Shown here piece after piece: positions 1 through 50,477 of a stretch of DNA of 50,477 nucleotides; within the stretch, counting starts at the first letter, position 1, and every line of letters begins with the position of its first letter. A program made the position numbers and the translations under genes. The notes beneath the pieces were generated by a model. It saw only the letters and a list, made by a program, of their open reading frames with translations. It made no database searches and was not told the DNA's origin. The stretch comes from Terriglobia bacterium (lineage in GTDB: Bacteria > Acidobacteriota > Terriglobia > Terriglobales > Acidobacteriaceae): contig JAVUPY010000079.1 in assembly GCA_032252755.1 (NCBI GenBank), forward strand, positions 1 through 50,477, given 5' to 3'.

Positions 1-1
1 A

Positions 2-2242
2 CCCCGCACCGCATCGCTCGTGAGCAAATCGCCTGCTCCCGTTCCCGATGCGGAAAACCATACCACCTTGCCTTCGTGCCCGTCGAAACTCCAACTGCAT
101 CGTCGCTTCCACGGCCACCGACTCAATCATGCCCGATACGACGCTCTGCATCGCCTCACCTACGTTAATTACCCAAGTGGCCAATATGCGAGCGTCACGC
201 CGTCCAAGTACTACATCTACGACAGCGCGACGATCAATGGTACGGCAATGGCAAATCCGAAGAATCGCTTGGCCGAAGCCTACACGTGTACATCGTGCTC
301 TCCGGCGACCAAGATTACTGACCTCGGGTTCAGCTATTCTGTCCGAGGTGAGGTCACTGACACCTATGAATGGACCACGAATAGTGGCGGCTGGTACCAC
401 GTAAGCGGCTCGTACTGGGCAAATGGAGCGCTCAACCAACTAAGTACAAATCTGTCGGGACTGCCGACGATCACCTACGGTGCCGACGGAGAGGGCCGCG
501 TGTCAACAGTCGGCGCATCGTCCGGACAGAATCCCGTCTCAGCTACAAGCTATAACTATGCGAGCCAAGTGACAAACGTAACCCTGGGTTCTGGAGACAG
601 TGACCAGTACACATACGACTCCAACACAGACCGCATGACGCAATATAAGTTCGCTATCGGCGCGACTCCGCAGAACGTGATCGGCAACCTGGGCTGGAAT
701 CCGAACGGATCGCTCGGTTCTCTTACCATCACTGATCCTTTTAATGCCGCTAACGATCAGACCTGTAACTACACGCACGATGACCTTTCACGCCTTGCGA
801 CTGCGAATTGCGGCTCCATTTGGAACCAAAGTTTCGGGTTTGATCCCTTTGGCAACATCAGCAAAACAGGAACACAAAGTTTTACACCGACCTACAGCAA
901 CTTGACGAATCAGATCAACGGCGGCGGCTACTCTCAGAGCTACGATGCGAATGGCAATCTGAAGACAATCAATGACGGGACAAACCACACTTATTCTTGG
1001 GATGCGGAAGGCAAGCAGATAGGCATTGATACCGTGACTGCAAGCTACGATGCGTTGGGGCGTATGGTTGAGGTAAACAACTCCGGAACGTTTACACAGA
1101 CCGTTTACGGGTTAGGGAGCGAAAAACTGGCTTTAATGAACGGGCAGACGATGCAGAAATCCTTCGTTGCTTTGCCTTCAGGTACAGCGGTCTACACCGC
1201 TTCTGGGCTCACTTACTACCGCCATTCGGACTGGCTAGGTAGTTCGCGGTTTGCATCAACGACGTCCCAAACAATGTACTCCAGTTCGGCTTACGCGCCT
1301 TATGGAGAACAGTATGCCGGTGCTGGGAGCAACGATCAGAACTTCACGGGGCAACAGCAAGACACAACCTCAGGTCTTTACGATTTCATGTTCCGACGGC
1401 TGGGTCAGATACAAGGAAGGTGGATCTCCCCCGACCCCGGCGGGCTCGGTGTCGTGAATCCGGCAAATCCGCAGACCTGGAACCGATATGCGTATGTGTC
1501 GAATAATCCCATGAGCTTTACTGATCCTTATGGATTACAGATGGGCTATACCTGCCCACAGGACCAGACGGGCGAGGATGGCACTGGTTGTGAAAGTGGT
1601 GGTGGTGGCGGCGGCGGTGGTGGTGGCTTCTGCGACGCAAGCGGCGATTGCGGTGCAGGGACAGGGGTAGACGGCTGGGGAAATACAGGCGTTAGCGGAG
1701 TCCCTTGGAACTGGCAGCCAGGCTATGCAGGCGTTCTCATGTCTCCTCTTGGGCTGATACATTCGGCTGAACTGCAATACCTCATGAGTACGCCCGCCTT
1801 CTATATCGACATTACGACATATTACGCAAATGGAAACGTAGGGCAATCTATTAACTTGTTCGAAGGCTACGATAGCTATGGACTTGCTCCGATCGCGTTT
1901 ACCCAGAGCTACACGATAGATCTGACGGGCCCTTCGAACTATGGGAACGCCACAAAAAACGGTCGAACACCAGGGACCAACGGGCAGCAGCACAGCGCCA
2001 CCCCGCAACCCGAGCACTTTTGGCAGAAGCCCGGCTGCAGTGAGGCGCTAGGCGGACTTGCGGTCGGGGCTGTGGGGACTGCGATTACTGTTGGTGCGAT
2101 TGTGGCTTCATTCTATCTTGGACCAGAGCTATACGAAGGTGTTGAAGGACTCGGCACGATAGCTCATATCGGCCCTATTGGTGCTCCTGGATTAGTTCTG
2201 CTGGGACAGAGTGGGTTCATGGTCGCAGACAAGTGCTTCTGA
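2..2242 (+). CDS. RHS repeat-associated core domain protein, 5' end outside window
   Basis: C-terminal part of an RHS/YD-repeat protein, a large cell-surface or secreted shell protein that often carries a variable C-terminal toxin. The frame is open to the window edge; a GTG at 20 exists but is unlikely to be the true start, since RHS proteins are normally over 1000 residues. Visible are YD-type repeats (YDALHRLT, YTYDSNTDRMTQY, YDANGNLKTI, YDALGRMVEV) and the RHS core signature near 1390-1540 (GRWISPDP, then NRYAYVSNNPMSFTDPYGL). After the core come ten consecutive glycine codons (1598-1627) and about 200 residues of variable C-terminus ending in a glycine-rich hydrophobic segment. The first ~40 codons do not look like RHS repeats and may be diverged or frameshifted. 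A membrane-protein gene follows with overlap or a very short gap. The effector activity of the tail is not recognised. Confidence 0.85.
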   Translation, partial: PRTASLVSKSPAPVPDAENHTTLPSCPSKLQLHRRFHGHRLNHARYDALHRLTYVNYPSGQYASVTPSKYYIYDSATINGTAMANPKNRLAEAYTCTSCSPATKITDLGFSYSVRGEVTDTYEWTTNSGGWYHVSGSYWANGALNQLSTNLSGLPTITYGADGEGRVSTVGASSGQNPVSATSYNYASQVTNVTLGSGDSDQYTYDSNTDRMTQYKFAIGATPQNVIGNLGWNPNGSLGSLTITDPFNAANDQTCNYTHDDLSRLATANCGSIWNQSFGFDPFGNISKTGTQSFTPTYSNLTNQINGGGYSQSYDANGNLKTINDGTNHTYSWDAEGKQIGIDTVTASYDALGRMVEVNNSGTFTQTVYGLGSEKLALMNGQTMQKSFVALPSGTAVYTASGLTYYRHSDWLGSSRFASTTSQTMYSSSAYAPYGEQYAGAGSNDQNFTGQQQDTTSGLYDFMFRRLGQIQGRWISPDPGGLGVVNPANPQTWNRYAYVSNNPMSFTDPYGLQMGYTCPQDQTGEDGTGCESGGGGGGGGGGFCDASGDCGAGTGVDGWGNTGVSGVPWNWQPGYAGVLMSPLGLIHSAELQYLMSTPAFYIDITTYYANGNVGQSINLFEGYDSYGLAPIAFTQSYTIDLTGPSNYGNATKNGRTPGTNGQQHSATPQPEHFWQKPGCSEALGGLAVGAVGTAITVGAIVASFYLGPELYEGVEGLGTIAHIGPIGAPGLVLLGQSGFMVADKCF
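1598..1627 (+). repeat. GGN microsatellite encoding ten glycines
   Basis: Ten GGT/GGC codons in a row inside the RHS gene, just after the conserved core. It separates the core from the variable C-terminal region, probably as a flexible linker, and is prone to replication slippage in 3-bp steps. Confidence 0.9.
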
Positions 2243-2292
2243 TTCCGAACGGTGCTTATAGTCAGGGTATTTTGGGGGGGGAGGACGAAGTG

Positions 2293-3009
2293 GTGCCAGA
2301 ATTCAGAGTAGATAGAAATCTTTTGAACAAGGAACGAGAATTGAGCCGTCGACTGTTATCGTGGGGATTAGTGGCCCTACTGTTTGCGATAACTGTATTG
2401 CTCTTCTGTCTCGGAATTTCTGGGTACCTCAGCTCCCATTCTGCTCTCCGTTTCTTATTCGTCTTTACTCTCCTAGCGGCGGTTGTCGCCGCCTCTATCC
2501 TGGCATCCGGTGAAGCCTTACGTATTGCGGAGCGGCAGATGGTGTTTGCGCTGGACGAGGAAGGAATCACCCGAAGAAGAAAAGGATGGCCGGATGTGAC
2601 GATCGCATTTTCTGAAATTGATACATTGCGAGAGGAACTTAGATGGCTGGTTATCTACGGTGGCCCCACCCGTAAGAAGATCGCGATACCAAAGAATATT
2701 TCAGGGTACGAAAAGATTCGTGCCGAACTTGCCAGACGCCATCCTCTGTCCGTCCCCGCAGAAATTCCATTGAGCAATGTTGCGCTGTCTGCTATTGCGG
2801 TTCTCAGTTGGAGTGGTTTAATCTGGTTTGGAGACGCGAGAATCGCGGTTCCCTGTGGATTTATCGCGCTGGGGTCGCTAGCCATAGGGTCTAGACGCTT
2901 GTGGACCTTGCTGCACCTAGGACCGAAACGCGTGCTCATGTGGTTTTGCCTCGCTTCTGCATGGATTTTGGCGATTTTTTTAATTTACATCCGTGCGGTA
3001 CGACCCTGA
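2293..3009 (+). CDS. Multi-spanning membrane protein with PH-like (YcxB-type) middle region
   Basis: About 238 residues. Two hydrophobic segments near the N-terminus (WGLVALLFAITVLLF; FLFVFTLLAAVVAASIL) are followed by a soluble stretch with the pattern of a bacterial PH/YcxB-like domain (LDEEGITRRRKGWPDVTIAF, then EIDTLREELRWLVIYGG), then two or three more hydrophobic segments. A strong GGGGGAGGA (2277-2285) precedes two GTG codons at 2290 and 2293; 2293 has the better spacing. A GTG at 2233 would overlap the RHS gene but has no ribosome binding site. Its place directly behind an RHS gene fits an immunity or accessory protein of the RHS tail, but that is inference from position only. Confidence 0.7.
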   Translation: MPEFRVDRNLLNKERELSRRLLSWGLVALLFAITVLLFCLGISGYLSSHSALRFLFVFTLLAAVVAASILASGEALRIAERQMVFALDEEGITRRRKGWPDVTIAFSEIDTLREELRWLVIYGGPTRKKIAIPKNISGYEKIRAELARRHPLSVPAEIPLSNVALSAIAVLSWSGLIWFGDARIAVPCGFIALGSLAIGSRRLWTLLHLGPKRVLMWFCLASAWILAIFLIYIRAVRP

Positions 3010-3376
3010 GATGTGTGAGCGAAAGGAATCAGAAGACGCACCTGATTATTTGCGCACCGGTTACTCTAGAATCACTCGGAATCAAACTAGACATTACAAG
3101 AGTTCTAAAATCGTCCTCTAGGGCCGACCAATCCTCTTGCTTGTTCCAAATCCCAGGCCGACCAATCACCTTGCGCTTCAGAAACTCACAATTCCCTTTC
3201 TTGTGGTTGGAACTCTCACAATCTAGGCCTGTGAATTGCGCGGCTTCAGGACAAGGTGTAGTATTCGCGGACATCCAGATTCCATTCTTAGCCCGTCATT
3301 CGCGGATCCAGGCCCTAATATCCCGTCCTCCCTGTCGTCGAATCGGTCGTCCAGATATAAAGATGGAGAGTGCTTT
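3010..3376. other. Intergenic region with dispersed-repeat copy
   Basis: No convincing gene. It holds one copy of a 32-nt repeat (3101-3132) and a 12-nt partial copy (3155-3166), both matching a copy upstream of the S9 peptidase gene. The rest must contain the SDR promoter, but no clear -35/-10 pair was seen. Confidence 0.6.
3101..3132 (-). repeat. Dispersed 32-nt repeat, copy 1
   Basis: 28 of 32 bases match 5305-5336. On the minus strand both copies can be read as a peptide of the form W-S-A-L-x-D-D-F-R-x-L, so this may be a remnant of the 3' end of a lost gene rather than a regulatory site. A partial copy (12 nt) lies at 3155-3166. Confidence 0.7.
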
Positions 3377-4141
3377 ATGCCGCATTCGTTGTTTGACCTA
3401 ACCAATCGGGTGGCTGTCGTGACCGGCGGTAACGGCGGAATTGGCCGGGCAATTGCGCTCGGATTGGCTGAAGCCGGAGCTGCGGTCGCAGTCCTTGGAC
3501 GAAACGACGAAAAGAACCAGCGAGTGCTTTCTGAAGTGAAGGCAATCGGTGTTCCGTCGATCGCAGTCAGGGTTGATGTGACCAACCGCGCCAGCCTGGA
3601 GCCGGCCATGAACAAGGTCGAGAGCGAACTCGGTGGCGTCGACATCCTGGTGAACAATGCAGGCAACGTGTCGCTGAGCGGTGGGGTGTTGCAGGAAAAG
3701 CCTGAAGATTGGGACAGCGTTATCGAGACTCAACTCAATGCGGTCTTCCTACTTTCGAAGCTTGCCGCGAGATCGATGCTGGGTCGTAAACGTGGAAAGA
3801 TCATCAACATTGGCAGCATGTATTCGTTCTTTGGGTCTGGGCTCATCCCCTCTTACAGCGCGGCAAAAGGAGCGATCGTCCAATTGACCAAGTCAATGGC
3901 GATTGAACTCGCTCCTCACAACATTCAAGTCAATGCCATCGCTCCCGGGTGGATCGAAACAGAAATGACGGCGCCCGTACATACGATGCCGTTGAACGAC
4001 GAGATTCTTGCGCGTACCCCCGCCGGTCGATGGGGTCAACCGGAAGAGATAGCCGGAACAGCTGTGTACTTGGCCTCGCGAGCTTCGGACTTTGTTACCG
4101 GCGCCACGATTCGCGTCGACGGTGGCTATGCAATCCGTTGA
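3377..4141 (+). CDS. Short-chain dehydrogenase/reductase (SDR), classical type
   Basis: NAD(P)-dependent oxidoreductase of about 254 residues, the standard classical SDR size. The Rossmann cofactor motif TGGNGGIG is at residues 16-23 and the NNAG motif at 93-96. The catalytic Ser147, Tyr160 and Lys164 (YSAAK) are all present, and the C-terminus carries the usual ITVDGG-like strand (IRVDGGYA). The opening LFDLTNRVAVVTGG resembles gluconate 5-dehydrogenase, KduD and glucose 1-dehydrogenase relatives, so a sugar or sugar-acid substrate is plausible, but sequence alone does not fix it. ATG 3377 is chosen because the cofactor-binding strand follows 11 residues later, as in the family; the frame extends upstream without homology. 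It is monocistronic, convergent with the next gene. Confidence 0.88.
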   Translation: MPHSLFDLTNRVAVVTGGNGGIGRAIALGLAEAGAAVAVLGRNDEKNQRVLSEVKAIGVPSIAVRVDVTNRASLEPAMNKVESELGGVDILVNNAGNVSLSGGVLQEKPEDWDSVIETQLNAVFLLSKLAARSMLGRKRGKIINIGSMYSFFGSGLIPSYSAAKGAIVQLTKSMAIELAPHNIQVNAIAPGWIETEMTAPVHTMPLNDEILARTPAGRWGQPEEIAGTAVYLASRASDFVTGATIRVDGGYAIR

Positions 4142-4287
4142 CACTCTGAGCGGAGTGGTTTAAGAAAAGGATTTTAAGCCGACAGCGGCGAGCAAAATAG
4201 CACGGCTCAAGGGATTGTTCGCTACTCTGGGTGTCGATCTTCTCACCACAACCTCCTTACTTTGGCGCCACCTGCCGACTTCCCCCA

Positions 4288-5211
4288 TCACTTAGCGTTT
4301 GTCAGCCAGTGCATGATGTTGAGCAAAAACTGATAATTCTGCTTTGCGATCTCCGAGTTCATGCCCATCTTACGTTTCTGTGGTCCGGCGACTTGCGCGG
4401 TGAACATGGCTGCCTCACCAAACACGGCCACTCGTCCCTTTCCGACTTTCACCACGGCGCCCTGGCACCACCCGGTGATCGGAATCCTCGGAGTCTCCGG
4501 CGTAAATTGCCATGCGACTTCCGGCGTCGCCGAGACGTATCCCTCCGGGAAGACGAGGACTGGTTCTACGTTCGGGCCCGGATAGAACGCCGAACCTGTG
4601 AATGTCACCACGGAATCGACTTTCTCCTCGGGGGAACGTCCTTCGGTCCATGGACCGGGTTTCAGTCCTGTCTCCGGTGTAAAAGTAATCGGGCCCGCAT
4701 TCTTTCCGTCGCGCGGCATCGCGAAGCCGTTGCTGAACTCGACTCCGAAAGCGCGGGCAAGGTCGCCTGCAGCGCCAGGAAACGGCATGTGGTCGACGAT
4801 CAGGAACAATGCTCCACCGTTCTCCACATATTTCTTTACCTCAACGATCTCCGCCGAAGTGAAGGCCGGAGGCGTTGGGAGTGCCCATTCGCCTTCGGCA
4901 TTAATCTCGTTCAGTGCGTTGGCGATGACCAGCACATCGGCCGAGTTCAGAGAATTTGCGGTGAAGGACGCGTCACTGCCCGTGACGCGGTACCCATCGC
5001 GCCGAAGTAGCTCGGCGAACGGCTTATACCTTTCATCGACAGTGTGGAAGTTATGATGTCCGCCATCGATTACCACGCGGGGCCCCTGGTTCTGCGCATA
5101 AGCAGGTTTAGGGATGGGAGGCTTGTAACTTAGATCAGGAAGCTGCTGTGCGACTGCACAGCTAGCTATAAGCAGGACGAACGCGATTAGGAATACGCCG
5201 CGATACTTCAT
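4288..5211 (-). CDS. Secreted DUF4350-like protein
   Basis: About 307 residues with a clear signal peptide (MKYRGVFLIAFVLLIASC, AVAQ) and export to the periplasm. The body resembles the DUF4350 / glutamine-amidotransferase-like fold: VVIDGGHHNFHT, then an ADVLVIANALNE strand, a VEVKKYVENGGALFLIVDHM segment (acting like the 'sit in a flat sheet with nucleophile elbow' part of such folds), and a late GKGRVAVFGEAAMF strand. No catalytic Cys triad can be assigned, so the biochemical role is unknown. The start is the ATG at 5211, which has GGAGGTGG five to six bases upstream; a GTG nine bases earlier lies inside that ribosome binding site. Confidence 0.75.
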   Translation of the reverse strand: MKYRGVFLIAFVLLIASCAVAQQLPDLSYKPPIPKPAYAQNQGPRVVIDGGHHNFHTVDERYKPFAELLRRDGYRVTGSDASFTANSLNSADVLVIANALNEINAEGEWALPTPPAFTSAEIVEVKKYVENGGALFLIVDHMPFPGAAGDLARAFGVEFSNGFAMPRDGKNAGPITFTPETGLKPGPWTEGRSPEEKVDSVVTFTGSAFYPGPNVEPVLVFPEGYVSATPEVAWQFTPETPRIPITGWCQGAVVKVGKGRVAVFGEAAMFTAQVAGPQKRKMGMNSEIAKQNYQFLLNIMHWLTNAK

Positions 5212-5304
5212 AAAAACCACCTCCGGCGGACTTGGTGGCTAATGTCAAACTCCGTGCTTCAAATTGAACTATTCTGAGTGGCTTCGCAAGCCGAAAAGCG
5301 GGAG

Positions 5305-5336
5305 AGCTCTAAAATCGTCTGCTAAGGCCGACCAAT
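5305..5336 (-). repeat. Dispersed 32-nt repeat, copy 2
   Basis: Matches 3101-3132 at 28 of 32 bases. It lies about 70 bases upstream of the S9 peptidase start. On the minus strand it reads W-S-A-L-A-D-D-F-R-A-L followed by a stop after 11 more codons. Confidence 0.7.
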
Positions 5337-5407
5337 TCATCAATTCAGCGCGAGGGTTCAATCCGATTGCCGAGTTCCGAGTAGCTTTGCTATCTTTTTC
5401 GCCCACC

Positions 5408-7585
5408 ATGAAATCGTTAAAAATCTTTTGCCTCTTCGTATTCGCATTCCTGTCGATTGCCTGTTTCGCGCAGCAGAAGTTCAACCTTGAACAGGTGATG
5501 AGCGCGCCTTTCCCTGACAACCTTTCTGTCGCCAAGGACAGCGGGCGCATGGCATGGGTCTTCAACGCCAAGGGAGTGCGCAACGTCTGGATTGCCGACG
5601 CGCCCGATTTCAAGGCGCGGCCGGTCACGCACTATGACGTCGATGGTGTGCCCATCGCCAGTCTCCGGCTCACGCCCGACGGCAAGACCGTCGTGTATGC
5701 CCGCGGCAGTGAGACCAACCACCAGGGTGAGGTCGCAGCCCCGCAGCACTTCACTGTCAAGCCGGAGCAGCAGGTTTGGGCCGTTGATGTCGACGGGAAC
5801 AGCACTCCCCGTCTGCTCGGCTTGATGAACTGCGACGATGAGGGGTGCGAAGACATCCAGATTTCTCCCGATGGCAAGTGGGCCGTCTGGGCGGCGCGCA
5901 AAAACCTTTGGCTGGCGCCGATCGCGGCCGGAGCGAGCGCGCAAACTTCCAATCCCGACGCTGCCGCACAATCAGATAAAGTCGCCGCGAACGGCCCGGC
6001 GAAGCAACTGGCCTACCTTCGCGGCAACAATTACGACCCGCACTGGTCGCCTGATTCGCGGCGAATCGCATTCACCAGTTCGCGCGGCGATCACAGCTTT
6101 ATCGCCATCTATACCCTGGGCAGCGACAAAGTCCAATACATGGCCCCGGCGCCGGACCGCGACCGCTTGGCCCGCTGGTCGCCTGGTGGCAACCGCATCG
6201 CCTACATCAGGTTGCATGGCGCCGAGCAGCGCGTGCCGCTTATTCCGGAGCGCAGCAATCCATGGTCGATCTGGGTCGGCGATCCCGATACCGGCGCGGC
6301 GAAAGAGATCTGGCACAGCAGCACCGATCTGAACGGCAGTCTGCCGGGAATGATCGAGGACGATGCGTTCCATTTCGCAGGCGATCGCATTACCTTCGCC
6401 AGCGAAATGGATGGACGTGGTCACCTCTATTCGATTGCCGTCACTGGTGGTCAGCCGACGCTGCTTACGCCTGGCGATTTCGATGTCGAAGATATCGCCG
6501 AGAGCCAAGATCAAAAAACACTGATCTACACCTCGAACCAGAATGACATCGACCGCCGCCACATATGGCGGGTGCCCATCACCGGCGGCACACCCGAGGC
6601 GGTCACGCGAGGCGAGAAGATCGAGTGGTCGCCGCTACAGATGAGCGATGGCACACTTGTGTTCTTCCAATCCAGCGCGACGCAGGTCGGCATGCCGATG
6701 TATCTCGGCAAGTCGGGTCCGCAAATGATCGCGCGTGAAGCCATCCCCGCAGACTGGCCGGGCTCACAACTGGTCACGCCGCAGCAAGTGATTTTCAAAT
6801 CGACCGACGGCCTTGAAATCCACGGCCAACTCTTCATTCCGCGCGAGAAGAAACAGGGCATGCCAGGAATCATCTTTACGCACGGCGGCTCACGTCGCCA
6901 GATGATGCTCGGCTTCCACAACATGAACTACTATTCGAACGCCTACGCCGAGAACCAGTATCTGTGCTCGCTCGGTTATGTCGTTCTGAGCGTCAACTAC
7001 CGCACCGGCATCATGTACGGACGCGCCTTCCGCGAGGCGCCGCACACGGGCATGCGCGGCGGAATGGAGTACCAGGATGTGCTCGCCGGTGGACGTTACC
7101 TGCAATCTCTGCCCTACGTCGACAAGAATAAGATTGGACTCTGGGGCGGTTCCTACGGCGGATATCTCACGGCCATGGGTTTGTCGCGTAATTCCGACTT
7201 GTTCAAGGCCGGCGTGGACCTTCACGGCGTCCACGACTGGTGGCCTGAAGAGCGCATGTGGAACCCCACCCTTGGCGATAACGCGCCAGACCTCGAGCAG
7301 GCGCAAAAGCTGGCGTGGGAGTCGTCTCCTAATTCCACGATCGACAAGTGGACCAGCCCGGTGCTTCTCATCCAGGGCGATGACGATCGCAACGTGCCTT
7401 TCACGCAGACCGTGGACCTGGCACAACTGTTGCGCGATCATCACATCCCGTTCGAGTACCTGGTCTTTCCCGACGAAATCCACGACTTCCTGAAATGGGG
7501 CAGTTGGATGCACGCCTATTCGGCCGGCGCGGATTTCTTCAATCGCGTGCTGGTAAAGGGCGAGAAGATCGGAGTGCCGAATTAG
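5408..7585 (+). CDS. Secreted prolyl oligopeptidase family (S9) serine peptidase
   Basis: About 725 residues with signal peptide (MKSLKIFCLFVFAFLSIACFAQ). Residues ~30-440 contain WD40/TolB-like beta-propeller repeats (SPDGKWAVWAA, WSPDSRRIAFTSSRGD, WSPGGNRIAYIR), and the C-terminal third is an alpha/beta-hydrolase domain. The catalytic triad is visible: Ser582 in GGSYGG, Asp660 in GDDDRNVP, His692 in DEIHDF. The architecture is that of dipeptidyl aminopeptidases/acylaminoacyl peptidases, here acting in the periplasm on short peptides. ATG 5408 is chosen because the signal peptide starts there; the frame runs 48 codons further upstream through the repeat element, without a ribosome binding site. 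A hairpin terminator follows at 7641. Confidence 0.92.
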   Translation: MKSLKIFCLFVFAFLSIACFAQQKFNLEQVMSAPFPDNLSVAKDSGRMAWVFNAKGVRNVWIADAPDFKARPVTHYDVDGVPIASLRLTPDGKTVVYARGSETNHQGEVAAPQHFTVKPEQQVWAVDVDGNSTPRLLGLMNCDDEGCEDIQISPDGKWAVWAARKNLWLAPIAAGASAQTSNPDAAAQSDKVAANGPAKQLAYLRGNNYDPHWSPDSRRIAFTSSRGDHSFIAIYTLGSDKVQYMAPAPDRDRLARWSPGGNRIAYIRLHGAEQRVPLIPERSNPWSIWVGDPDTGAAKEIWHSSTDLNGSLPGMIEDDAFHFAGDRITFASEMDGRGHLYSIAVTGGQPTLLTPGDFDVEDIAESQDQKTLIYTSNQNDIDRRHIWRVPITGGTPEAVTRGEKIEWSPLQMSDGTLVFFQSSATQVGMPMYLGKSGPQMIAREAIPADWPGSQLVTPQQVIFKSTDGLEIHGQLFIPREKKQGMPGIIFTHGGSRRQMMLGFHNMNYYSNAYAENQYLCSLGYVVLSVNYRTGIMYGRAFREAPHTGMRGGMEYQDVLAGGRYLQSLPYVDKNKIGLWGGSYGGYLTAMGLSRNSDLFKAGVDLHGVHDWWPEERMWNPTLGDNAPDLEQAQKLAWESSPNSTIDKWTSPVLLIQGDDDRNVPFTQTVDLAQLLRDHHIPFEYLVFPDEIHDFLKWGSWMHAYSAGADFFNRVLVKGEKIGVPN

Positions 7586-7640
7586 TGGTCGTGACAGAAC
7601 AGACGGGTGAGCGGTTAGGCTGAAATGCTCGCGATGTGAC

Positions 7641-7667
7641 AGGGCTACTCATGGTGAGTAGCCCTTT
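7641..7667 (+). terminator. Rho-independent terminator after S9 peptidase gene
   Basis: Perfect 11-bp stem (7641-7651 with 7655-7665), 3-nt loop TGG, short T run. It separates the peptidase from the peroxiredoxin gene. Confidence 0.7.
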
Positions 7668-7792
7668 ACAGACCACCAAGCTCTCCTTAGCCACAAACGC
7701 ACGTGAGCTATGTCACTTACAGTCATTTGACCGTTCCGCAAGAATGCTGGCTCACAACCAGGTACTGACAACTATAGAAGTGAGGCGGACCA

Positions 7793-8509
7793 ATGACTCA
7801 AGACAAGAAGAAAGTAGTCGGGTGCATTGCACCGGCCGCGGGCCCGCTGATTCCGAAGCCAGCGGAGAACGCGGGGCAAGCAACCAGCACTGGAGAGGAG
7901 AAGAAGATGAGTGTTACAGTTGGAAAGCAGGCGCCCGATTTCGAGGCAGCGGCCTTTCACAAGGGCGAGTTCAAGAACGTAAAGCTGTCTGACTATCACG
8001 GAAAGTGGATACTCCTCTGCTTCTATCCAGGCGATTTCACCTTTGTTTGACCGACCGAACTGTCTGCGGTCGCAGACAAGGCTGGTGACTTCAGGAAGTT
8101 GGGCGTGCAAGTGCTCGCATGCAGCACGGACAGCCGCTTCGTACACAAAATCTGGCAGGAAGAAGAACTCTGCAAGATGATCGACGGGGGCTTCCCGTTC
8201 CCGATGCTCTCCGACGCTGGTGGCAAAATTGGATCCGTCTATGGTGTTTTCGATGAGGCTGGCGGAGTCGATGTTCGTGGCCGCTTCCTTATCGACCCGG
8301 ATGGCGTGATCCAGGCGATTGAATTTCTCACCCCTCCAGTCGGCCGCAAAGTTGCCGAAGCGATTCGACAAATCCAGGCTTTCCAGCTTGTACGCAAGAC
8401 CCAAGGTGCTGAGGCCTGTCCGGCAGGCTGGGAGCCCGGAAAGCCGACGCTCAAAGTTGGCCCCGAACTGGTGGGCAAGGTCTGGGAAGTTTGGAAGCCG
8501 AACGAATAG
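7793..8509 (+). CDS. Selenocysteine-containing peroxiredoxin (AhpC/Prx1 type), in-frame TGA at 8048-8050
   Basis: Thiol (here selenol) peroxidase that reduces H2O2 and organic hydroperoxides. TGA is the only in-frame stop and falls exactly at the peroxidatic cysteine: the protein reads YPGDFTFV-[TGA]-PTEL, the Prx1 motif with Sec for Cys (residue 86). Translation continues without a break through [17 protein letters not shown] and a C-terminal resolving Cys in [14 protein letters not shown], so both halves are intact and conserved. A SECIS-like hairpin starts 10 nt downstream of the TGA. Total 238 residues from ATG 7793 (TGAGGCGG upstream). A second in-frame ATG at 7907 has a stronger GGAGAGGAG and would give a canonical 200-residue Prx with Sec48; the 38-residue extension ([10 protein letters not shown]...) has no signal peptide. 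A nonsense mutation is the alternative, made unlikely by codon position and hairpin. No selABCD genes are in the window. Confidence 0.88.
8051..8078 (+). promoter_or_regulatory. Bacterial SECIS element of the selenoperoxiredoxin mRNA
   Basis: Directly after the TGA, a 10-nt spacer is followed by a perfect 7-bp stem (8061-8067 TGTCTGC with 8072-8078 GCAGACA) closed by the tetraloop GGTC (8068-8071). The apical loop begins 17 nt after the TGA. A G and U in a short apical loop, at about this distance, is the hallmark recognised by SelB; the E. coli fdhF SECIS also presents GGUC at its tip. The hairpin lies within coding sequence (ELSAVADK), as bacterial SECIS elements do. Confidence 0.82.
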
Positions 8510-8538
8510 AGATCTGAAGGGTCAGAGGCGTATACAAT

Positions 8539-8572
8539 GGCGAGAGAGCGCCACCCGCGTGCGACTCTCGCC
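8539..8572 (+). terminator. Possible terminator after selenoperoxiredoxin
   Basis: 8-bp perfect stem GGCGAGAG / CTCTCGCC with an 18-nt GC-rich loop that can fold further, followed by pyrimidine-rich sequence with scattered T runs. No clean U tract, so a weak call. Confidence 0.4.
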
Positions 8573-8863
8573 TTCCCAGTTTCTTTGCTTTCCTTTGTGG
8601 TCGCTGATATCCGCGGCCGGCTCATCACCCCACCCAAAGTAAATGATAGGGAACGTTACTCCTCAATGCTTTCTTACAGCCGTTTAACCCGGAGGGTAAG
8701 CCTTTTGTGACTCCGCTCTCACGTCATCCGGGCAACCATCCGCAGCTCTGCGGCTTCTCTAAAAGATTCCGGACCAATGGCCTACTCACAAAAGAAACTC
8801 TGGTTGCACACGATGCTGAATGGTGATGCACGGGCGCCAGCGAGCGGAGCGTAATTGCGTTGG
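8573..8863. other. Intergenic region without recognised feature
   Basis: About 290 bases with no supported gene between the Prx terminator candidate and the next gene. It contains several short self-complementary stretches (around 8690-8790) but matches no riboswitch consensus that I can recognise on either strand. Confidence 0.5.
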
Positions 8864-9445
8864 ATGAAGAAACGGACTGCAGCCCTTATTATTCTGGTCG
8901 CGACCTGCTTTGCGTTGATTAGCAGTCCGGCGTATGGACAGCTACGCTGGCCTGACCCTCCCAGGGAAACTCCGATGCGAGTGCGTCTCGTTGCCATTGC
9001 GCTCTCAGATCCGCGGTCTTCTTTCTTCTCGAGCCATGAGGTCTTCGTTGCCGAAAGAAAGATCGCTGGCGAGGAGTGGAGCCTCATCAAGTTGGTCTTC
9101 ACATTCCTTCCGTACCAGCCGCGCTTGTCGGAATCGGGATTCGACTACTCGGTGGTTCACCAACTCAGCGCCACGCGCGACCCGAATTGTGATCAAACCG
9201 TCGCGGATCTCACAGCGCGCGACCTGACGACCCGTCACGAGCCTCTAATCTATGCCAGCCATGTCCCCGAGGAGGACCTTGATCGCCGACGTATCCCTCT
9301 GCCCTGCTACGAAACCAGCGCCGACGAGTACATGAAAGCCACCCTCGATCCACTCGCTCCACCACCGGCACTACCCGACCCCGCACTGAAACATCGCTGG
9401 GACCCCCATCCGAATCCAAGCGGCTCCTCGTCCGATCCCCATTGA
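8864..9445 (+). CDS. Secreted hypothetical protein
   Basis: Not recognised. About 193 residues with a typical signal peptide (MKKRTAALIILVATCFALIS, then SPAYGQ). The mature part has two cysteines (DPNCDQT and PLPCYET) that could form a disulfide, and a proline-rich C-terminus (DPLAPPPALPDPALKHRW). ATG 8864 gives the cleaner signal peptide; a TTG at 8855 with GGAG five bases upstream is the competing start and would add three residues. The neighbours give no clue to function. Confidence 0.6.
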   Translation: MKKRTAALIILVATCFALISSPAYGQLRWPDPPRETPMRVRLVAIALSDPRSSFFSSHEVFVAERKIAGEEWSLIKLVFTFLPYQPRLSESGFDYSVVHQLSATRDPNCDQTVADLTARDLTTRHEPLIYASHVPEEDLDRRRIPLPCYETSADEYMKATLDPLAPPPALPDPALKHRWDPHPNPSGSSSDPH

Positions 9446-9566
9446 AAATCGTTTCCAGCTGCCGCCTCAGTAAAAACCTAATCAGTAAAGATGAATTGGC
9501 GTTCAGTAGATAGGCGCTGGTTTTGGCGTACTCCGGTATTTATCATGGAGTGCTCGGGAGCCAACC

Positions 9567-9992
9567 ATGAACGCCAGTTCTTCCGATTTCTCCACCATCG
9601 ACGCAATCATCCACGCAATGTACGACGTTTTATCCGGACCCGCGGGTCAACCACGCGATTGGGAGCGTTTGCGCGCGATCTACCATCCGGGAGCGCATTT
9701 GACGCCCGTCGTATCCATAGAAGGGCAGCCCGCTCGCGCGCGTCTCCTCAGTCCAGAGGATTACATCCGCCGCGTTGAGCCGATCTTCGCCGTTGAAAAT
9801 TTCTGGGAACGCGAATCAAGGCGTGAATGCGAAACTTTCGGACGGGTCGCGCACGTGCTCAGCTATTACGACTCGTTCCGCGATCCGAACGGTACTCCGT
9901 TCGAGTCCGGCGTGAACAGCGTACAACTATTCAACGACGGAGTACGCTGGTGGATCCTCAGCGTCGTCTGGAATACCGCGCGTTCCGCCTGA
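9567..9992 (+). CDS. NTF2/SnoaL-like family protein
   Basis: 141 residues, the size of a single cone-shaped NTF2-like domain. The pattern matches: an N-terminal helix (IDAIIHAMYDVLSG), a central W-x-x-L-R-A-I-Y-H-P-G-A segment, and C-terminal antiparallel strands with paired aromatic residues (VAHVLSYYDSFRDPNG; SVQLFNDGVRWWILSVVWNT). Family members are enzymes (isomerases, cyclases) or ligand-binding proteins; no substrate can be given. No signal peptide, so probably cytoplasmic. Confidence 0.75.
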   Translation: MNASSSDFSTIDAIIHAMYDVLSGPAGQPRDWERLRAIYHPGAHLTPVVSIEGQPARARLLSPEDYIRRVEPIFAVENFWERESRRECETFGRVAHVLSYYDSFRDPNGTPFESGVNSVQLFNDGVRWWILSVVWNTARSA

Positions 9993-10017
9993 CCCGAGTT
10001 GCGTATCCGGCGAGAAA

Positions 10018-10884
10018 TCACTGGGATCGCCTGGCCTGCTGTTGCTTCTTTAACTCTTCCTCGAACTCGCGCTGCGATCGCTCGACATAGGCTTGGAATT
10101 CGCCGGGAACGATAAACGGATTCTGTTTCGGGTGAACCGCGAGCGCATCACGTTTCTGCGTCAGGTGGAAGAAGGAACCATGCGACGCAAGGAATACATC
10201 GGCGGGAAGAGTTCTCAAGTAAGCGAACGTGTGTCGGTAGTCCCGGACAATGTTTGGATAGTTCGGGTTGTTGACAAGCTTGTAGCCGGGCACACTCGTA
10301 CTGCAGAGGAATACCACGTTGTACCGGCGACCGTTTTCCTCGGCTTCGGTAGTCCAGGTGGTGCAGCCCTTCGTGTGTCCGGGTGTGAGGTGCGCGATCA
10401 TGGTTACGCTGCCTGTTGAGACGCTCTCGCCGTCTCCGATGATCCTGTCGGGTTGTAGTGGCGGAAACGTCAGCTTGTCGCCCCATGCAAAATCGCCCCG
10501 TTCCCCGCGAGCGATCAGTGCACCATCTTCTCGGCTCGCGACGAACTGTGCTCCAGTCCATTGCTTCAGTTGCGCAAGTCCGGCGGCGTGATCGAAATGC
10601 GCGTGGCTATTGATCAGGTATTTCACATCACCGAGCCTGAATCCGAGTTTACGGATGTTGTCGCGAATCATAGGTGCGGTTTCCGGGAAGCCCCCGTCCA
10701 GCAGCATGTGGCCTTGAGGGCTAGTGATCAGGAATGATGTTACGTCGCTGGCTCCAACGTAATAGATGTTCCCAATGATTCGAAACGGTTCGACCGGTTG
10801 ATTCCACGAGCGCCACTCCGGATTCGATTGGCCGAACATGGAGATGGACAACAGAAGCGTGACCACGCAGAGGACGGACTTCAT
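10018..10884 (-). CDS. Subclass B3 metallo-beta-lactamase
   Basis: Periplasmic zinc hydrolase of 288 residues with signal peptide (MKSVLCVVTLLLSISMFGQ). All B3-type metal ligands are present: His94, His96 and His170 for Zn1 (SHAHFDH; TPGHTKG) and Asp98, His99 and His235 for Zn2 (LASHGSFF). The position equivalent to the B1/B2 Cys ligand reads SVPGY, as in B3 enzymes such as L1. Family knowledge predicts hydrolysis of penicillins, cephalosporins and carbapenems; the actual spectrum is unknown. The gene is solitary without mobile-element signs, fitting an intrinsic environmental enzyme. The C-terminus has a charged tail rich in Glu/Lys/Gln. Confidence 0.9.
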   Translation of the reverse strand: MKSVLCVVTLLLSISMFGQSNPEWRSWNQPVEPFRIIGNIYYVGASDVTSFLITSPQGHMLLDGGFPETAPMIRDNIRKLGFRLGDVKYLINSHAHFDHAAGLAQLKQWTGAQFVASREDGALIARGERGDFAWGDKLTFPPLQPDRIIGDGESVSTGSVTMIAHLTPGHTKGCTTWTTEAEENGRRYNVVFLCSTSVPGYKLVNNPNYPNIVRDYRHTFAYLRTLPADVFLASHGSFFHLTQKRDALAVHPKQNPFIVPGEFQAYVERSQREFEEELKKQQQARRSQ

Positions 10885-11004
10885 GTTGGACGGGAGAAAT
10901 CCTGAGAGCTAGAGGAGTGTACAGGAAGAACGGGCAAATGGAAAAGCGACAAGAAAGCCAAGGAGCGACGTGAAGTGCTTTCGCGTCGCCCGATGTTCGT
11001 TCAA

Positions 11005-11400
11005 TTAGCTCGCCGCCAGCATTCTTTCCTGCGCCAGCGAATTCAGAGCCGCGAGCACGGCCTTCTCGCCATCTCGCGAATCGAGCGCTACGTCGACTGC
11101 CGGATGCTTGCCGCTAGCGTGAAGAACCATGACCTGCGGATGTCCACTCGACTTCTTCGCCAGGTATGGCAGGTGATGGCGGTCATCCTTCGTCAGCGTG
11201 TGTCCCAGGACAACGACGTCGTAGCTACCCTTGCGAAGCGCCTGCTCGGCGGCTGCCCGGCCCTGAATGCATTCCACAGCATACCCAGCCCGTTCAAAAG
11301 TCTTCGACTGGGCCGCCAGGACAGCGGCATCATTTTCGCAATACAACATTGTCCCTTGTGACGGCCGAGCCACTTTCTCCGACTTCGGTGCAATCTTCAT
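11005..11400 (-). CDS. Degenerate response-regulator receiver protein
   Basis: About 131 residues, a stand-alone receiver fold. The alternating strand/helix layout is visible (TMLYCENDAAVLAAQSKTFERAG, SYDVVVLGHTL, HPQVMVLHASG), but key residues are replaced: the acidic pair after strand 1 reads Glu22-Asn23, and the phospho-acceptor Asp position after strand 3 is Gly66. It is therefore unlikely to be phosphorylated by the usual route and may act as a pseudo-receiver binding partner. ATG 11400 is used because AAGGAG lies eight bases upstream; longer starts overlap it. It is divergent from the ABC exporter gene and probably shares its control region. Confidence 0.72.
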   Translation of the reverse strand: MKIAPKSEKVARPSQGTMLYCENDAAVLAAQSKTFERAGYAVECIQGRAAAEQALRKGSYDVVVLGHTLTKDDRHHLPYLAKKSSGHPQVMVLHASGKHPAVDVALDSRDGEKAVLAALNSLAQERMLAAS

Positions 11401-11496
11401 CTGGGAACTCCTTCCCGGCCACACGGTACATCGGAAATGCCATGTTTCAGCCCTGCCGAAGGTGCAGTTACCGCTCAGATTGCCAGCCGAAAGTAC

Positions 11497-13500
11497 ATGC
11501 TCCAGGACACGACGACCTTCCGTAATAGGCCTGTTTTGGCCGTCAAACCCCGGATCGGGATCTCAGCAACTCCGGCGCGCCAACCCACCCGTGACTCTGA
11601 AACCCGCATCTTAGTGCCAGTGAACCTGAAGCGATCGGCGCCGCAACCCGCTCTTGGCTCCGAACCGCAGGCGGAAACTATCGACGCCCGCGTGCAGGAG
11701 AAGGCGAAGAAGATTCCGCGCCGCCACAGCCGTCATCTCTCTATCCGTAGCCTTCTAAAGCCGCACTGGGCCGCTCTCTCCGTCGGACTGCTGGCCGTTG
11801 CGGGCGAATCCGCAGCCAATCTGCTGCAACCCTGGCCTCTCAAGATCGTCCTCGATGATGTGCTGCGCTCCAAGGGCAGTCATCCGGGGTTTATGCGCTG
11901 GATCGAATCCATTGTCGGCAACGGCAAATTGGCAATCCTGGAATTTGCCTGTGCCGCCGTTCTGGCCATCGCTGTGCTCGACGCCATCTGCACCTATACC
12001 GAGAAGTACCTCACCACCAGCGTCGGTCAGTGGATCACCTACGACCTGCGCCGCACCATCTACTCGCATATCCAGCGCCTCTCGCTCGCCTTTCACGACC
12101 AGAAGCGCACCGGCGACCTCATTACCCGCGTCACCGACGACATCGACGCTATCCAAACTTTCATCACCTCCGGCTTGCTCGGCCTCTTCATCAACGTTCT
12201 CACGCTCGTCGGAATGATCGGGGTGATGTTTTACCTCAACTGGCGCTTCACGCTGATCGCACTTTCCGTTGCGCCTGTGCTCTTCCTTATCGTTTTCATT
12301 TACACGCGTCGCATCAAGAAGGCCTCGCGTGCCGTGCGTCGCAAGGAGGGTGAAATCGCGTCCGATGTAGAAGAAGTGCTCTCGGCCATGCGCGTCGTAA
12401 AAGCTTTCGCGCGTGAAGACTACGAAGTGAAGCGCCTCGAGGAACAGAGCATCGAGCAGGTTGAGATCGCCTTGCGCGCACGCAGCCTGAAAGCCAAGCT
12501 GAACCCGATCGTCAATGTTGTCGTCGCGGTAGGAACATGCATGGTGCTCTGGTTTGGCGCCCACTATGTACTCGCAGGCACGCTAAGCGCCGGTTCGCTC
12601 GTCGTTTTCATTCTGTATCTCGGCAAAATGTACAAGCCGATGCAGGAGCTTTCCAAACTCACGGACACCTACACCAAGGCAGCCGTCGGATACGAGCGAG
12701 TGCAGGAAGTGCTCGAGGTTGAGGACACGGTGAAGGACGTTCGCGGCGCCCGTCGCGCACCGCGCTTCCGCGGTGAAATCGAATTCGACCATGTCTCGTT
12801 TGGCTATGGCAAAGACGATCTTGTGCTCAACGACGTCAGCCTGAACATCATGCCCGGCCAGCTTGCAGCCCTCATCGGCCCCACCGGGGCAGGGAAGACC
12901 AGCATCATCAGCTTGATTGCACGCTTCTACGAGCCCGTCTCCGGAGTCATAAAAATCGACGGAACGGATGTCCGTCAATTCCGTCAGAAGTCGTTGCGCG
13001 AACAGATCAGCTTTGTGCTTCAGGACACGACGCTTTTCCGCGCGCCCATCTGGCAGAACATCGCCTACGGCAAGCCAGGCGCCACCCGCAATGAGATTGT
13101 CCGTGCAGCCGAGATGGCCAATGCCGCCGAGTTTATCGAGAAGATGCCCGATGGCTACGACACGGTTCTCGGCGAGCGCGGAATGACAGTTTCCGGCGGC
13201 CAGCGGCAGCGCATCGCCATTGCCCGAGCTGTCATCCGCAACGCACCCATCCTCATTCTCGACGAGCCCAGTTCTGGCCTCGACTCCAGTTCCGAGAAGC
13301 AGGTTTTCGAAGCTCTCGATCGCCTGATGAAAGGCCGCACGACCATCGTCATCGCACACCGCCTCTCGACTATTCAGAACGCCGATGTGATCTTCGTGAT
13401 CAACGAAGGGGAGATTGTCGAGCGCGGCACGCACATTGAGCTGATGCGTCAACGCGGCCTCTATTGCGAACTTCACGACCTGCAATTCAAGTTGGCTTGA
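11497..13500 (+). CDS. ABC exporter, fused membrane and ATPase domains (MsbA/LmrA-like)
   Basis: Half-transporter acting as a homodimer in the inner membrane. An N-terminal tail of about 90 residues rich in Lys/Arg is followed by six predicted helices (from LLKPHWAALSVGLLAVAGES onward) and a C-terminal ATPase domain. Visible motifs: Walker A GPTGAGKT at ~461, Q-loop in SFVLQDT, signature VSGGQRQ at ~565, Walker B ILILDEP at ~585, and the switch His in IAHRLST. Substrate is unknown; the subfamily exports lipids, drugs or peptides. The start is uncertain: ATG 11437, ATG 11497 and GTG 11614 are in frame and none has a good ribosome binding site. The stop abuts the stop of the convergent gene without any intergenic DNA. 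Confidence 0.88.
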   Translation: MLQDTTTFRNRPVLAVKPRIGISATPARQPTRDSETRILVPVNLKRSAPQPALGSEPQAETIDARVQEKAKKIPRRHSRHLSIRSLLKPHWAALSVGLLAVAGESAANLLQPWPLKIVLDDVLRSKGSHPGFMRWIESIVGNGKLAILEFACAAVLAIAVLDAICTYTEKYLTTSVGQWITYDLRRTIYSHIQRLSLAFHDQKRTGDLITRVTDDIDAIQTFITSGLLGLFINVLTLVGMIGVMFYLNWRFTLIALSVAPVLFLIVFIYTRRIKKASRAVRRKEGEIASDVEEVLSAMRVVKAFAREDYEVKRLEEQSIEQVEIALRARSLKAKLNPIVNVVVAVGTCMVLWFGAHYVLAGTLSAGSLVVFILYLGKMYKPMQELSKLTDTYTKAAVGYERVQEVLEVEDTVKDVRGARRAPRFRGEIEFDHVSFGYGKDDLVLNDVSLNIMPGQLAALIGPTGAGKTSIISLIARFYEPVSGVIKIDGTDVRQFRQKSLREQISFVLQDTTLFRAPIWQNIAYGKPGATRNEIVRAAEMANAAEFIEKMPDGYDTVLGERGMTVSGGQRQRIAIARAVIRNAPILILDEPSSGLDSSSEKQVFEALDRLMKGRTTIVIAHRLSTIQNADVIFVINEGEIVERGTHIELMRQRGLYCELHDLQFKLA

Positions 13501-14517
13501 TCAGAGTTTTGCGATCTGCGCAATGCGATCTTCAACCGCCGCTGAAAATGCGTCCACCTGTGCCGGCGTGTACCCCGCCGCTCGAAACGCATCCCGAATC
13601 TGGTTGGGCGAAAGCTGCGAAAGTAGTGAAGCGATCCAACGCACGTCGTCGCGCGGAATGTGCCGTCCTACCCAGCGATGCCGCCACTCCTGCCAGACAA
13701 ATGGAAACTCGAACAGCGGAAAGTAGTAGATGAAAGAAGGATGCGTAGGGAAGTTGAAATCCACGTAATCCGGTGTGACCTTCGAAATGAACTTGTGCTT
13801 TCGATACGCTTCTAGATTGTTTTTTGATGCCGCCTCGCTGTAACTCTTTCCCGAAGTGCCAAACGAAGCGCCAACGTCCGTCACGCCCAAAATCTCCCGT
13901 GAAGGATCGCGCTTCTCCTCGTAGATGGCGTTGTTATCTTCCTTCAGGTCCCAGTTGCTCAGCAGCGCCATCATCACGCGAAGGCCGTTGAATTCGCGTG
14001 TGCCCTTCACCGGGTTCTTCCGCCAACTCCATCCTTTCAGTTTCTTCTCATCGGCCGGCGTCCGCTGCAGGCGTACCCCGTGAGCCACATCTTCCTTGCT
14101 GATGAACTCTTTCCCGCGGTGCTGGCGCTTGTGGCTTCCCGGCAATGGTATCTCCGGGATGTAGTAGTCCTCGTTCGCCGAATACCCGACTGCCCACAGC
14201 AGGCGTGACGCCACGACCTCCGCTTGCGACTCCGGCCCCAGCTTCGCTTTCCACTTCTCACCCGTCGCATCGCGAACACTAAATTTCGGACTGGTGCCGC
14301 CCTGGTCTTCCTTCAGGTACGTGAACGGGCCCTTCGGTACATCCTGCCTCCCGCCGATCCCGTAGTAGAGGTTCTTCCCCCGGATATTCCCGGGGTCTAT
14401 CCAGACGACCGCGGTTGCATTTGCGGAGGCCTGTTTCTGTGCGAGGGCCGGGGTTGCGGCCGAGATACTTAGCGCGATAGCGAGTGCAAGGGTCCGTGGA
14501 AATCGCATCCGATGCAT
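13501..14517 (-). CDS. Secreted protein with atypical kinase-like motifs, unknown function
   Basis: About 338 residues with signal peptide (FPRTLALAIALSISAATPALAQ). I do not recognise the family with certainty. The order of motifs suggests a protein-kinase/PI-kinase/HipA-like fold: a Lys in KWKAKLG (~90-92), a helix with Glu100 (AEVVASRLLWAVGY), a catalytic-loop-like NWDLKEDNNAIY (188-199), and a metal-binding-like VTDVGASFG (212-220). The remainder is rich in aromatic residues (FIYYFPLFEFPFVWQEWRHRW). If it is a kinase, it works outside the cytoplasm. ATG 14517 is chosen because the signal peptide follows; ATG 14508 is nearly equivalent. Its stop abuts that of the ABC exporter; upstream it is divergent from the phospholipase D gene. 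Confidence 0.65.
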   Translation of the reverse strand: MHRMRFPRTLALAIALSISAATPALAQKQASANATAVVWIDPGNIRGKNLYYGIGGRQDVPKGPFTYLKEDQGGTSPKFSVRDATGEKWKAKLGPESQAEVVASRLLWAVGYSANEDYYIPEIPLPGSHKRQHRGKEFISKEDVAHGVRLQRTPADEKKLKGWSWRKNPVKGTREFNGLRVMMALLSNWDLKEDNNAIYEEKRDPSREILGVTDVGASFGTSGKSYSEAASKNNLEAYRKHKFISKVTPDYVDFNFPTHPSFIYYFPLFEFPFVWQEWRHRWVGRHIPRDDVRWIASLLSQLSPNQIRDAFRAAGYTPAQVDAFSAAVEDRIAQIAKL

Positions 14518-14717
14518 ACCTGAAGGAATTTGTCCTCTCCAGGTGCGGTTGCGGAGAGGCATCTTTGGGGACGACTGCAACAATGTCCTGGCTATTGGAA
14601 TGCCTTTGTTGCCGGCGGGTGTTGCCTCGGGCCCGCCACTTTGCATCATAACCAGAGCGCATTGAGGAGAAACTTCTGCGTCTGTTCATACAACCCGGCG
14701 ACGGCGTAGACCCGCTT

Positions 14718-15773
14718 GTGAAGGCCATCAAGAAGGCCAGGAAATGTATCGATATCGTCATTTTTCGATTCGATCACGACGCCATCGAACGCGCGCTCGT
14801 CGATGCCGTCGAGCGCGGAGTCGCCGTCCGCGCCTTAATCGCGTTCACGAATCGTGGCGGCGAAAAGAACCTGCGCAAACTCGAAACTCACTTCCTCGCC
14901 AAGGGCATTACGGTTGCGCGTACCGCCGGCGATCTCATCCGCTATCACGGCAAGATGATGATTGTCGATCGCCACGACCTCTACCTGCTGGCGTTTAACT
15001 TCACCCATCTCGATATCGACCACAGTCGCAGCTTCGGCCTCGTCACGCGCAACCGTAAACTCGTCCAGCAGGCCATTAATCTCTTCGAAGCCGACTCTCA
15101 ACGCCAGTCTTACGAGGCCGGCAGCCCGAAATTCCTGGTCAGCCCCTTGAACGCCCGCAAGGAACTCGCGGCATTCATCAAAGGCGCAAAGAAGCAGTTG
15201 CTCATTTACGACCCTAAAATCGGCGACCGCTCCATGATCGGGCTTTTGCGGCAGCGCCTCGAAGCCGGAGTCGAGGTTTGCGTCATCGGAAGCTCAAGCG
15301 CACGCGGCATCAACGTTCGCCAGTTGGGACGCATGCGCCTGCACGCGCGCGTCATCATCCGCGACCGCAAGGACGCTTTTCTCGGCAGCCAAAGCCTGCG
15401 CACCCAGGAACTCGATGCCCGCCGTGAAATCGGACTCATCTTCCGCGACGCCAAGATTGTCAAAACCCTGCGCCGCGAATTTCGTGAAGACTGGAAAGCC
15501 TCTGAAGGGCTCGAATCGCAAGAACAGGAAGCCAGGAAACTCCCGGTCGAGAAAGCTGCCAAGAAGGTTGCGAAAGCAGTCGCGGAAAACCTCGCCGTGG
15601 ATCCGGTCGTGAAAAAAGTTGTAAAAGCGATTAAAAAGAACGGAGCCGGTCGAGTGCCGGCGAAGCAGATCGAAACCAAGGTAAAGGCCGCGGTCAGAGA
15701 TGTCGTGGGCAAAAAAGTAGAGGAAGCGACTGCAGAAACCGTCCGCGAACTCGCGGATGAAGTCGCGAGCTAA
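14718..15773 (+). CDS. Phospholipase D family protein with Lys/Ala-rich tail
   Basis: 351 residues from GTG 14718. Two HKD-like motifs: HGKMMIVD (full HxKx4D) in the first half and HARVIIRD (Lys replaced by Arg) in the second, each with the usual following strand. The family includes cardiolipin synthases, phosphatidyltransferases and nucleases; which applies is not clear. The last ~90 residues form a Lys/Ala/Val-rich helical tail (EKAAKKVAKAVAENLAV, KKVVKAIKKNGAG) like histone-H1/KU tails, so nucleic-acid or membrane surface binding is possible. The same frame upstream of GTG (14676-14717) encodes LRLFIQPGDGVDPLV, which looks like domain sequence and follows GAGGAG at 14664, so the true start may be a non-standard codon such as CTG 14676. 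Confidence 0.8.
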   Translation: MKAIKKARKCIDIVIFRFDHDAIERALVDAVERGVAVRALIAFTNRGGEKNLRKLETHFLAKGITVARTAGDLIRYHGKMMIVDRHDLYLLAFNFTHLDIDHSRSFGLVTRNRKLVQQAINLFEADSQRQSYEAGSPKFLVSPLNARKELAAFIKGAKKQLLIYDPKIGDRSMIGLLRQRLEAGVEVCVIGSSSARGINVRQLGRMRLHARVIIRDRKDAFLGSQSLRTQELDARREIGLIFRDAKIVKTLRREFREDWKASEGLESQEQEARKLPVEKAAKKVAKAVAENLAVDPVVKKVVKAIKKNGAGRVPAKQIETKVKAAVRDVVGKKVEEATAETVRELADEVAS

Positions 15774-15777
15774 CCCC

Positions 15778-17742
15778 TCATCCCTTCGGTATCCCAACCC
15801 GCCGGGCCAAATCTTCAAATCGTGGATCTCCCTGCATTCCCGCGAAGGCGGGATGCACGCGCAGGAAAAGAAGTGCGCCATCGTGCATCGCGTACGCTTT
15901 CTCCAGCGACTCCATGGCTTTATCGGCGTCTCCGAGCCGTGCATAATACAACGCTCGAGGTATCTCCTTGAGGGGGTCCGGATTACCTGCGATGCGCTCT
16001 ACCATAACCTGGTACAGTCCTCGCATTCCCGACTTCGAAAAAGCCGCACGTAGCTGAGACAATTCTTCCGCTGTCGCATTCCTTCGTTTCATCTCTTGTT
16101 CTATGAAGTCCAGCGCCTCCGCCCCTCTGCCCGTATACATCAAAAGGCCCGTCTTCACGTTCAGCGCATATTCAAAATTGCTATCCAGTTCCAGGACTTT
16201 TTGTACCTGCGCGAACGCCGCGTCGTAGTTTCTGGCGTCCGCGTAGAGTTCGCCTGCCAGCGTAACCAGCGGCAGCCTCAGCGGATCCAACTCCAGGGCG
16301 CGTCGGATATGAGGCGCAGCTTGCTGGTGGCGCCCTGAGCAAGTCAGGAACAACGCGTAGTAAAGATGTGCCGAAGTGGAGTTAGCATCCAGTTCCAGGG
16401 CCTTCTGAAATTCCGATTCCGCTCCCTTCCAATCCCAGTCGTGGTACAGCTTGGCAATTCCCAGCAGACTGTGTGCACCTGCAAGATTGTTGTCCAACTG
16501 GGTCGCGATCGTAGCCTCAGCCTTCGACTTGGCGAGGTTCTCCATCGGGGGAACTCCGGCAACGAACCGCAGCGGCTGACCCAACACAAAGTAAGCGTCT
16601 GCCAGCCCCACGTGTGCTTGCGCATATTGAGGATCCAACTCAACTGCCCGTTTGAAGTGCTCGATGGCGCCCTCCACTCCTTCCTTGTCGAATTTCCCCA
16701 TCAGGTATATTCCGCGCAGGTACTCGTCGCGGGCTGCCGGATTCGCCTCCCGTGGACTTGCAAGCTTCGCCTTCTGTTGTGGAGTCAGCCGTAAATCAAT
16801 CTGGTTGGCAATGGAAGCTGCAATGTCGCTCTGCAACAGGAGGATGTCTTTCCCGTCCTGCACATAGGTTTGGCCCCACAACTGCCGCTGCGATTTCACG
16901 TCCACCAGGTTCGCCGTCACGCGCACCTTGTTGCCATCTCGTCGAAGGCTGCCGTCAAGGATGTAGTCGGCATTCAATTCTCGCCCAATTTCGTCAATCC
17001 GTTTAGACGAGTTCTTGTAGCTCATCGCCGAAGTACGGGCGATTACTCCCAGCTGTTGTGGTTGCAGGTTTCCGATCTGCTGGATCAACTCCTCAGTCAT
17101 TCCGTCGCTGAGATACTCTTCCTGCGGGTCGCCGCTGGCGTTCTTAAACGGCAACACGGCAATCGTGGTGTTTTTTGCCGTGGGAACTCTCACAAATGTG
17201 TGAAACACGGCTGCCCCTGCCAGTACGGCCATTACCGCCGTTGTTGAAAACACAAACAGCTTCCTCTTCCAGGCAGGTGGTTCTTTCTCCGGAGAGGGCT
17301 GTGGCTTCTCGGGAAGTTCAGGCTCTGGCTTCGGTTGCTCGATCTCAAACAGCGCCCGCTCATATCCAACCTGGAATTCCGACCAGTTAGGCAGCACCGC
17401 AGCGTTCAACCGGTATCCATTCTTCGGCACCGTCTGGATGAACGCTTTGTTCTTCTCACCGAAGCCCTGGCGTATTTGCCAGATGGCATTTGTAAGAACC
17501 TGCTCGGAGACGAACGTGTCGGGCCACACCGATTTCAGTAACGTGTCTTTACTGAGGACTTCGCCTTGGTGCTCGGCCAGGAACACGAGCACCTGCATCG
17601 CCTTCGGTTCGAGGTGGCTTATTGTTGAACCACAGACAATAAGGTTAAGGCTGGGCTGAATCAGCCAATCCTCGATCAGAAAGTCCGACTGCGACAGCGG
17701 TTTGGGTGTAATTCCCGAAAATCCGTTTTGCATCGCGTCCAT
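15778..17742 (-). CDS. CadC-like winged-helix regulator with TPR repeats
   Basis: About 654 residues. Residues ~20-115 are an OmpR/PhoB-type winged-helix DNA-binding domain (LEPKAMQVLVFLAEHQGEVLS, then TVPKNGYRL). A proline-rich linker leads to one transmembrane helix (~161-183). Outside follow a TolB-N/FlgO-like module (IAVLPFKNASGDPQEEYLSD, then DYILDGSLRR) and several TPR units (AIEHFKRAVELDPQYAQAHV, ESEFQKALELDANSTSAHL). This is the one-component, membrane-bound regulator layout common in Acidobacteriota; a signal sensed outside is passed directly to DNA. Targets are unknown. ATG 17742 is preferred over the TTG at 17754; no strong ribosome binding site is visible. Confidence 0.88.
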   Translation of the reverse strand: MDAMQNGFSGITPKPLSQSDFLIEDWLIQPSLNLIVCGSTISHLEPKAMQVLVFLAEHQGEVLSKDTLLKSVWPDTFVSEQVLTNAIWQIRQGFGEKNKAFIQTVPKNGYRLNAAVLPNWSEFQVGYERALFEIEQPKPEPELPEKPQPSPEKEPPAWKRKLFVFSTTAVMAVLAGAAVFHTFVRVPTAKNTTIAVLPFKNASGDPQEEYLSDGMTEELIQQIGNLQPQQLGVIARTSAMSYKNSSKRIDEIGRELNADYILDGSLRRDGNKVRVTANLVDVKSQRQLWGQTYVQDGKDILLLQSDIAASIANQIDLRLTPQQKAKLASPREANPAARDEYLRGIYLMGKFDKEGVEGAIEHFKRAVELDPQYAQAHVGLADAYFVLGQPLRFVAGVPPMENLAKSKAEATIATQLDNNLAGAHSLLGIAKLYHDWDWKGAESEFQKALELDANSTSAHLYYALFLTCSGRHQQAAPHIRRALELDPLRLPLVTLAGELYADARNYDAAFAQVQKVLELDSNFEYALNVKTGLLMYTGRGAEALDFIEQEMKRRNATAEELSQLRAAFSKSGMRGLYQVMVERIAGNPDPLKEIPRALYYARLGDADKAMESLEKAYAMHDGALLFLRVHPAFAGMQGDPRFEDLARRVGIPKG

Positions 17743-18033
17743 CCCAGACTTCAACCGCGCCGAATTATCTACCTACTGATACGAATTCCTCTGTGATTTC
17801 GACGTTAGAAAGTCAGGGCTGTAAGCAGTTAACCAGATCCCATCCTGATGACTTCCTGAGAAATCCCGCTAAGACTCTGAAAACAAATGGCTATCGTTGT
17901 CCAGGCGTACCCGCACGAACTTAGGAATTCTCGATTACTCCGTGAGGACTTTTGTCGCTGGCTTGGGCTATCTCTTCTCGCGTAACGAAGGAGTCCCGGA
18001 GCAGGTAGCCGGGCCACTCTCGAGGAGGTTGTT

Positions 18034-18456
18034 ATGAAACGCTTGGCTTTGATTGCGGTTGCAATCGCGGTTATGTTGCTTGCTGCTCCGAGTCTCTATG
18101 CGCAGGCGGGCACCTTTATCACTGCAAATGTTCCCTTTGATTTCTTCGTTGGGAACGACCGTATGCCCGCTGGAGAATACCGGATCGCCTACTACGGAAA
18201 CAGCGACAGACTCGTGATCCAGAATCGCACTAGTGGCGACGTCATCACGATTCTCAGCTATCCGGAAGACCGCGATGTCCGCGGCGCGAACCCCCGCCTG
18301 ATCTTCCACTCCTATTACGGCAAGTCGTTCTTCCTGGTTCGAGTTGCAATGCCGGGAAGCATGATTCAGGAATTGCCGCAGATACACACGGAGCGTGAAC
18401 TCTCCGCCAAGGCTCTGCCTGAGGAAGTAACTCTCGTGGCACGTGTCTATCGGTAG
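18034..18456 (+). CDS. Small secreted protein, acidobacterial family
   Basis: 140 residues with signal peptide (MKRLALIAVAIAVMLLAAPS, LYAQ). The mature part opens with FITANVPFDFFVGNDRMPAGEYR, a pattern seen repeatedly in Acidobacteriota secreted proteins and predicted to be an all-beta domain; function unknown. GAGGAGG seven bases before ATG 18034 supports the start. A strong terminator follows, so it is monocistronic. Confidence 0.8.
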   Translation: MKRLALIAVAIAVMLLAAPSLYAQAGTFITANVPFDFFVGNDRMPAGEYRIAYYGNSDRLVIQNRTSGDVITILSYPEDRDVRGANPRLIFHSYYGKSFFLVRVAMPGSMIQELPQIHTERELSAKALPEEVTLVARVYR

Positions 18457-18473
18457 TCGAAAACCAACCCCGA

Positions 18474-18504
18474 GCCCGGCCGCCTGGCCGGGCCTTTGTT
18501 TTTT
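18474..18504 (+). terminator. Rho-independent terminator
   Basis: 8-bp GC-only stem (18474-18481 with 18486-18493), 4-nt loop, followed by CTTTGTTTTTT. Strong terminator for the small secreted protein gene. Confidence 0.9.
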
Positions 18505-18797
18505 CCGCAGCCTCGCCCTTCTTTTCTGTTCAACCATGAAATCGGGGTGTAATATTCACGAACCCCAATTTCTTCATATTCTTTTCTGTGGGGCGTTCCC
18601 CAAGGTCCCCATAGTTCTATCCATTACCAGAACAACAGGGTGTCTTTCTGTCCTCGCATTCTTTGGAGATGTACCTGACAATTCGGACTACTCCGTAGTC
18701 ACCTGAACGAGCTGCCGCGCCCTCAGTTTCGGCACGACGCTCTCTATCTCGCAGTCAGTGAAAGTACCGGGTACGAAGTTCCAACAGGAGAGAAGAA
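18505..18797. other. Intergenic region with short palindrome
   Basis: No gene. Contains a perfect inverted repeat GACTAC-TCC-GTAGTC (18686-18700), a possible operator for the next gene about 95 bases downstream. No clear -35/-10 pair recognised. Confidence 0.4.
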
Positions 18798-19580
18798 ATG
18801 AAGAAATGTGTGGGGAAGGTTTTCTCCGTCGTCTGCGTCGTCGCCACGTTCGCCATTTTGGCAATGCCAGCTGCCGCGCAGACATCGCAAGTCAAAGAAA
18901 AACCGCCGATGTATTCCTACGTCGCGAACTGGGTCATTCCGCGTGCACAGTGGGGAGACATGGCCAAGAACAATGCCGCCGACCTCCCAATACTTCAGAA
19001 GGCCCTCGCCAGCGGGACGATCGTTGGCTTCGGCGACGACGAAACGCTCATTCACACGCCTGACGGTTCCACTCACGACAGTTGGTGGTCTGCAATGTCG
19101 ATGGCAGGAGTACTCAATGTTCTGGAGCAGTTCTACACTACTGGAGCAGCCACCAATGCTGTGCTGGCCAGTTCCACAAAGCACTGGGACAACCTCTGGG
19201 TAAGCCGTTACTACAACTGGCACTCCGGATCATTCAAGGGCGGATATACCAAAGTCTCGTTTTATAAGCTAAAGAAAGATGCTCCGGATAATGCCGTTGA
19301 CACGCTCAGCAAGAATCTCATAGCGCCTTTGCTTGAGAAATTGCTCGCAGACGGCACCATTCACGAATACGAAATCGACACCCAGGCGATCCATACCAGT
19401 TCACCGGATGGGTTCTCGATCGTCTACATTGCCGCCACTGCCGAGGGTCTCGACAAGGTTGACGCGGCAATTCACGCAGCGGTACAGGCGCAGGCTCTGT
19501 CCGGGCCTGCATTTGGCTCGATGACAGAGTACTCCGCTCATCGCGACGAACTTCTACGGACCAACGCGACCTACAAATAG
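18798..19580 (+). CDS. Secreted hypothetical protein
   Basis: 260 residues with signal peptide (MKKCVGKVFSVVCVVATFAI, ending AMPAAAQ). Not recognised as a named domain. The mature part shows two related halves: YVANWVIPRAQWGDMAKNNA with LASGTIVGFGDDETLIHTPDG, and VSFYKLKKDAPDNAV with LADGTIHEYEIDTQAIHTSSPDG. This suggests a duplicated ferredoxin-like or dimeric alpha/beta-barrel-like unit. AGGAGAGAAGAA precedes ATG 18798. It is monocistronic, with a terminator after it. Confidence 0.7.
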   Translation: MKKCVGKVFSVVCVVATFAILAMPAAAQTSQVKEKPPMYSYVANWVIPRAQWGDMAKNNAADLPILQKALASGTIVGFGDDETLIHTPDGSTHDSWWSAMSMAGVLNVLEQFYTTGAATNAVLASSTKHWDNLWVSRYYNWHSGSFKGGYTKVSFYKLKKDAPDNAVDTLSKNLIAPLLEKLLADGTIHEYEIDTQAIHTSSPDGFSIVYIAATAEGLDKVDAAIHAAVQAQALSGPAFGSMTEYSAHRDELLRTNATYK

Positions 19581-19598
19581 AACTCGAGCTTCCGCTTC

Positions 19599-19626
19599 GC
19601 GAGCGGCGCCATTCCGCGCCGCTCGC
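19599..19626 (+). terminator. Terminator hairpin after secreted protein gene
   Basis: Perfect 11-bp stem (19599-19609 with 19616-19626), 6-nt loop. The trailing sequence has only a short T run, so termination may be partly structural. Confidence 0.65.
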
Positions 19627-19696
19627 GCTAGTTTCATCCGTCATTTTGCAGTGTGTCAGAACGCACACACTCCTGTGATTCTCCTGTCGCGCAACA

Positions 19697-19725
19697 TTGA
19701 CCTGCCCGTACTGACCATTTAGCAT
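19697..19725 (+). promoter_or_regulatory. Sigma-70-type promoter of acpP-fabF
   Basis: -35 TTGACC and -10 TAGCAT with a 17-bp spacer, about 140 bases upstream of acpP. This gives a long leader carrying a perfect GAGAGAC-CT-GTCTCTC palindrome (19782-19797) and a CGTTTT-CGC-AAAACG hairpin (19833-19847) just before the ribosome binding site. Confidence 0.65.
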
Positions 19726-19864
19726 GATGCGGGCTTAGAGCAGCAGTCACGCGGTCTTGAACCGAGCTGCGCAAGCGCAAGGAGAGACCTGTCTCTCTTG
19801 CAACTGCTGTAATTCATCACGTAAGACTAATTCGTTTTCGCAAAACGTAAGGAGAGTTAGATCG

Positions 19865-20107
19865 ATGGCTTCTGTAGAAGATAAAGTAAAGCAGATTATC
19901 GTTGAGCAACTCGGTGTGGACGAGGGCGAAGTCACGCCCAACGCATCGTTCGTGGACGATCTTGGCGCGGATTCGCTCGACACCGTGGAACTGGTGATGG
20001 CGTTCGAAGAGGCCTTCGACATCGAAATCCCCGATGAGGATGCCGAGAAGATCCGTACCGTCAAAGATGCGGTTGACTACATCGACAAGCACGCGAAGGG
20101 TAAGTAA
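19865..20107 (+). CDS. acpP: Acyl carrier protein
   Basis: 80 residues. Carries growing acyl chains in type II fatty-acid synthesis as thioesters of 4'-phosphopantetheine, attached to Ser37 in the [10 protein letters not shown] motif. Highly acidic helices II and III ([19 protein letters not shown]) are the partner-binding surface. ATG 19865 has GGAGAG eight bases upstream. It is followed after 3 bases by fabF, the usual acpP-fabF pair, so the two are co-transcribed from the promoter at 19697. Confidence 0.97.
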
Positions 20108-20110
20108 ATA

Positions 20111-21349
20111 GTGGCGCGTCGGGTGGTCATTACCGGGATCGGGCTGATCTGCGGTGTCGGGAATACGGTTCCAGAGGTCTGGTCGGGCCTGCTGGCCGGT
20201 AAGAGCGGCATCGCCAGGATCACGCATTTTGACGCCTCCGCATTCGCTTGCCAGATAGCGGCGGAGGTCAAGAATTTCGATCCTCTCAACTTCGTCGAAA
20301 AGAAAGAACTGAAAAAAATGGGGCGCTTCATCCATCTTGCCCTGGCAGCGACGGATGAAGCCATGAAGATGTCCGGCCTGCAGGTGACGCCCGAAATCGC
20401 AACTCGCGTCGGCGTTCACATCGGATCCGGCATCGGCGGATTCGACGTCATCGAGCGCGAGCACTGCGCGTTGCTCGAAGGCGGCCCCCGCAAGATCTCC
20501 CCATTCTTCATTCCTGCAACCATCATCAATCTTGCCGCCGGCCACGTCAGCATTCGTTACGGCGCCAAGGGGCCCAATGAAGCCACTGCAACCGCATGCA
20601 CGACCAGCGCGCATTCCATCGGAGACGCTTTCAAGATCATTCAGCGCAACGATGCGGATGTCATGATCGCTGGCGGCACCGAAGGAGCGATCACGCCGAT
20701 GGGGGTGGGCGGTTTCGCCGCCATGCGCGCGCTTTCCACGCGCAACGACGATCCAGAGCATGCCAGCCGTCCATGGGATAAGGATCGCGACGGCTTCATC
20801 GTTGGCGAAGGCTCGGGCATTCTGATCCTGGAAGAACTCGAGTTCGCCCGTCGCCGCGGCGCCAAAATCCTCGCCGAGATCGTCGGGTACGGCATGAGCG
20901 CGGATGCCTATCACATCACCGTGCCATCGGAAGACGGCGACGGCGGTTTCCGTGTCATGACCAATGCCATCAACGACGCCGGCATCAAGCCAAGCGACGT
21001 CGGCTACGTCAACGCGCACGGCACCTCGACCCCGGTCGGAGATGTGCTTGAGGCAAGGGCAATCCGCCGCTGCTTTGGCGACTACAAGGTGCCCGTCAGT
21101 TCGACCAAGTCGATGACCGGACACCTGCTTGGCGGCGCCGGCGGACTGGAAGGTGGCATCACGGTTCTGGCGCTGTTGAACCAAACCCTGCCGCCAACCG
21201 TCAATCTCGAGAGCCAGGACCCCGATACCGAGGGAATGGATTTCGTGCCCAACCACCCGCGCAAAGCGGAATTCGAGTACGCACTCTCGAATTCCTTCGG
21301 CTTCGGCGGGACCAACGGCTCGCTCCTGTTCCGCCGGTGGTCCGAGTGA
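20111..21349 (+). CDS. fabF: 3-oxoacyl-ACP synthase II (KAS II)
   Basis: 412 residues. Condenses malonyl-ACP with acyl-ACP in fatty-acid elongation. The catalytic triad is complete: Cys163 (TACTTSAHSIG), His303 (NAHGTSTP) and His338 (KSMTGHLLGGAGG), and the C-terminal SNSFGFGGTN is present. The start is GTG 20111, 3 bases after the acpP stop; the downstream strand ARRVVITGIG aligns with the family N-terminus. The nucleophile-elbow sequence TACTTSAHS differs slightly from the usual TACATGAHS. A terminator follows. Confidence 0.96.
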   Translation: MARRVVITGIGLICGVGNTVPEVWSGLLAGKSGIARITHFDASAFACQIAAEVKNFDPLNFVEKKELKKMGRFIHLALAATDEAMKMSGLQVTPEIATRVGVHIGSGIGGFDVIEREHCALLEGGPRKISPFFIPATIINLAAGHVSIRYGAKGPNEATATACTTSAHSIGDAFKIIQRNDADVMIAGGTEGAITPMGVGGFAAMRALSTRNDDPEHASRPWDKDRDGFIVGEGSGILILEELEFARRRGAKILAEIVGYGMSADAYHITVPSEDGDGGFRVMTNAINDAGIKPSDVGYVNAHGTSTPVGDVLEARAIRRCFGDYKVPVSSTKSMTGHLLGGAGGLEGGITVLALLNQTLPPTVNLESQDPDTEGMDFVPNHPRKAEFEYALSNSFGFGGTNGSLLFRRWSE

Positions 21350-21387
21350 GCTCGTAGCCCCGGGCGCTGCCCGGCAACTTATATCGA

Positions 21388-21420
21388 AAGCACGGCTGCG
21401 GCCGTGCTTCCTTTTTATTT
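21388..21420 (+). terminator. Rho-independent terminator after fabF
   Basis: Perfect 9-bp stem (21388-21396 with 21401-21409), TGCG loop, then CCTTTTTATTT. Closes the acpP-fabF unit. Confidence 0.9.
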
Positions 21421-21502
21421 ACAATTTGAGTCCCAGATGTACTTTGTATCGTATCCCCAATGGGGCTACGATACAGACGCAGCTTCTTGCAGCAATCCTT
21501 CT

Positions 21503-22213
21503 ATGGCTCCTGTTCCAGCCCCGCAAAAATCGGGTGGTCCTAAGGCGTACGCCTACGTCGCCCTCATCGGTCTGGGCGACGCGGCCGCCAAACTGATCGG
21601 CGATTGTTTTAAGCAGTTCGGAATCGAAACGAACGCGTTCAGTCCGGAAGACGCGCCGGTCCGCTTCAAGCGTGAAAAGTATGAGGCCTGCGTGCTATCG
21701 CTGCGGGCTCCGAACGTGGGCCAGTTGCTTGGCGATATTCGGAGCAGCACCAACACGCAGCGCATGGTGGTTTACGGAATTTGCGGAACGATGCAGGAAG
21801 CATTGCAATTCTCGCAGTACGGCGTGAACGCCACCTTCAATGATCCTCTCGATCGCCAGAACCTGCTTCGCGTCATTCGCGCCACGCACCTGCTCGTTCT
21901 GCACGAACTGCGTCGCTACGTTCGCATCCCCATCGTCACCGAGGTCCGGGTACGCTCCAATGGCACCATCCATCGCGCCACAATGATCGAAGTGAGTGGC
22001 GGCGGACTCTCCATGCACAGTCACGCGGGATTCGATTTCGGCGAGAACGTTGAAGTCCTGTTCGCTTTGCCCAATGCAAAAGAAGTCTCCATTCGCGGCA
22101 CCATCGTCTGGATCCGCCCCGATTCCGGCGCAACCGGCGTTCGCTATGAATTACAGGACCCCGGCCGCGAAATCGTGAAGTCCTGGATCGACGACTACCT
22201 GGACATTGAATGA
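21503..22213 (+). CDS. PilZ domain protein with receiver-like N-terminus
   Basis: About 236 residues. Residues ~15-130 form alternating strands and helices like a degenerate receiver (AYVALIGLGDAAAKLIGDCF, EACVLSLRAP, RMVVYGICG) without phosphorylation residues. Residues ~137-235 are a PilZ domain with the c-di-GMP-binding RRYVR (137-141) and a second-loop EVSGGGLS (163-170, canonical D/NxSxxG with Glu for Asp). It probably acts as a cytoplasmic c-di-GMP effector. The start is uncertain: ATG 21503 gives a natural N-terminus, ATG 21437 is also in frame, and an earlier frame start overlaps the fabF terminator. It lies 25 bases before the NatA-like gene and may be co-transcribed with it. Confidence 0.78.
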   Translation: MAPVPAPQKSGGPKAYAYVALIGLGDAAAKLIGDCFKQFGIETNAFSPEDAPVRFKREKYEACVLSLRAPNVGQLLGDIRSSTNTQRMVVYGICGTMQEALQFSQYGVNATFNDPLDRQNLLRVIRATHLLVLHELRRYVRIPIVTEVRVRSNGTIHRATMIEVSGGGLSMHSHAGFDFGENVEVLFALPNAKEVSIRGTIVWIRPDSGATGVRYELQDPGREIVKSWIDDYLDIE

Positions 22214-22238
22214 CGAACGTTTCCTCAGGCACTTTCTT

Positions 22239-23186
22239 ATGACTAATACCCTGGAACTGCACGGCATCACCAAGCGCTATGACAGCTTCACTGCCGTCGA
22301 CTCGCTTAGTTTCTCCATCCCGCAAGGGTGCGTCTACGGCCTGTTAGGTCCCAACGGCGCCGGGAAGACAACCACCATCCGCATGATGATCGGTATCACC
22401 TTGCCCGACAGCGGCGAGGTCTGGATGTTTGGCGAACGCTTCAGGACGGCGCATCTCGACCGCGTCGGCTATCTTCCCGAAGAGCGCGGCCTCTACAAGC
22501 GGATGAAAATCAGCGAACTGCTCAGTTTCTTCGCGCAACTGAAGGGCATTTCGCGAGTCGAGGCCGACAAGCGTGCCGCCCGATGGCTCGAGCGCCTCGA
22601 TCTGCAGCAGTGGGCAAAAGCGAAGGCCGAGGAACTCTCCAAGGGAATGCAGCAGAAAGTTCAATTCATCGCCTCGGTCCTGCACGACCCCGAGTTCGTC
22701 ATCATGGACGAATTCTCCTCCGGCCTCGATCCCGCAAATGCGCGCGACCTCGAAAACATCCTGCTGGAGCTCCGCAAGGCCGGAAAGACCATCCTCTTCT
22801 CGACCCACCGCATGGACCAGGTCGAGAAACTCTGCGACGAGATCACGCTCGTGAATCACGGCCGCGCCGTTCTCCAGGGCGAACTCCGTGCCGTCAAGGC
22901 AAGCTACGGCAAGTCCTCTGTCGAGATCGAGTATGACGGCGATACCTCCTTCCTCGAACGCAAGGACCTCGTGCAGTCGTTCCACAACTCAGGCAACCGA
23001 ATCGAGTTGAAGCTGGCTCCTGGCGCCGATTCCCAATCCTTGCTCCGCCTCGCCGCGGATAAGGCACGCATCAGCAAGTTCGAACTCGTTGAGCCCTCAC
23101 TGGAGGAAATTTTCATTGACGTGGTGAGCGCCGGGAAAAATGGCGGTGCTGCATTAAACGGAGCCGCGGGGGTGACCAATGCGTAA
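22239..23186 (+). CDS. ABC transporter ATP-binding protein, NatA-like
   Basis: 315 residues; energises the adjacent ABC-2 permease at the inner membrane. Walker A GPNGAGKT (37-44), signature LSKGMQQK (133-140), Walker B FVIMDE (153-158) and switch His190 (STHRM) are all present. The last ~95 residues are the C-terminal extension typical of the NatA / DUF4162 group (VEIEYDGDTSFLERK). ATG 22239 starts with MTNTLELHGITKRYD, as in the family; an upstream ATG at 22206 would overlap the PilZ gene. The stop overlaps the permease start by 8 bases, so the two are translationally coupled. Confidence 0.92.
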   Translation: MTNTLELHGITKRYDSFTAVDSLSFSIPQGCVYGLLGPNGAGKTTTIRMMIGITLPDSGEVWMFGERFRTAHLDRVGYLPEERGLYKRMKISELLSFFAQLKGISRVEADKRAARWLERLDLQQWAKAKAEELSKGMQQKVQFIASVLHDPEFVIMDEFSSGLDPANARDLENILLELRKAGKTILFSTHRMDQVEKLCDEITLVNHGRAVLQGELRAVKASYGKSSVEIEYDGDTSFLERKDLVQSFHNSGNRIELKLAPGADSQSLLRLAADKARISKFELVEPSLEEIFIDVVSAGKNGGAALNGAAGVTNA

Positions 23187-24465
23187 TGTCTGGCTGATCG
23201 TCAAACGCGAGTATCTTGAAAGGGTTCGCACCCGTGCCTTCATCCTCTTTACCGTGCTGATGCCGATCTTCGTCGCCGGTGTCGTTGTGGTCCCGAGCAA
23301 GCTGATGATGATGAAGTCCGACGCTGTCCGGCACATCGTCGTCGCTGCACCGACCATGCAACTCGCGAATGAGATCAAGTCGCAGTTGGAGAATCCCGAG
23401 CGTCCGACAAAGTCGCGTGCCAACAGCGATGAAAACACCTCGCCAAAGTTCGCCGTGGACGCGCAGCAGACGACAGATGAGGCCGCGCGCAACGAACTCA
23501 CGACGCAGGTTGCCAAAAACAAGATCGACGGCTTTGTCTGGCTTACCGATCAAGCGATTACCGATAACAAGTTCGTCTACGTCACCAGCCATCCCAGCGA
23601 CTTCACCGATTTCTCTACCGTGCAGGGCGCGGTCAATCGCTCTGTCATGCGCTTTCGAGTTGCGGCAAAGGGAATTCCGCCGGACCAGATCAAAGGCATT
23701 CTCAAGCGCCTCGACATGGACGTCACCAGCGTGGATAAAAGCGGTAAAGAGGGCCCGCCGGTCGGCATCGCCGCCTTCTTCCTGCCCTATGTGATGATGT
23801 TCATCATCTATATGACCGTCCTCATCTACGGCATGGCCGTAATGCGCTCGGTCCTGCAGGAGAAGACCTCCCGCGTCATGGAGGTGATGCTCTCCGCCGC
23901 AACGCCCACTCAAATGATGGCGGGGAAACTGATTGGAGTTGGCGCGGTCGGGATCACACAGATCTTGATCTGGCTGGCGACACTTGTCATCTTCAGCACG
24001 CCAGCGTTAGCCGCTGCAGGACCCGTGATGAAGGACCTCAGCATTCAACCCGCCGTGCTGGTGTGCCTCGCCGTGTTCTTCCTGCTGGGATACTTTCTCT
24101 ATAGCAGCATGTACGCGGCCGTCGGTGCCATGGTCAATTCCGAAGAAGAAGCCCAGCAGTTGCAGTGGCCGGTAATGATGCCGCTCATCCTGTGCGTCGT
24201 ATTTGCCAGTGCCGTCATTCGCGACCCGAATACTCCGCTCGCCTTTTGGACCTCCATCTTCCCATTCACCGCTCCGATCATCATGTTCGTCCGGGTCGCG
24301 GTGCAGATGCCGCCACTCTGGCAGATCCTTTTGTCCATCGCCCTGCAGATCCTCGCAATCTGGGGAATGATCTGGGTCTGCGCCCGTATTTATCGCGTCG
24401 GTATCCTCATGTACGGCAAGCGCCCAACCCTGCCGGAAATCATGAAATGGATTAAGTACGCGTGA
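23179..24465 (+). CDS. ABC-2 family permease, NatB-like
   Basis: 428 residues. One transmembrane helix at the N-terminus (AFILFTVLMPIFVAGVVVV) precedes a large extracytoplasmic region of ~140 residues, then five or six helices from PPVGIAAFFLPYVMMFIIYM on. The VMEVMLSAATPTQMMAGKL segment is the coupling region of this family. With the ATPase upstream it forms a transporter like Bacillus NatAB (Na+ efflux) or related exporters; the substrate is not determinable. Confidence 0.9.
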   Translation: MRNVWLIVKREYLERVRTRAFILFTVLMPIFVAGVVVVPSKLMMMKSDAVRHIVVAAPTMQLANEIKSQLENPERPTKSRANSDENTSPKFAVDAQQTTDEAARNELTTQVAKNKIDGFVWLTDQAITDNKFVYVTSHPSDFTDFSTVQGAVNRSVMRFRVAAKGIPPDQIKGILKRLDMDVTSVDKSGKEGPPVGIAAFFLPYVMMFIIYMTVLIYGMAVMRSVLQEKTSRVMEVMLSAATPTQMMAGKLIGVGAVGITQILIWLATLVIFSTPALAAAGPVMKDLSIQPAVLVCLAVFFLLGYFLYSSMYAAVGAMVNSEEEAQQLQWPVMMPLILCVVFASAVIRDPNTPLAFWTSIFPFTAPIIMFVRVAVQMPPLWQILLSIALQILAIWGMIWVCARIYRVGILMYGKRPTLPEIMKWIKYA

Positions 24466-24486
24466 GGAATGGTTCCCGTTCGGGTG

Positions 24487-24520
24487 CCCCGTCCAAGCTC
24501 AGCTTGGGCGGGGTAGTTCT
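24487..24520 (+). terminator. Terminator-like long hairpin
   Basis: 13-bp stem (24487-24499 with 24501-24513, one G-U pair; tip opens to a small loop) followed by TAGTTCTTT. It closes the NatAB-like unit and opens with the GGTGCCCC start seen in other intergenic palindromes of this window. Confidence 0.65.
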
Positions 24521-24549
24521 TTGCGTTCCCACCGTGCGTTCCCTAGAAT
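24521..24549 (+). promoter_or_regulatory. Putative promoter of DUF374 gene
   Basis: TTGCGT, 17-bp spacer, TAGAAT. The predicted transcription start (~24556) favours ATG 24580 as translation start, unless the GTG at 24556 is used leaderless. Confidence 0.45.
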
Positions 24550-24579
24550 CTTAATGTGGCTTCATCCGACGCAACCGTG

Positions 24580-25281
24580 ATGGACGAGCAGACGACTCCT
24601 GACGAGCGCCCCTTCACTTTCCGCCAGCGCCTGGCCCTCTTCTCTATTTCCGTGGCTGGCTACCTTGCCATCTCGATCATCTGCCGCACCGTCCGCTTCA
24701 CAGCCAGCACCGAAGAAGAGGGCGTCACCGATCCCGCCGCCCTTCCGCCGCCTCAAACCATTGCCCCCTTCTGGCATCGCTGCGTCTTCTCCGCAACCTA
24801 CTTCTTTCGCAAGCGGGGTATCTCCGTCATGACCAGTCGCAGCTTCGACGGCGAGTACATTGCGCGGATCATCGAGAAGTTCGGTTTCCGGGCCGTGCGC
24901 GGATCAAGTTCTCGCGGCGGCGTTCGCGCGCTTCTCGGGATGCACACCGTCATCGAAGGAGATGGCGTCGCAGCATTCACCATCGATGGTCCACGAGGTC
25001 CGGTCTACGTGGCCAAGCCTGGCCCGGTCCTGCTCGCCCGCAATACCGGCGCACCCATCCGCTGCTTCTACATTGCCGTGAAAGACGGCTGGGTGCTGAA
25101 TTCCTGGGATCGCTTCGTCATCCCGAAGCCTTTCACTCGCGCGCACGTTCGCTGGTCGCGCCCCATCTTCGTTCCTCGCCAAACCGACAGCGTCGCCGCC
25201 CAGCAGTTTCACGCCGAAATGCAGGCCGCGCTCGAGCGTGTTCGTGACCAGGCCAACGCGCTTGTTGGTTCTGCCGTTTGA
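24580..25281 (+). CDS. DUF374 lysophospholipid acyltransferase-like protein
   Basis: About 233 residues. DUF374 proteins belong to the LpxL/PlsC-like acyltransferase superfamily and are usually encoded near lipid-envelope genes. Family landmarks: FWHR, SRSFDGEYIARII, FRAVRGSSSRGGVRALL, FTIDGPRGPVYVAKPG and a final MQAALERVRDQA helix. One N-terminal hydrophobic helix (RLALFSISVAGYLAISII) anchors it to the inner membrane. ATG 24580 is chosen from the promoter; GTG 24556 would add eight residues. Its stop codon overlaps the -35 element of the downstream cobalamin-controlled gene. Confidence 0.85.
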   Translation: MDEQTTPDERPFTFRQRLALFSISVAGYLAISIICRTVRFTASTEEEGVTDPAALPPPQTIAPFWHRCVFSATYFFRKRGISVMTSRSFDGEYIARIIEKFGFRAVRGSSSRGGVRALLGMHTVIEGDGVAAFTIDGPRGPVYVAKPGPVLLARNTGAPIRCFYIAVKDGWVLNSWDRFVIPKPFTRAHVRWSRPIFVPRQTDSVAAQQFHAEMQAALERVRDQANALVGSAV

Positions 25282-25306
25282 CACGCCGCTGCTTTTTCCA
25301 TACAGT
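25278..25306 (+). promoter_or_regulatory. Promoter of cobalamin-riboswitch transcript
   Basis: Perfect -35 TTGACA, 17-bp spacer, -10 TACAGT; the -35 overlaps the preceding stop codon. Transcription from ~25313 would produce the riboswitch leader. Confidence 0.7.
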
Positions 25307-25354
25307 TCAAATTTCCCTGTCTGATTGGATTGGGCGTTCTTTCGCAATCTTTTG

Positions 25355-25507
25355 TTCGCGCGTTCATGACCTTCGTCATGAACAGGGAAGCGGGTGAGAA
25401 TCCCGCGCTGCCGCGCAACTGTAAGCGAGCTAAGCTGCCTGCCACTGTGCAATCGCATGGGAAGGCCACAGCTGCTGTATGACTCGCCGAGCCAGGAGAC
25501 CGGCGCG
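25355..25507 (+). ncRNA. Cobalamin (B12) riboswitch
   Basis: Conserved blocks occur in order: AGGGAAGCGGGTGAGAATCC (25384-25403), CGCGCAACTGTAA (25412-25424), GCCACTG (25441-25447), GGGAAGGCCA (25459-25468) and GAGCCAGGAGACC (25489-25501). A 9-bp hairpin GTTCATGAC/GTCATGAAC (25362-25383) sits at the 5' side. The ribosome binding site AAAGGAGG of the receptor gene lies ~30 bases after the last box, so adenosyl- or methyl-cobalamin binding would most likely block translation initiation. No separate terminator is visible. Confidence 0.96.
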
Positions 25508-25547
25508 AACGCAACGACAACCCCTTTCGCGTGCAAAGGAGGACGAC

Positions 25548-27731
25548 TTGCGTTTCACCTATTTCCTTTTTCTCCTGCTGATAACACCGACCGCGTTCGC
25601 ATCTGATCTGCGAGTCCGTGTCACCGACCCGCATCACGCGCCGGTCTCTGGTGCTCACGTTGCGCTCTACGAAGGCCAGCATGTTATCGCCGTCCAGACC
25701 ACCACCGCCGAAGGCACCGCCGAATTTCACAATATCGCCGACACCAATTACCGCGTCGAAGTGCTCGCGCCCGGTTTCGCATTGTTTTCAACTACCGTCA
25801 GCGGAACCACCGAGCAGATCGGTGCCTCTCTCAGCCTCTCCAACGTGAACACCAGTGTGAACGTCACCGCCGCGCGTACACCGCTGCCCACCGAAGATTC
25901 CCCGGTAAGCAACGCTGATCTCACCGCCACCGAACTGAAGGATTTACAACCGGTGGCCGCGGGCGACGCCATTCGTTTCCTTCCCGGGGCCATCGTCTCC
26001 AATGCCGGCCAACGTGGTGGCCTGACTTCGCTCTTCGTCCGCGGCGGCGAATCGCGCTACAACAAGGTGATCCTCGACGGCGTGACCGTGAACGACCCCG
26101 GTGGCACCTTCGATTTCGGCGTAGTGCCCATGACCGACATCGATCGCGTCGAGTTCGTGCGTGGGGCCGAAAGCACTCTCTATGGCTCCGACGCCATGAC
26201 CAGCGTCGTCCAATTTTTTACCCGAAACGGCAGCACCCGAACTCCCGAGCTTCGTTTCGGAGCCGACGGCGGCACCTTCCAAACCGCCAACGGATATGCA
26301 GCGTTCTCCGGAGCAATCCATCGCTTCGACTACAACCTGTTCGGGAACCAATTCAACACCCTGGGGCAGGGAATCAACGATTCCTACTGGAATTCCTCAC
26401 AAGGCGCCAATCTCGGTTTTGCAGTCACTCCGAAACTGCAACTCCGCTTTCACGCCCGCCACAACAACAGCTTCGTAGGGATTCCCGGCGAGTGGTGGTT
26501 CAATGGTCAACCGCTTCTTCCACCCGACCGCGACGCGCACGCCACCCAGAACAATTTCCTTTCCAGTCTCGACCTCAGCTACGCCAGCGGAAAATGGCAG
26601 CACCGCCTCACTGGGTTCGAATACAACCACGTCCGCAATGACGTCGATACCGTGCAGGAGCCCGGCCGGCAAACCCCGGCCTACGGAAACTTCGACTACC
26701 CCTATCACGACTTCGCCAGCATGAATCGCGCCGGCCTCGAGTACCAGGGCGATGTCTGGGAGCGCACCTGGACGCGCACGACCTTCGGCTATCGCTTCGA
26801 AGATGAGAATGGCTTCGTCGGAGACATCACCGCGCCGCCGCTGGGCCACGGCCTGCGCCGCAATCATTCGCTTTACGGACAGCAGGTCTTCGCCGCCCAT
26901 CGCGCCACCCTCATCGCTGGCCTTCGTTACGAGCATAACGAGAGCTTCGGTAACCGAGCCGTACCAGAACTCGCGGCCAGCTACCTGCTCTGGAATGGAC
27001 GCGGCCCACTGGGAGCATTTCGCCTGCGGGGCCGCTACGCCGGGGGCATCAAGGAGCCGCGCTTCGAAGAGTCCTTCGGAGTAGGCGGGTACAACATCAT
27101 CGCCAATCCCAACCTCAAGCCGGAAACCAATCGCAGCCTTGAAGCCGGTTTCGACCAGTCGTTCTTCGCCAACAAGTACGCTCTGAGCGCCGTTTACTTC
27201 GACAACCTTTTCCGCAATCGCGTCGACTTCAACATCATCGATTACTCGACTTTCGAGGGCCAGTACGTCAACGTGAACAAGTCCTTCGCCCAGGGTGCTG
27301 AAATCGATCTCCAGGGTCGGCCCACCGAGCGCATCCAATTCCAGGGAGCCTACGTTTACACTTCCGGCCAGATCCTCGCCGCTCCGTTCGCCTCGGGCCC
27401 ACTCGCCCAGGGCAATCCGCTGCTTCGTCGCCCGCGCCACTCCGGCAATCTGCTTGTCTCCTATACTCGCCACCGTTTCGGCGGCACGCTCGGCGGAACC
27501 TTCCTCGGCCGCCGCTTCGACTCTGACTTCCTCGGCCTCGAACCGCCCATTACATACACCGCCGGCTACGCACGTTTCGACCTCGGCGCATGGTACGAAT
27601 TTCATCCCCGGATTACCGCTTATGCGAATTTCGAGAATTTTCTAAATCGCAAATACGAAGACGTTGCCGGCTATCCCGGCCTCAAAGCGAACTTCCGCGC
27701 CGGCCTGCGCTTCCGCCTGGGAGGCGAATAG
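25548..27731 (+). CDS. TonB-dependent outer membrane cobalamin receptor, BtuB-like
   Basis: About 727 residues; imports cobalamin or precursors across the outer membrane using TonB energy. Signal peptide (FTYFLFLLLITPTAFASD), then a carboxypeptidase-regulatory-like beta domain (~25-105: VRVTDPHHAPVSGAHVALYE), typical of acidobacterial receptors. The plug follows (DAIRFLPGAIVS, VRGGESRYNKVILDGVTVND, VEFVRGAESTLYGSDAM), then a beta barrel ending in FRAGLRFRLGG. The B12 riboswitch directly upstream is the main reason for the cobalamin assignment. Start: TTG 25548 with AAAGGAGG at 25535-25542; longer starts lie inside the riboswitch. Terminator-like repeat after the stop. Confidence 0.9.
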   Translation: MRFTYFLFLLLITPTAFASDLRVRVTDPHHAPVSGAHVALYEGQHVIAVQTTTAEGTAEFHNIADTNYRVEVLAPGFALFSTTVSGTTEQIGASLSLSNVNTSVNVTAARTPLPTEDSPVSNADLTATELKDLQPVAAGDAIRFLPGAIVSNAGQRGGLTSLFVRGGESRYNKVILDGVTVNDPGGTFDFGVVPMTDIDRVEFVRGAESTLYGSDAMTSVVQFFTRNGSTRTPELRFGADGGTFQTANGYAAFSGAIHRFDYNLFGNQFNTLGQGINDSYWNSSQGANLGFAVTPKLQLRFHARHNNSFVGIPGEWWFNGQPLLPPDRDAHATQNNFLSSLDLSYASGKWQHRLTGFEYNHVRNDVDTVQEPGRQTPAYGNFDYPYHDFASMNRAGLEYQGDVWERTWTRTTFGYRFEDENGFVGDITAPPLGHGLRRNHSLYGQQVFAAHRATLIAGLRYEHNESFGNRAVPELAASYLLWNGRGPLGAFRLRGRYAGGIKEPRFEESFGVGGYNIIANPNLKPETNRSLEAGFDQSFFANKYALSAVYFDNLFRNRVDFNIIDYSTFEGQYVNVNKSFAQGAEIDLQGRPTERIQFQGAYVYTSGQILAAPFASGPLAQGNPLLRRPRHSGNLLVSYTRHRFGGTLGGTFLGRRFDSDFLGLEPPITYTAGYARFDLGAWYEFHPRITAYANFENFLNRKYEDVAGYPGLKANFRAGLRFRLGGE

Positions 27732-27739
27732 AGTACGTT

Positions 27740-27780
27740 CCCATCCCGCATCTGCCGCAGCCAGCAGACGTGGGTCTTTT
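27740..27780 (+). terminator. Terminator-like repeat after cobalamin receptor gene
   Basis: Imperfect hairpin (CCCA/TGGG base, TCTGC/GCAGA upper stem) followed by TCTTTT. The 23 nt at 27751-27773 match 39992-40014 with two differences, marking a dispersed palindromic element. Confidence 0.6.
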
Positions 27781-27799
27781 CTACCTGGAAATGAGGTCT

Positions 27800-28465
27800 T
27801 TAGACTTTTCGGAGTGCCGCGATTTTTGCTTCCTGCAACCGCCGTCGAATCTCGTCCAGTTCTTCCACCCGATGCGGCGGAAGAACCTGCTGTGTTCCCA
27901 GCATGTGCGTGGTCAAGGCAATCTTCGCGAAGTGCTCTACCGTCTCCATGTGCATGTAGGCGGTGCAGAGATCTTCGGCGTGCGCCACTACTCCGTGGTT
28001 CGCCATCAGGACGGCGTGGTGACTGCACACCAGCGGCTCGAGTGATGCGACCAGTTCTTGAGTTCCCGGCGTTCCATACTTCGCCAGCGGTACTGATCCG
28101 AGCGATATGACGATCTCGGACACCAGCGGCTGATCCAGTGGCATTCCTGCCGCTGCGAACCCGGTGGCGGTCGGCGGATGCGCGTGCACAATTGCCGCTG
28201 TCTCCGGACACTTGCGGTAGATCATCATGTGCATGGCGATCTCGCTGGAGACCTCGCGGAAGCCTTCCAGCTTGCGCCCCTGCATATCGACGACCACCAG
28301 GTCCTCGACCGTCATCATGCCCTTGCTCAGGCAGGTAGGCGTAGCCAGCACTCGTCGCTCGTCCAGTCGGACTGAAATATTGCCGTCCGTGGCAGCAACA
28401 AACCCTTTGTCGTGCAGCGACTTACCCAGTCGTACAATCTCTTGGCGAACTTCGTATGCCGTCAT
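27800..28465 (-). CDS. Class II aldolase/adducin family protein (FucA/AraD-like)
   Basis: 221 residues, a zinc-dependent aldolase or epimerase acting on phosphorylated sugars. Phosphate- and metal-site motifs are present: GN at 28-29 (DGNISVR), SSE at 73-75, zinc ligands His94 and His96 (VHAHPP) and His157 (MANHG). Family knowledge points to L-fuculose-1-phosphate aldolase, L-ribulose-5-phosphate epimerase or methylthioribulose-phosphate dehydratase activities; the sequence does not separate them for certain. ATG 28465 is the natural start; an extension of 16 residues upstream lacks homology. Divergent from queA with ~125 bases between. Confidence 0.88.
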
Positions 28466-28589
28466 GATGCAGTACTGCCGCGGACGCAGGATAAAAGGGA
28501 ACCGGGCGCGCAAGGCAGTTTGGTTATACTACCCCACCTTTCGGCGGATCGCCAACAAATACACTTGCAGCGCCGCCTATAATCGAGCA

Positions 28590-29708
28590 GTGCTGGTTTC
28601 GGAGTTCGATTTCCACCTTCCCGAGGAGTTGATCGCGCAGCAACCGCTTGCCGATCGCGCTGCCTCGCGTATGCTCCACCTCGACCGCAACTCCGGCGCC
28701 TTCCAGGATACCGGCTTCCGAGAGTTCCCGAACCTGCTCCGCCCGGGTGATCTGCTGGTCCTTAACAATACCCGCGTCTTGCCTGCCCGCCTCTTCGGTC
28801 ACCGAGGCGGCCTGCACGCCCAACGCCTCAGCCCCCAAAACCCCGCCATGCGAGACTTTCTCCACGGCAAAGTCGAAGTGCTGCTGGCGAAGCAGGTCAG
28901 CCTGCACCCACCCACCTGGCAATGCCTGGTTCGCCCGGGACGAAAGATTCGCGTGGGAGAGAACCTCTTTTTCGGCGAGGGTACCGCCTACGAGTTACAC
29001 GCAGAGATCATCGAGCACGGCGAGTTCGGGGAACGAACGATCCAATTCGACGATGTCCCCGACTTTTTCGAACGGCTCGAGAAACTCGGCCACGTGCCCC
29101 TGCCGCCCTACATCCATCGCCAGGATCGCACCGAAGACCGCGACCAGTACCAGACCGTCTTCGCGCGCAATCCCGGGTCCGTAGCCGCGCCCACCGCCGG
29201 CCTGCACTTCACCCCGGAAATCCTCGACCAGATTCGCAACCGGGGCATTGAGATCGCCGAAGTCACCCTGCATGTGGGCCTTGGAACTTTCCAGCCCGTC
29301 CGCAATGAAGTCGTCGAAGAGAACAAGCTACACACCGAAACCTTCGAGATCGGCGAAGAAGCAGCTGCCAAGCTGAACCAGGCGCATTCGGAAAACCGAC
29401 GCGTCATCGCTGTAGGCACCACGGCGGTTCGAACCCTGGAGTATGCCGCCGCCGAAGACGGAACGATTCAGCCCCAGCGCGGCGAGGCCGACATCTTCAT
29501 CTACCCCGGCTGGCGCGGCCCTGACGCTCCTAATCGTGGCTTCCGCTTGGTGCAAGCCGTGCTGACCAATTTTCACTTGCCCAAGTCCACGCTGCTGATG
29601 CTCGTCTCCGCCTTCGCCGGCCGCGAAAGCGTCCTCCGCGCGTACGACCACGCCGTCGCCGAGCGCTATAGATTTTTTTCCTATGGGGATTGCATGTTTA
29701 TCGAGTGA
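28590..29708 (+). CDS. queA: S-adenosylmethionine:tRNA ribosyltransferase-isomerase
   Basis: 372 residues, family size ~340-370. Transfers and isomerises the ribose of SAM onto preQ1 in tRNA, the penultimate step of queuosine synthesis. Signature stretches: [91 protein letters not shown], and YRFFSYGD at the C-terminus. The start is GTG 28590 ([11 protein letters not shown]); the frame is open far upstream but without homology and would overlap the divergent gene. A TATACT (28525-28530) may be the -10 box. No other queuosine genes are in the window. Confidence 0.95.
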
Positions 29709-29720
29709 TCCGGCTATGCT

Positions 29721-29777
29721 TTGGCAGGGGCAGGCGCCCTCGCCTGCCCCTGCGAGTGCAAACTCGCATCCGTTCTT
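29721..29777. repeat. Two-hairpin intergenic repeat, copy A
   Basis: 57 nt that align to 39568-39624 at roughly 80% identity. It has two consecutive hairpins: GGGGCAGGCG...CGCCTGCCCC and GCGAGT...ACTCGC, followed by GTTCTT. It lies between the convergent queA and cupin genes, so it probably works as a bidirectional terminator or is a REP-like element. Confidence 0.75.
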
Positions 29778-29808
29778 GGCCCACCCGATTTTCAGTTCTT
29801 CGGTTTCC

Positions 29809-30153
29809 CTACTTCTCCCCGCCCTCCGGCCCGTAAAAGATCACCCAAGTGTAGAAATCATCCGTGAACTCTTCGAATCGGTGTACCTCTCCAGCCGCCG
29901 CAAACAGCACGTCTCCCGGCCCGAACGGCTGTCGCGTTTCGCCGTTCATGAAGATCCCTTCACCTTGGACGACCACGTACAGCTCATCCTGGCTGTGCGG
30001 TTGTTGAGGATCCCGCGAGCGAGGCGCGTAGATTTCGACGCGCAGCGTCCCATGACGGAAGACTTCGGCGAAGCGCCCGTCGCCTTCGGGAATCATCTGC
30101 ATCGCTTCGCGAAGCAGGAAGCGGCGTTCGCTTGAACTTGCGGAAGAGGTCAT
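29809..30153 (-). CDS. Cupin domain protein
   Basis: 114 residues, a single small cupin barrel. Motif 1 HSQDELYVVVQGEGIFMNGE and motif 2 FGPGDVLFAAAGEVHRF show metal ligands His, Glu and a second-motif His. Stand-alone cupins of this size bind small metabolites or act as isomerases or oxygenases; no substrate is assignable. Cytoplasmic. Convergent with queA; upstream it is divergent from polA with ~104 bases between. Confidence 0.85.
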   Translation of the reverse strand: MTSSASSSERRFLLREAMQMIPEGDGRFAEVFRHGTLRVEIYAPRSRDPQQPHSQDELYVVVQGEGIFMNGETRQPFGPGDVLFAAAGEVHRFEEFTDDFYTWVIFYGPEGGEK

Positions 30154-30257
30154 CGATTACCCCTGGGAGATTTCTTGATTCTCAACATCATACGCGCCGG
30201 AAACCGCGCCCGGCCATGGATTCCACCTGGGTATCCCTCTGATAAAATCAGGCTATC

Positions 30258-33071
30258 TTGCCAGCTCGCACGAAATCCCCGAAACCCGCTGAATCCGCGC
30301 CTTCCGAGAACAAAGCGCCCGTCGCGCACCCGCCCAAGCTGCCGCCCGACACCGGCAAAGGTCGCATCTTCCTCATCGATTCCATGTCGTTCATCTTCCG
30401 CGCCTACCACGCCATGGCGCGGCAGCGGCCCATGTCCACCAAGACCGGCATTCCCACCAGCGCGACTTATGTCTTCGTGAACATGCTCAACAAGCTGCGG
30501 AACGACTTCGCGCCCGAGTACATCTGCGCCGTCTTCGATCTCTCCGGCCCGACCTTCCGCGACCAGCAGGCCGCGGCCATGAAGTTGAAGAAGTTCGACA
30601 AGGATGCCGGTGCTTACGTCGATGTCGCCTATCAAGGCTACAAGGCCAACCGCTCGGCGATGCCCGAAGACCTCGCCCAGCAGATCCCCTATATCCGCCG
30701 CGCCCTCGACATCTACCGTATTCCGATCCTCGCCATGGAAGGTTTTGAGGCCGACGACGTCATCGGGACCCTGGCCCGTGAGGCGGCCGAGCGGAAGTAT
30801 CCCGTCTATGTCGTCTCCAGCGACAAGGACATGCTGCAGCTCGTCAACGACCAAGTCTGCGTCCTCAATCCGCCCAAAGATAACCTGATCTGCGACGCCG
30901 CGAAAGTCGAGGAGATCCTCGGCGTCCCACCCGAGCGCGTCATCGATGTAATGGCTCTGCGTGGTGACTCTATCGACAACATCCCCGGCGCTCCCGGCAT
31001 CGGCGACAAGGGGTCCGTCGAGTTGATTCAGCGCTTCGGTTCACTGCAGAACCTGCTCGACCACTCCGACGAGGTCGAACGCAAGACTTACCGCGAGTCT
31101 CTGCAACACAACCGCGAAGCGATTTTGCTCAGCCGCGACCTGGTGACGATCGACCAGAACGTCCCCATCGAATTCGAACCAGAGAGGATGAAAGCTCAAC
31201 CACCCGATGTCGCAGGCGCGCGGCAGCTCTTCACCGAGCTTGAATTCAACACCCTCGTGCAGGAGTTCCTGGGAGAGGGAGACGAAGTCGGCGAAACCGA
31301 TTACCGGGAAATCAAGTCCACAACCGAACTCGAGAAGTTCCTCAAGGCTCGCCCGGTTGAAGCGGCCTTGGCCATCGCGGTCGACGCATCCTTGTCTGAG
31401 ACAACTGAAGCCGAAGAACCCGATACGGAGGAGGATTCCACCCAGGGCAGCCTTGCCCTCGACACCCTGCCGCCCGCCACCCAAATCGGCCCGGAATCCA
31501 TCGCATTCGCATACAGAAAAGCCAGCGCCGCGATCATTTCTCTCCGCGACGACAAGCTTCGTGACATCGTGCGCAAGACGCTCGCCGATCCGAAGCTCAC
31601 GAAAGCCGTCCACGACCTCAAATCTGCCATGCACGCGCTGCAACCCGCCGGGATGTCGATCGAATGTCTAGAGCACGACACCATGCTCTACGCCTATCTG
31701 CTCGACCCGACGTACACGACCTACACACTCAAAGACCTCGCTCTCCGCCGCCTGAGCCTGAAACTGAGCGGCTCGCTGGCCGAGGCCGCGGACATGGTTT
31801 CGCGCCTCGCCGCCGATCTTTCGAAAGAAGTCGACGCCCGCAACCTTCGAAAGACCTACGAGCAGATCGACCATCCGCTGGTCCCTGTGCTCGCCCGCAT
31901 GGAAGACGCCGGCATCAAGATCGATTGCGACGTCCTCGCCGCTATGTCCGAGCGTCTCGAACGCGAGTGCCACGCGAAAGCCCGTGAGATCTACGCGAAA
32001 TCCGGACACAATTTCAACATCAACTCGCCCAAGCAACTCGGCGACGTGCTTTTCAACAAGCTGAACCTGCCCAGGCCCGTCAAGTACGGCAAGGGCAAGA
32101 CGATTTCCACTGCGGTCGACGTTCTCGAGGGACTCGCCAGCGAGCACGAAGTCCCGCGCCTCGTGCTCGACTACCGCCAGCTCTCGAAGTTGAAATCAAC
32201 CTACGTCGATGCGCTCCCGGCGCTGTGCCGTGCCGACTCCGGCCGTCTTCACACGCAGCTGAACCAGGCCGCCACTTCGACCGGACGCATCTCGTCCACG
32301 AATCCGAACCTGCAGAACATCCCGGTTCGTACTGAAATCGGCCGCGAGATCCGCGCCGCCTTCATCGCCGAAAAGGGCAATGTTTTGCTTTCCGTAGACT
32401 ATTCGCAGATCGAGTTGCGCCTCATGGCGCACTTCTCCGAAGACCCGCTACTGACCAAAGCATTCCTCAGTGGCGGAGACGTGCACAAAGCCACTGCGGC
32501 GGAACTATTCGGTGTTCCCGTCGATGAGGTCACAAGTGAGCAGCGCGCAGCCGCCAAAACCGTGAACTTTGCCACCATCTATGGGCAGCGCGAGTTCTCG
32601 CTCGGACAGCAACTGGGCATCTCCACCGCGGAAGCCAAGCAGTTCATCGCCGCTTATTTCGAGAAGTATTCCGGCGTGCGCCGCTTTATCGACCGTACCC
32701 TCGAGGAGGCCCGCCGCGACGGCCTCGTGCGGACGCTCTTCGGCCGAGTCCGCCCTTTGCCCGACATCAACAGCAAGAATTTCAACCTCCGAGGCTTTGC
32801 CGAACGCACGGCTGTTAACACGCCGCTGCAGGGAACCGCCGCCGATCTCATTAAGCTCGCCATGATCCGCATCGACCGCGATCTGACCGACCGCAAGCTG
32901 CGAACCCGCATGTTGCTTCAGGTTCACGACGAGCTTGTCTTTGAGGTCCCGAACGAAGAAATTGAAGAAGTCCGCGCGCTCGTTCAGGATCGGATGGAGA
33001 AGGTCTGGGAACTCCGTGTCCCCCTGGTCGCCGAAGCCGGCGTGGGATCCAACTGGCGCGATTTGGATTAA
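30258..33071 (+). CDS. polA: DNA polymerase I
   Basis: 937 residues; fills gaps and removes RNA primers during replication and repair. After a ~35-residue Lys/Pro-rich tail come the 5' nuclease domain (FLIDSMSFIFRAYHAM, ADDVIGTLA, VSSDKDMLQL, GAPGIGDKGS), a 3'-5' exonuclease-like domain (~340-540), and the polymerase domain with motif A VDYSQIELR (Asp714), motif B around AKTVNFATIYG, and motif C VHDE (889-892). The exonuclease acidic residues appear lost (FDTET-type motif reads VDASLS), so proofreading is probably absent. The O-helix reads NFATIYG where NFGxxYG is usual. The start is TTG 30258, since no ATG precedes the first nuclease strand; only a weak AGG lies upstream. Confidence 0.95.
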   Translation: MPARTKSPKPAESAPSENKAPVAHPPKLPPDTGKGRIFLIDSMSFIFRAYHAMARQRPMSTKTGIPTSATYVFVNMLNKLRNDFAPEYICAVFDLSGPTFRDQQAAAMKLKKFDKDAGAYVDVAYQGYKANRSAMPEDLAQQIPYIRRALDIYRIPILAMEGFEADDVIGTLAREAAERKYPVYVVSSDKDMLQLVNDQVCVLNPPKDNLICDAAKVEEILGVPPERVIDVMALRGDSIDNIPGAPGIGDKGSVELIQRFGSLQNLLDHSDEVERKTYRESLQHNREAILLSRDLVTIDQNVPIEFEPERMKAQPPDVAGARQLFTELEFNTLVQEFLGEGDEVGETDYREIKSTTELEKFLKARPVEAALAIAVDASLSETTEAEEPDTEEDSTQGSLALDTLPPATQIGPESIAFAYRKASAAIISLRDDKLRDIVRKTLADPKLTKAVHDLKSAMHALQPAGMSIECLEHDTMLYAYLLDPTYTTYTLKDLALRRLSLKLSGSLAEAADMVSRLAADLSKEVDARNLRKTYEQIDHPLVPVLARMEDAGIKIDCDVLAAMSERLERECHAKAREIYAKSGHNFNINSPKQLGDVLFNKLNLPRPVKYGKGKTISTAVDVLEGLASEHEVPRLVLDYRQLSKLKSTYVDALPALCRADSGRLHTQLNQAATSTGRISSTNPNLQNIPVRTEIGREIRAAFIAEKGNVLLSVDYSQIELRLMAHFSEDPLLTKAFLSGGDVHKATAAELFGVPVDEVTSEQRAAAKTVNFATIYGQREFSLGQQLGISTAEAKQFIAAYFEKYSGVRRFIDRTLEEARRDGLVRTLFGRVRPLPDINSKNFNLRGFAERTAVNTPLQGTAADLIKLAMIRIDRDLTDRKLRTRMLLQVHDELVFEVPNEEIEEVRALVQDRMEKVWELRVPLVAEAGVGSNWRDLD

Positions 33072-33121
33072 GGTGAAGCGCCTGTGCCTCGCCGGCCAAG
33101 GCGGGTTACCTGGGCTCTTCC

Positions 33122-33439
33122 TTAGTGTCCTTCGTGGTTAGTCTTCTTATCCCGCAGCGCCGCTTCCATCAGCTCTCGTCTTTCCTGTGCGGTTCTCATC
33201 CCTCTTATTCGCCACAACCGGCGCAGAAACACCTTCCACACAAACCAAATCAAAACCAGCGGGATTCCGATAACGAAAAACAGTCCGGCGACTGTTTGCG
33301 CCACCCCGAAGTAAATCGCCAGAGCGACTATAGTCACACCTGCAACAAACACCGCTATCGCGGCACCAACCGTCATCCGGGGTGCTTCTTCGGAGCTCTC
33401 TTCCGCTTCAACTTCCGGAATCTCCGGATCCTCGTCCAT
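33122..33439 (-). CDS. Small two-helix membrane protein downstream of glmM
   Basis: 105 residues, not recognised. Acidic N-terminus (MDEDPEIPEVEAEESSEEAP), two hydrophobic helices (VGAAIAVFVAGVTIVALAIYF; VAGLFFVIGIPLVLIWFVW), then a basic cytoplasmic tail (RRLWRIRGMRTAQERRELM). It starts 3 bases after the glmM stop, so it belongs to the cdaA operon. Its last codons and stop are formed by a sequence (AACCACGAAGGACACTAAGG on the minus strand) that resembles a repeat I have seen in many bacterial genomes, so the original C-terminus may have been altered. Confidence 0.72.
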   Translation of the reverse strand: MDEDPEIPEVEAEESSEEAPRMTVGAAIAVFVAGVTIVALAIYFGVAQTVAGLFFVIGIPLVLIWFVWKVFLRRLWRIRGMRTAQERRELMEAALRDKKTNHEGH

Positions 33440-33441
33440 CT

Positions 33442-34836
33442 CTACGCGCCAATTTCCCGCTGCAACGCGCCCGCGATCGCTTCAACGTGCTTCTTGGTTA
33501 ACGATTCGCTCTCCGCTTCCACCATCACGCGCGCCAGCTTCTCGGTGCCCGAGTAACGCACGACGACTCGGCCATTGCCATCGAGGTCCGCTTCCGCCGC
33601 GTGAATAGCCTCGATCACCCGCGGCAACTGTTCCATCGGCAACTTTTCGCGAACCTTCACATTCCGAATCAACTGCGGGAACTCCTTAAGATCAGCAACC
33701 AGCTCAGCCAAAGTTCTTCCCGAGCGCGCTATAATGTCGAGCACCCGCAGAGCCGTCAACAGTCCATCCCCCGTCGTCGACTCGCCATCCATGAACAGGA
33801 TGTGCCCCGACTGTTCGCCGCCGAGCATCGCGCCTGTTTTCAGCATCTGCTCCAGCACATACTTGTCGCCCACGTTCGCACGCAGCATCTGAACACCTTC
33901 GCCGCGCAGCGCCTTCTCCAACCCCATGTTCGACATCGTCGTAGCCACAACCGTGTCGCCCTTTAGTCGACCGTGCTTCTTCATATCGCGAGCAGACATC
34001 AGCATCACCGCATCGCCATTCACCACGCGCCCATTGGCGTCGCTGAACAGCGCGCGATCGGCATCGCCGTCAAACGTGATGCCCAGCGAATAATGTCCAT
34101 TTGCTGCCGCTACTTGCCTGGCCACGTGCTCCGGATGCAGAGCCCCGCACCCGTCATTGATATTCTGCCCATTCGGATGCACATTCAGATACTCGCCCTC
34201 GACGCCACAGATCCGGAACAATTCAGGTGCGACCGAAGTTGCCGCGCCATTCGCACAGTCCACCAGCACCCGCATACCGCGCAGTCCAGCCCTCTCGACA
34301 TTCGTGCTCAGCCACTGCACGTAGTCGTCGCGCAACGTCGCCTCGCCCGGCAGAACGTCATGGCTGTCTTTCGTAGGCTCACCGTGAGAACCAGCCAGTT
34401 CCGCCAGATGTGAAAAAATCTCCGTCTCGATCTCGTGCTCGATCGCGTCAGGCAGCTTCATCCCATCCGGCCCAAACAGCTTGATCCCGTTATCGCGCCA
34501 GGGGTTATGCGACGCCGACACCACGATTCCCGCCGCGAATCCATTCGTGCGCGCCAGGTACGCGACTCCCGGCGTCGTGAGCACACCCGCGCTGGCAAAC
34601 GCAATGCCGCTCTCCATCAGTCCACGCGCCAGCGTTTCGGAAATCCACGCGCTCGACTCCCGCGTGTCCTGGCCAAAAACAACGCGCGCATTGGCATTGC
34701 TTCGTTTCAGTCGCGCGCCCAACGCGCGCCCAATCGCAAAAACCGTCGCTGGGTTGAGCGGATACTCTCCGGCAATGCCGCGGATACCGTCAGTACCGAA
34801 AAGTTGGCGGGCAGCTTGCATACCTGGACTGGTCAA
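33442..34836 (-). CDS. glmM: Phosphoglucosamine mutase
   Basis: 464 residues. Interconverts glucosamine-6-P and glucosamine-1-P, feeding UDP-GlcNAc for peptidoglycan and LPS. Motifs: FGTDGIRG near the N-terminus, the phosphoserine loop ASHNP (catalytic Ser109), metal loop DGDADR, sugar-binding GGEQSGH and phosphate-binding RYSGTE. The start is TTG 34836: AGGAG lies eight bases upstream inside the end of cdaR, and the TTG directly follows the cdaR stop; ATG 34821 has a poorer site. Gene order cdaA-cdaR-glmM is the conserved c-di-AMP operon, and GlmM is known to bind and inhibit CdaA in Firmicutes. Confidence 0.96.
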   Translation of the reverse strand: MTSPGMQAARQLFGTDGIRGIAGEYPLNPATVFAIGRALGARLKRSNANARVVFGQDTRESSAWISETLARGLMESGIAFASAGVLTTPGVAYLARTNGFAAGIVVSASHNPWRDNGIKLFGPDGMKLPDAIEHEIETEIFSHLAELAGSHGEPTKDSHDVLPGEATLRDDYVQWLSTNVERAGLRGMRVLVDCANGAATSVAPELFRICGVEGEYLNVHPNGQNINDGCGALHPEHVARQVAAANGHYSLGITFDGDADRALFSDANGRVVNGDAVMLMSARDMKKHGRLKGDTVVATTMSNMGLEKALRGEGVQMLRANVGDKYVLEQMLKTGAMLGGEQSGHILFMDGESTTGDGLLTALRVLDIIARSGRTLAELVADLKEFPQLIRNVKVREKLPMEQLPRVIEAIHAAEADLDGNGRVVVRYSGTEKLARVMVEAESESLTKKHVEAIAGALQREIGA

Positions 34837-35535
34837 CTACGGAGCTCCTGGAGTTGCAGAGTTTTTGTCTGGGACAGGGGAAGTCTTTTCCGTGATAACC
34901 GTGACCCGCACTGGCGCGGGTTTCACCAGTCGCACCAGCGGGTCGGGGATATACACATTCGTTGTGAAACTCGCGCGGCCCATCACTCCCGTTGCGTCCA
35001 CCGGGTCGGTGATGGCGTTCTCAATCATATTCACTCGTTGTTCCGGCCCCACGATCTCGACCCGTGATGGTTCCACCTGCGCGCCGACCAGCCGATACCC
35101 GGATGCAAAGCTTCCCGTCACCCGCGGCCTGACCTCTACTTCCTTGTGAGCGCTGTAGTCAAAGCTGATCCGGAGATGCGAAGGCACCACCTGCACCACG
35201 TCAGCCTCGCCAGGCAGGTGAATCTGCTGCGCGGTCAGGTCAAACGTCTTTTCTCCCGGTTTCACGCCAGTTAAATCAATGATCGGATGGATCTCTTCCG
35301 GTCGTAGCTGACGAATCACGCGGGCCGGGCCACGCACGCGAATCTGCGCCTCCGGAATCACCTCGCTGCTCACCACCAGGTTGTTGGGGATGTTGTGCAG
35401 TTCGATCGGCACGTTGATCGCAATTTCCGCCACCGGGTCGTCCGCCACGCTATACCACAATCCGAACGCGATGAGCAGCGCCAGAAACTTCAGCCCGAAA
35501 TTGTGCAGAACGTATTTCTGGAGGAATCGTCTCAC
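34837..35535 (-). CDS. cdaR: YbbR-domain protein, CdaR-type regulator of diadenylate cyclase
   Basis: 232 residues: an N-terminal transmembrane helix (NFGLKFLALLIAFGLWYSVAD) and extracytoplasmic YbbR-type repeats (INVPIELHNIPNNLVVSSEVI, IRVRGPARVI; then VRPRVTGSFASGYRLVGAQV, VEIVGPE). In Firmicutes CdaR modulates CdaA activity from outside the membrane. The start is GTG 35535, overlapping the cdaA stop (GTGA), and the stop touches the glmM start, so the three genes are tightly coupled. Only about two repeats are present, fewer than in Bacillus. Confidence 0.9.
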   Translation of the reverse strand: MRRFLQKYVLHNFGLKFLALLIAFGLWYSVADDPVAEIAINVPIELHNIPNNLVVSSEVIPEAQIRVRGPARVIRQLRPEEIHPIIDLTGVKPGEKTFDLTAQQIHLPGEADVVQVVPSHLRISFDYSAHKEVEVRPRVTGSFASGYRLVGAQVEPSRVEIVGPEQRVNMIENAITDPVDATGVMGRASFTTNVYIPDPLVRLVKPAPVRVTVITEKTSPVPDKNSATPGAP

Positions 35536-36449
35536 GCGCGCTCATCCTCCCTCTCATCACCGTCGTCGCCTGCCAATGTGGCACGTTGTGCGGCCGAACT
35601 CGCATCTGCCGGCCCTTCAATATCGGCCAGGTCGGCAGTCGTATTCGCGATCGAGGTCGGCATCGCCGGCTTCGGAACATACCGCCGCAGCAACTCCGCC
35701 AGGCGCTCCCGCAAGCGCTCAGGCGTAATATCGCGCTCCACGTTTCCGCCTACCGCCAGGCTGATGGCGCCGCTCTCTTCAGAAACAATGACCGAGATCG
35801 CGTCTGTCTCTTCCGTAACCCCGATCCCCGCGCGGTGTCGCGTTCCAAGCTGGGTCGAAAGCAGGGGATTCATCGACAGCGGCAGGAAGCACGCCGCCGC
35901 GGCAATCCGGTCCCGCCGAATGATCACCGCACCATCATGCAGCGGCGCGCTCGGCCGAAAGATGGTCGCCAGCAGGTCGTAGGAAAGTTGCGCATCCAGC
36001 GGAACTCCGCTTTCAATGTAGGTGCGCAACCCGATCTCGCGCTCGATCACAATCAGCGCGCCCGTCTGATTCTGCGAGAACAGGTTCGCCGCCAGGACAA
36101 TATCGTCGTACGAGTCCATCCCGTTCGCCGATTGCATCCGCGAGAACGTCAGCTTGCGTCCGAGTCGTGCCAGGGCATGCCGAATCTCAGCCTGGAACAC
36201 CACAATCAACGCAAAAATCGCGTACGGAACGACGTTCGTGACCAGCCAATCCACCGTGCGCAGTCCGAGTAGATGCGACACGTAAAACGCAATCACCAAC
36301 GTGCCAACCCCGAGCAGCATGGGAGCTGCACGTGTCCCGCGAATCAGCAACAAAAATTGATAGATCAGGAATGCCACAACCAGGATATCGAGTGTCGCGT
36401 TGAGCGAAAACTGTGGAAACATCCGCGAAATTTGCTCGAGTCCGGTCAT
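35532..36449 (-). CDS. cdaA: Diadenylate cyclase
   Basis: 305 residues; makes c-di-AMP from two ATP. Three N-terminal transmembrane helices (LDILVVAFLIYQFLLLI, MLLGVGTLVIAFYVSHLL, VTNVVPYAIFALIVVF) are followed by the DisA_N catalytic domain with DGA at 172-174 (LHDGAVII) and GTRHRAG at 202-208, both needed for cyclisation. The last ~60 residues are a disordered, acidic extension (ADIEGPADASSAAQ...) absent from Bacillus CdaA. First gene of the cdaA-cdaR-glmM operon; the promoter must lie in 36450-36665 but is not clear. Confidence 0.95.
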   Translation of the reverse strand: MTGLEQISRMFPQFSLNATLDILVVAFLIYQFLLLIRGTRAAPMLLGVGTLVIAFYVSHLLGLRTVDWLVTNVVPYAIFALIVVFQAEIRHALARLGRKLTFSRMQSANGMDSYDDIVLAANLFSQNQTGALIVIEREIGLRTYIESGVPLDAQLSYDLLATIFRPSAPLHDGAVIIRRDRIAAAACFLPLSMNPLLSTQLGTRHRAGIGVTEETDAISVIVSEESGAISLAVGGNVERDITPERLRERLAELLRRYVPKPAMPTSIANTTADLADIEGPADASSAAQRATLAGDDGDEREDERA

Positions 36450-36605
36450 GAAAATATGGCGATTACATCATGATGACGATAACTCCACCTTAATCATTGT
36501 AATCCAGCCCACAAAGCACTTTTGGAAGGATTATTGCCAGGGTGAACAGCAGCGAATAATCTCCCCAAACGAGTCCATGGGTCGGCTGCAATGGGCCCAA
36601 ATGCA

Positions 36606-36645
36606 AGCTTTGGAGGCTGGGGGCAGCCCCGGCTCCTCCCAAGCT
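36606..36645 (-). terminator. Hairpin after DUF2905 gene, possible terminator
   Basis: Interrupted stem AGCTT/AAGCT, GGAGG/CCTCC, GGGG/CCCC around a short loop. On the minus strand it follows the DUF2905 stop by ~20 bases. No U tract, so it could instead be an mRNA stabiliser. Confidence 0.35.
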
Positions 36646-36665
36646 CAGCAGCAACAACGGCCAAG

Positions 36666-36896
36666 CTATTTTCTGATCGCCCCGATGATCCAGAACAAGA
36701 CGCTGAGAAGGATGCTCACCAGCACGCACGTCGCCAGGGGGAAATAGAACGACCCGTTTCCGCTCTTACTGCGCCAGGAAAAGTCTCCGGGCAGTCGCCC
36801 CAGAGGCAGGTTCAACTTGGCGGCGCCGAGCAGCAGCGCGCCGATCAGCACCACGAACACTCCCATCCCGATCAGCGCCTTCCCCAAATCACTCAT
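36666..36896 (-). CDS. DUF2905 family small membrane protein
   Basis: 76 residues with two transmembrane helices (LIGMGVFVVLIGALLLGAAKL; FPLATCVLVSILLSVLFWII) joined by the LGRLPGDFSW motif that marks DUF2905. Function unknown across the family. Divergent from xseA with a 72-base shared promoter region, and 217 bases upstream of cdaA on the same strand. Confidence 0.88.
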   Translation of the reverse strand: MSDLGKALIGMGVFVVLIGALLLGAAKLNLPLGRLPGDFSWRSKSGNGSFYFPLATCVLVSILLSVLFWIIGAIRK

Positions 36897-36968
36897 GCCT
36901 GTATTTTAGTCGGGTTCCACTCTTTCTGAGCCGCTGATTTCCACTCCTGCCTTTGCTACACTCGCCTC

Positions 36969-38351
36969 GTGGGCGATCCCTCACAACTGGGCCTCAACTT
37001 CCAGGCTACCCCGCCTCAGCGAAAGCTCTGGAAGGTGGGCGAACTCGTCTCCAGCGTGCGCACCGCGCTTGAGCGGAGCTTCTCCGACGTCTGGGTGCAG
37101 GGCGAAATTTCCAACTTCAAACCCGCCGAGAGCGGGCACCTCTACTTCACCCTGAAGGACGGTGACGCCCAGTTACGAGTCGTGATGTGGCGGACGACCG
37201 CGCGCCTGCTTCGCTTCAAGCCTGAGAACGGCATGAGCGTGACCGCTCGCGGCCGCGTCACCCTCTACGAAGTCCGCGGCGAACTTCAACTCCAGGCCGA
37301 GTACCTGGAACCCCAAGGCGCCGGTGCGCTCCAAGTCGCCTTCGAGCAACTCAAAGCCAAGCTCGCCGCCGAAGGCCTCTTCGGCCAGGAGCGCAAGAAG
37401 CCTCTACCAACACTGCCGCGGACTATCGGCATCGTCACTTCGCCTCGCGGTGCCGCCGTCCAGGACATGCTCAACATCCTGCGCCGCCGCCATGAGAGCG
37501 TTCATATCATCATCTTTCCCGCGCAGGTACAAGGCGAATCCGCCCCGGGCGAAATCTCCGCTGGCGTACGTTTTTTCAACTCCTCGCGCATGGTCGACGT
37601 CATCATCGTCGCCCGCGGCGGCGGCTCCGTCGAAGATCTTTGGGCCTTTAACGATGAAGCCCTCGCGCGAACCATTGCCGGCAGCAGTCTGCCCGTCATC
37701 TCCGCCGTGGGTCACGAAACCGATTTCACCATCTGCGACTTCGTCGCCGACCTTCGTGCCCCAACCCCTTCAGCCGCCGCCGAACTGGTCATCCAGTCGA
37801 AGCACGAACTGGGCGACCGAGTCGAGAATCTTCGCACACGCGCCGCCCGAGCCGTGCGCTACCAGTTGCTCGTCTCACGCAATGCCCTCACTGCCCTGGC
37901 GCAACAGGGAACCTTCGCCCGCATGCGCGACCTCATCGCCCGTCGCGGCCAGCGCGTAGACGAGTTGGTCTTCCGTCTTGCCGAAGCCCAGCGCCGCCAC
38001 CTCCGCAACTATCATCGCCGCCTCGACAGCGCCTCCGCCCGGGTCCGAGCCCACGATCTCCGCGCCAAGCTCGTCGCCATGCGCCGCGACGTCGAAGCTC
38101 GTACCGGCGCCCTCACCGCAGTCACACGCAACGTCCTGCTCCAGCACCACGCCCGCCTAGACCGCCTCGCCGCCCAACTCGGGGCACTCTCGCCCGTCGC
38201 CATCCTCGACCGTGGCTACGCCCTCGTCTTCGACGCATCTGGAAAGTTGGTCAAGAACGCCGGCCAGCTCTCGCCGGGAGAATCCGTACGCACTCGCGTC
38301 GCCAACGGGGAATTCACCGCCAAGGTGGAAGAGGTCAAACCGTCCTCTTAG
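36969..38351 (+). CDS. xseA: Exodeoxyribonuclease VII large subunit
   Basis: 460 residues. Large subunit of the single-strand exonuclease VII. An N-terminal OB-fold (VWVQGEISNFKPAESGHLYFTLKD) precedes the catalytic domain (GIVTSPRGAAVQDMLNIL, VIIVARGGGSVEDLWAFNDE, PVISAVGHETDFTICDFVAD, LRAPTPSAAAE) and long coiled-coil helices, ending in the LDRGYAL segment. The start is GTG 36969. The small subunit gene xseB, often adjacent, is not found next to it; the following DNA is intergenic up to the cold-shock gene. Confidence 0.95.
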   Translation: MGDPSQLGLNFQATPPQRKLWKVGELVSSVRTALERSFSDVWVQGEISNFKPAESGHLYFTLKDGDAQLRVVMWRTTARLLRFKPENGMSVTARGRVTLYEVRGELQLQAEYLEPQGAGALQVAFEQLKAKLAAEGLFGQERKKPLPTLPRTIGIVTSPRGAAVQDMLNILRRRHESVHIIIFPAQVQGESAPGEISAGVRFFNSSRMVDVIIVARGGGSVEDLWAFNDEALARTIAGSSLPVISAVGHETDFTICDFVADLRAPTPSAAAELVIQSKHELGDRVENLRTRAARAVRYQLLVSRNALTALAQQGTFARMRDLIARRGQRVDELVFRLAEAQRRHLRNYHRRLDSASARVRAHDLRAKLVAMRRDVEARTGALTAVTRNVLLQHHARLDRLAAQLGALSPVAILDRGYALVFDASGKLVKNAGQLSPGESVRTRVANGEFTAKVEEVKPSS

Positions 38352-38364
38352 ATTGTTGGCCGCC

Positions 38365-38380
38365 GTCATCCTGAGCGGAG
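38365..38380. repeat. GTCATCCTGAGC-type repeat, copy 1
   Basis: GTCATCCTGAGCGGAG here and GTCATCCCGAGCGTAG at 49990-50005 share 14 of 16 bases. Sequences of the form GTCATCCTGAGC(G) with nearby inverted GTCGAA motifs are common intergenic elements in Acidobacteriota genomes. Confidence 0.5.
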
Positions 38381-38484
38381 CCGCGATCGGCTTTTTCACG
38401 CGCGGTAGTCGAACGACCCGCATTTCTCGGATGGCAGAGTCACTCGATATGTGCTGTGGCGCAATGTCATGTCTTTCATTCCCC

Positions 38485-38515
38485 AAAAAGCGAAGGGGCA
38501 GCTTTCGCTGCCCCT
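38485..38515 (-). terminator. Rho-independent terminator of cold-shock gene
   Basis: On the minus strand: 9-bp stem AGGGGCAGC/GCTGCCCCT capped by a GAAA tetraloop, followed by TCGCTTTTT. Located ~20 bases after the stop. Confidence 0.9.
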
Positions 38516-38536
38516 CAACGGTGATGAGAAATTTTG

Positions 38537-38737
38537 CTACAGAGCCTGGACGTTGGTGGCCTGCAGACCCTTAGGGCCTTTCTCAACGGTGAACGACACC
38601 GCCTGGCCTTCCTTCAGCGAACGGAAACCATTCGACTGGATGGCCGAAAAGTGGACAAACACATCTTCACCGCTCTGACGGCTGATAAAGCCGTAACCCT
38701 TGGCGTCATTGAACCACTTCACTGTTCCTTGTTCCAT
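38537..38737 (-). CDS. Cold-shock domain protein
   Basis: 66 residues, a single OB-fold RNA chaperone. RNP1 KGYGFI (13-18) and RNP2 VFVHF (26-30) are intact, with [13 protein letters not shown] at the start. ATG 38737 is the family start; GAAGGA lies ~12 bases upstream. The leader is about 108 nt if the TATAAT at 38853-38858 is the -10 box, in line with the long leaders of cold-shock genes. Confidence 0.96.
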
Positions 38738-38852
38738 GGTGTTACAAAGTCCTTCTTTTTTGGTGTAGCGAGTGAATCGGAAGGTACTGAAGGCAGGAAC
38801 TTGCTGGGGATGCAGCACTGCTTACAAACCGTCCAGACTCCAACGCGAGCAC

Positions 38853-38858
38853 ATTATA
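38853..38858 (-). promoter_or_regulatory. Putative -10 box of cold-shock gene
   Basis: Perfect TATAAT on the minus strand, ~115 bases upstream of the ATG. The -35 region is poor, so the call rests on the -10 and position. Confidence 0.4.
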
Positions 38859-39008
38859 AGTCAAGTTGCTAAGAAATCTGGAGTAGATTTATGAGATATG
38901 CCCTTTAGTTTGTCTAACTTAGACCGCCCCGTGCCCGCCGGCTAAATGTAAGTAGAAGAAAACAAAGACTCTGCACCCTTCGCTCGAATCGGGCAATCTA
39001 ACCCGGTG

Positions 39009-39554
39009 ATGCTGCAAAAGATCAAATTCCCCGCCGCCCCGAAAGCCGAATCCAGCATGCCTTCCGAACTTCTACTCGCTTGTCACCAGCGCATTCGACA
39101 TTTCAGCGGAGTCGCCGTTAAACTCGCGCACGCGCACGGGGTGGATGAGAAGGAAATCGTGCAAGCAGCCGCCGGCTTGCATCGATACTTCACAGTTGCG
39201 CTCCCGCTCCACGAAGCCGACGAGAATCTCTCGCTTCATCCTCGCTTGCGACGTGCCGTCCCGCCTCAAGAACTTGCAGGACCCGCCGCCGACGCCATGC
39301 TCGACCAGCACCAGGCCATCGACGAGCTCGTCGAGCGTCTCGTGCCGCTCTGGTTACTGTTGAAATCTGCTCCCGAAAAACTGCCGGAGACCTCGGCCGA
39401 AATGTGCGCCCTCTCGTCGCGCCTCAACGACTTGTTTCAGGCCCACCTGAAACTCGAGGAAGAGACAATCTTTCCCGCGATGGACAAGTATCTATCCGCG
39501 AGCGACCAAGCCGAAATTGTTCGCGAAATGCAGGAGAGACGGCAGCAGGGATAA
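39009..39554 (+). CDS. Hemerythrin-like HHE domain protein
   Basis: About 181 residues, all-helical. The expected ligand pattern of an HHE four-helix bundle is visible: His26 (LACHQRIRHFS), His69 with acidic neighbours (LHEADENLSLHP), DQHQAIDEL, and HLKLEEETIFP. Such proteins carry a di-iron or mononuclear iron site and act in oxygen, NO or redox sensing or in iron handling. ATG 39009 is taken; the GTG three bases earlier is equivalent. A repeat element (39568-39624) follows the stop and separates it from a convergent small gene. Confidence 0.85.
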   Translation: MLQKIKFPAAPKAESSMPSELLLACHQRIRHFSGVAVKLAHAHGVDEKEIVQAAAGLHRYFTVALPLHEADENLSLHPRLRRAVPPQELAGPAADAMLDQHQAIDELVERLVPLWLLLKSAPEKLPETSAEMCALSSRLNDLFQAHLKLEEETIFPAMDKYLSASDQAEIVREMQERRQQG

Positions 39555-39567
39555 ATGGAGGAGCTGT

Positions 39568-39624
39568 TTGGTGGGGGCGGGCGACCACGACTGCCCCCGC
39601 GAGCGCCAGCTCGCGTAAGTTCTT
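39568..39624. repeat. Two-hairpin intergenic repeat, copy B
   Basis: Aligns with 29721-29777 over its whole 57 nt, including hairpin GGGGGC...GCCCCC, hairpin GCGAGC-GCCA-GCTCGC and trailing GTTCTT. Like copy A it sits between a plus-strand stop and a minus-strand stop, i.e. between convergent genes. Confidence 0.75.
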
Positions 39625-39653
39625 CGGTTCGGTCTGCGGATCTTCGGTGCTTG

Positions 39654-39887
39654 TTACTTCTTGATCAGGTGCTTCTTCTCTCTAAGCACCTTCTCTGTCG
39701 CATCCTGGATCTTTGTGAAAATATCGTCCCCGCGCGGATGCGCTCGCCGCTCTGGCGGTTTGTGTTCATGATGTTCCGAATGGTGGCTGGGAGAGTGGTG
39801 GTGTGGGGCACTGGTCGGATGCACGGCTGCTGAACGGTCCTTCTTGGCGGAAACCTTCTTGTTCCCGGACTTTGTTGGCTGCTTCAT
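39654..39887 (-). CDS. Small Lys/His-rich protein, unknown
   Basis: 77 residues, not recognised. Lys-rich ends and a central His-rich stretch (HPTSAPHHHSPSHHSEHHEH) of about ten histidines suggest metal binding or a disordered, highly charged protein. No signal peptide. No good ribosome binding site before ATG 39887, so it may be a spurious call; placement between two repeat elements and convergent with the hemerythrin-like gene is compatible with a real gene. Confidence 0.5.
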   Translation of the reverse strand: MKQPTKSGNKKVSAKKDRSAAVHPTSAPHHHSPSHHSEHHEHKPPERRAHPRGDDIFTKIQDATEKVLREKKHLIKK

Positions 39888-39986
39888 GGCCTAAGCTGCT
39901 GATCCAAGATATAGCACGTTCGATGCGACCAGAACAACGAAGGGGGACCACGCTTTTGGGTGCCCCATCCTTGGCCGTTCCGTGCC

Positions 39987-40022
39987 CCACGTCTGCCGCA
40001 GTTAGCAGACGTGGTTTTTTTT
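39987..40022 (+). terminator. Perfect terminator-like hairpin with T8 tail
   Basis: 10-bp perfect stem CCACGTCTGC/GCAGACGTGG with 8-nt loop and TTTTTTTT. It points along the plus strand although the nearest genes on both sides are on the minus strand, directly downstream of the M28 peptidase stop. Shares 21 of 23 nt with the element after the cobalamin receptor gene. Confidence 0.7.
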
Positions 40023-40024
40023 CC

Positions 40025-41608
40025 TCAATTTCTTGAACTATCTATCTCCAACCGATGGTCCAAATTCGCCAGCCGCCACCCAGTCTCCAGGACCAGCCTC
40101 GTGATCTTCGTCATCTTTCCGAAATCGATCTTGTCGATCGTATCGGTCGGCTGGTGATAGTCCACATGCGTGCCGTCGAAATAGAAGATGATCGGAATTC
40201 CGTGCTTGGCGTAATTCCAGTGGTCCGACCGGTAATAAATCCGCTCTGGGTTTTTGGGATCATCGTAAAGGTAATTCAGGTTCAGCTTCTCGTACTGTCG
40301 ATTCGTCTGCTCGCTGATCTGGTTCAGTTCCTTGCTGATCCGGTCCGCGCCGACAAGATAAACCGAGTTCGGATCCGTTAAATTCTCGTCCAATTTGTTG
40401 GTATCCCCAGCCGGCTTCGAACGGCCGATCATGTCGATATTCAGATCGGCCACGATCTCCTTCAGCGGCACTGCCGGCTTGTAGTCGGTGTTGTACCGCG
40501 AGCCGAGAAGTCCAAGCTCCTCGCCAGCATGGAAGATGATCATCAGCGAGCGCTTCGGATGGGTGTCGGCCAGCGCATGCGCGATCGTCAGCACTGCCGA
40601 CGTTCCCGACCCGTCATCGTCCGCCCCTGGATAAATCTGCCCGTTGCGCGTCTGCAGGTGATCGTAATGGGCGCTGAACGTCACATACTGCGATTTCAGG
40701 TTCCGATCCGACCCCTCCAGTATTCCGACAACGTTCTCCGCCGTCGCCTTCGAAGCATCGACCGCAACGTTAAATTTCGCGGTCGCACTCAACGCCTTCG
40801 GTTCCAAATCTTCGCCGTTCGACGATTTATGCATCAGTTCGTTGAACTTCATCCCGAACGCCGCAACTATTTTCTCGGCCGCATCCGGAGCCAGCACGAT
40901 CGAAGGCAGTGTTCCATCCACCGTCTCTTCCAGTCGAACGCTCGCCCGTTGCGCAACCATCTCTTTGAATCGCGGATTCTTCATGAACCGGAGGAAGCGC
41001 CCTGCCGGCAGCGTAATCACTCCGATCGCTCCGTGCGCCCGCGCCGCTGGCTCTCCGAACTCATCATCATTCAGCCGCGACCGGTCCACACCCTTCGGAT
41101 CGCCATCTCCCAGGAGCATGACGATCTTGTCCTTCACGTCCACTCCGGCGTAATCGTCATGTTTCTGCTCCGGCGCCGAAATTCCGTAGCCGACGAAAAC
41201 GATCTGCCCCTCGGCCGCGCCATCCTTCGCGTCCTGCGAAAAGAAATCGCCAAACTTATAATTTGCTGTCGAGCCATTCTCCGTGACTACCAGCGAACAC
41301 TCGTCCGGCTTCGGTTTCGATGAGATCAGCGGAAAATGCTGGAAGTAACTTCCATGATCGCCGCCGGGCTTGTATCCCCACGCCTGCAGCCGCGTTGCCA
41401 GATACCGTGCCGCAATCGGCAGACTCGGGCTCAACGTGTAGCGCCCGCCCAACTCGGGCGACGCCAGGAAGGCGAGATGCTCTCGCAACTCGGTCGGGTT
41501 GATCTCTTTTACAGCTGTACTGGGCGGCGTTGGCAGCGTGCCCGCTTGCGCCAACGACGCAGCCAGAAGCACAAAAGGGACGATCAACTTGCAGGAACGA
41601 ATGCTCAC
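40025..41608 (-). CDS. Secreted M28 family zinc aminopeptidase with PA domain
   Basis: About 527 residues with signal peptide (KLIVPFVLLAASLAQAG). A PA domain is inserted at ~130-280 (EGQIVFVGYGISAPEQKHDD, KIVMLLGDGD). The peptidase domain carries the co-catalytic zinc set: His314 and Asp316 (SAHYDH), Asp330 (GADDDGSG), Glu363/Glu364 (HAGEELGLLGS), Asp392 (NIDMIG) and a C-terminal His (DYHQPTDT). Exported aminopeptidase cleaving N-terminal residues from peptides in the periplasm or outside. The start is GTG 41608 with AGGTGAGGA immediately upstream. Confidence 0.92.
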   Translation of the reverse strand: MSIRSCKLIVPFVLLAASLAQAGTLPTPPSTAVKEINPTELREHLAFLASPELGGRYTLSPSLPIAARYLATRLQAWGYKPGGDHGSYFQHFPLISSKPKPDECSLVVTENGSTANYKFGDFFSQDAKDGAAEGQIVFVGYGISAPEQKHDDYAGVDVKDKIVMLLGDGDPKGVDRSRLNDDEFGEPAARAHGAIGVITLPAGRFLRFMKNPRFKEMVAQRASVRLEETVDGTLPSIVLAPDAAEKIVAAFGMKFNELMHKSSNGEDLEPKALSATAKFNVAVDASKATAENVVGILEGSDRNLKSQYVTFSAHYDHLQTRNGQIYPGADDDGSGTSAVLTIAHALADTHPKRSLMIIFHAGEELGLLGSRYNTDYKPAVPLKEIVADLNIDMIGRSKPAGDTNKLDENLTDPNSVYLVGADRISKELNQISEQTNRQYEKLNLNYLYDDPKNPERIYYRSDHWNYAKHGIPIIFYFDGTHVDYHQPTDTIDKIDFGKMTKITRLVLETGWRLANLDHRLEIDSSRN

Positions 41609-41839
41609 TCCTCACCTCGGCAGAAAAAGGTGCAGAGATCATAGCAAAACCCGCAGCTTACGAACGATGCCGCATCATGGCGTCCGGCTGCCAACCTCGA
41701 TTCGACAACGCGGCGGTAGCCCTTAGGCATATAATCCAAGCGAAGATAGTTTTCTCCCCACCAAGCGCCTGCGAGTATTTAGGCCTGCAAACTCTTCTTG
41801 GCGAGAGAGCCACCTCCACGGTGTCGTCAAGGAGCTGCT

Positions 41840-42049
41840 TTGTTCTGCGAACAGTACAACGCTCTACTGGAGCACAACTGTATCGCCTCTGCTAATTATC
41901 ACGAGGCGATCACGAAACTCGTGCGACTAGCTGGGCAATCAGAGCGTGCCAGGTTCAATGAGGCCAAGTGTTTCTGCACAACGTGCCTCGAGGAGTGCAA
42001 GCGTACATCGCTCGCGATGCGCCAACATCAAGCCGATCACGGCTGCTAA
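41840..42049 (+). CDS. Small helical protein with C-terminal HGC, acidobacterial type
   Basis: 69 residues, mostly amphipathic helix (LFCEQYNALLEHN, YHEAITKLVRLAG, CLEECKRTSLAMRQHQADHGC). The pattern Cys-x2-Tyr near the N-terminus and a final H-x4-HGC resembles short hypothetical proteins I associate with Acidobacteriota; function unknown. Six cysteines and several His could bind metal. TTG 41840 is chosen because AAGGAG (41829-41834) lies five bases upstream. Confidence 0.6.
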   Translation: MFCEQYNALLEHNCIASANYHEAITKLVRLAGQSERARFNEAKCFCTTCLEECKRTSLAMRQHQADHGC

Positions 42050-42181
42050 GCACAGTGCTCCTCAGCACCGCCCGGACATGTCTGATCGTCCACCGTGCTC
42101 TCGTGCTTACGTTAGTAGTCGATCATCTTATTTCTGCGTAATCTTGCAAGGTTCAGCAATAGCTCTGCGAGAACTGCTGCC

Positions 42182-42817
42182 ATGCCAGACAACACTCCAC
42201 AACAAGGCTCCTACTATCCGCCGCGCGCCTACCCGCGCGTTCCCCTGCACAGTCCCGTGGAGGTCAAGACTCGCTCGCGCCTGTTCATCGGCCAGATCGA
42301 AAACATCAGCATTGGCGGCCTGCTCGTCTCGTCCGATCCACCCCCGGCCATATCGAGCGAGCTCGAGTTGCTCTTCAATCTCGCCGCCGGACGCACCGTC
42401 TCTGTCAGTGCCGTCGTTCGCCACTCAGCGAAAACGACCTTTGGAGTCGAATTTCGTGACCTCACTCCCGCCGCGCAGGACGCCATTACCGAATATTGCC
42501 AGACCAATCTCGGCCAAGCGCGCCGCAGTGGAAGAATCCCGAGGCGCCTTCTCGTCACCCTGCGCGGCAAACGCAAGGAAGATCAGGACGAACTCGCCGA
42601 AACCATCACCCTCAGTCGCAACGGTGGTCTGCTGGCCTCCCGCGCTCGCTTTTTCGTCGGCAACCACCTCGAACTGTTTTGGCCCGAAAAGAAGCGCCAG
42701 GCCGAAATCGAAATCGTCTCCAGCCACCCCGCGCCAAATGGCCTCTTAGAACTCGGATTTCAATTTGCTGATCCCAGTTTCGACTTCTGGGAGCTCGACT
42801 TCCCGAGACTTTCCTGA
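42182..42817 (+). CDS. Tandem PilZ domain protein
   Basis: 211 residues with two PilZ-like units. The first (~15-105) has RAYPR (15-19) and ENISIGGLLVSS; the second (~118-205) has RIPRR and TLSRNGGLLAS. In PilZ, the RxxxR and (D/N)xSxxG elements bind c-di-GMP; here the first pair (RAYPR, NISIGG) and the second (TLSRNGG) are recognisable though diverged. Probably a cytoplasmic c-di-GMP effector. ATG 42182 has no strong ribosome binding site; the stop lies 13 bases from that of the convergent hydrolase. Confidence 0.85.
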   Translation: MPDNTPQQGSYYPPRAYPRVPLHSPVEVKTRSRLFIGQIENISIGGLLVSSDPPPAISSELELLFNLAAGRTVSVSAVVRHSAKTTFGVEFRDLTPAAQDAITEYCQTNLGQARRSGRIPRRLLVTLRGKRKEDQDELAETITLSRNGGLLASRARFFVGNHLELFWPEKKRQAEIEIVSSHPAPNGLLELGFQFADPSFDFWELDFPRLS

Positions 42818-42830
42818 AGCCTGCGACCGA

Positions 42831-43820
42831 CTAAAGCAATGCCCGGCGTCCATGCCTGCGTCTTAAAGGGTGGAGATTGTCTTTCAATGGTCCGACGGCG
42901 CGATCGCCCGATCCCTGCAGCCCCTTCAACCACCGGACGAATTCCGGCAGCGAGTGCAACTGGTCCACGTGATCCGGCGCCGAATTCCCCGCGAATCCCA
43001 CCATCAGAAACTTGCCCGATCGGGTCTGGCTCAATTCCTGTGTTCCCATGGGCCCCCACTTCACGACCGGCGTCGCGTGTAACCCCACTTGGTGCAGGAT
43101 GTAGTCGGCCGTCTCCGTCGTGCTCGCAAAGGTTCCGGGAAAAATTTCCGTATGCGTGATGAGGACGCGCCGCTTTCCCGCCATAGCGTCCTTCACCAGC
43201 TTCACATAGATTTGCAGCGGCCCCGGATCGATCTCCGACTCCAGAGGTCCCGGCGTTCCGTTCACGTAATCCGTATGAATCCCGTCGATCATGATGGTAT
43301 TCGCAATCTTGTCGTAATACTCGGGTGTGCTCATGATCTCCCGAATCGCGCCGCAACCCGCGCTCCACCCCGCCAGCGTAATGGGCCGCAATCGCACTCC
43401 CGCCTCTTGTTCTGCCTCGTGCAGCAGTTTCCCAAACAGCGCGTGATCCATGAACGGCTTTGCATACGCCGAAGATCCAGCCCCAATTGTGATCGTCACC
43501 GACACCATGCCGTTCTTCTCCGCCGCGATTTCCGGCACGAACGTCGGCGAGTGAAACATGAAGAGCACCGGAACCGCCGACTTCGATTTTTGCTTCAGCT
43601 TCGCGGGAATGAACATTTTCCCGAGCGACAACTGCTCGCGACGACCTTCCGGCGCCCGGTCCGGCAGACGCAAATGCGCCCGCGCATGTTCCACCATCGG
43701 CGACGGATTCTGCGGCAGGCCCGCCTTCGCCGGAGCCGGCTGCGCCGTCTGTTGTCCCAGCGAAACTGCGCTGGCCAGAAGAAGTATGAACGCGAGCAAA
43801 AACGCGCGCTGAATCGGCAT
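42831..43820 (-). CDS. Secreted alpha/beta hydrolase
   Basis: 329 residues with signal peptide (RAFLLAFILLLASAVSLGQQ). The nucleophile elbow is GWSAGCG, preceded by the strand ITLAG; an oxyanion-hole region is VPVLFMFHSPTF. A likely acid/His region lies near the end (APDHVDQLHSLPEFV). Related to feruloyl/acetyl esterases and PHB-depolymerase-like hydrolases; substrate unknown. Divergent from the beta-lactamase-like gene (170 bases), suggesting a shared promoter region. Confidence 0.82.
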   Translation of the reverse strand: MPIQRAFLLAFILLLASAVSLGQQTAQPAPAKAGLPQNPSPMVEHARAHLRLPDRAPEGRREQLSLGKMFIPAKLKQKSKSAVPVLFMFHSPTFVPEIAAEKNGMVSVTITIGAGSSAYAKPFMDHALFGKLLHEAEQEAGVRLRPITLAGWSAGCGAIREIMSTPEYYDKIANTIMIDGIHTDYVNGTPGPLESEIDPGPLQIYVKLVKDAMAGKRRVLITHTEIFPGTFASTTETADYILHQVGLHATPVVKWGPMGTQELSQTRSGKFLMVGFAGNSAPDHVDQLHSLPEFVRWLKGLQGSGDRAVGPLKDNLHPLRRRHGRRALL

Positions 43821-43990
43821 CTGGACTTGTTACTACCCCGACTCCTGCAACGTCAACTCCAACTCCCACACCAACGTGCAGCCCCCAACTCCCTGGCCCT
43901 GCTCAGCGCAACATGTGTTGATGTCTGTTGACTGACAGCACCAAATGATGTACATAGTTCCAGTCCAATTTCACCACCAGGCGCGCTTCT

Positions 43991-45997
43991 ATGCTGATTC
44001 CAAAGCTTCGTCGTCGTGACGCCCTTCTGCCCCTCGCATTCTTAATCCTCCTGCTGTCCTTCTCCACTGCGCTCTCGGCACAGAAGCCATTACTGCCGAA
44101 GGAGGAAAAAGGAAAGCCCATCACTCCTCCCGTTCCGGCCACCTCTGCCCACGAACTGACCACCGCCGACCTCACCGCTTTTTTCGACGGCTTCGTGCCG
44201 TATGCGATTAAGAATGGCAAGGTCGCCGGCGTCACCATTTCGGTCGTCAAAGACGGGCAGATCCTCCTTGAAAAGGGCTACGGCTATGCGAACGTCAAGA
44301 CCATGCGCCCGATGGATCCCAACCTCACGCTGGTCCGCGTAGGCTCGACCTCCAAGCTCTTCACCTGGACAGCCGTGATGCAATTGGTCGAACAGGGAAA
44401 ACTCGATCTCGACCGCGACATCAACGATTACCTGGACTTCAAGATCAAAAGCCCCTATCCGCAACCGATCACTTTGCGCAACCTCATGACGCATCGCGCT
44501 GGCTTCCAGGAAGGTCTGAAGTCCATCCTCGCCGACAAGCCGGCCAACCTCATCTCCTTTTCCTCCGAGCAATTCCTCAAGCGGCATCAGCCTGCGATTC
44601 TCTACCCGCCCGGCCAGGTCCCAGCGTATTCCAATTACGGCGCAACCCTTGCCGGCTACATCGTCCAGCGCGTGTCCGGCGAACCCTTCGACACTTACGT
44701 CGAGCAGCACATTTTCGCGCCCCTCGGCATGACCCACTCCACCTTCCGCCAGCCCGTTCCCGAACCTCTCCGCGCGGATGTGTCGGAGGGCTATATGTCC
44801 GCCTCCGGACCGCCCTCGCCGTTTGAGTACATCATCACCGCGCCCGCCGGTAGCCTCAGCACCACCGCCGGCGACATGGCGAAGTTGATGATCGCCTACC
44901 TCCAACGCGGGCAATACCAGGGCAAACAGATTCTCAAACCGGAAACTGTCCACCTCATGTGGCAGCCCGCCGTGCAAAAGATCGATGACCTCAACGTGAT
45001 GGGTTTGGGCTTTTTCGAGGAGAACCGAAACGGGCGCCGCATTCTCGGCCACGGCGGCGACACCATCGTCTTCCACACCGCCTGCGATCTCTTCGTCGAT
45101 AATGGCGTGGGCATCTTCATGTCGTTCAACAGCCGCGGGGCGAACGCCTCCGTTTACGGCATCCGCCAGGGCCTCTTCGACGCCTTCGCCGATCGCTACT
45201 TCCCCAGGGTCAATGCGCCCGCCGAAGGCACGTCGGTCGCTGCCGCACCTTCCGCCGGCAACCATGCCCAACTCATCGCCGGGCGCTATCAAAGCTCGCG
45301 CCGGGTCGAAACCGCATTCATCAGCGTGCTCTACCTCCTGAGCCAGACGACCATCACCGCCAATCCCGACGGCACCATCAACGTCCCCACGTTCCCCAGC
45401 GAAACCCCGAAGCGCTACCGCGAGACGGCGCCCTTCGTCTGGTCTGAAGTCGACGGCCAGCACAAAGTCGCGCTCGTCGGCAAAGGCCTCGACCGCACCG
45501 TTTACACCAGTGACGACCCAAGCTCCGTGCTCCAGCCCGTGCGCTGGTGGAATTCGGCGCCCCTGAACCTCACCATCCTGTGCTCCGCCGTCGCCGTCCT
45601 GCTGCTCGGCGTCATCGCCTGGCCGCTCTCCGCCTTCCTGCGCTGGAAGTATCGTCAGCCGACCACCGCAACTGACCGCGAACTGCTCGTCCGCAAAGTG
45701 CTGCGAGCCGCTGCAGTCTTCGACCTCGTCTATCTCGCGGGGTGGATGTACGCGCTCTCGCCGGTCCTGAACAACCAGCTGGGGATCTACAACAGCCACT
45801 TCGATCCCTACCTTCGAACGATGCAGATCGCCGGCCTCGTCGTGATCGTAGCCGCCATCGCGGGCGTCTGGGCCGCCGCACAGCGCGTCAAGAAACGCAG
45901 CGCCGCTCTCTGGCACATCCTGATGGCACTCTCGCTGGTCGGAATCGTCTGGTTTAGCGTGATCACAAAACTGATCAGCTTCAACCTGAACTACTAG
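43991..45997 (+). CDS. Class C beta-lactamase-like serine hydrolase with C-terminal membrane segments
   Basis: 668 residues. Signal sequence (LPLAFLILLLSFSTALSAQ), then a serine hydrolase domain with the penicillin-binding motifs: SxxK at Ser119-Lys122 (GSTSKLF), YSN at 213-215 and HGG at 354-356 (LGHGGDT). A beta-domain follows (~430-520), and the last ~150 residues contain four hydrophobic helices (LNLTILCSAVAVLLLGVIAW onward). The same architecture is found in acidobacterial beta-lactamase-related and esterase EstB-like proteins, most of which are peptidases or esterases rather than antibiotic-resistance enzymes. The domain faces the periplasm and is membrane-anchored at its C-terminus. 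Confidence 0.88.
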   Translation: MLIPKLRRRDALLPLAFLILLLSFSTALSAQKPLLPKEEKGKPITPPVPATSAHELTTADLTAFFDGFVPYAIKNGKVAGVTISVVKDGQILLEKGYGYANVKTMRPMDPNLTLVRVGSTSKLFTWTAVMQLVEQGKLDLDRDINDYLDFKIKSPYPQPITLRNLMTHRAGFQEGLKSILADKPANLISFSSEQFLKRHQPAILYPPGQVPAYSNYGATLAGYIVQRVSGEPFDTYVEQHIFAPLGMTHSTFRQPVPEPLRADVSEGYMSASGPPSPFEYIITAPAGSLSTTAGDMAKLMIAYLQRGQYQGKQILKPETVHLMWQPAVQKIDDLNVMGLGFFEENRNGRRILGHGGDTIVFHTACDLFVDNGVGIFMSFNSRGANASVYGIRQGLFDAFADRYFPRVNAPAEGTSVAAAPSAGNHAQLIAGRYQSSRRVETAFISVLYLLSQTTITANPDGTINVPTFPSETPKRYRETAPFVWSEVDGQHKVALVGKGLDRTVYTSDDPSSVLQPVRWWNSAPLNLTILCSAVAVLLLGVIAWPLSAFLRWKYRQPTTATDRELLVRKVLRAAAVFDLVYLAGWMYALSPVLNNQLGIYNSHFDPYLRTMQIAGLVVIVAAIAGVWAAAQRVKKRSAALWHILMALSLVGIVWFSVITKLISFNLNY

Positions 45998-46030
45998 GGC
46001 TCGTGGCCCGGGTATCCGTACTTTCGGTGC

Positions 46031-46067
46031 CCCACGTTCGCGTCCCGCTGTTGGACGCTAACGTGGG
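46031..46067. repeat. Palindrome CCCACGTT-GCGTCC, copy 1 (terminator-like)
   Basis: 15-bp stem with one C/T mismatch (46031-46045 with 46053-46067) and a 7-nt loop, preceded by GGTGC and followed by CAGGCAC, which can extend it. It follows the beta-lactamase-like gene by ~30 bases; no U tract. Confidence 0.75.
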
Positions 46068-46150
46068 CAGGCACAAACTCGGACCATTTCAGGGTGTTCC
46101 TTAGAGTGGTCAAAGGAAAATTCGTTCCGGGCCGCCGTTTTTTCGTACAG

Positions 46151-46183
46151 GTTCGCGTCCCGTTTTCGGACGCTAACGTGGGC
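46151..46183. repeat. Palindrome CCCACGTT-GCGTCC, copy 2
   Basis: GTTCGCGTCC / GGACGCTAAC stem with 7-nt loop followed by GTGGGC, the same sequence as copy 1 but lacking the CCCAC of the left arm. Confidence 0.75.
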
Positions 46184-46358
46184 TTATCGTAGACGCCTGC
46201 CCGCAGGCAATAAACGGGAGCTTTGGCCGCGCAGAGGACATGGTTAGCGCAATGCGAAAGGTCAGCTTGTGCGTTTTATCCGCTGTCCCCCCGCCCACAT
46301 CCCCCCTGCACCTCGGTCATCTTTCCCCCAATGCCACGACCAGATACTTTCGAAGAGC

Positions 46359-46727
46359 ATGTTTTTCTCTCCTCTTCGTGATCAGCGAAGGTCGCCGCGG
46401 CGGTGGATTTCCCTGCCCATCCACATTCTCATGGGAAAATCGCGCATGGAAGGCACCACCCTGAATCTGAGCGACCACGGCATGTACCTGTTTACCGCCG
46501 CCAACATCTCCCTGGGCAGCGAAATCAAAATCCTGTTTCGTCCACCAGCGGAGAAAGAGACAATTCAACTATCCGCAATCGTCCGCCGCAAAGTCGTCTA
46601 CCTTTACGGCATCGAATTCATAGACTGCTCGAAGAGCGTAGCCCCGCAGGTGACTGCGGGGAAAATTACGCCAGATTCTCGCCCCGAGTCGCGCGAATGC
46701 GCGACGCCCGACTCGAACATGCACTAG
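46359..46727 (+). CDS. Short PilZ domain protein
   Basis: About 122 residues, a single PilZ domain: RRSPRRWISLPIHI (first c-di-GMP loop, 10-23), TTLNLSDHGMYLFT (second loop NxSxxG-like, 33-46), and EIKILFRPPAEKETIQLSAI for the barrel. The ~30 residues after the barrel are Ser/Pro-rich. The start is uncertain: ATG 46359 is closest to the domain; GTG 46269 is also in frame. Followed after ~60 bases by the lipoprotein gene and may be in one transcript with it. Confidence 0.75.
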   Translation: MFFSPLRDQRRSPRRWISLPIHILMGKSRMEGTTLNLSDHGMYLFTAANISLGSEIKILFRPPAEKETIQLSAIVRRKVVYLYGIEFIDCSKSVAPQVTAGKITPDSRPESRECATPDSNMH

Positions 46728-46787
46728 CGCGTCCGCCCACGTTGTGCGAACATTCTCGCCGTCGTGAACCTCGAAGGAGAATCGACC

Positions 46788-48017
46788 GTGAACATCCGAG
46801 CGATCTTATCCGTCTTGGTCATCGGGGCGAGCCTCTCGCTTGTCGGCTGTTTCCCTGGCGTTCGCGTCGCAGCCACCCGCTCCCAGAACCTGCCTCCGGC
46901 GCCGGGCCTCGTGCTCATGTCCGCCAATCAGGGAGAACCTTGGGCGTTCGCCACCGACGTGGACGGCAAAGTCCGCTGGAACTATGCCTTCGAGAGCCAC
47001 TCCGGCTCGTATCAGCCGCAGCCCATACAGCCGCTTCCCAACGGAAACCTCATCGTCGTCGCCGCGCATGAGAGCGGCATCGCCCCCTGCTCGCACTGTC
47101 CCGCCAGGAACGCCATCTACGAGATCGACGTTGCGGGCAACACCATCTGGCACATGACGAACCAGCAGTTGCAAGCTGCATTAGCCCAGGCCGGATACAA
47201 AGTCACTCTTGCCCAGATCAGTCACGAGACCATCGGCCTCACCAACGGACACCTGCTCGTGCTCGCCAGCAATCTCAGGAAGGTTCCCGGCCATCGCGAA
47301 GAAATCCAGGGCGCCGTAATCATTGATCTCGACCAGGATCACCGTCCTGTCTGGGTCTGGGACGCCTTCGATCACCTCGACGTCAACCGTCATCCCTACT
47401 TCAAACTCCCGGACTGGATCCACGGCAACGCTATCACCTACTCCCGCGACGACGGAAACCTGCTGTTCTCCACTCGCCATCAGTCCTGGGTTATCAAGAT
47501 CGATTATCAAAACGGACGCGGCAGCGGAGCCGTTCTCTGGCGTCTCGGCTATGAGGGAGACTTCAAACTCCTCAACGGAGGGCCGGCCGACTGGTTCTAC
47601 GGCCAGCACGCTCCTATCTTCCTCACTCCCAACACAACCGGGGTCTTCCAACTCGGGCTATTTGACAACGGCAACGGCCGCGTAGTGGACGCCAGCGGAG
47701 CGCACTGCGGCACAAAGGGTCAGCCCGCCTGTTACAGCACCATCCCTATCTTCGAGATCGACGAAGCGCATCGCACCGCCCGTCTAGTCTGGCGCGACAC
47801 GCTGCCATTCTTCAGCCTCGCTGTCGGCAACATGCAGGTGCTTGACAACGGCAACGTCTGGTTCAATGCCGGCGACATCAAGCGCAAAACCATCATCCGC
47901 GAAGTCACACGCGAAACTCCCCCACAAACTGTCCTCGAGATGCGCGTGAACACCATCATCTACCGCGCCATCCATCTGCCCGAAGAAGCACTGCGTGTTC
48001 CACCCAACGCGCCGTAA
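46788..48017 (+). CDS. Arylsulfotransferase (ASST)-like lipoprotein
   Basis: About 409 residues. Lipoprotein signal with lipobox LVGC (Cys21), so membrane-anchored and facing the periplasm or exported. The body is a beta-propeller with bacterial aryl-sulfate sulfotransferase pattern: GLVLMSANQGEPWAFATDVDG, NYAFESHSGSYQPQPIQPLPN, GNTIWHMTN, SHETIGLTNGHLLVLAS, WVWDAFDHLDVNRHP, WIHGNAITYSRDDGNLLFST, GQHAPIFL. ASST enzymes transfer sulfate between phenols; catalytic His is plausible (WIHGN or GQHAP) but not proven. The start GTG 46788 has GAAGGAG eight bases upstream; an earlier GTG at 46764 lacks one. Confidence 0.82.
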   Translation: MNIRAILSVLVIGASLSLVGCFPGVRVAATRSQNLPPAPGLVLMSANQGEPWAFATDVDGKVRWNYAFESHSGSYQPQPIQPLPNGNLIVVAAHESGIAPCSHCPARNAIYEIDVAGNTIWHMTNQQLQAALAQAGYKVTLAQISHETIGLTNGHLLVLASNLRKVPGHREEIQGAVIIDLDQDHRPVWVWDAFDHLDVNRHPYFKLPDWIHGNAITYSRDDGNLLFSTRHQSWVIKIDYQNGRGSGAVLWRLGYEGDFKLLNGGPADWFYGQHAPIFLTPNTTGVFQLGLFDNGNGRVVDASGAHCGTKGQPACYSTIPIFEIDEAHRTARLVWRDTLPFFSLAVGNMQVLDNGNVWFNAGDIKRKTIIREVTRETPPQTVLEMRVNTIIYRAIHLPEEALRVPPNAP

Positions 48018-48134
48018 CGTGCGATTCCTCGGCACGAGATCTTGAGCTGGTACAAAACCGAATCACGTTCCCGAGATGGTTGATGAAAAACCGAGGAATC
48101 CCGGAGGCATGAGAGAAGGGAATTCCGATCGAAA

Positions 48135-48168
48135 AGCAAAAGGCAGGCGATTTCGCCTGCCTTTTGCT
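48135..48168. terminator. Bidirectional terminator between ASST-like gene and tsf
   Basis: Near-perfect inverted repeat of 15-16 bp (48135-48150 with 48153-48168; tip opens as a small loop). A-rich left arm and T-rich right arm give U runs on both strands. Confidence 0.9.
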
Positions 48169-48181
48169 TAAGAAGCTGTTG

Positions 48182-48838
48182 CTACTTGCCGTCGCCTTCA
48201 GCGGCAGCCGCTTGCGGCTTGCTAATCGCGATCGTCTCGCCGACGTCGCCGACCTTGAAGCGCGCGAAGCGACGCACCGAGATGTTCTCGCCGAGCTTGC
48301 CGATGACGCTGGCAATAAGCTGCTCGATCGTGATCGACTGCTCCTTGATGAAAGGCTGCTGATACAGGCAGACTTCCTCGTAGAACTTCGCCATCTTGCC
48401 TTCGAGCATCTTCTCGATGATGTTCGCTGGCTTTCCAGTCGCTGCGGCCTGCGCACGATAGATGTCCTTCTCCTTCTCGTACGCTTCCGGAGTTACATCT
48501 TCCTTGCGAACGTACTTCGGATCGACCGCGGCGATGTGCATCGCGATGTCATGCACCAGGTTCTGGAACTCGTTGGTGCGCGCGACGAAGTCGGACTCAC
48601 AGTTGACTTCGAGGAGCACGCCGATCTTTCCGCCCGCGTGAATGTAGCTGGTGACCGTTCCTTCGCTCGTCGTCCGAGCCGCCTTCTTGGCCGCCGTTGC
48701 CATGCCCTTCTTGCGCAGCCACGTGAAGGCCTCTTCCATGTTGCCTGCAGTCGCGGTCAGCGCGTTCTTGCAATCCATCATCGGAGCTCCTGACTTCTCG
48801 CGAAGCTCCTTGACCATAGTTGCGGTAATGTCTGCCAT
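48182..48838 (-). CDS. tsf: Elongation factor Ts
   Basis: 218 residues; nucleotide exchange factor for EF-Tu. The N-terminal UBA-like domain (MVKELREKSGAPMMDCKNAL) and the conserved NCESDFVAR are present (canonical NCETDFVA). At 218 residues it is of the short type lacking the extra C-terminal module of E. coli EF-Ts. Follows rpsB by 151 bases on the same strand; an intervening hairpin (48928-48959) may modulate the ratio of the two products. Confidence 0.97.
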   Translation of the reverse strand: MADITATMVKELREKSGAPMMDCKNALTATAGNMEEAFTWLRKKGMATAAKKAARTTSEGTVTSYIHAGGKIGVLLEVNCESDFVARTNEFQNLVHDIAMHIAAVDPKYVRKEDVTPEAYEKEKDIYRAQAAATGKPANIIEKMLEGKMAKFYEEVCLYQQPFIKEQSITIEQLIASVIGKLGENISVRRFARFKVGDVGETIAISKPQAAAAEGDGK

Positions 48839-48927
48839 CTTCGGAACCTTTCTGATTAGTGCGAACCGAATGAATCGGATATCTGGTATTTGGGAAATCG
48901 GCTAGGCGAAAACCCCTTACGTTAAAC

Positions 48928-48959
48928 GACCCGCGCCCGTCGTTCGGCGAGCGCGGGTC
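48928..48959 (-). terminator. Hairpin between rpsB and tsf, partial terminator
   Basis: 9-bp stem GACCCGCGC/GCGCGGGTC with a 14-nt loop that can pair internally. On the minus strand it is followed by a short GTTTAACG run, so it may be an attenuator that lets part of the transcripts through to tsf. Confidence 0.5.
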
Positions 48960-48989
48960 GGAAACTCGAGACCCAGGAGCAGACGAGCG

Positions 48990-49871
48990 TTAGAACGACT
49001 CGGCTTTGCTCAGGTCCTCGCTAAGTTCTGGCTCGGGAGCTTTGCGAACGCCCTTGCCGAGCACATCTTCCATGCTGACGTCTTCCGTCTCGGACGATGC
49101 AGCGACTTCGCTCTCGCCATGCGTCGCAGCTTCCGCTTCCTCCGCGGCCGAGATTCCACCCTCGATCTGAGCAGCCGCCTTGTCGCCAGCAGCGGCGTTG
49201 CCTTCGACGCAGGAGTCGGAGATCTTCGAGGCGAACAGACGGATCGCGCGAAGTGCGTCGTCGTTGCCGGGGATCACGTAATCGACTTCGGTCGGATCGC
49301 AGTTGGTGTCGACGACGGCGACGACCGGAATGCCCAGCTTGCGCGCTTCCTTCACCGCAATCTGCTCCTTGTTGGAGTCGATGATGAAGAGGGCGTCGGG
49401 CAGGCGAGCCATGTTCTTGATGCCGGCGAGGTTTGCCTGGAGGTGCTTGCGCTCGCGCTCCAACTTCACGACCTCTTTCTTGGGCAGCAACTCGTAACGG
49501 CCATCGGTGGCCATTTCGTCGAGCTCTTTCAGCCGCTTCACCGACTTTTGCACGGTAACCCAATTGGTGAGGAGCCCGCCGAGCCAGCGCTGGTTGATGT
49601 AGAACATCCCGCAGCGGTTCGCCTCTTCGGCGATCGCGTCCTGCGCCTGCCGCTTGGTGCCAACGAAGAGGACTGTCTTGCCTTCAGCGGCCAGGTCGGT
49701 CACGAACTTCGAGGCTTCTTTGAACATCTTCAGGGTCTTCTGAAGATCGATGATGTAAATGCCGTTGCGCTCTTGGAAGATGAATGGCTTCATCTTCGGG
49801 TTCCACCGGCGAGTTTGGTGCCCGAAATGGACGCCCGCCTCGAGAAGTTCGCGCATGGTGACTACGGACAT
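48990..49871 (-). CDS. rpsB: 30S ribosomal protein S2
   Basis: 293 residues. [52 protein letters not shown] and [20 protein letters not shown] are hallmarks of S2. A C-terminal acidic extension of ~60 residues ([20 protein letters not shown]...) exceeds the E. coli length of 241. ATG 49871 has AAGGAG seven bases upstream; the frame extends further but only into the leader. Confidence 0.98.
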
Positions 49872-49989
49872 GAGGACACTCCTTCTGGTCCTGGCCCGCG
49901 TGCCATCGTAGCGTGCGGACCCCTCAGGGGACCATGATCGCCTCCCATCCATGCGAGGCGTAGTTATTTGCCGCCCCGCACCCGCTCTT

Positions 49990-50045
49990 GTCATCCCGAG
50001 CGTAGCGCCGAAGGCGCTAAGTCGAGGGACGAAGGTCGAAGGACC
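49990..50045. repeat. GTCATCC...GTCGAAGG-type repeat, copy 2
   Basis: GTCATCCCGAGCGTAGCGCC followed by an inner GCGCCGAAGGCGC hairpin and GTCGAGGGACGAAGGTCGAAGG. Similar to copy 1 at 38365; resembles common intergenic elements of Acidobacteriota. It lies in the rpsB leader. Confidence 0.55.
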
Positions 50046-50065
50046 GGCTCAAGGGCAACCGCACG

Positions 50066-50094
50066 AGTATACCACGGGCGCCCGAGGCGGTCTA
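50066..50094 (-). promoter_or_regulatory. Promoter of rpsB-tsf
   Basis: On the minus strand -35 TAGACC, 17-bp spacer, -10 TATACT. Predicted transcription start near 50058 gives a leader of about 187 nt, long enough for autoregulation by S2, as known for rpsB in other bacteria. Confidence 0.6.
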
Positions 50095-50155
50095 GCGCGG
50101 GGCATGGAGCGCGTGGGCCTCAGGAGGCGAGGCGCCTGGGCCGAACACCGGAAAG

Positions 50156-50477
50156 ATGCGTTGGCTCGTCACCGGCGGACTCGGGTTCATCGGGTCCAAT
50201 TTTATCCGCCTCGCCTTGCGCGAGCGGTCCGCCCTCGAGGTCGTCAACCTCGACGCCATGACATACGCCGGTAATCCCGCAAACCTGCGGGATATCGAGG
50301 GCGATCCGAGGTACCGCTTCGTCCGCGGCGACATTTGCGAGCCCGACAAGGTCGAGACGGCAATCGGGCCGGGCGTCGATGCCATCGTCAATTTCGCCGC
50401 GGAAACCCACGTCGACCGCTCGATCCTCGATCCCGAAGCGTTTCTGCGTACCGACGTTCTCGGAACGCACGTTCTGC
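50156..50477 (+). CDS. rfbB: dTDP-glucose 4,6-dehydratase, 3' part outside window
   Basis: 107 codons visible, running off the window end without a stop. Converts dTDP-glucose to dTDP-4-keto-6-deoxyglucose in rhamnose and other deoxysugar synthesis. The sequence reads MRWLVTGGLGFIGSNF (NAD-binding GGxGFIGS), LDAMTYAGNPANL, and NFAAETHVDRSI, all specific to RmlB. ATG 50156 has GGAAAG just upstream. The gene is in the opposite orientation to rpsB, sharing its upstream region. Confidence 0.93.
   Translation, partial: MRWLVTGGLGFIGSNFIRLALRERSALEVVNLDAMTYAGNPANLRDIEGDPRYRFVRGDICEPDKVETAIGPGVDAIVNFAAETHVDRSILDPEAFLRTDVLGTHVL

Follow-up and report, generated by a model that had tools for sequence, protein, structure and literature searches.

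A PrxU-family peroxiredoxin gene from a Terriglobia bacterium with an in-frame TGA that very probably encodes the peroxidatic selenocysteine

The window analyzed here, a stretch of 50,477 nucleotides of contig JAVUPY010000079.1, belongs to the genome of a Terriglobia bacterium (GCA_032252755.1; 5.39 Mb in 96 contigs, 99.98% complete, 3.03% contamination) and carries a peroxiredoxin gene with a TGA codon at its active site. The features of the locus, all on the forward strand, are:

5264..7585, + strand: upstream neighbor, S9-type peptidase gene (from a scan; related genes occur in genomes of the same family)
7783..7789, + strand: AGGCGGA, a possible ribosome-binding site, picked out by eye
7793..8509, + strand: prxU, putative selenocysteine (Sec)-containing peroxiredoxin of 238 residues (frame, NCBIfam and Pfam matches)
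7823..7825, + strand: codon for Cys11, in an N-terminal arm with the family motif GCxxPxxGP (PrxU alignment)
8018..8020, + strand: codon for Cys76, which is almost invariant in PrxU and lies in the strand that precedes the active-site loop (PrxU alignment)
8048..8050, + strand: TGA codon for the predicted Sec86, the peroxidatic residue, in P79-xxx-T83-xx-U86 (frame and codons of homologs)
8061..8078, + strand: bacterial SECIS-type hairpin, stem 8061-8067 with 8072-8078, loop GGTC at 8068-8071
8417..8419, + strand: codon for Cys209, at the classical 2-Cys resolving position (ACPAGW), variable in PrxU (PrxU alignment)

The frame at 7793-8509 runs for 238 codons from an ATG to a TAG, and its sole internal stop is the TGA at 8048-8050, in the context FTFV-TGA-PTEL. 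The original prediction had placed this TGA at the peroxidatic position of a peroxiredoxin, with unbroken coding on either side, and both points were confirmed: the Pfam AhpC-TSA domain matches residues 43-175 (130.1 bits), spanning the TGA, and 1-cysPrx_C matches residues 196-231 (32.1 bits), with no other stop in the frame. NCBI already has a model for prxU, and this model (NF040737) matched the protein with 383.9 bits against a cut-off of 270, residues 9-237 aligning to positions 2-232 of the 233 in the profile; because the match begins at residue 9, a start at 7793 is favored over the in-frame ATG at 7907. The AhpC equivalog model TIGR03137 scored 185.3 bits, below its cut-off of 272. The motif PxxxTxxU, given for Sec-peroxiredoxins in a passage of PMC13188914, is present as P79, T83 and the TGA at codon 86. 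When a tree was built, 25 PrxU rows chosen from 107 fell on one side of a branch, apart from the Cys-containing AhpC proteins, with support of 100/99. The window gene is thus a member of the already known selenoprotein family PrxU, in a phylum already known for Sec use.

We compared the peroxidatic codon across homologs. In a sample of 396 genomes from the phylum, 27 (the window's included) had a match over the PrxU cut-off of 270 bits, and all of these matches contained an internal TGA, as the single internal stop in 25, together with a TAG in one and as two TGA codons in one. At the peroxidatic codon itself, TGA was found in 27 of the 27 loci, the window being one of them. Named genomes had at least 573 stretches encoding a relative, and in the best 80 of these the codon was TGA without exception. 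Two of the named proteins (L102, recorded as Acidobacteriota, and L073, recorded as Acidobacteria) are identical to those of loci from the phylum sample, so the 106 loci other than the window are not fully independent. These two records also identify the phylum of the window as Acidobacteriota. Three fetched relatives scoring below the PrxU cut-off have TGC; the Cys expected from an alignment of homologs was therefore found in those relatives, whereas the close homologs keep TGA. Over the 152 codons 3' of the TGA, the window gene differs from L047, L051 and L065 at 85, 93 and 84 third positions and at 10, 7 and 12 second positions, respectively, and this excess of third-position changes suggests that the region is under protein-level selection. 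SelA was matched (E 1e-78 or better) in 24 of the 27 PrxU-bearing genomes; the same profile search gave no match in G104, G212 and G276, all of them drafts, which counts against a Sec reading.

Bacterial SECIS elements are hairpins located shortly 3' of the UGA, and their loop has a G near its start. The hairpin at 8061-8078 fits these features, with a stem soon after the TGA and a G early in the loop GGTC. Its conservation was measured in an ungapped alignment anchored on the TGA, which held 104 distinct sequences from 107 loci, the window included. The 7-bp stem of the window was paired in 94.8% of cells and complete in 67 of the 104 sequences; as a point against it, 5.2% of cells were unpaired and 37 sequences broke at least one of the seven pairs. 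In 500 control shuffles, in which codons were exchanged among sequences with the same amino acid and relatedness was left unaccounted for, pairing averaged 86.4% (sd 0.5, max 88.0%) and full stems numbered at most 41. Eight stems slid along the alignment were worse (best 79.1% paired, 13 full), and both sides of the window's stem covary, one pair for example occurring as GC, TA, AT and CG. Two extra pairs outside the stem were not conserved (17.8%), and the loop was GGTC in 55 sequences, AGTT in 48 and GGTT in one. A single-sequence fold of the 51 bases from the TGA onward was little better than shuffles (z -1.22), again a point against, and an Rfam search at the site returned no matching family. 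The single fold is uninformative, and the signal for the hairpin comes from the many homologs only.

The original prediction held that the host decodes UGA as Sec and named selA, selB, selD and tRNA-Sec as genes to seek in the same genome. All four were found over their cut-offs: profile searches recovered SelA (563.2 bits, cut-off 268), SelB (380.9 bits, cut-off 242) and SelD (374.7 bits, cut-off 125), and the tRNA-Sec scored 65.8 against a gathering score of 47 and was called tRNA-SeC, anticodon TCA, by ARAGORN. The family RF01852 had 16 matches in the genome, two of them over the gathering score, the second of which (47.6) is a tRNA-Ser according to ARAGORN. An internal TGA was present in four of the 12 AhpC-TSA matches of the genome, namely the window gene, a PrxQ/Bcp-like gene (TPGU) and two others with TPTU and WUPNC; selD has an in-frame TGA at its GU site; and two of the nine PF00384 matches, formate-dehydrogenase-like by our reading of the sequence, have TGA within ARVUH and ARIUH. 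Besides the window gene, the genome (G000) thus has six genes with TGA at a redox site (loci L001, L004, L008, L021, L189 and L190), which together with the sel genes upholds the claim about the host. In at least seven genes of the organism, UGA seems to be decoded as Sec, and gene-calling software that has no Sec models would overlook or fragment these genes.

This capacity extends beyond the one genome. TGA-bearing AhpC-TSA matches were listed for seven of eight same-family genomes with a strong SelA (at least 26 matches, with a TGA somewhere inside each) and for none of four same-family genomes without SelA over the cut-off, among the matches listed. G394 has a strong SelA, yet no TGA-bearing AhpC-TSA among the matches listed, which is a point against this pattern; G084, also with a strong SelA, has one weak match of this kind among those listed. 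In the phylum as a whole, 250 of 396 genomes have SelA over the cut-off, so Sec use is common there, in agreement with a passage of a 2006 survey that counts three families and four selenoproteins in Acidobacteria (PMC1794560). A passage of a further paper gives three known selenoprotein genes for one Acidobacteriota strain (PMC12013277).

Taken together, the conserved TGA, the covarying hairpin and the Sec machinery genes support the original prediction of a likely selenoprotein. From the sequences, we hold it almost certain that the window gene is prxU, encoding a Sec-containing AhpC/Prx1-type peroxiredoxin in which the UGA at 8048-8050 is read as Sec86. An apparently broken gene is, in other words, very probably a working selenoenzyme gene. 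By analogy with known families, SelA would use selenophosphate from SelD to form Sec-tRNA-Sec, and SelB, bound to the hairpin 3' of the UGA, would deliver it to the ribosome for insertion of Sec86. Sec86 would then attack peroxide and become a selenenic acid, with which a protein Cys (Cys209, Cys11 and Cys76 being the candidates in the window protein) would form a selenylsulfide, to be reduced by thioredoxin or a similar donor. Sec insertion, as well as a peroxidase activity with thioredoxin as its donor, is predicted here from those known families.

A single base change (TGC or TGT to TGA) would suffice for a nonsense mutation or a sequencing error to break the gene of a Cys peroxiredoxin, and another AhpC-type gene of this genome, L002, does have Cys at the peroxidatic position. 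Such an accident is nevertheless extremely improbable given that 106 other loci have the TGA at the identical position, that the region 3' of it looks protein-selected and that the stem has been preserved by changes on both of its sides. We likewise consider it very improbable that the TGA acts as a real stop and yields an 85-residue product: such a product would lack the catalytic residue and most of the fold, the downstream part looks selected as protein and the genome has Sec machinery, although TGA is an ordinary stop in translation table 11 and, by our own reading, seems to end the selD frame. An assignment of the gene to DNA foreign to the genome bin, in which case the gene would be real and the claim about the organism would fail, bears on the lineage of the window and is taken up with it.

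The window PrxU is an outlier within its own taxonomic family, since a prxU match over the cut-off was found in one of 250 same-family genomes sampled, the window's own; a strong SelA was found in nine of 44. In a tree of 109 rows it grouped, with support of 100/99, with four same-phylum sequences, drawn from two families other than its own, and with one metagenome-assembled genome (MAG) recorded as 'Deltaproteobacteria', and this MAG was the closest named record among the matches listed (75%). At third codon positions prxU has a G+C of 0.644, lower than that of three neighbors (0.668-0.738). These features fit a transfer of prxU into this lineage or its loss elsewhere. The rarity of prxU in the family, the MAG match, the lower third-position G+C (which is equally compatible with transfer of the gene into a native contig) and a bin contamination of 3.03% could also be read as signs of a foreign contig. 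Against this, the upstream S9-type peptidase gene has matches of 56-69% identity over at least half its length in 12 of 59 other same-family genomes, a relationship that makes a foreign origin of the contig unlikely; the G+C of the window, 0.581, lies within the 0.562-0.615 of six stretches from other contigs; the group of the window PrxU contains the four same-phylum sequences besides the MAG; and Sec genes lie on several other contigs of the genome. We therefore give a foreign contig a small chance. The short flanks of three same-family loci with the peptidase gene (L146-L148) were searched for prxU, which was absent from them.

Neighboring genes were surveyed within 2.5 kb of 80 named homologs (the best 80 of at least 573), some of these flanks ending at contig ends. 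By sequence reading, the most frequent neighbors were the rubrerythrin-like (10 loci), flavodiiron-like (9), CoA-disulfide-reductase-like (8), ABC ATPase (8), Fur/PerR-like (7), desulfoferrodoxin-like (6) and KatG-like (4) groups, and 29 of the 80 loci had at least one of six redox groups within this distance. The PrxU neighbors point to oxygen and peroxide defense. In two scans of ten window genes each, no gene of the oxygen- or peroxide-stress kinds was found among the genes scanned. Elsewhere in the window lie a gene for an Rhs-repeat protein with an Rhs core domain (20-2242, +), a subclass B3 metallo-beta-lactamase-like gene (10018-10884, -; NF033105, 339 bits, cut-off 240) and a phospholipase-D-like gene (14718-15773, +) that weakly matches DISARM DrmC (46 bits, cut-off 133).

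The C-terminal CPxxW-motif Cys of typical 2-Cys peroxiredoxins is present in the window protein as Cys209. The C-terminal resolving Cys of the original prediction thus exists, but it is not conserved in the family: in an alignment of 107 PrxU rows, one of them the window's (L052 being all gap at the three positions considered), the residue at 209 in the 106 informative rows is most often Thr (75), followed by Cys (18), Met (8), Ala (4) and Ile (1). Cys76 is found in 105 of the same number of informative rows, the remaining one having Tyr, and position 11 is Cys in all 101 rows aligned there, with a gap in six. Within those 101 rows the arm motif is kept as G10 in 81, C11 in 101, P14 in 87, G17 in 82 and P18 in 74. 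Four of the six rows without Cys11 lack the arm; three of these four have Cys209, two of the three being sisters. Of the other two rows, L090 is truncated where its contig ends and L052 has an unaligned start. Sixty-six PrxU rows have only two Cys besides the Sec, and the rows with more include mis-extended frames. All six rows of the window's clade have Cys209; the window PrxU has in addition Cys110 and Cys127, which are not family-conserved. With Thr or another non-Cys residue at 209, the classical resolving Cys is unavailable to most of the aligned PrxU proteins, while the window's clade could still use it.

As a tentative proposal from these alignments, to which we give less than an even chance, the resolving step in PrxU may have moved to Cys11 or Cys76, most likely with Cys11 of the arm attacking the selenenic acid. 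Alternatively, PrxU may run a 1-Cys-type (here 1-Sec) cycle in which a thiol from outside the protein is the direct reductant. An AlphaFold2 model of the window PrxU had a mean pLDDT of 80.9, and residues 11-20 reached a mean of 75 between two flanking blocks below 50, a pattern that hints at a docked arm. The family comparison turns the question of how the Sec cycle is completed into one of three candidate residues, Cys11, Cys76 and Cys209. If the resolving step did move, the window's clade, with the old and new partners together, would represent an intermediate stage of that change.

A second group of Sec-type proteins was found below the PrxU cut-off. At least 15 such matches with an internal TGA were listed in the phylum sample, and in the 12 examined the peroxidatic codon was TGA in eight and TGC in three, the motif being absent from view in L195. 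The eight (L192-L194 and L196-L200, from the same phylum) read FTFV-TGA-ATEFAALAEQ, followed by a hairpin, and form one clade (100/100) apart from the 25 chosen PrxU rows. Cys rows fall between this clade and PrxU with moderate support (92/80 and 91/78) and a long-branch warning. All eight members keep the C-terminal Cys, in CPSKW, and have Phe at the position of PrxU Cys76; the GCxxPxxGP arm was sought in the eight and found in none, and in L193 and L197 a Cys adjoins a possible start. The two members scanned fell below every NCBIfam cut-off. Read by eye, 11 relatives with a Cys active site (L002, L062-L064, L150-L153 and L201-L203) all have the C-terminal Cys, and in L149 the active-site motif was not found. 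L063, on a long branch, has Cys residues at the Cys76 position, close to its N-terminus and at the C-terminal site, and is possibly a Cys-only cousin of PrxU. The second clade is a natural comparison for the resolution question: if the proposed move in PrxU is real, a Sec-AhpC clade retaining the classical Cys would show that Sec alone does not force the switch.

That Sec can occupy the peroxidatic position in some bacteria, as the original prediction stated, agrees with the NCBIfam PrxU model and with published Sec-peroxiredoxins. In an open-access literature search, the papers that combine peroxiredoxin and selenocysteine with a resolving cysteine and an N-terminal extension did not look relevant by title, the 2001 founding paper lying outside the scope of the search. 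In passages of several papers the Sec-peroxiredoxin counts as an established family (PMC13188914, PMC9312934, PMC8533274, PMC1088965, PMC1794560), and the family entry in those passages is broad, PF00578 or COG1225 with TxxU, and wider than the PrxU subfamily. The founding PrxU is the Sec-peroxiredoxin of Eubacterium acidaminophilum (Sohling et al., 2001, as cited in passages of PMC8533274, PMC13188914 and PMC9312934). In the window protein, as in the founding protein and in NF040737, the peroxidatic residue of the TxxU motif is specified by a Sec codon, and the match covers the profile nearly end to end; the organisms differ, and the likeness is one by family profile. The E. acidaminophilum protein is reportedly the shorter of the two and might have no N-terminal arm.

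Passages of two further papers describe a Sec-peroxiredoxin in Desulfococcus multivorans (PMC5109826) and a PrxU of Sulfobacillus thermotolerans that was upregulated in ore-grown cells under oxidative stress (PMC7409299); these proteins, from other phyla, are of the same kind by name. With AhpC and the 2-Cys Prx1 proteins (TIGR03137; solved structures include 1qmv and 3tkp) the window PrxU shares the fold and the active-site loop, and the 50 rows shown by Foldseek had TM scores of 0.63-0.73 by query and 0.81-0.91 by target at 36-48% identity. The C-terminal Cys is likewise common to these proteins and the window member, whereas the window PrxU has the predicted Sec in place of Cys and the extra conserved Cys11 and Cys76. 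The second Sec-AhpC clade shares with PrxU the TGA at the same codon and the hairpin, but differs from it in forming a clade of its own, with the C-terminal Cys, Phe at 76 and no arm.
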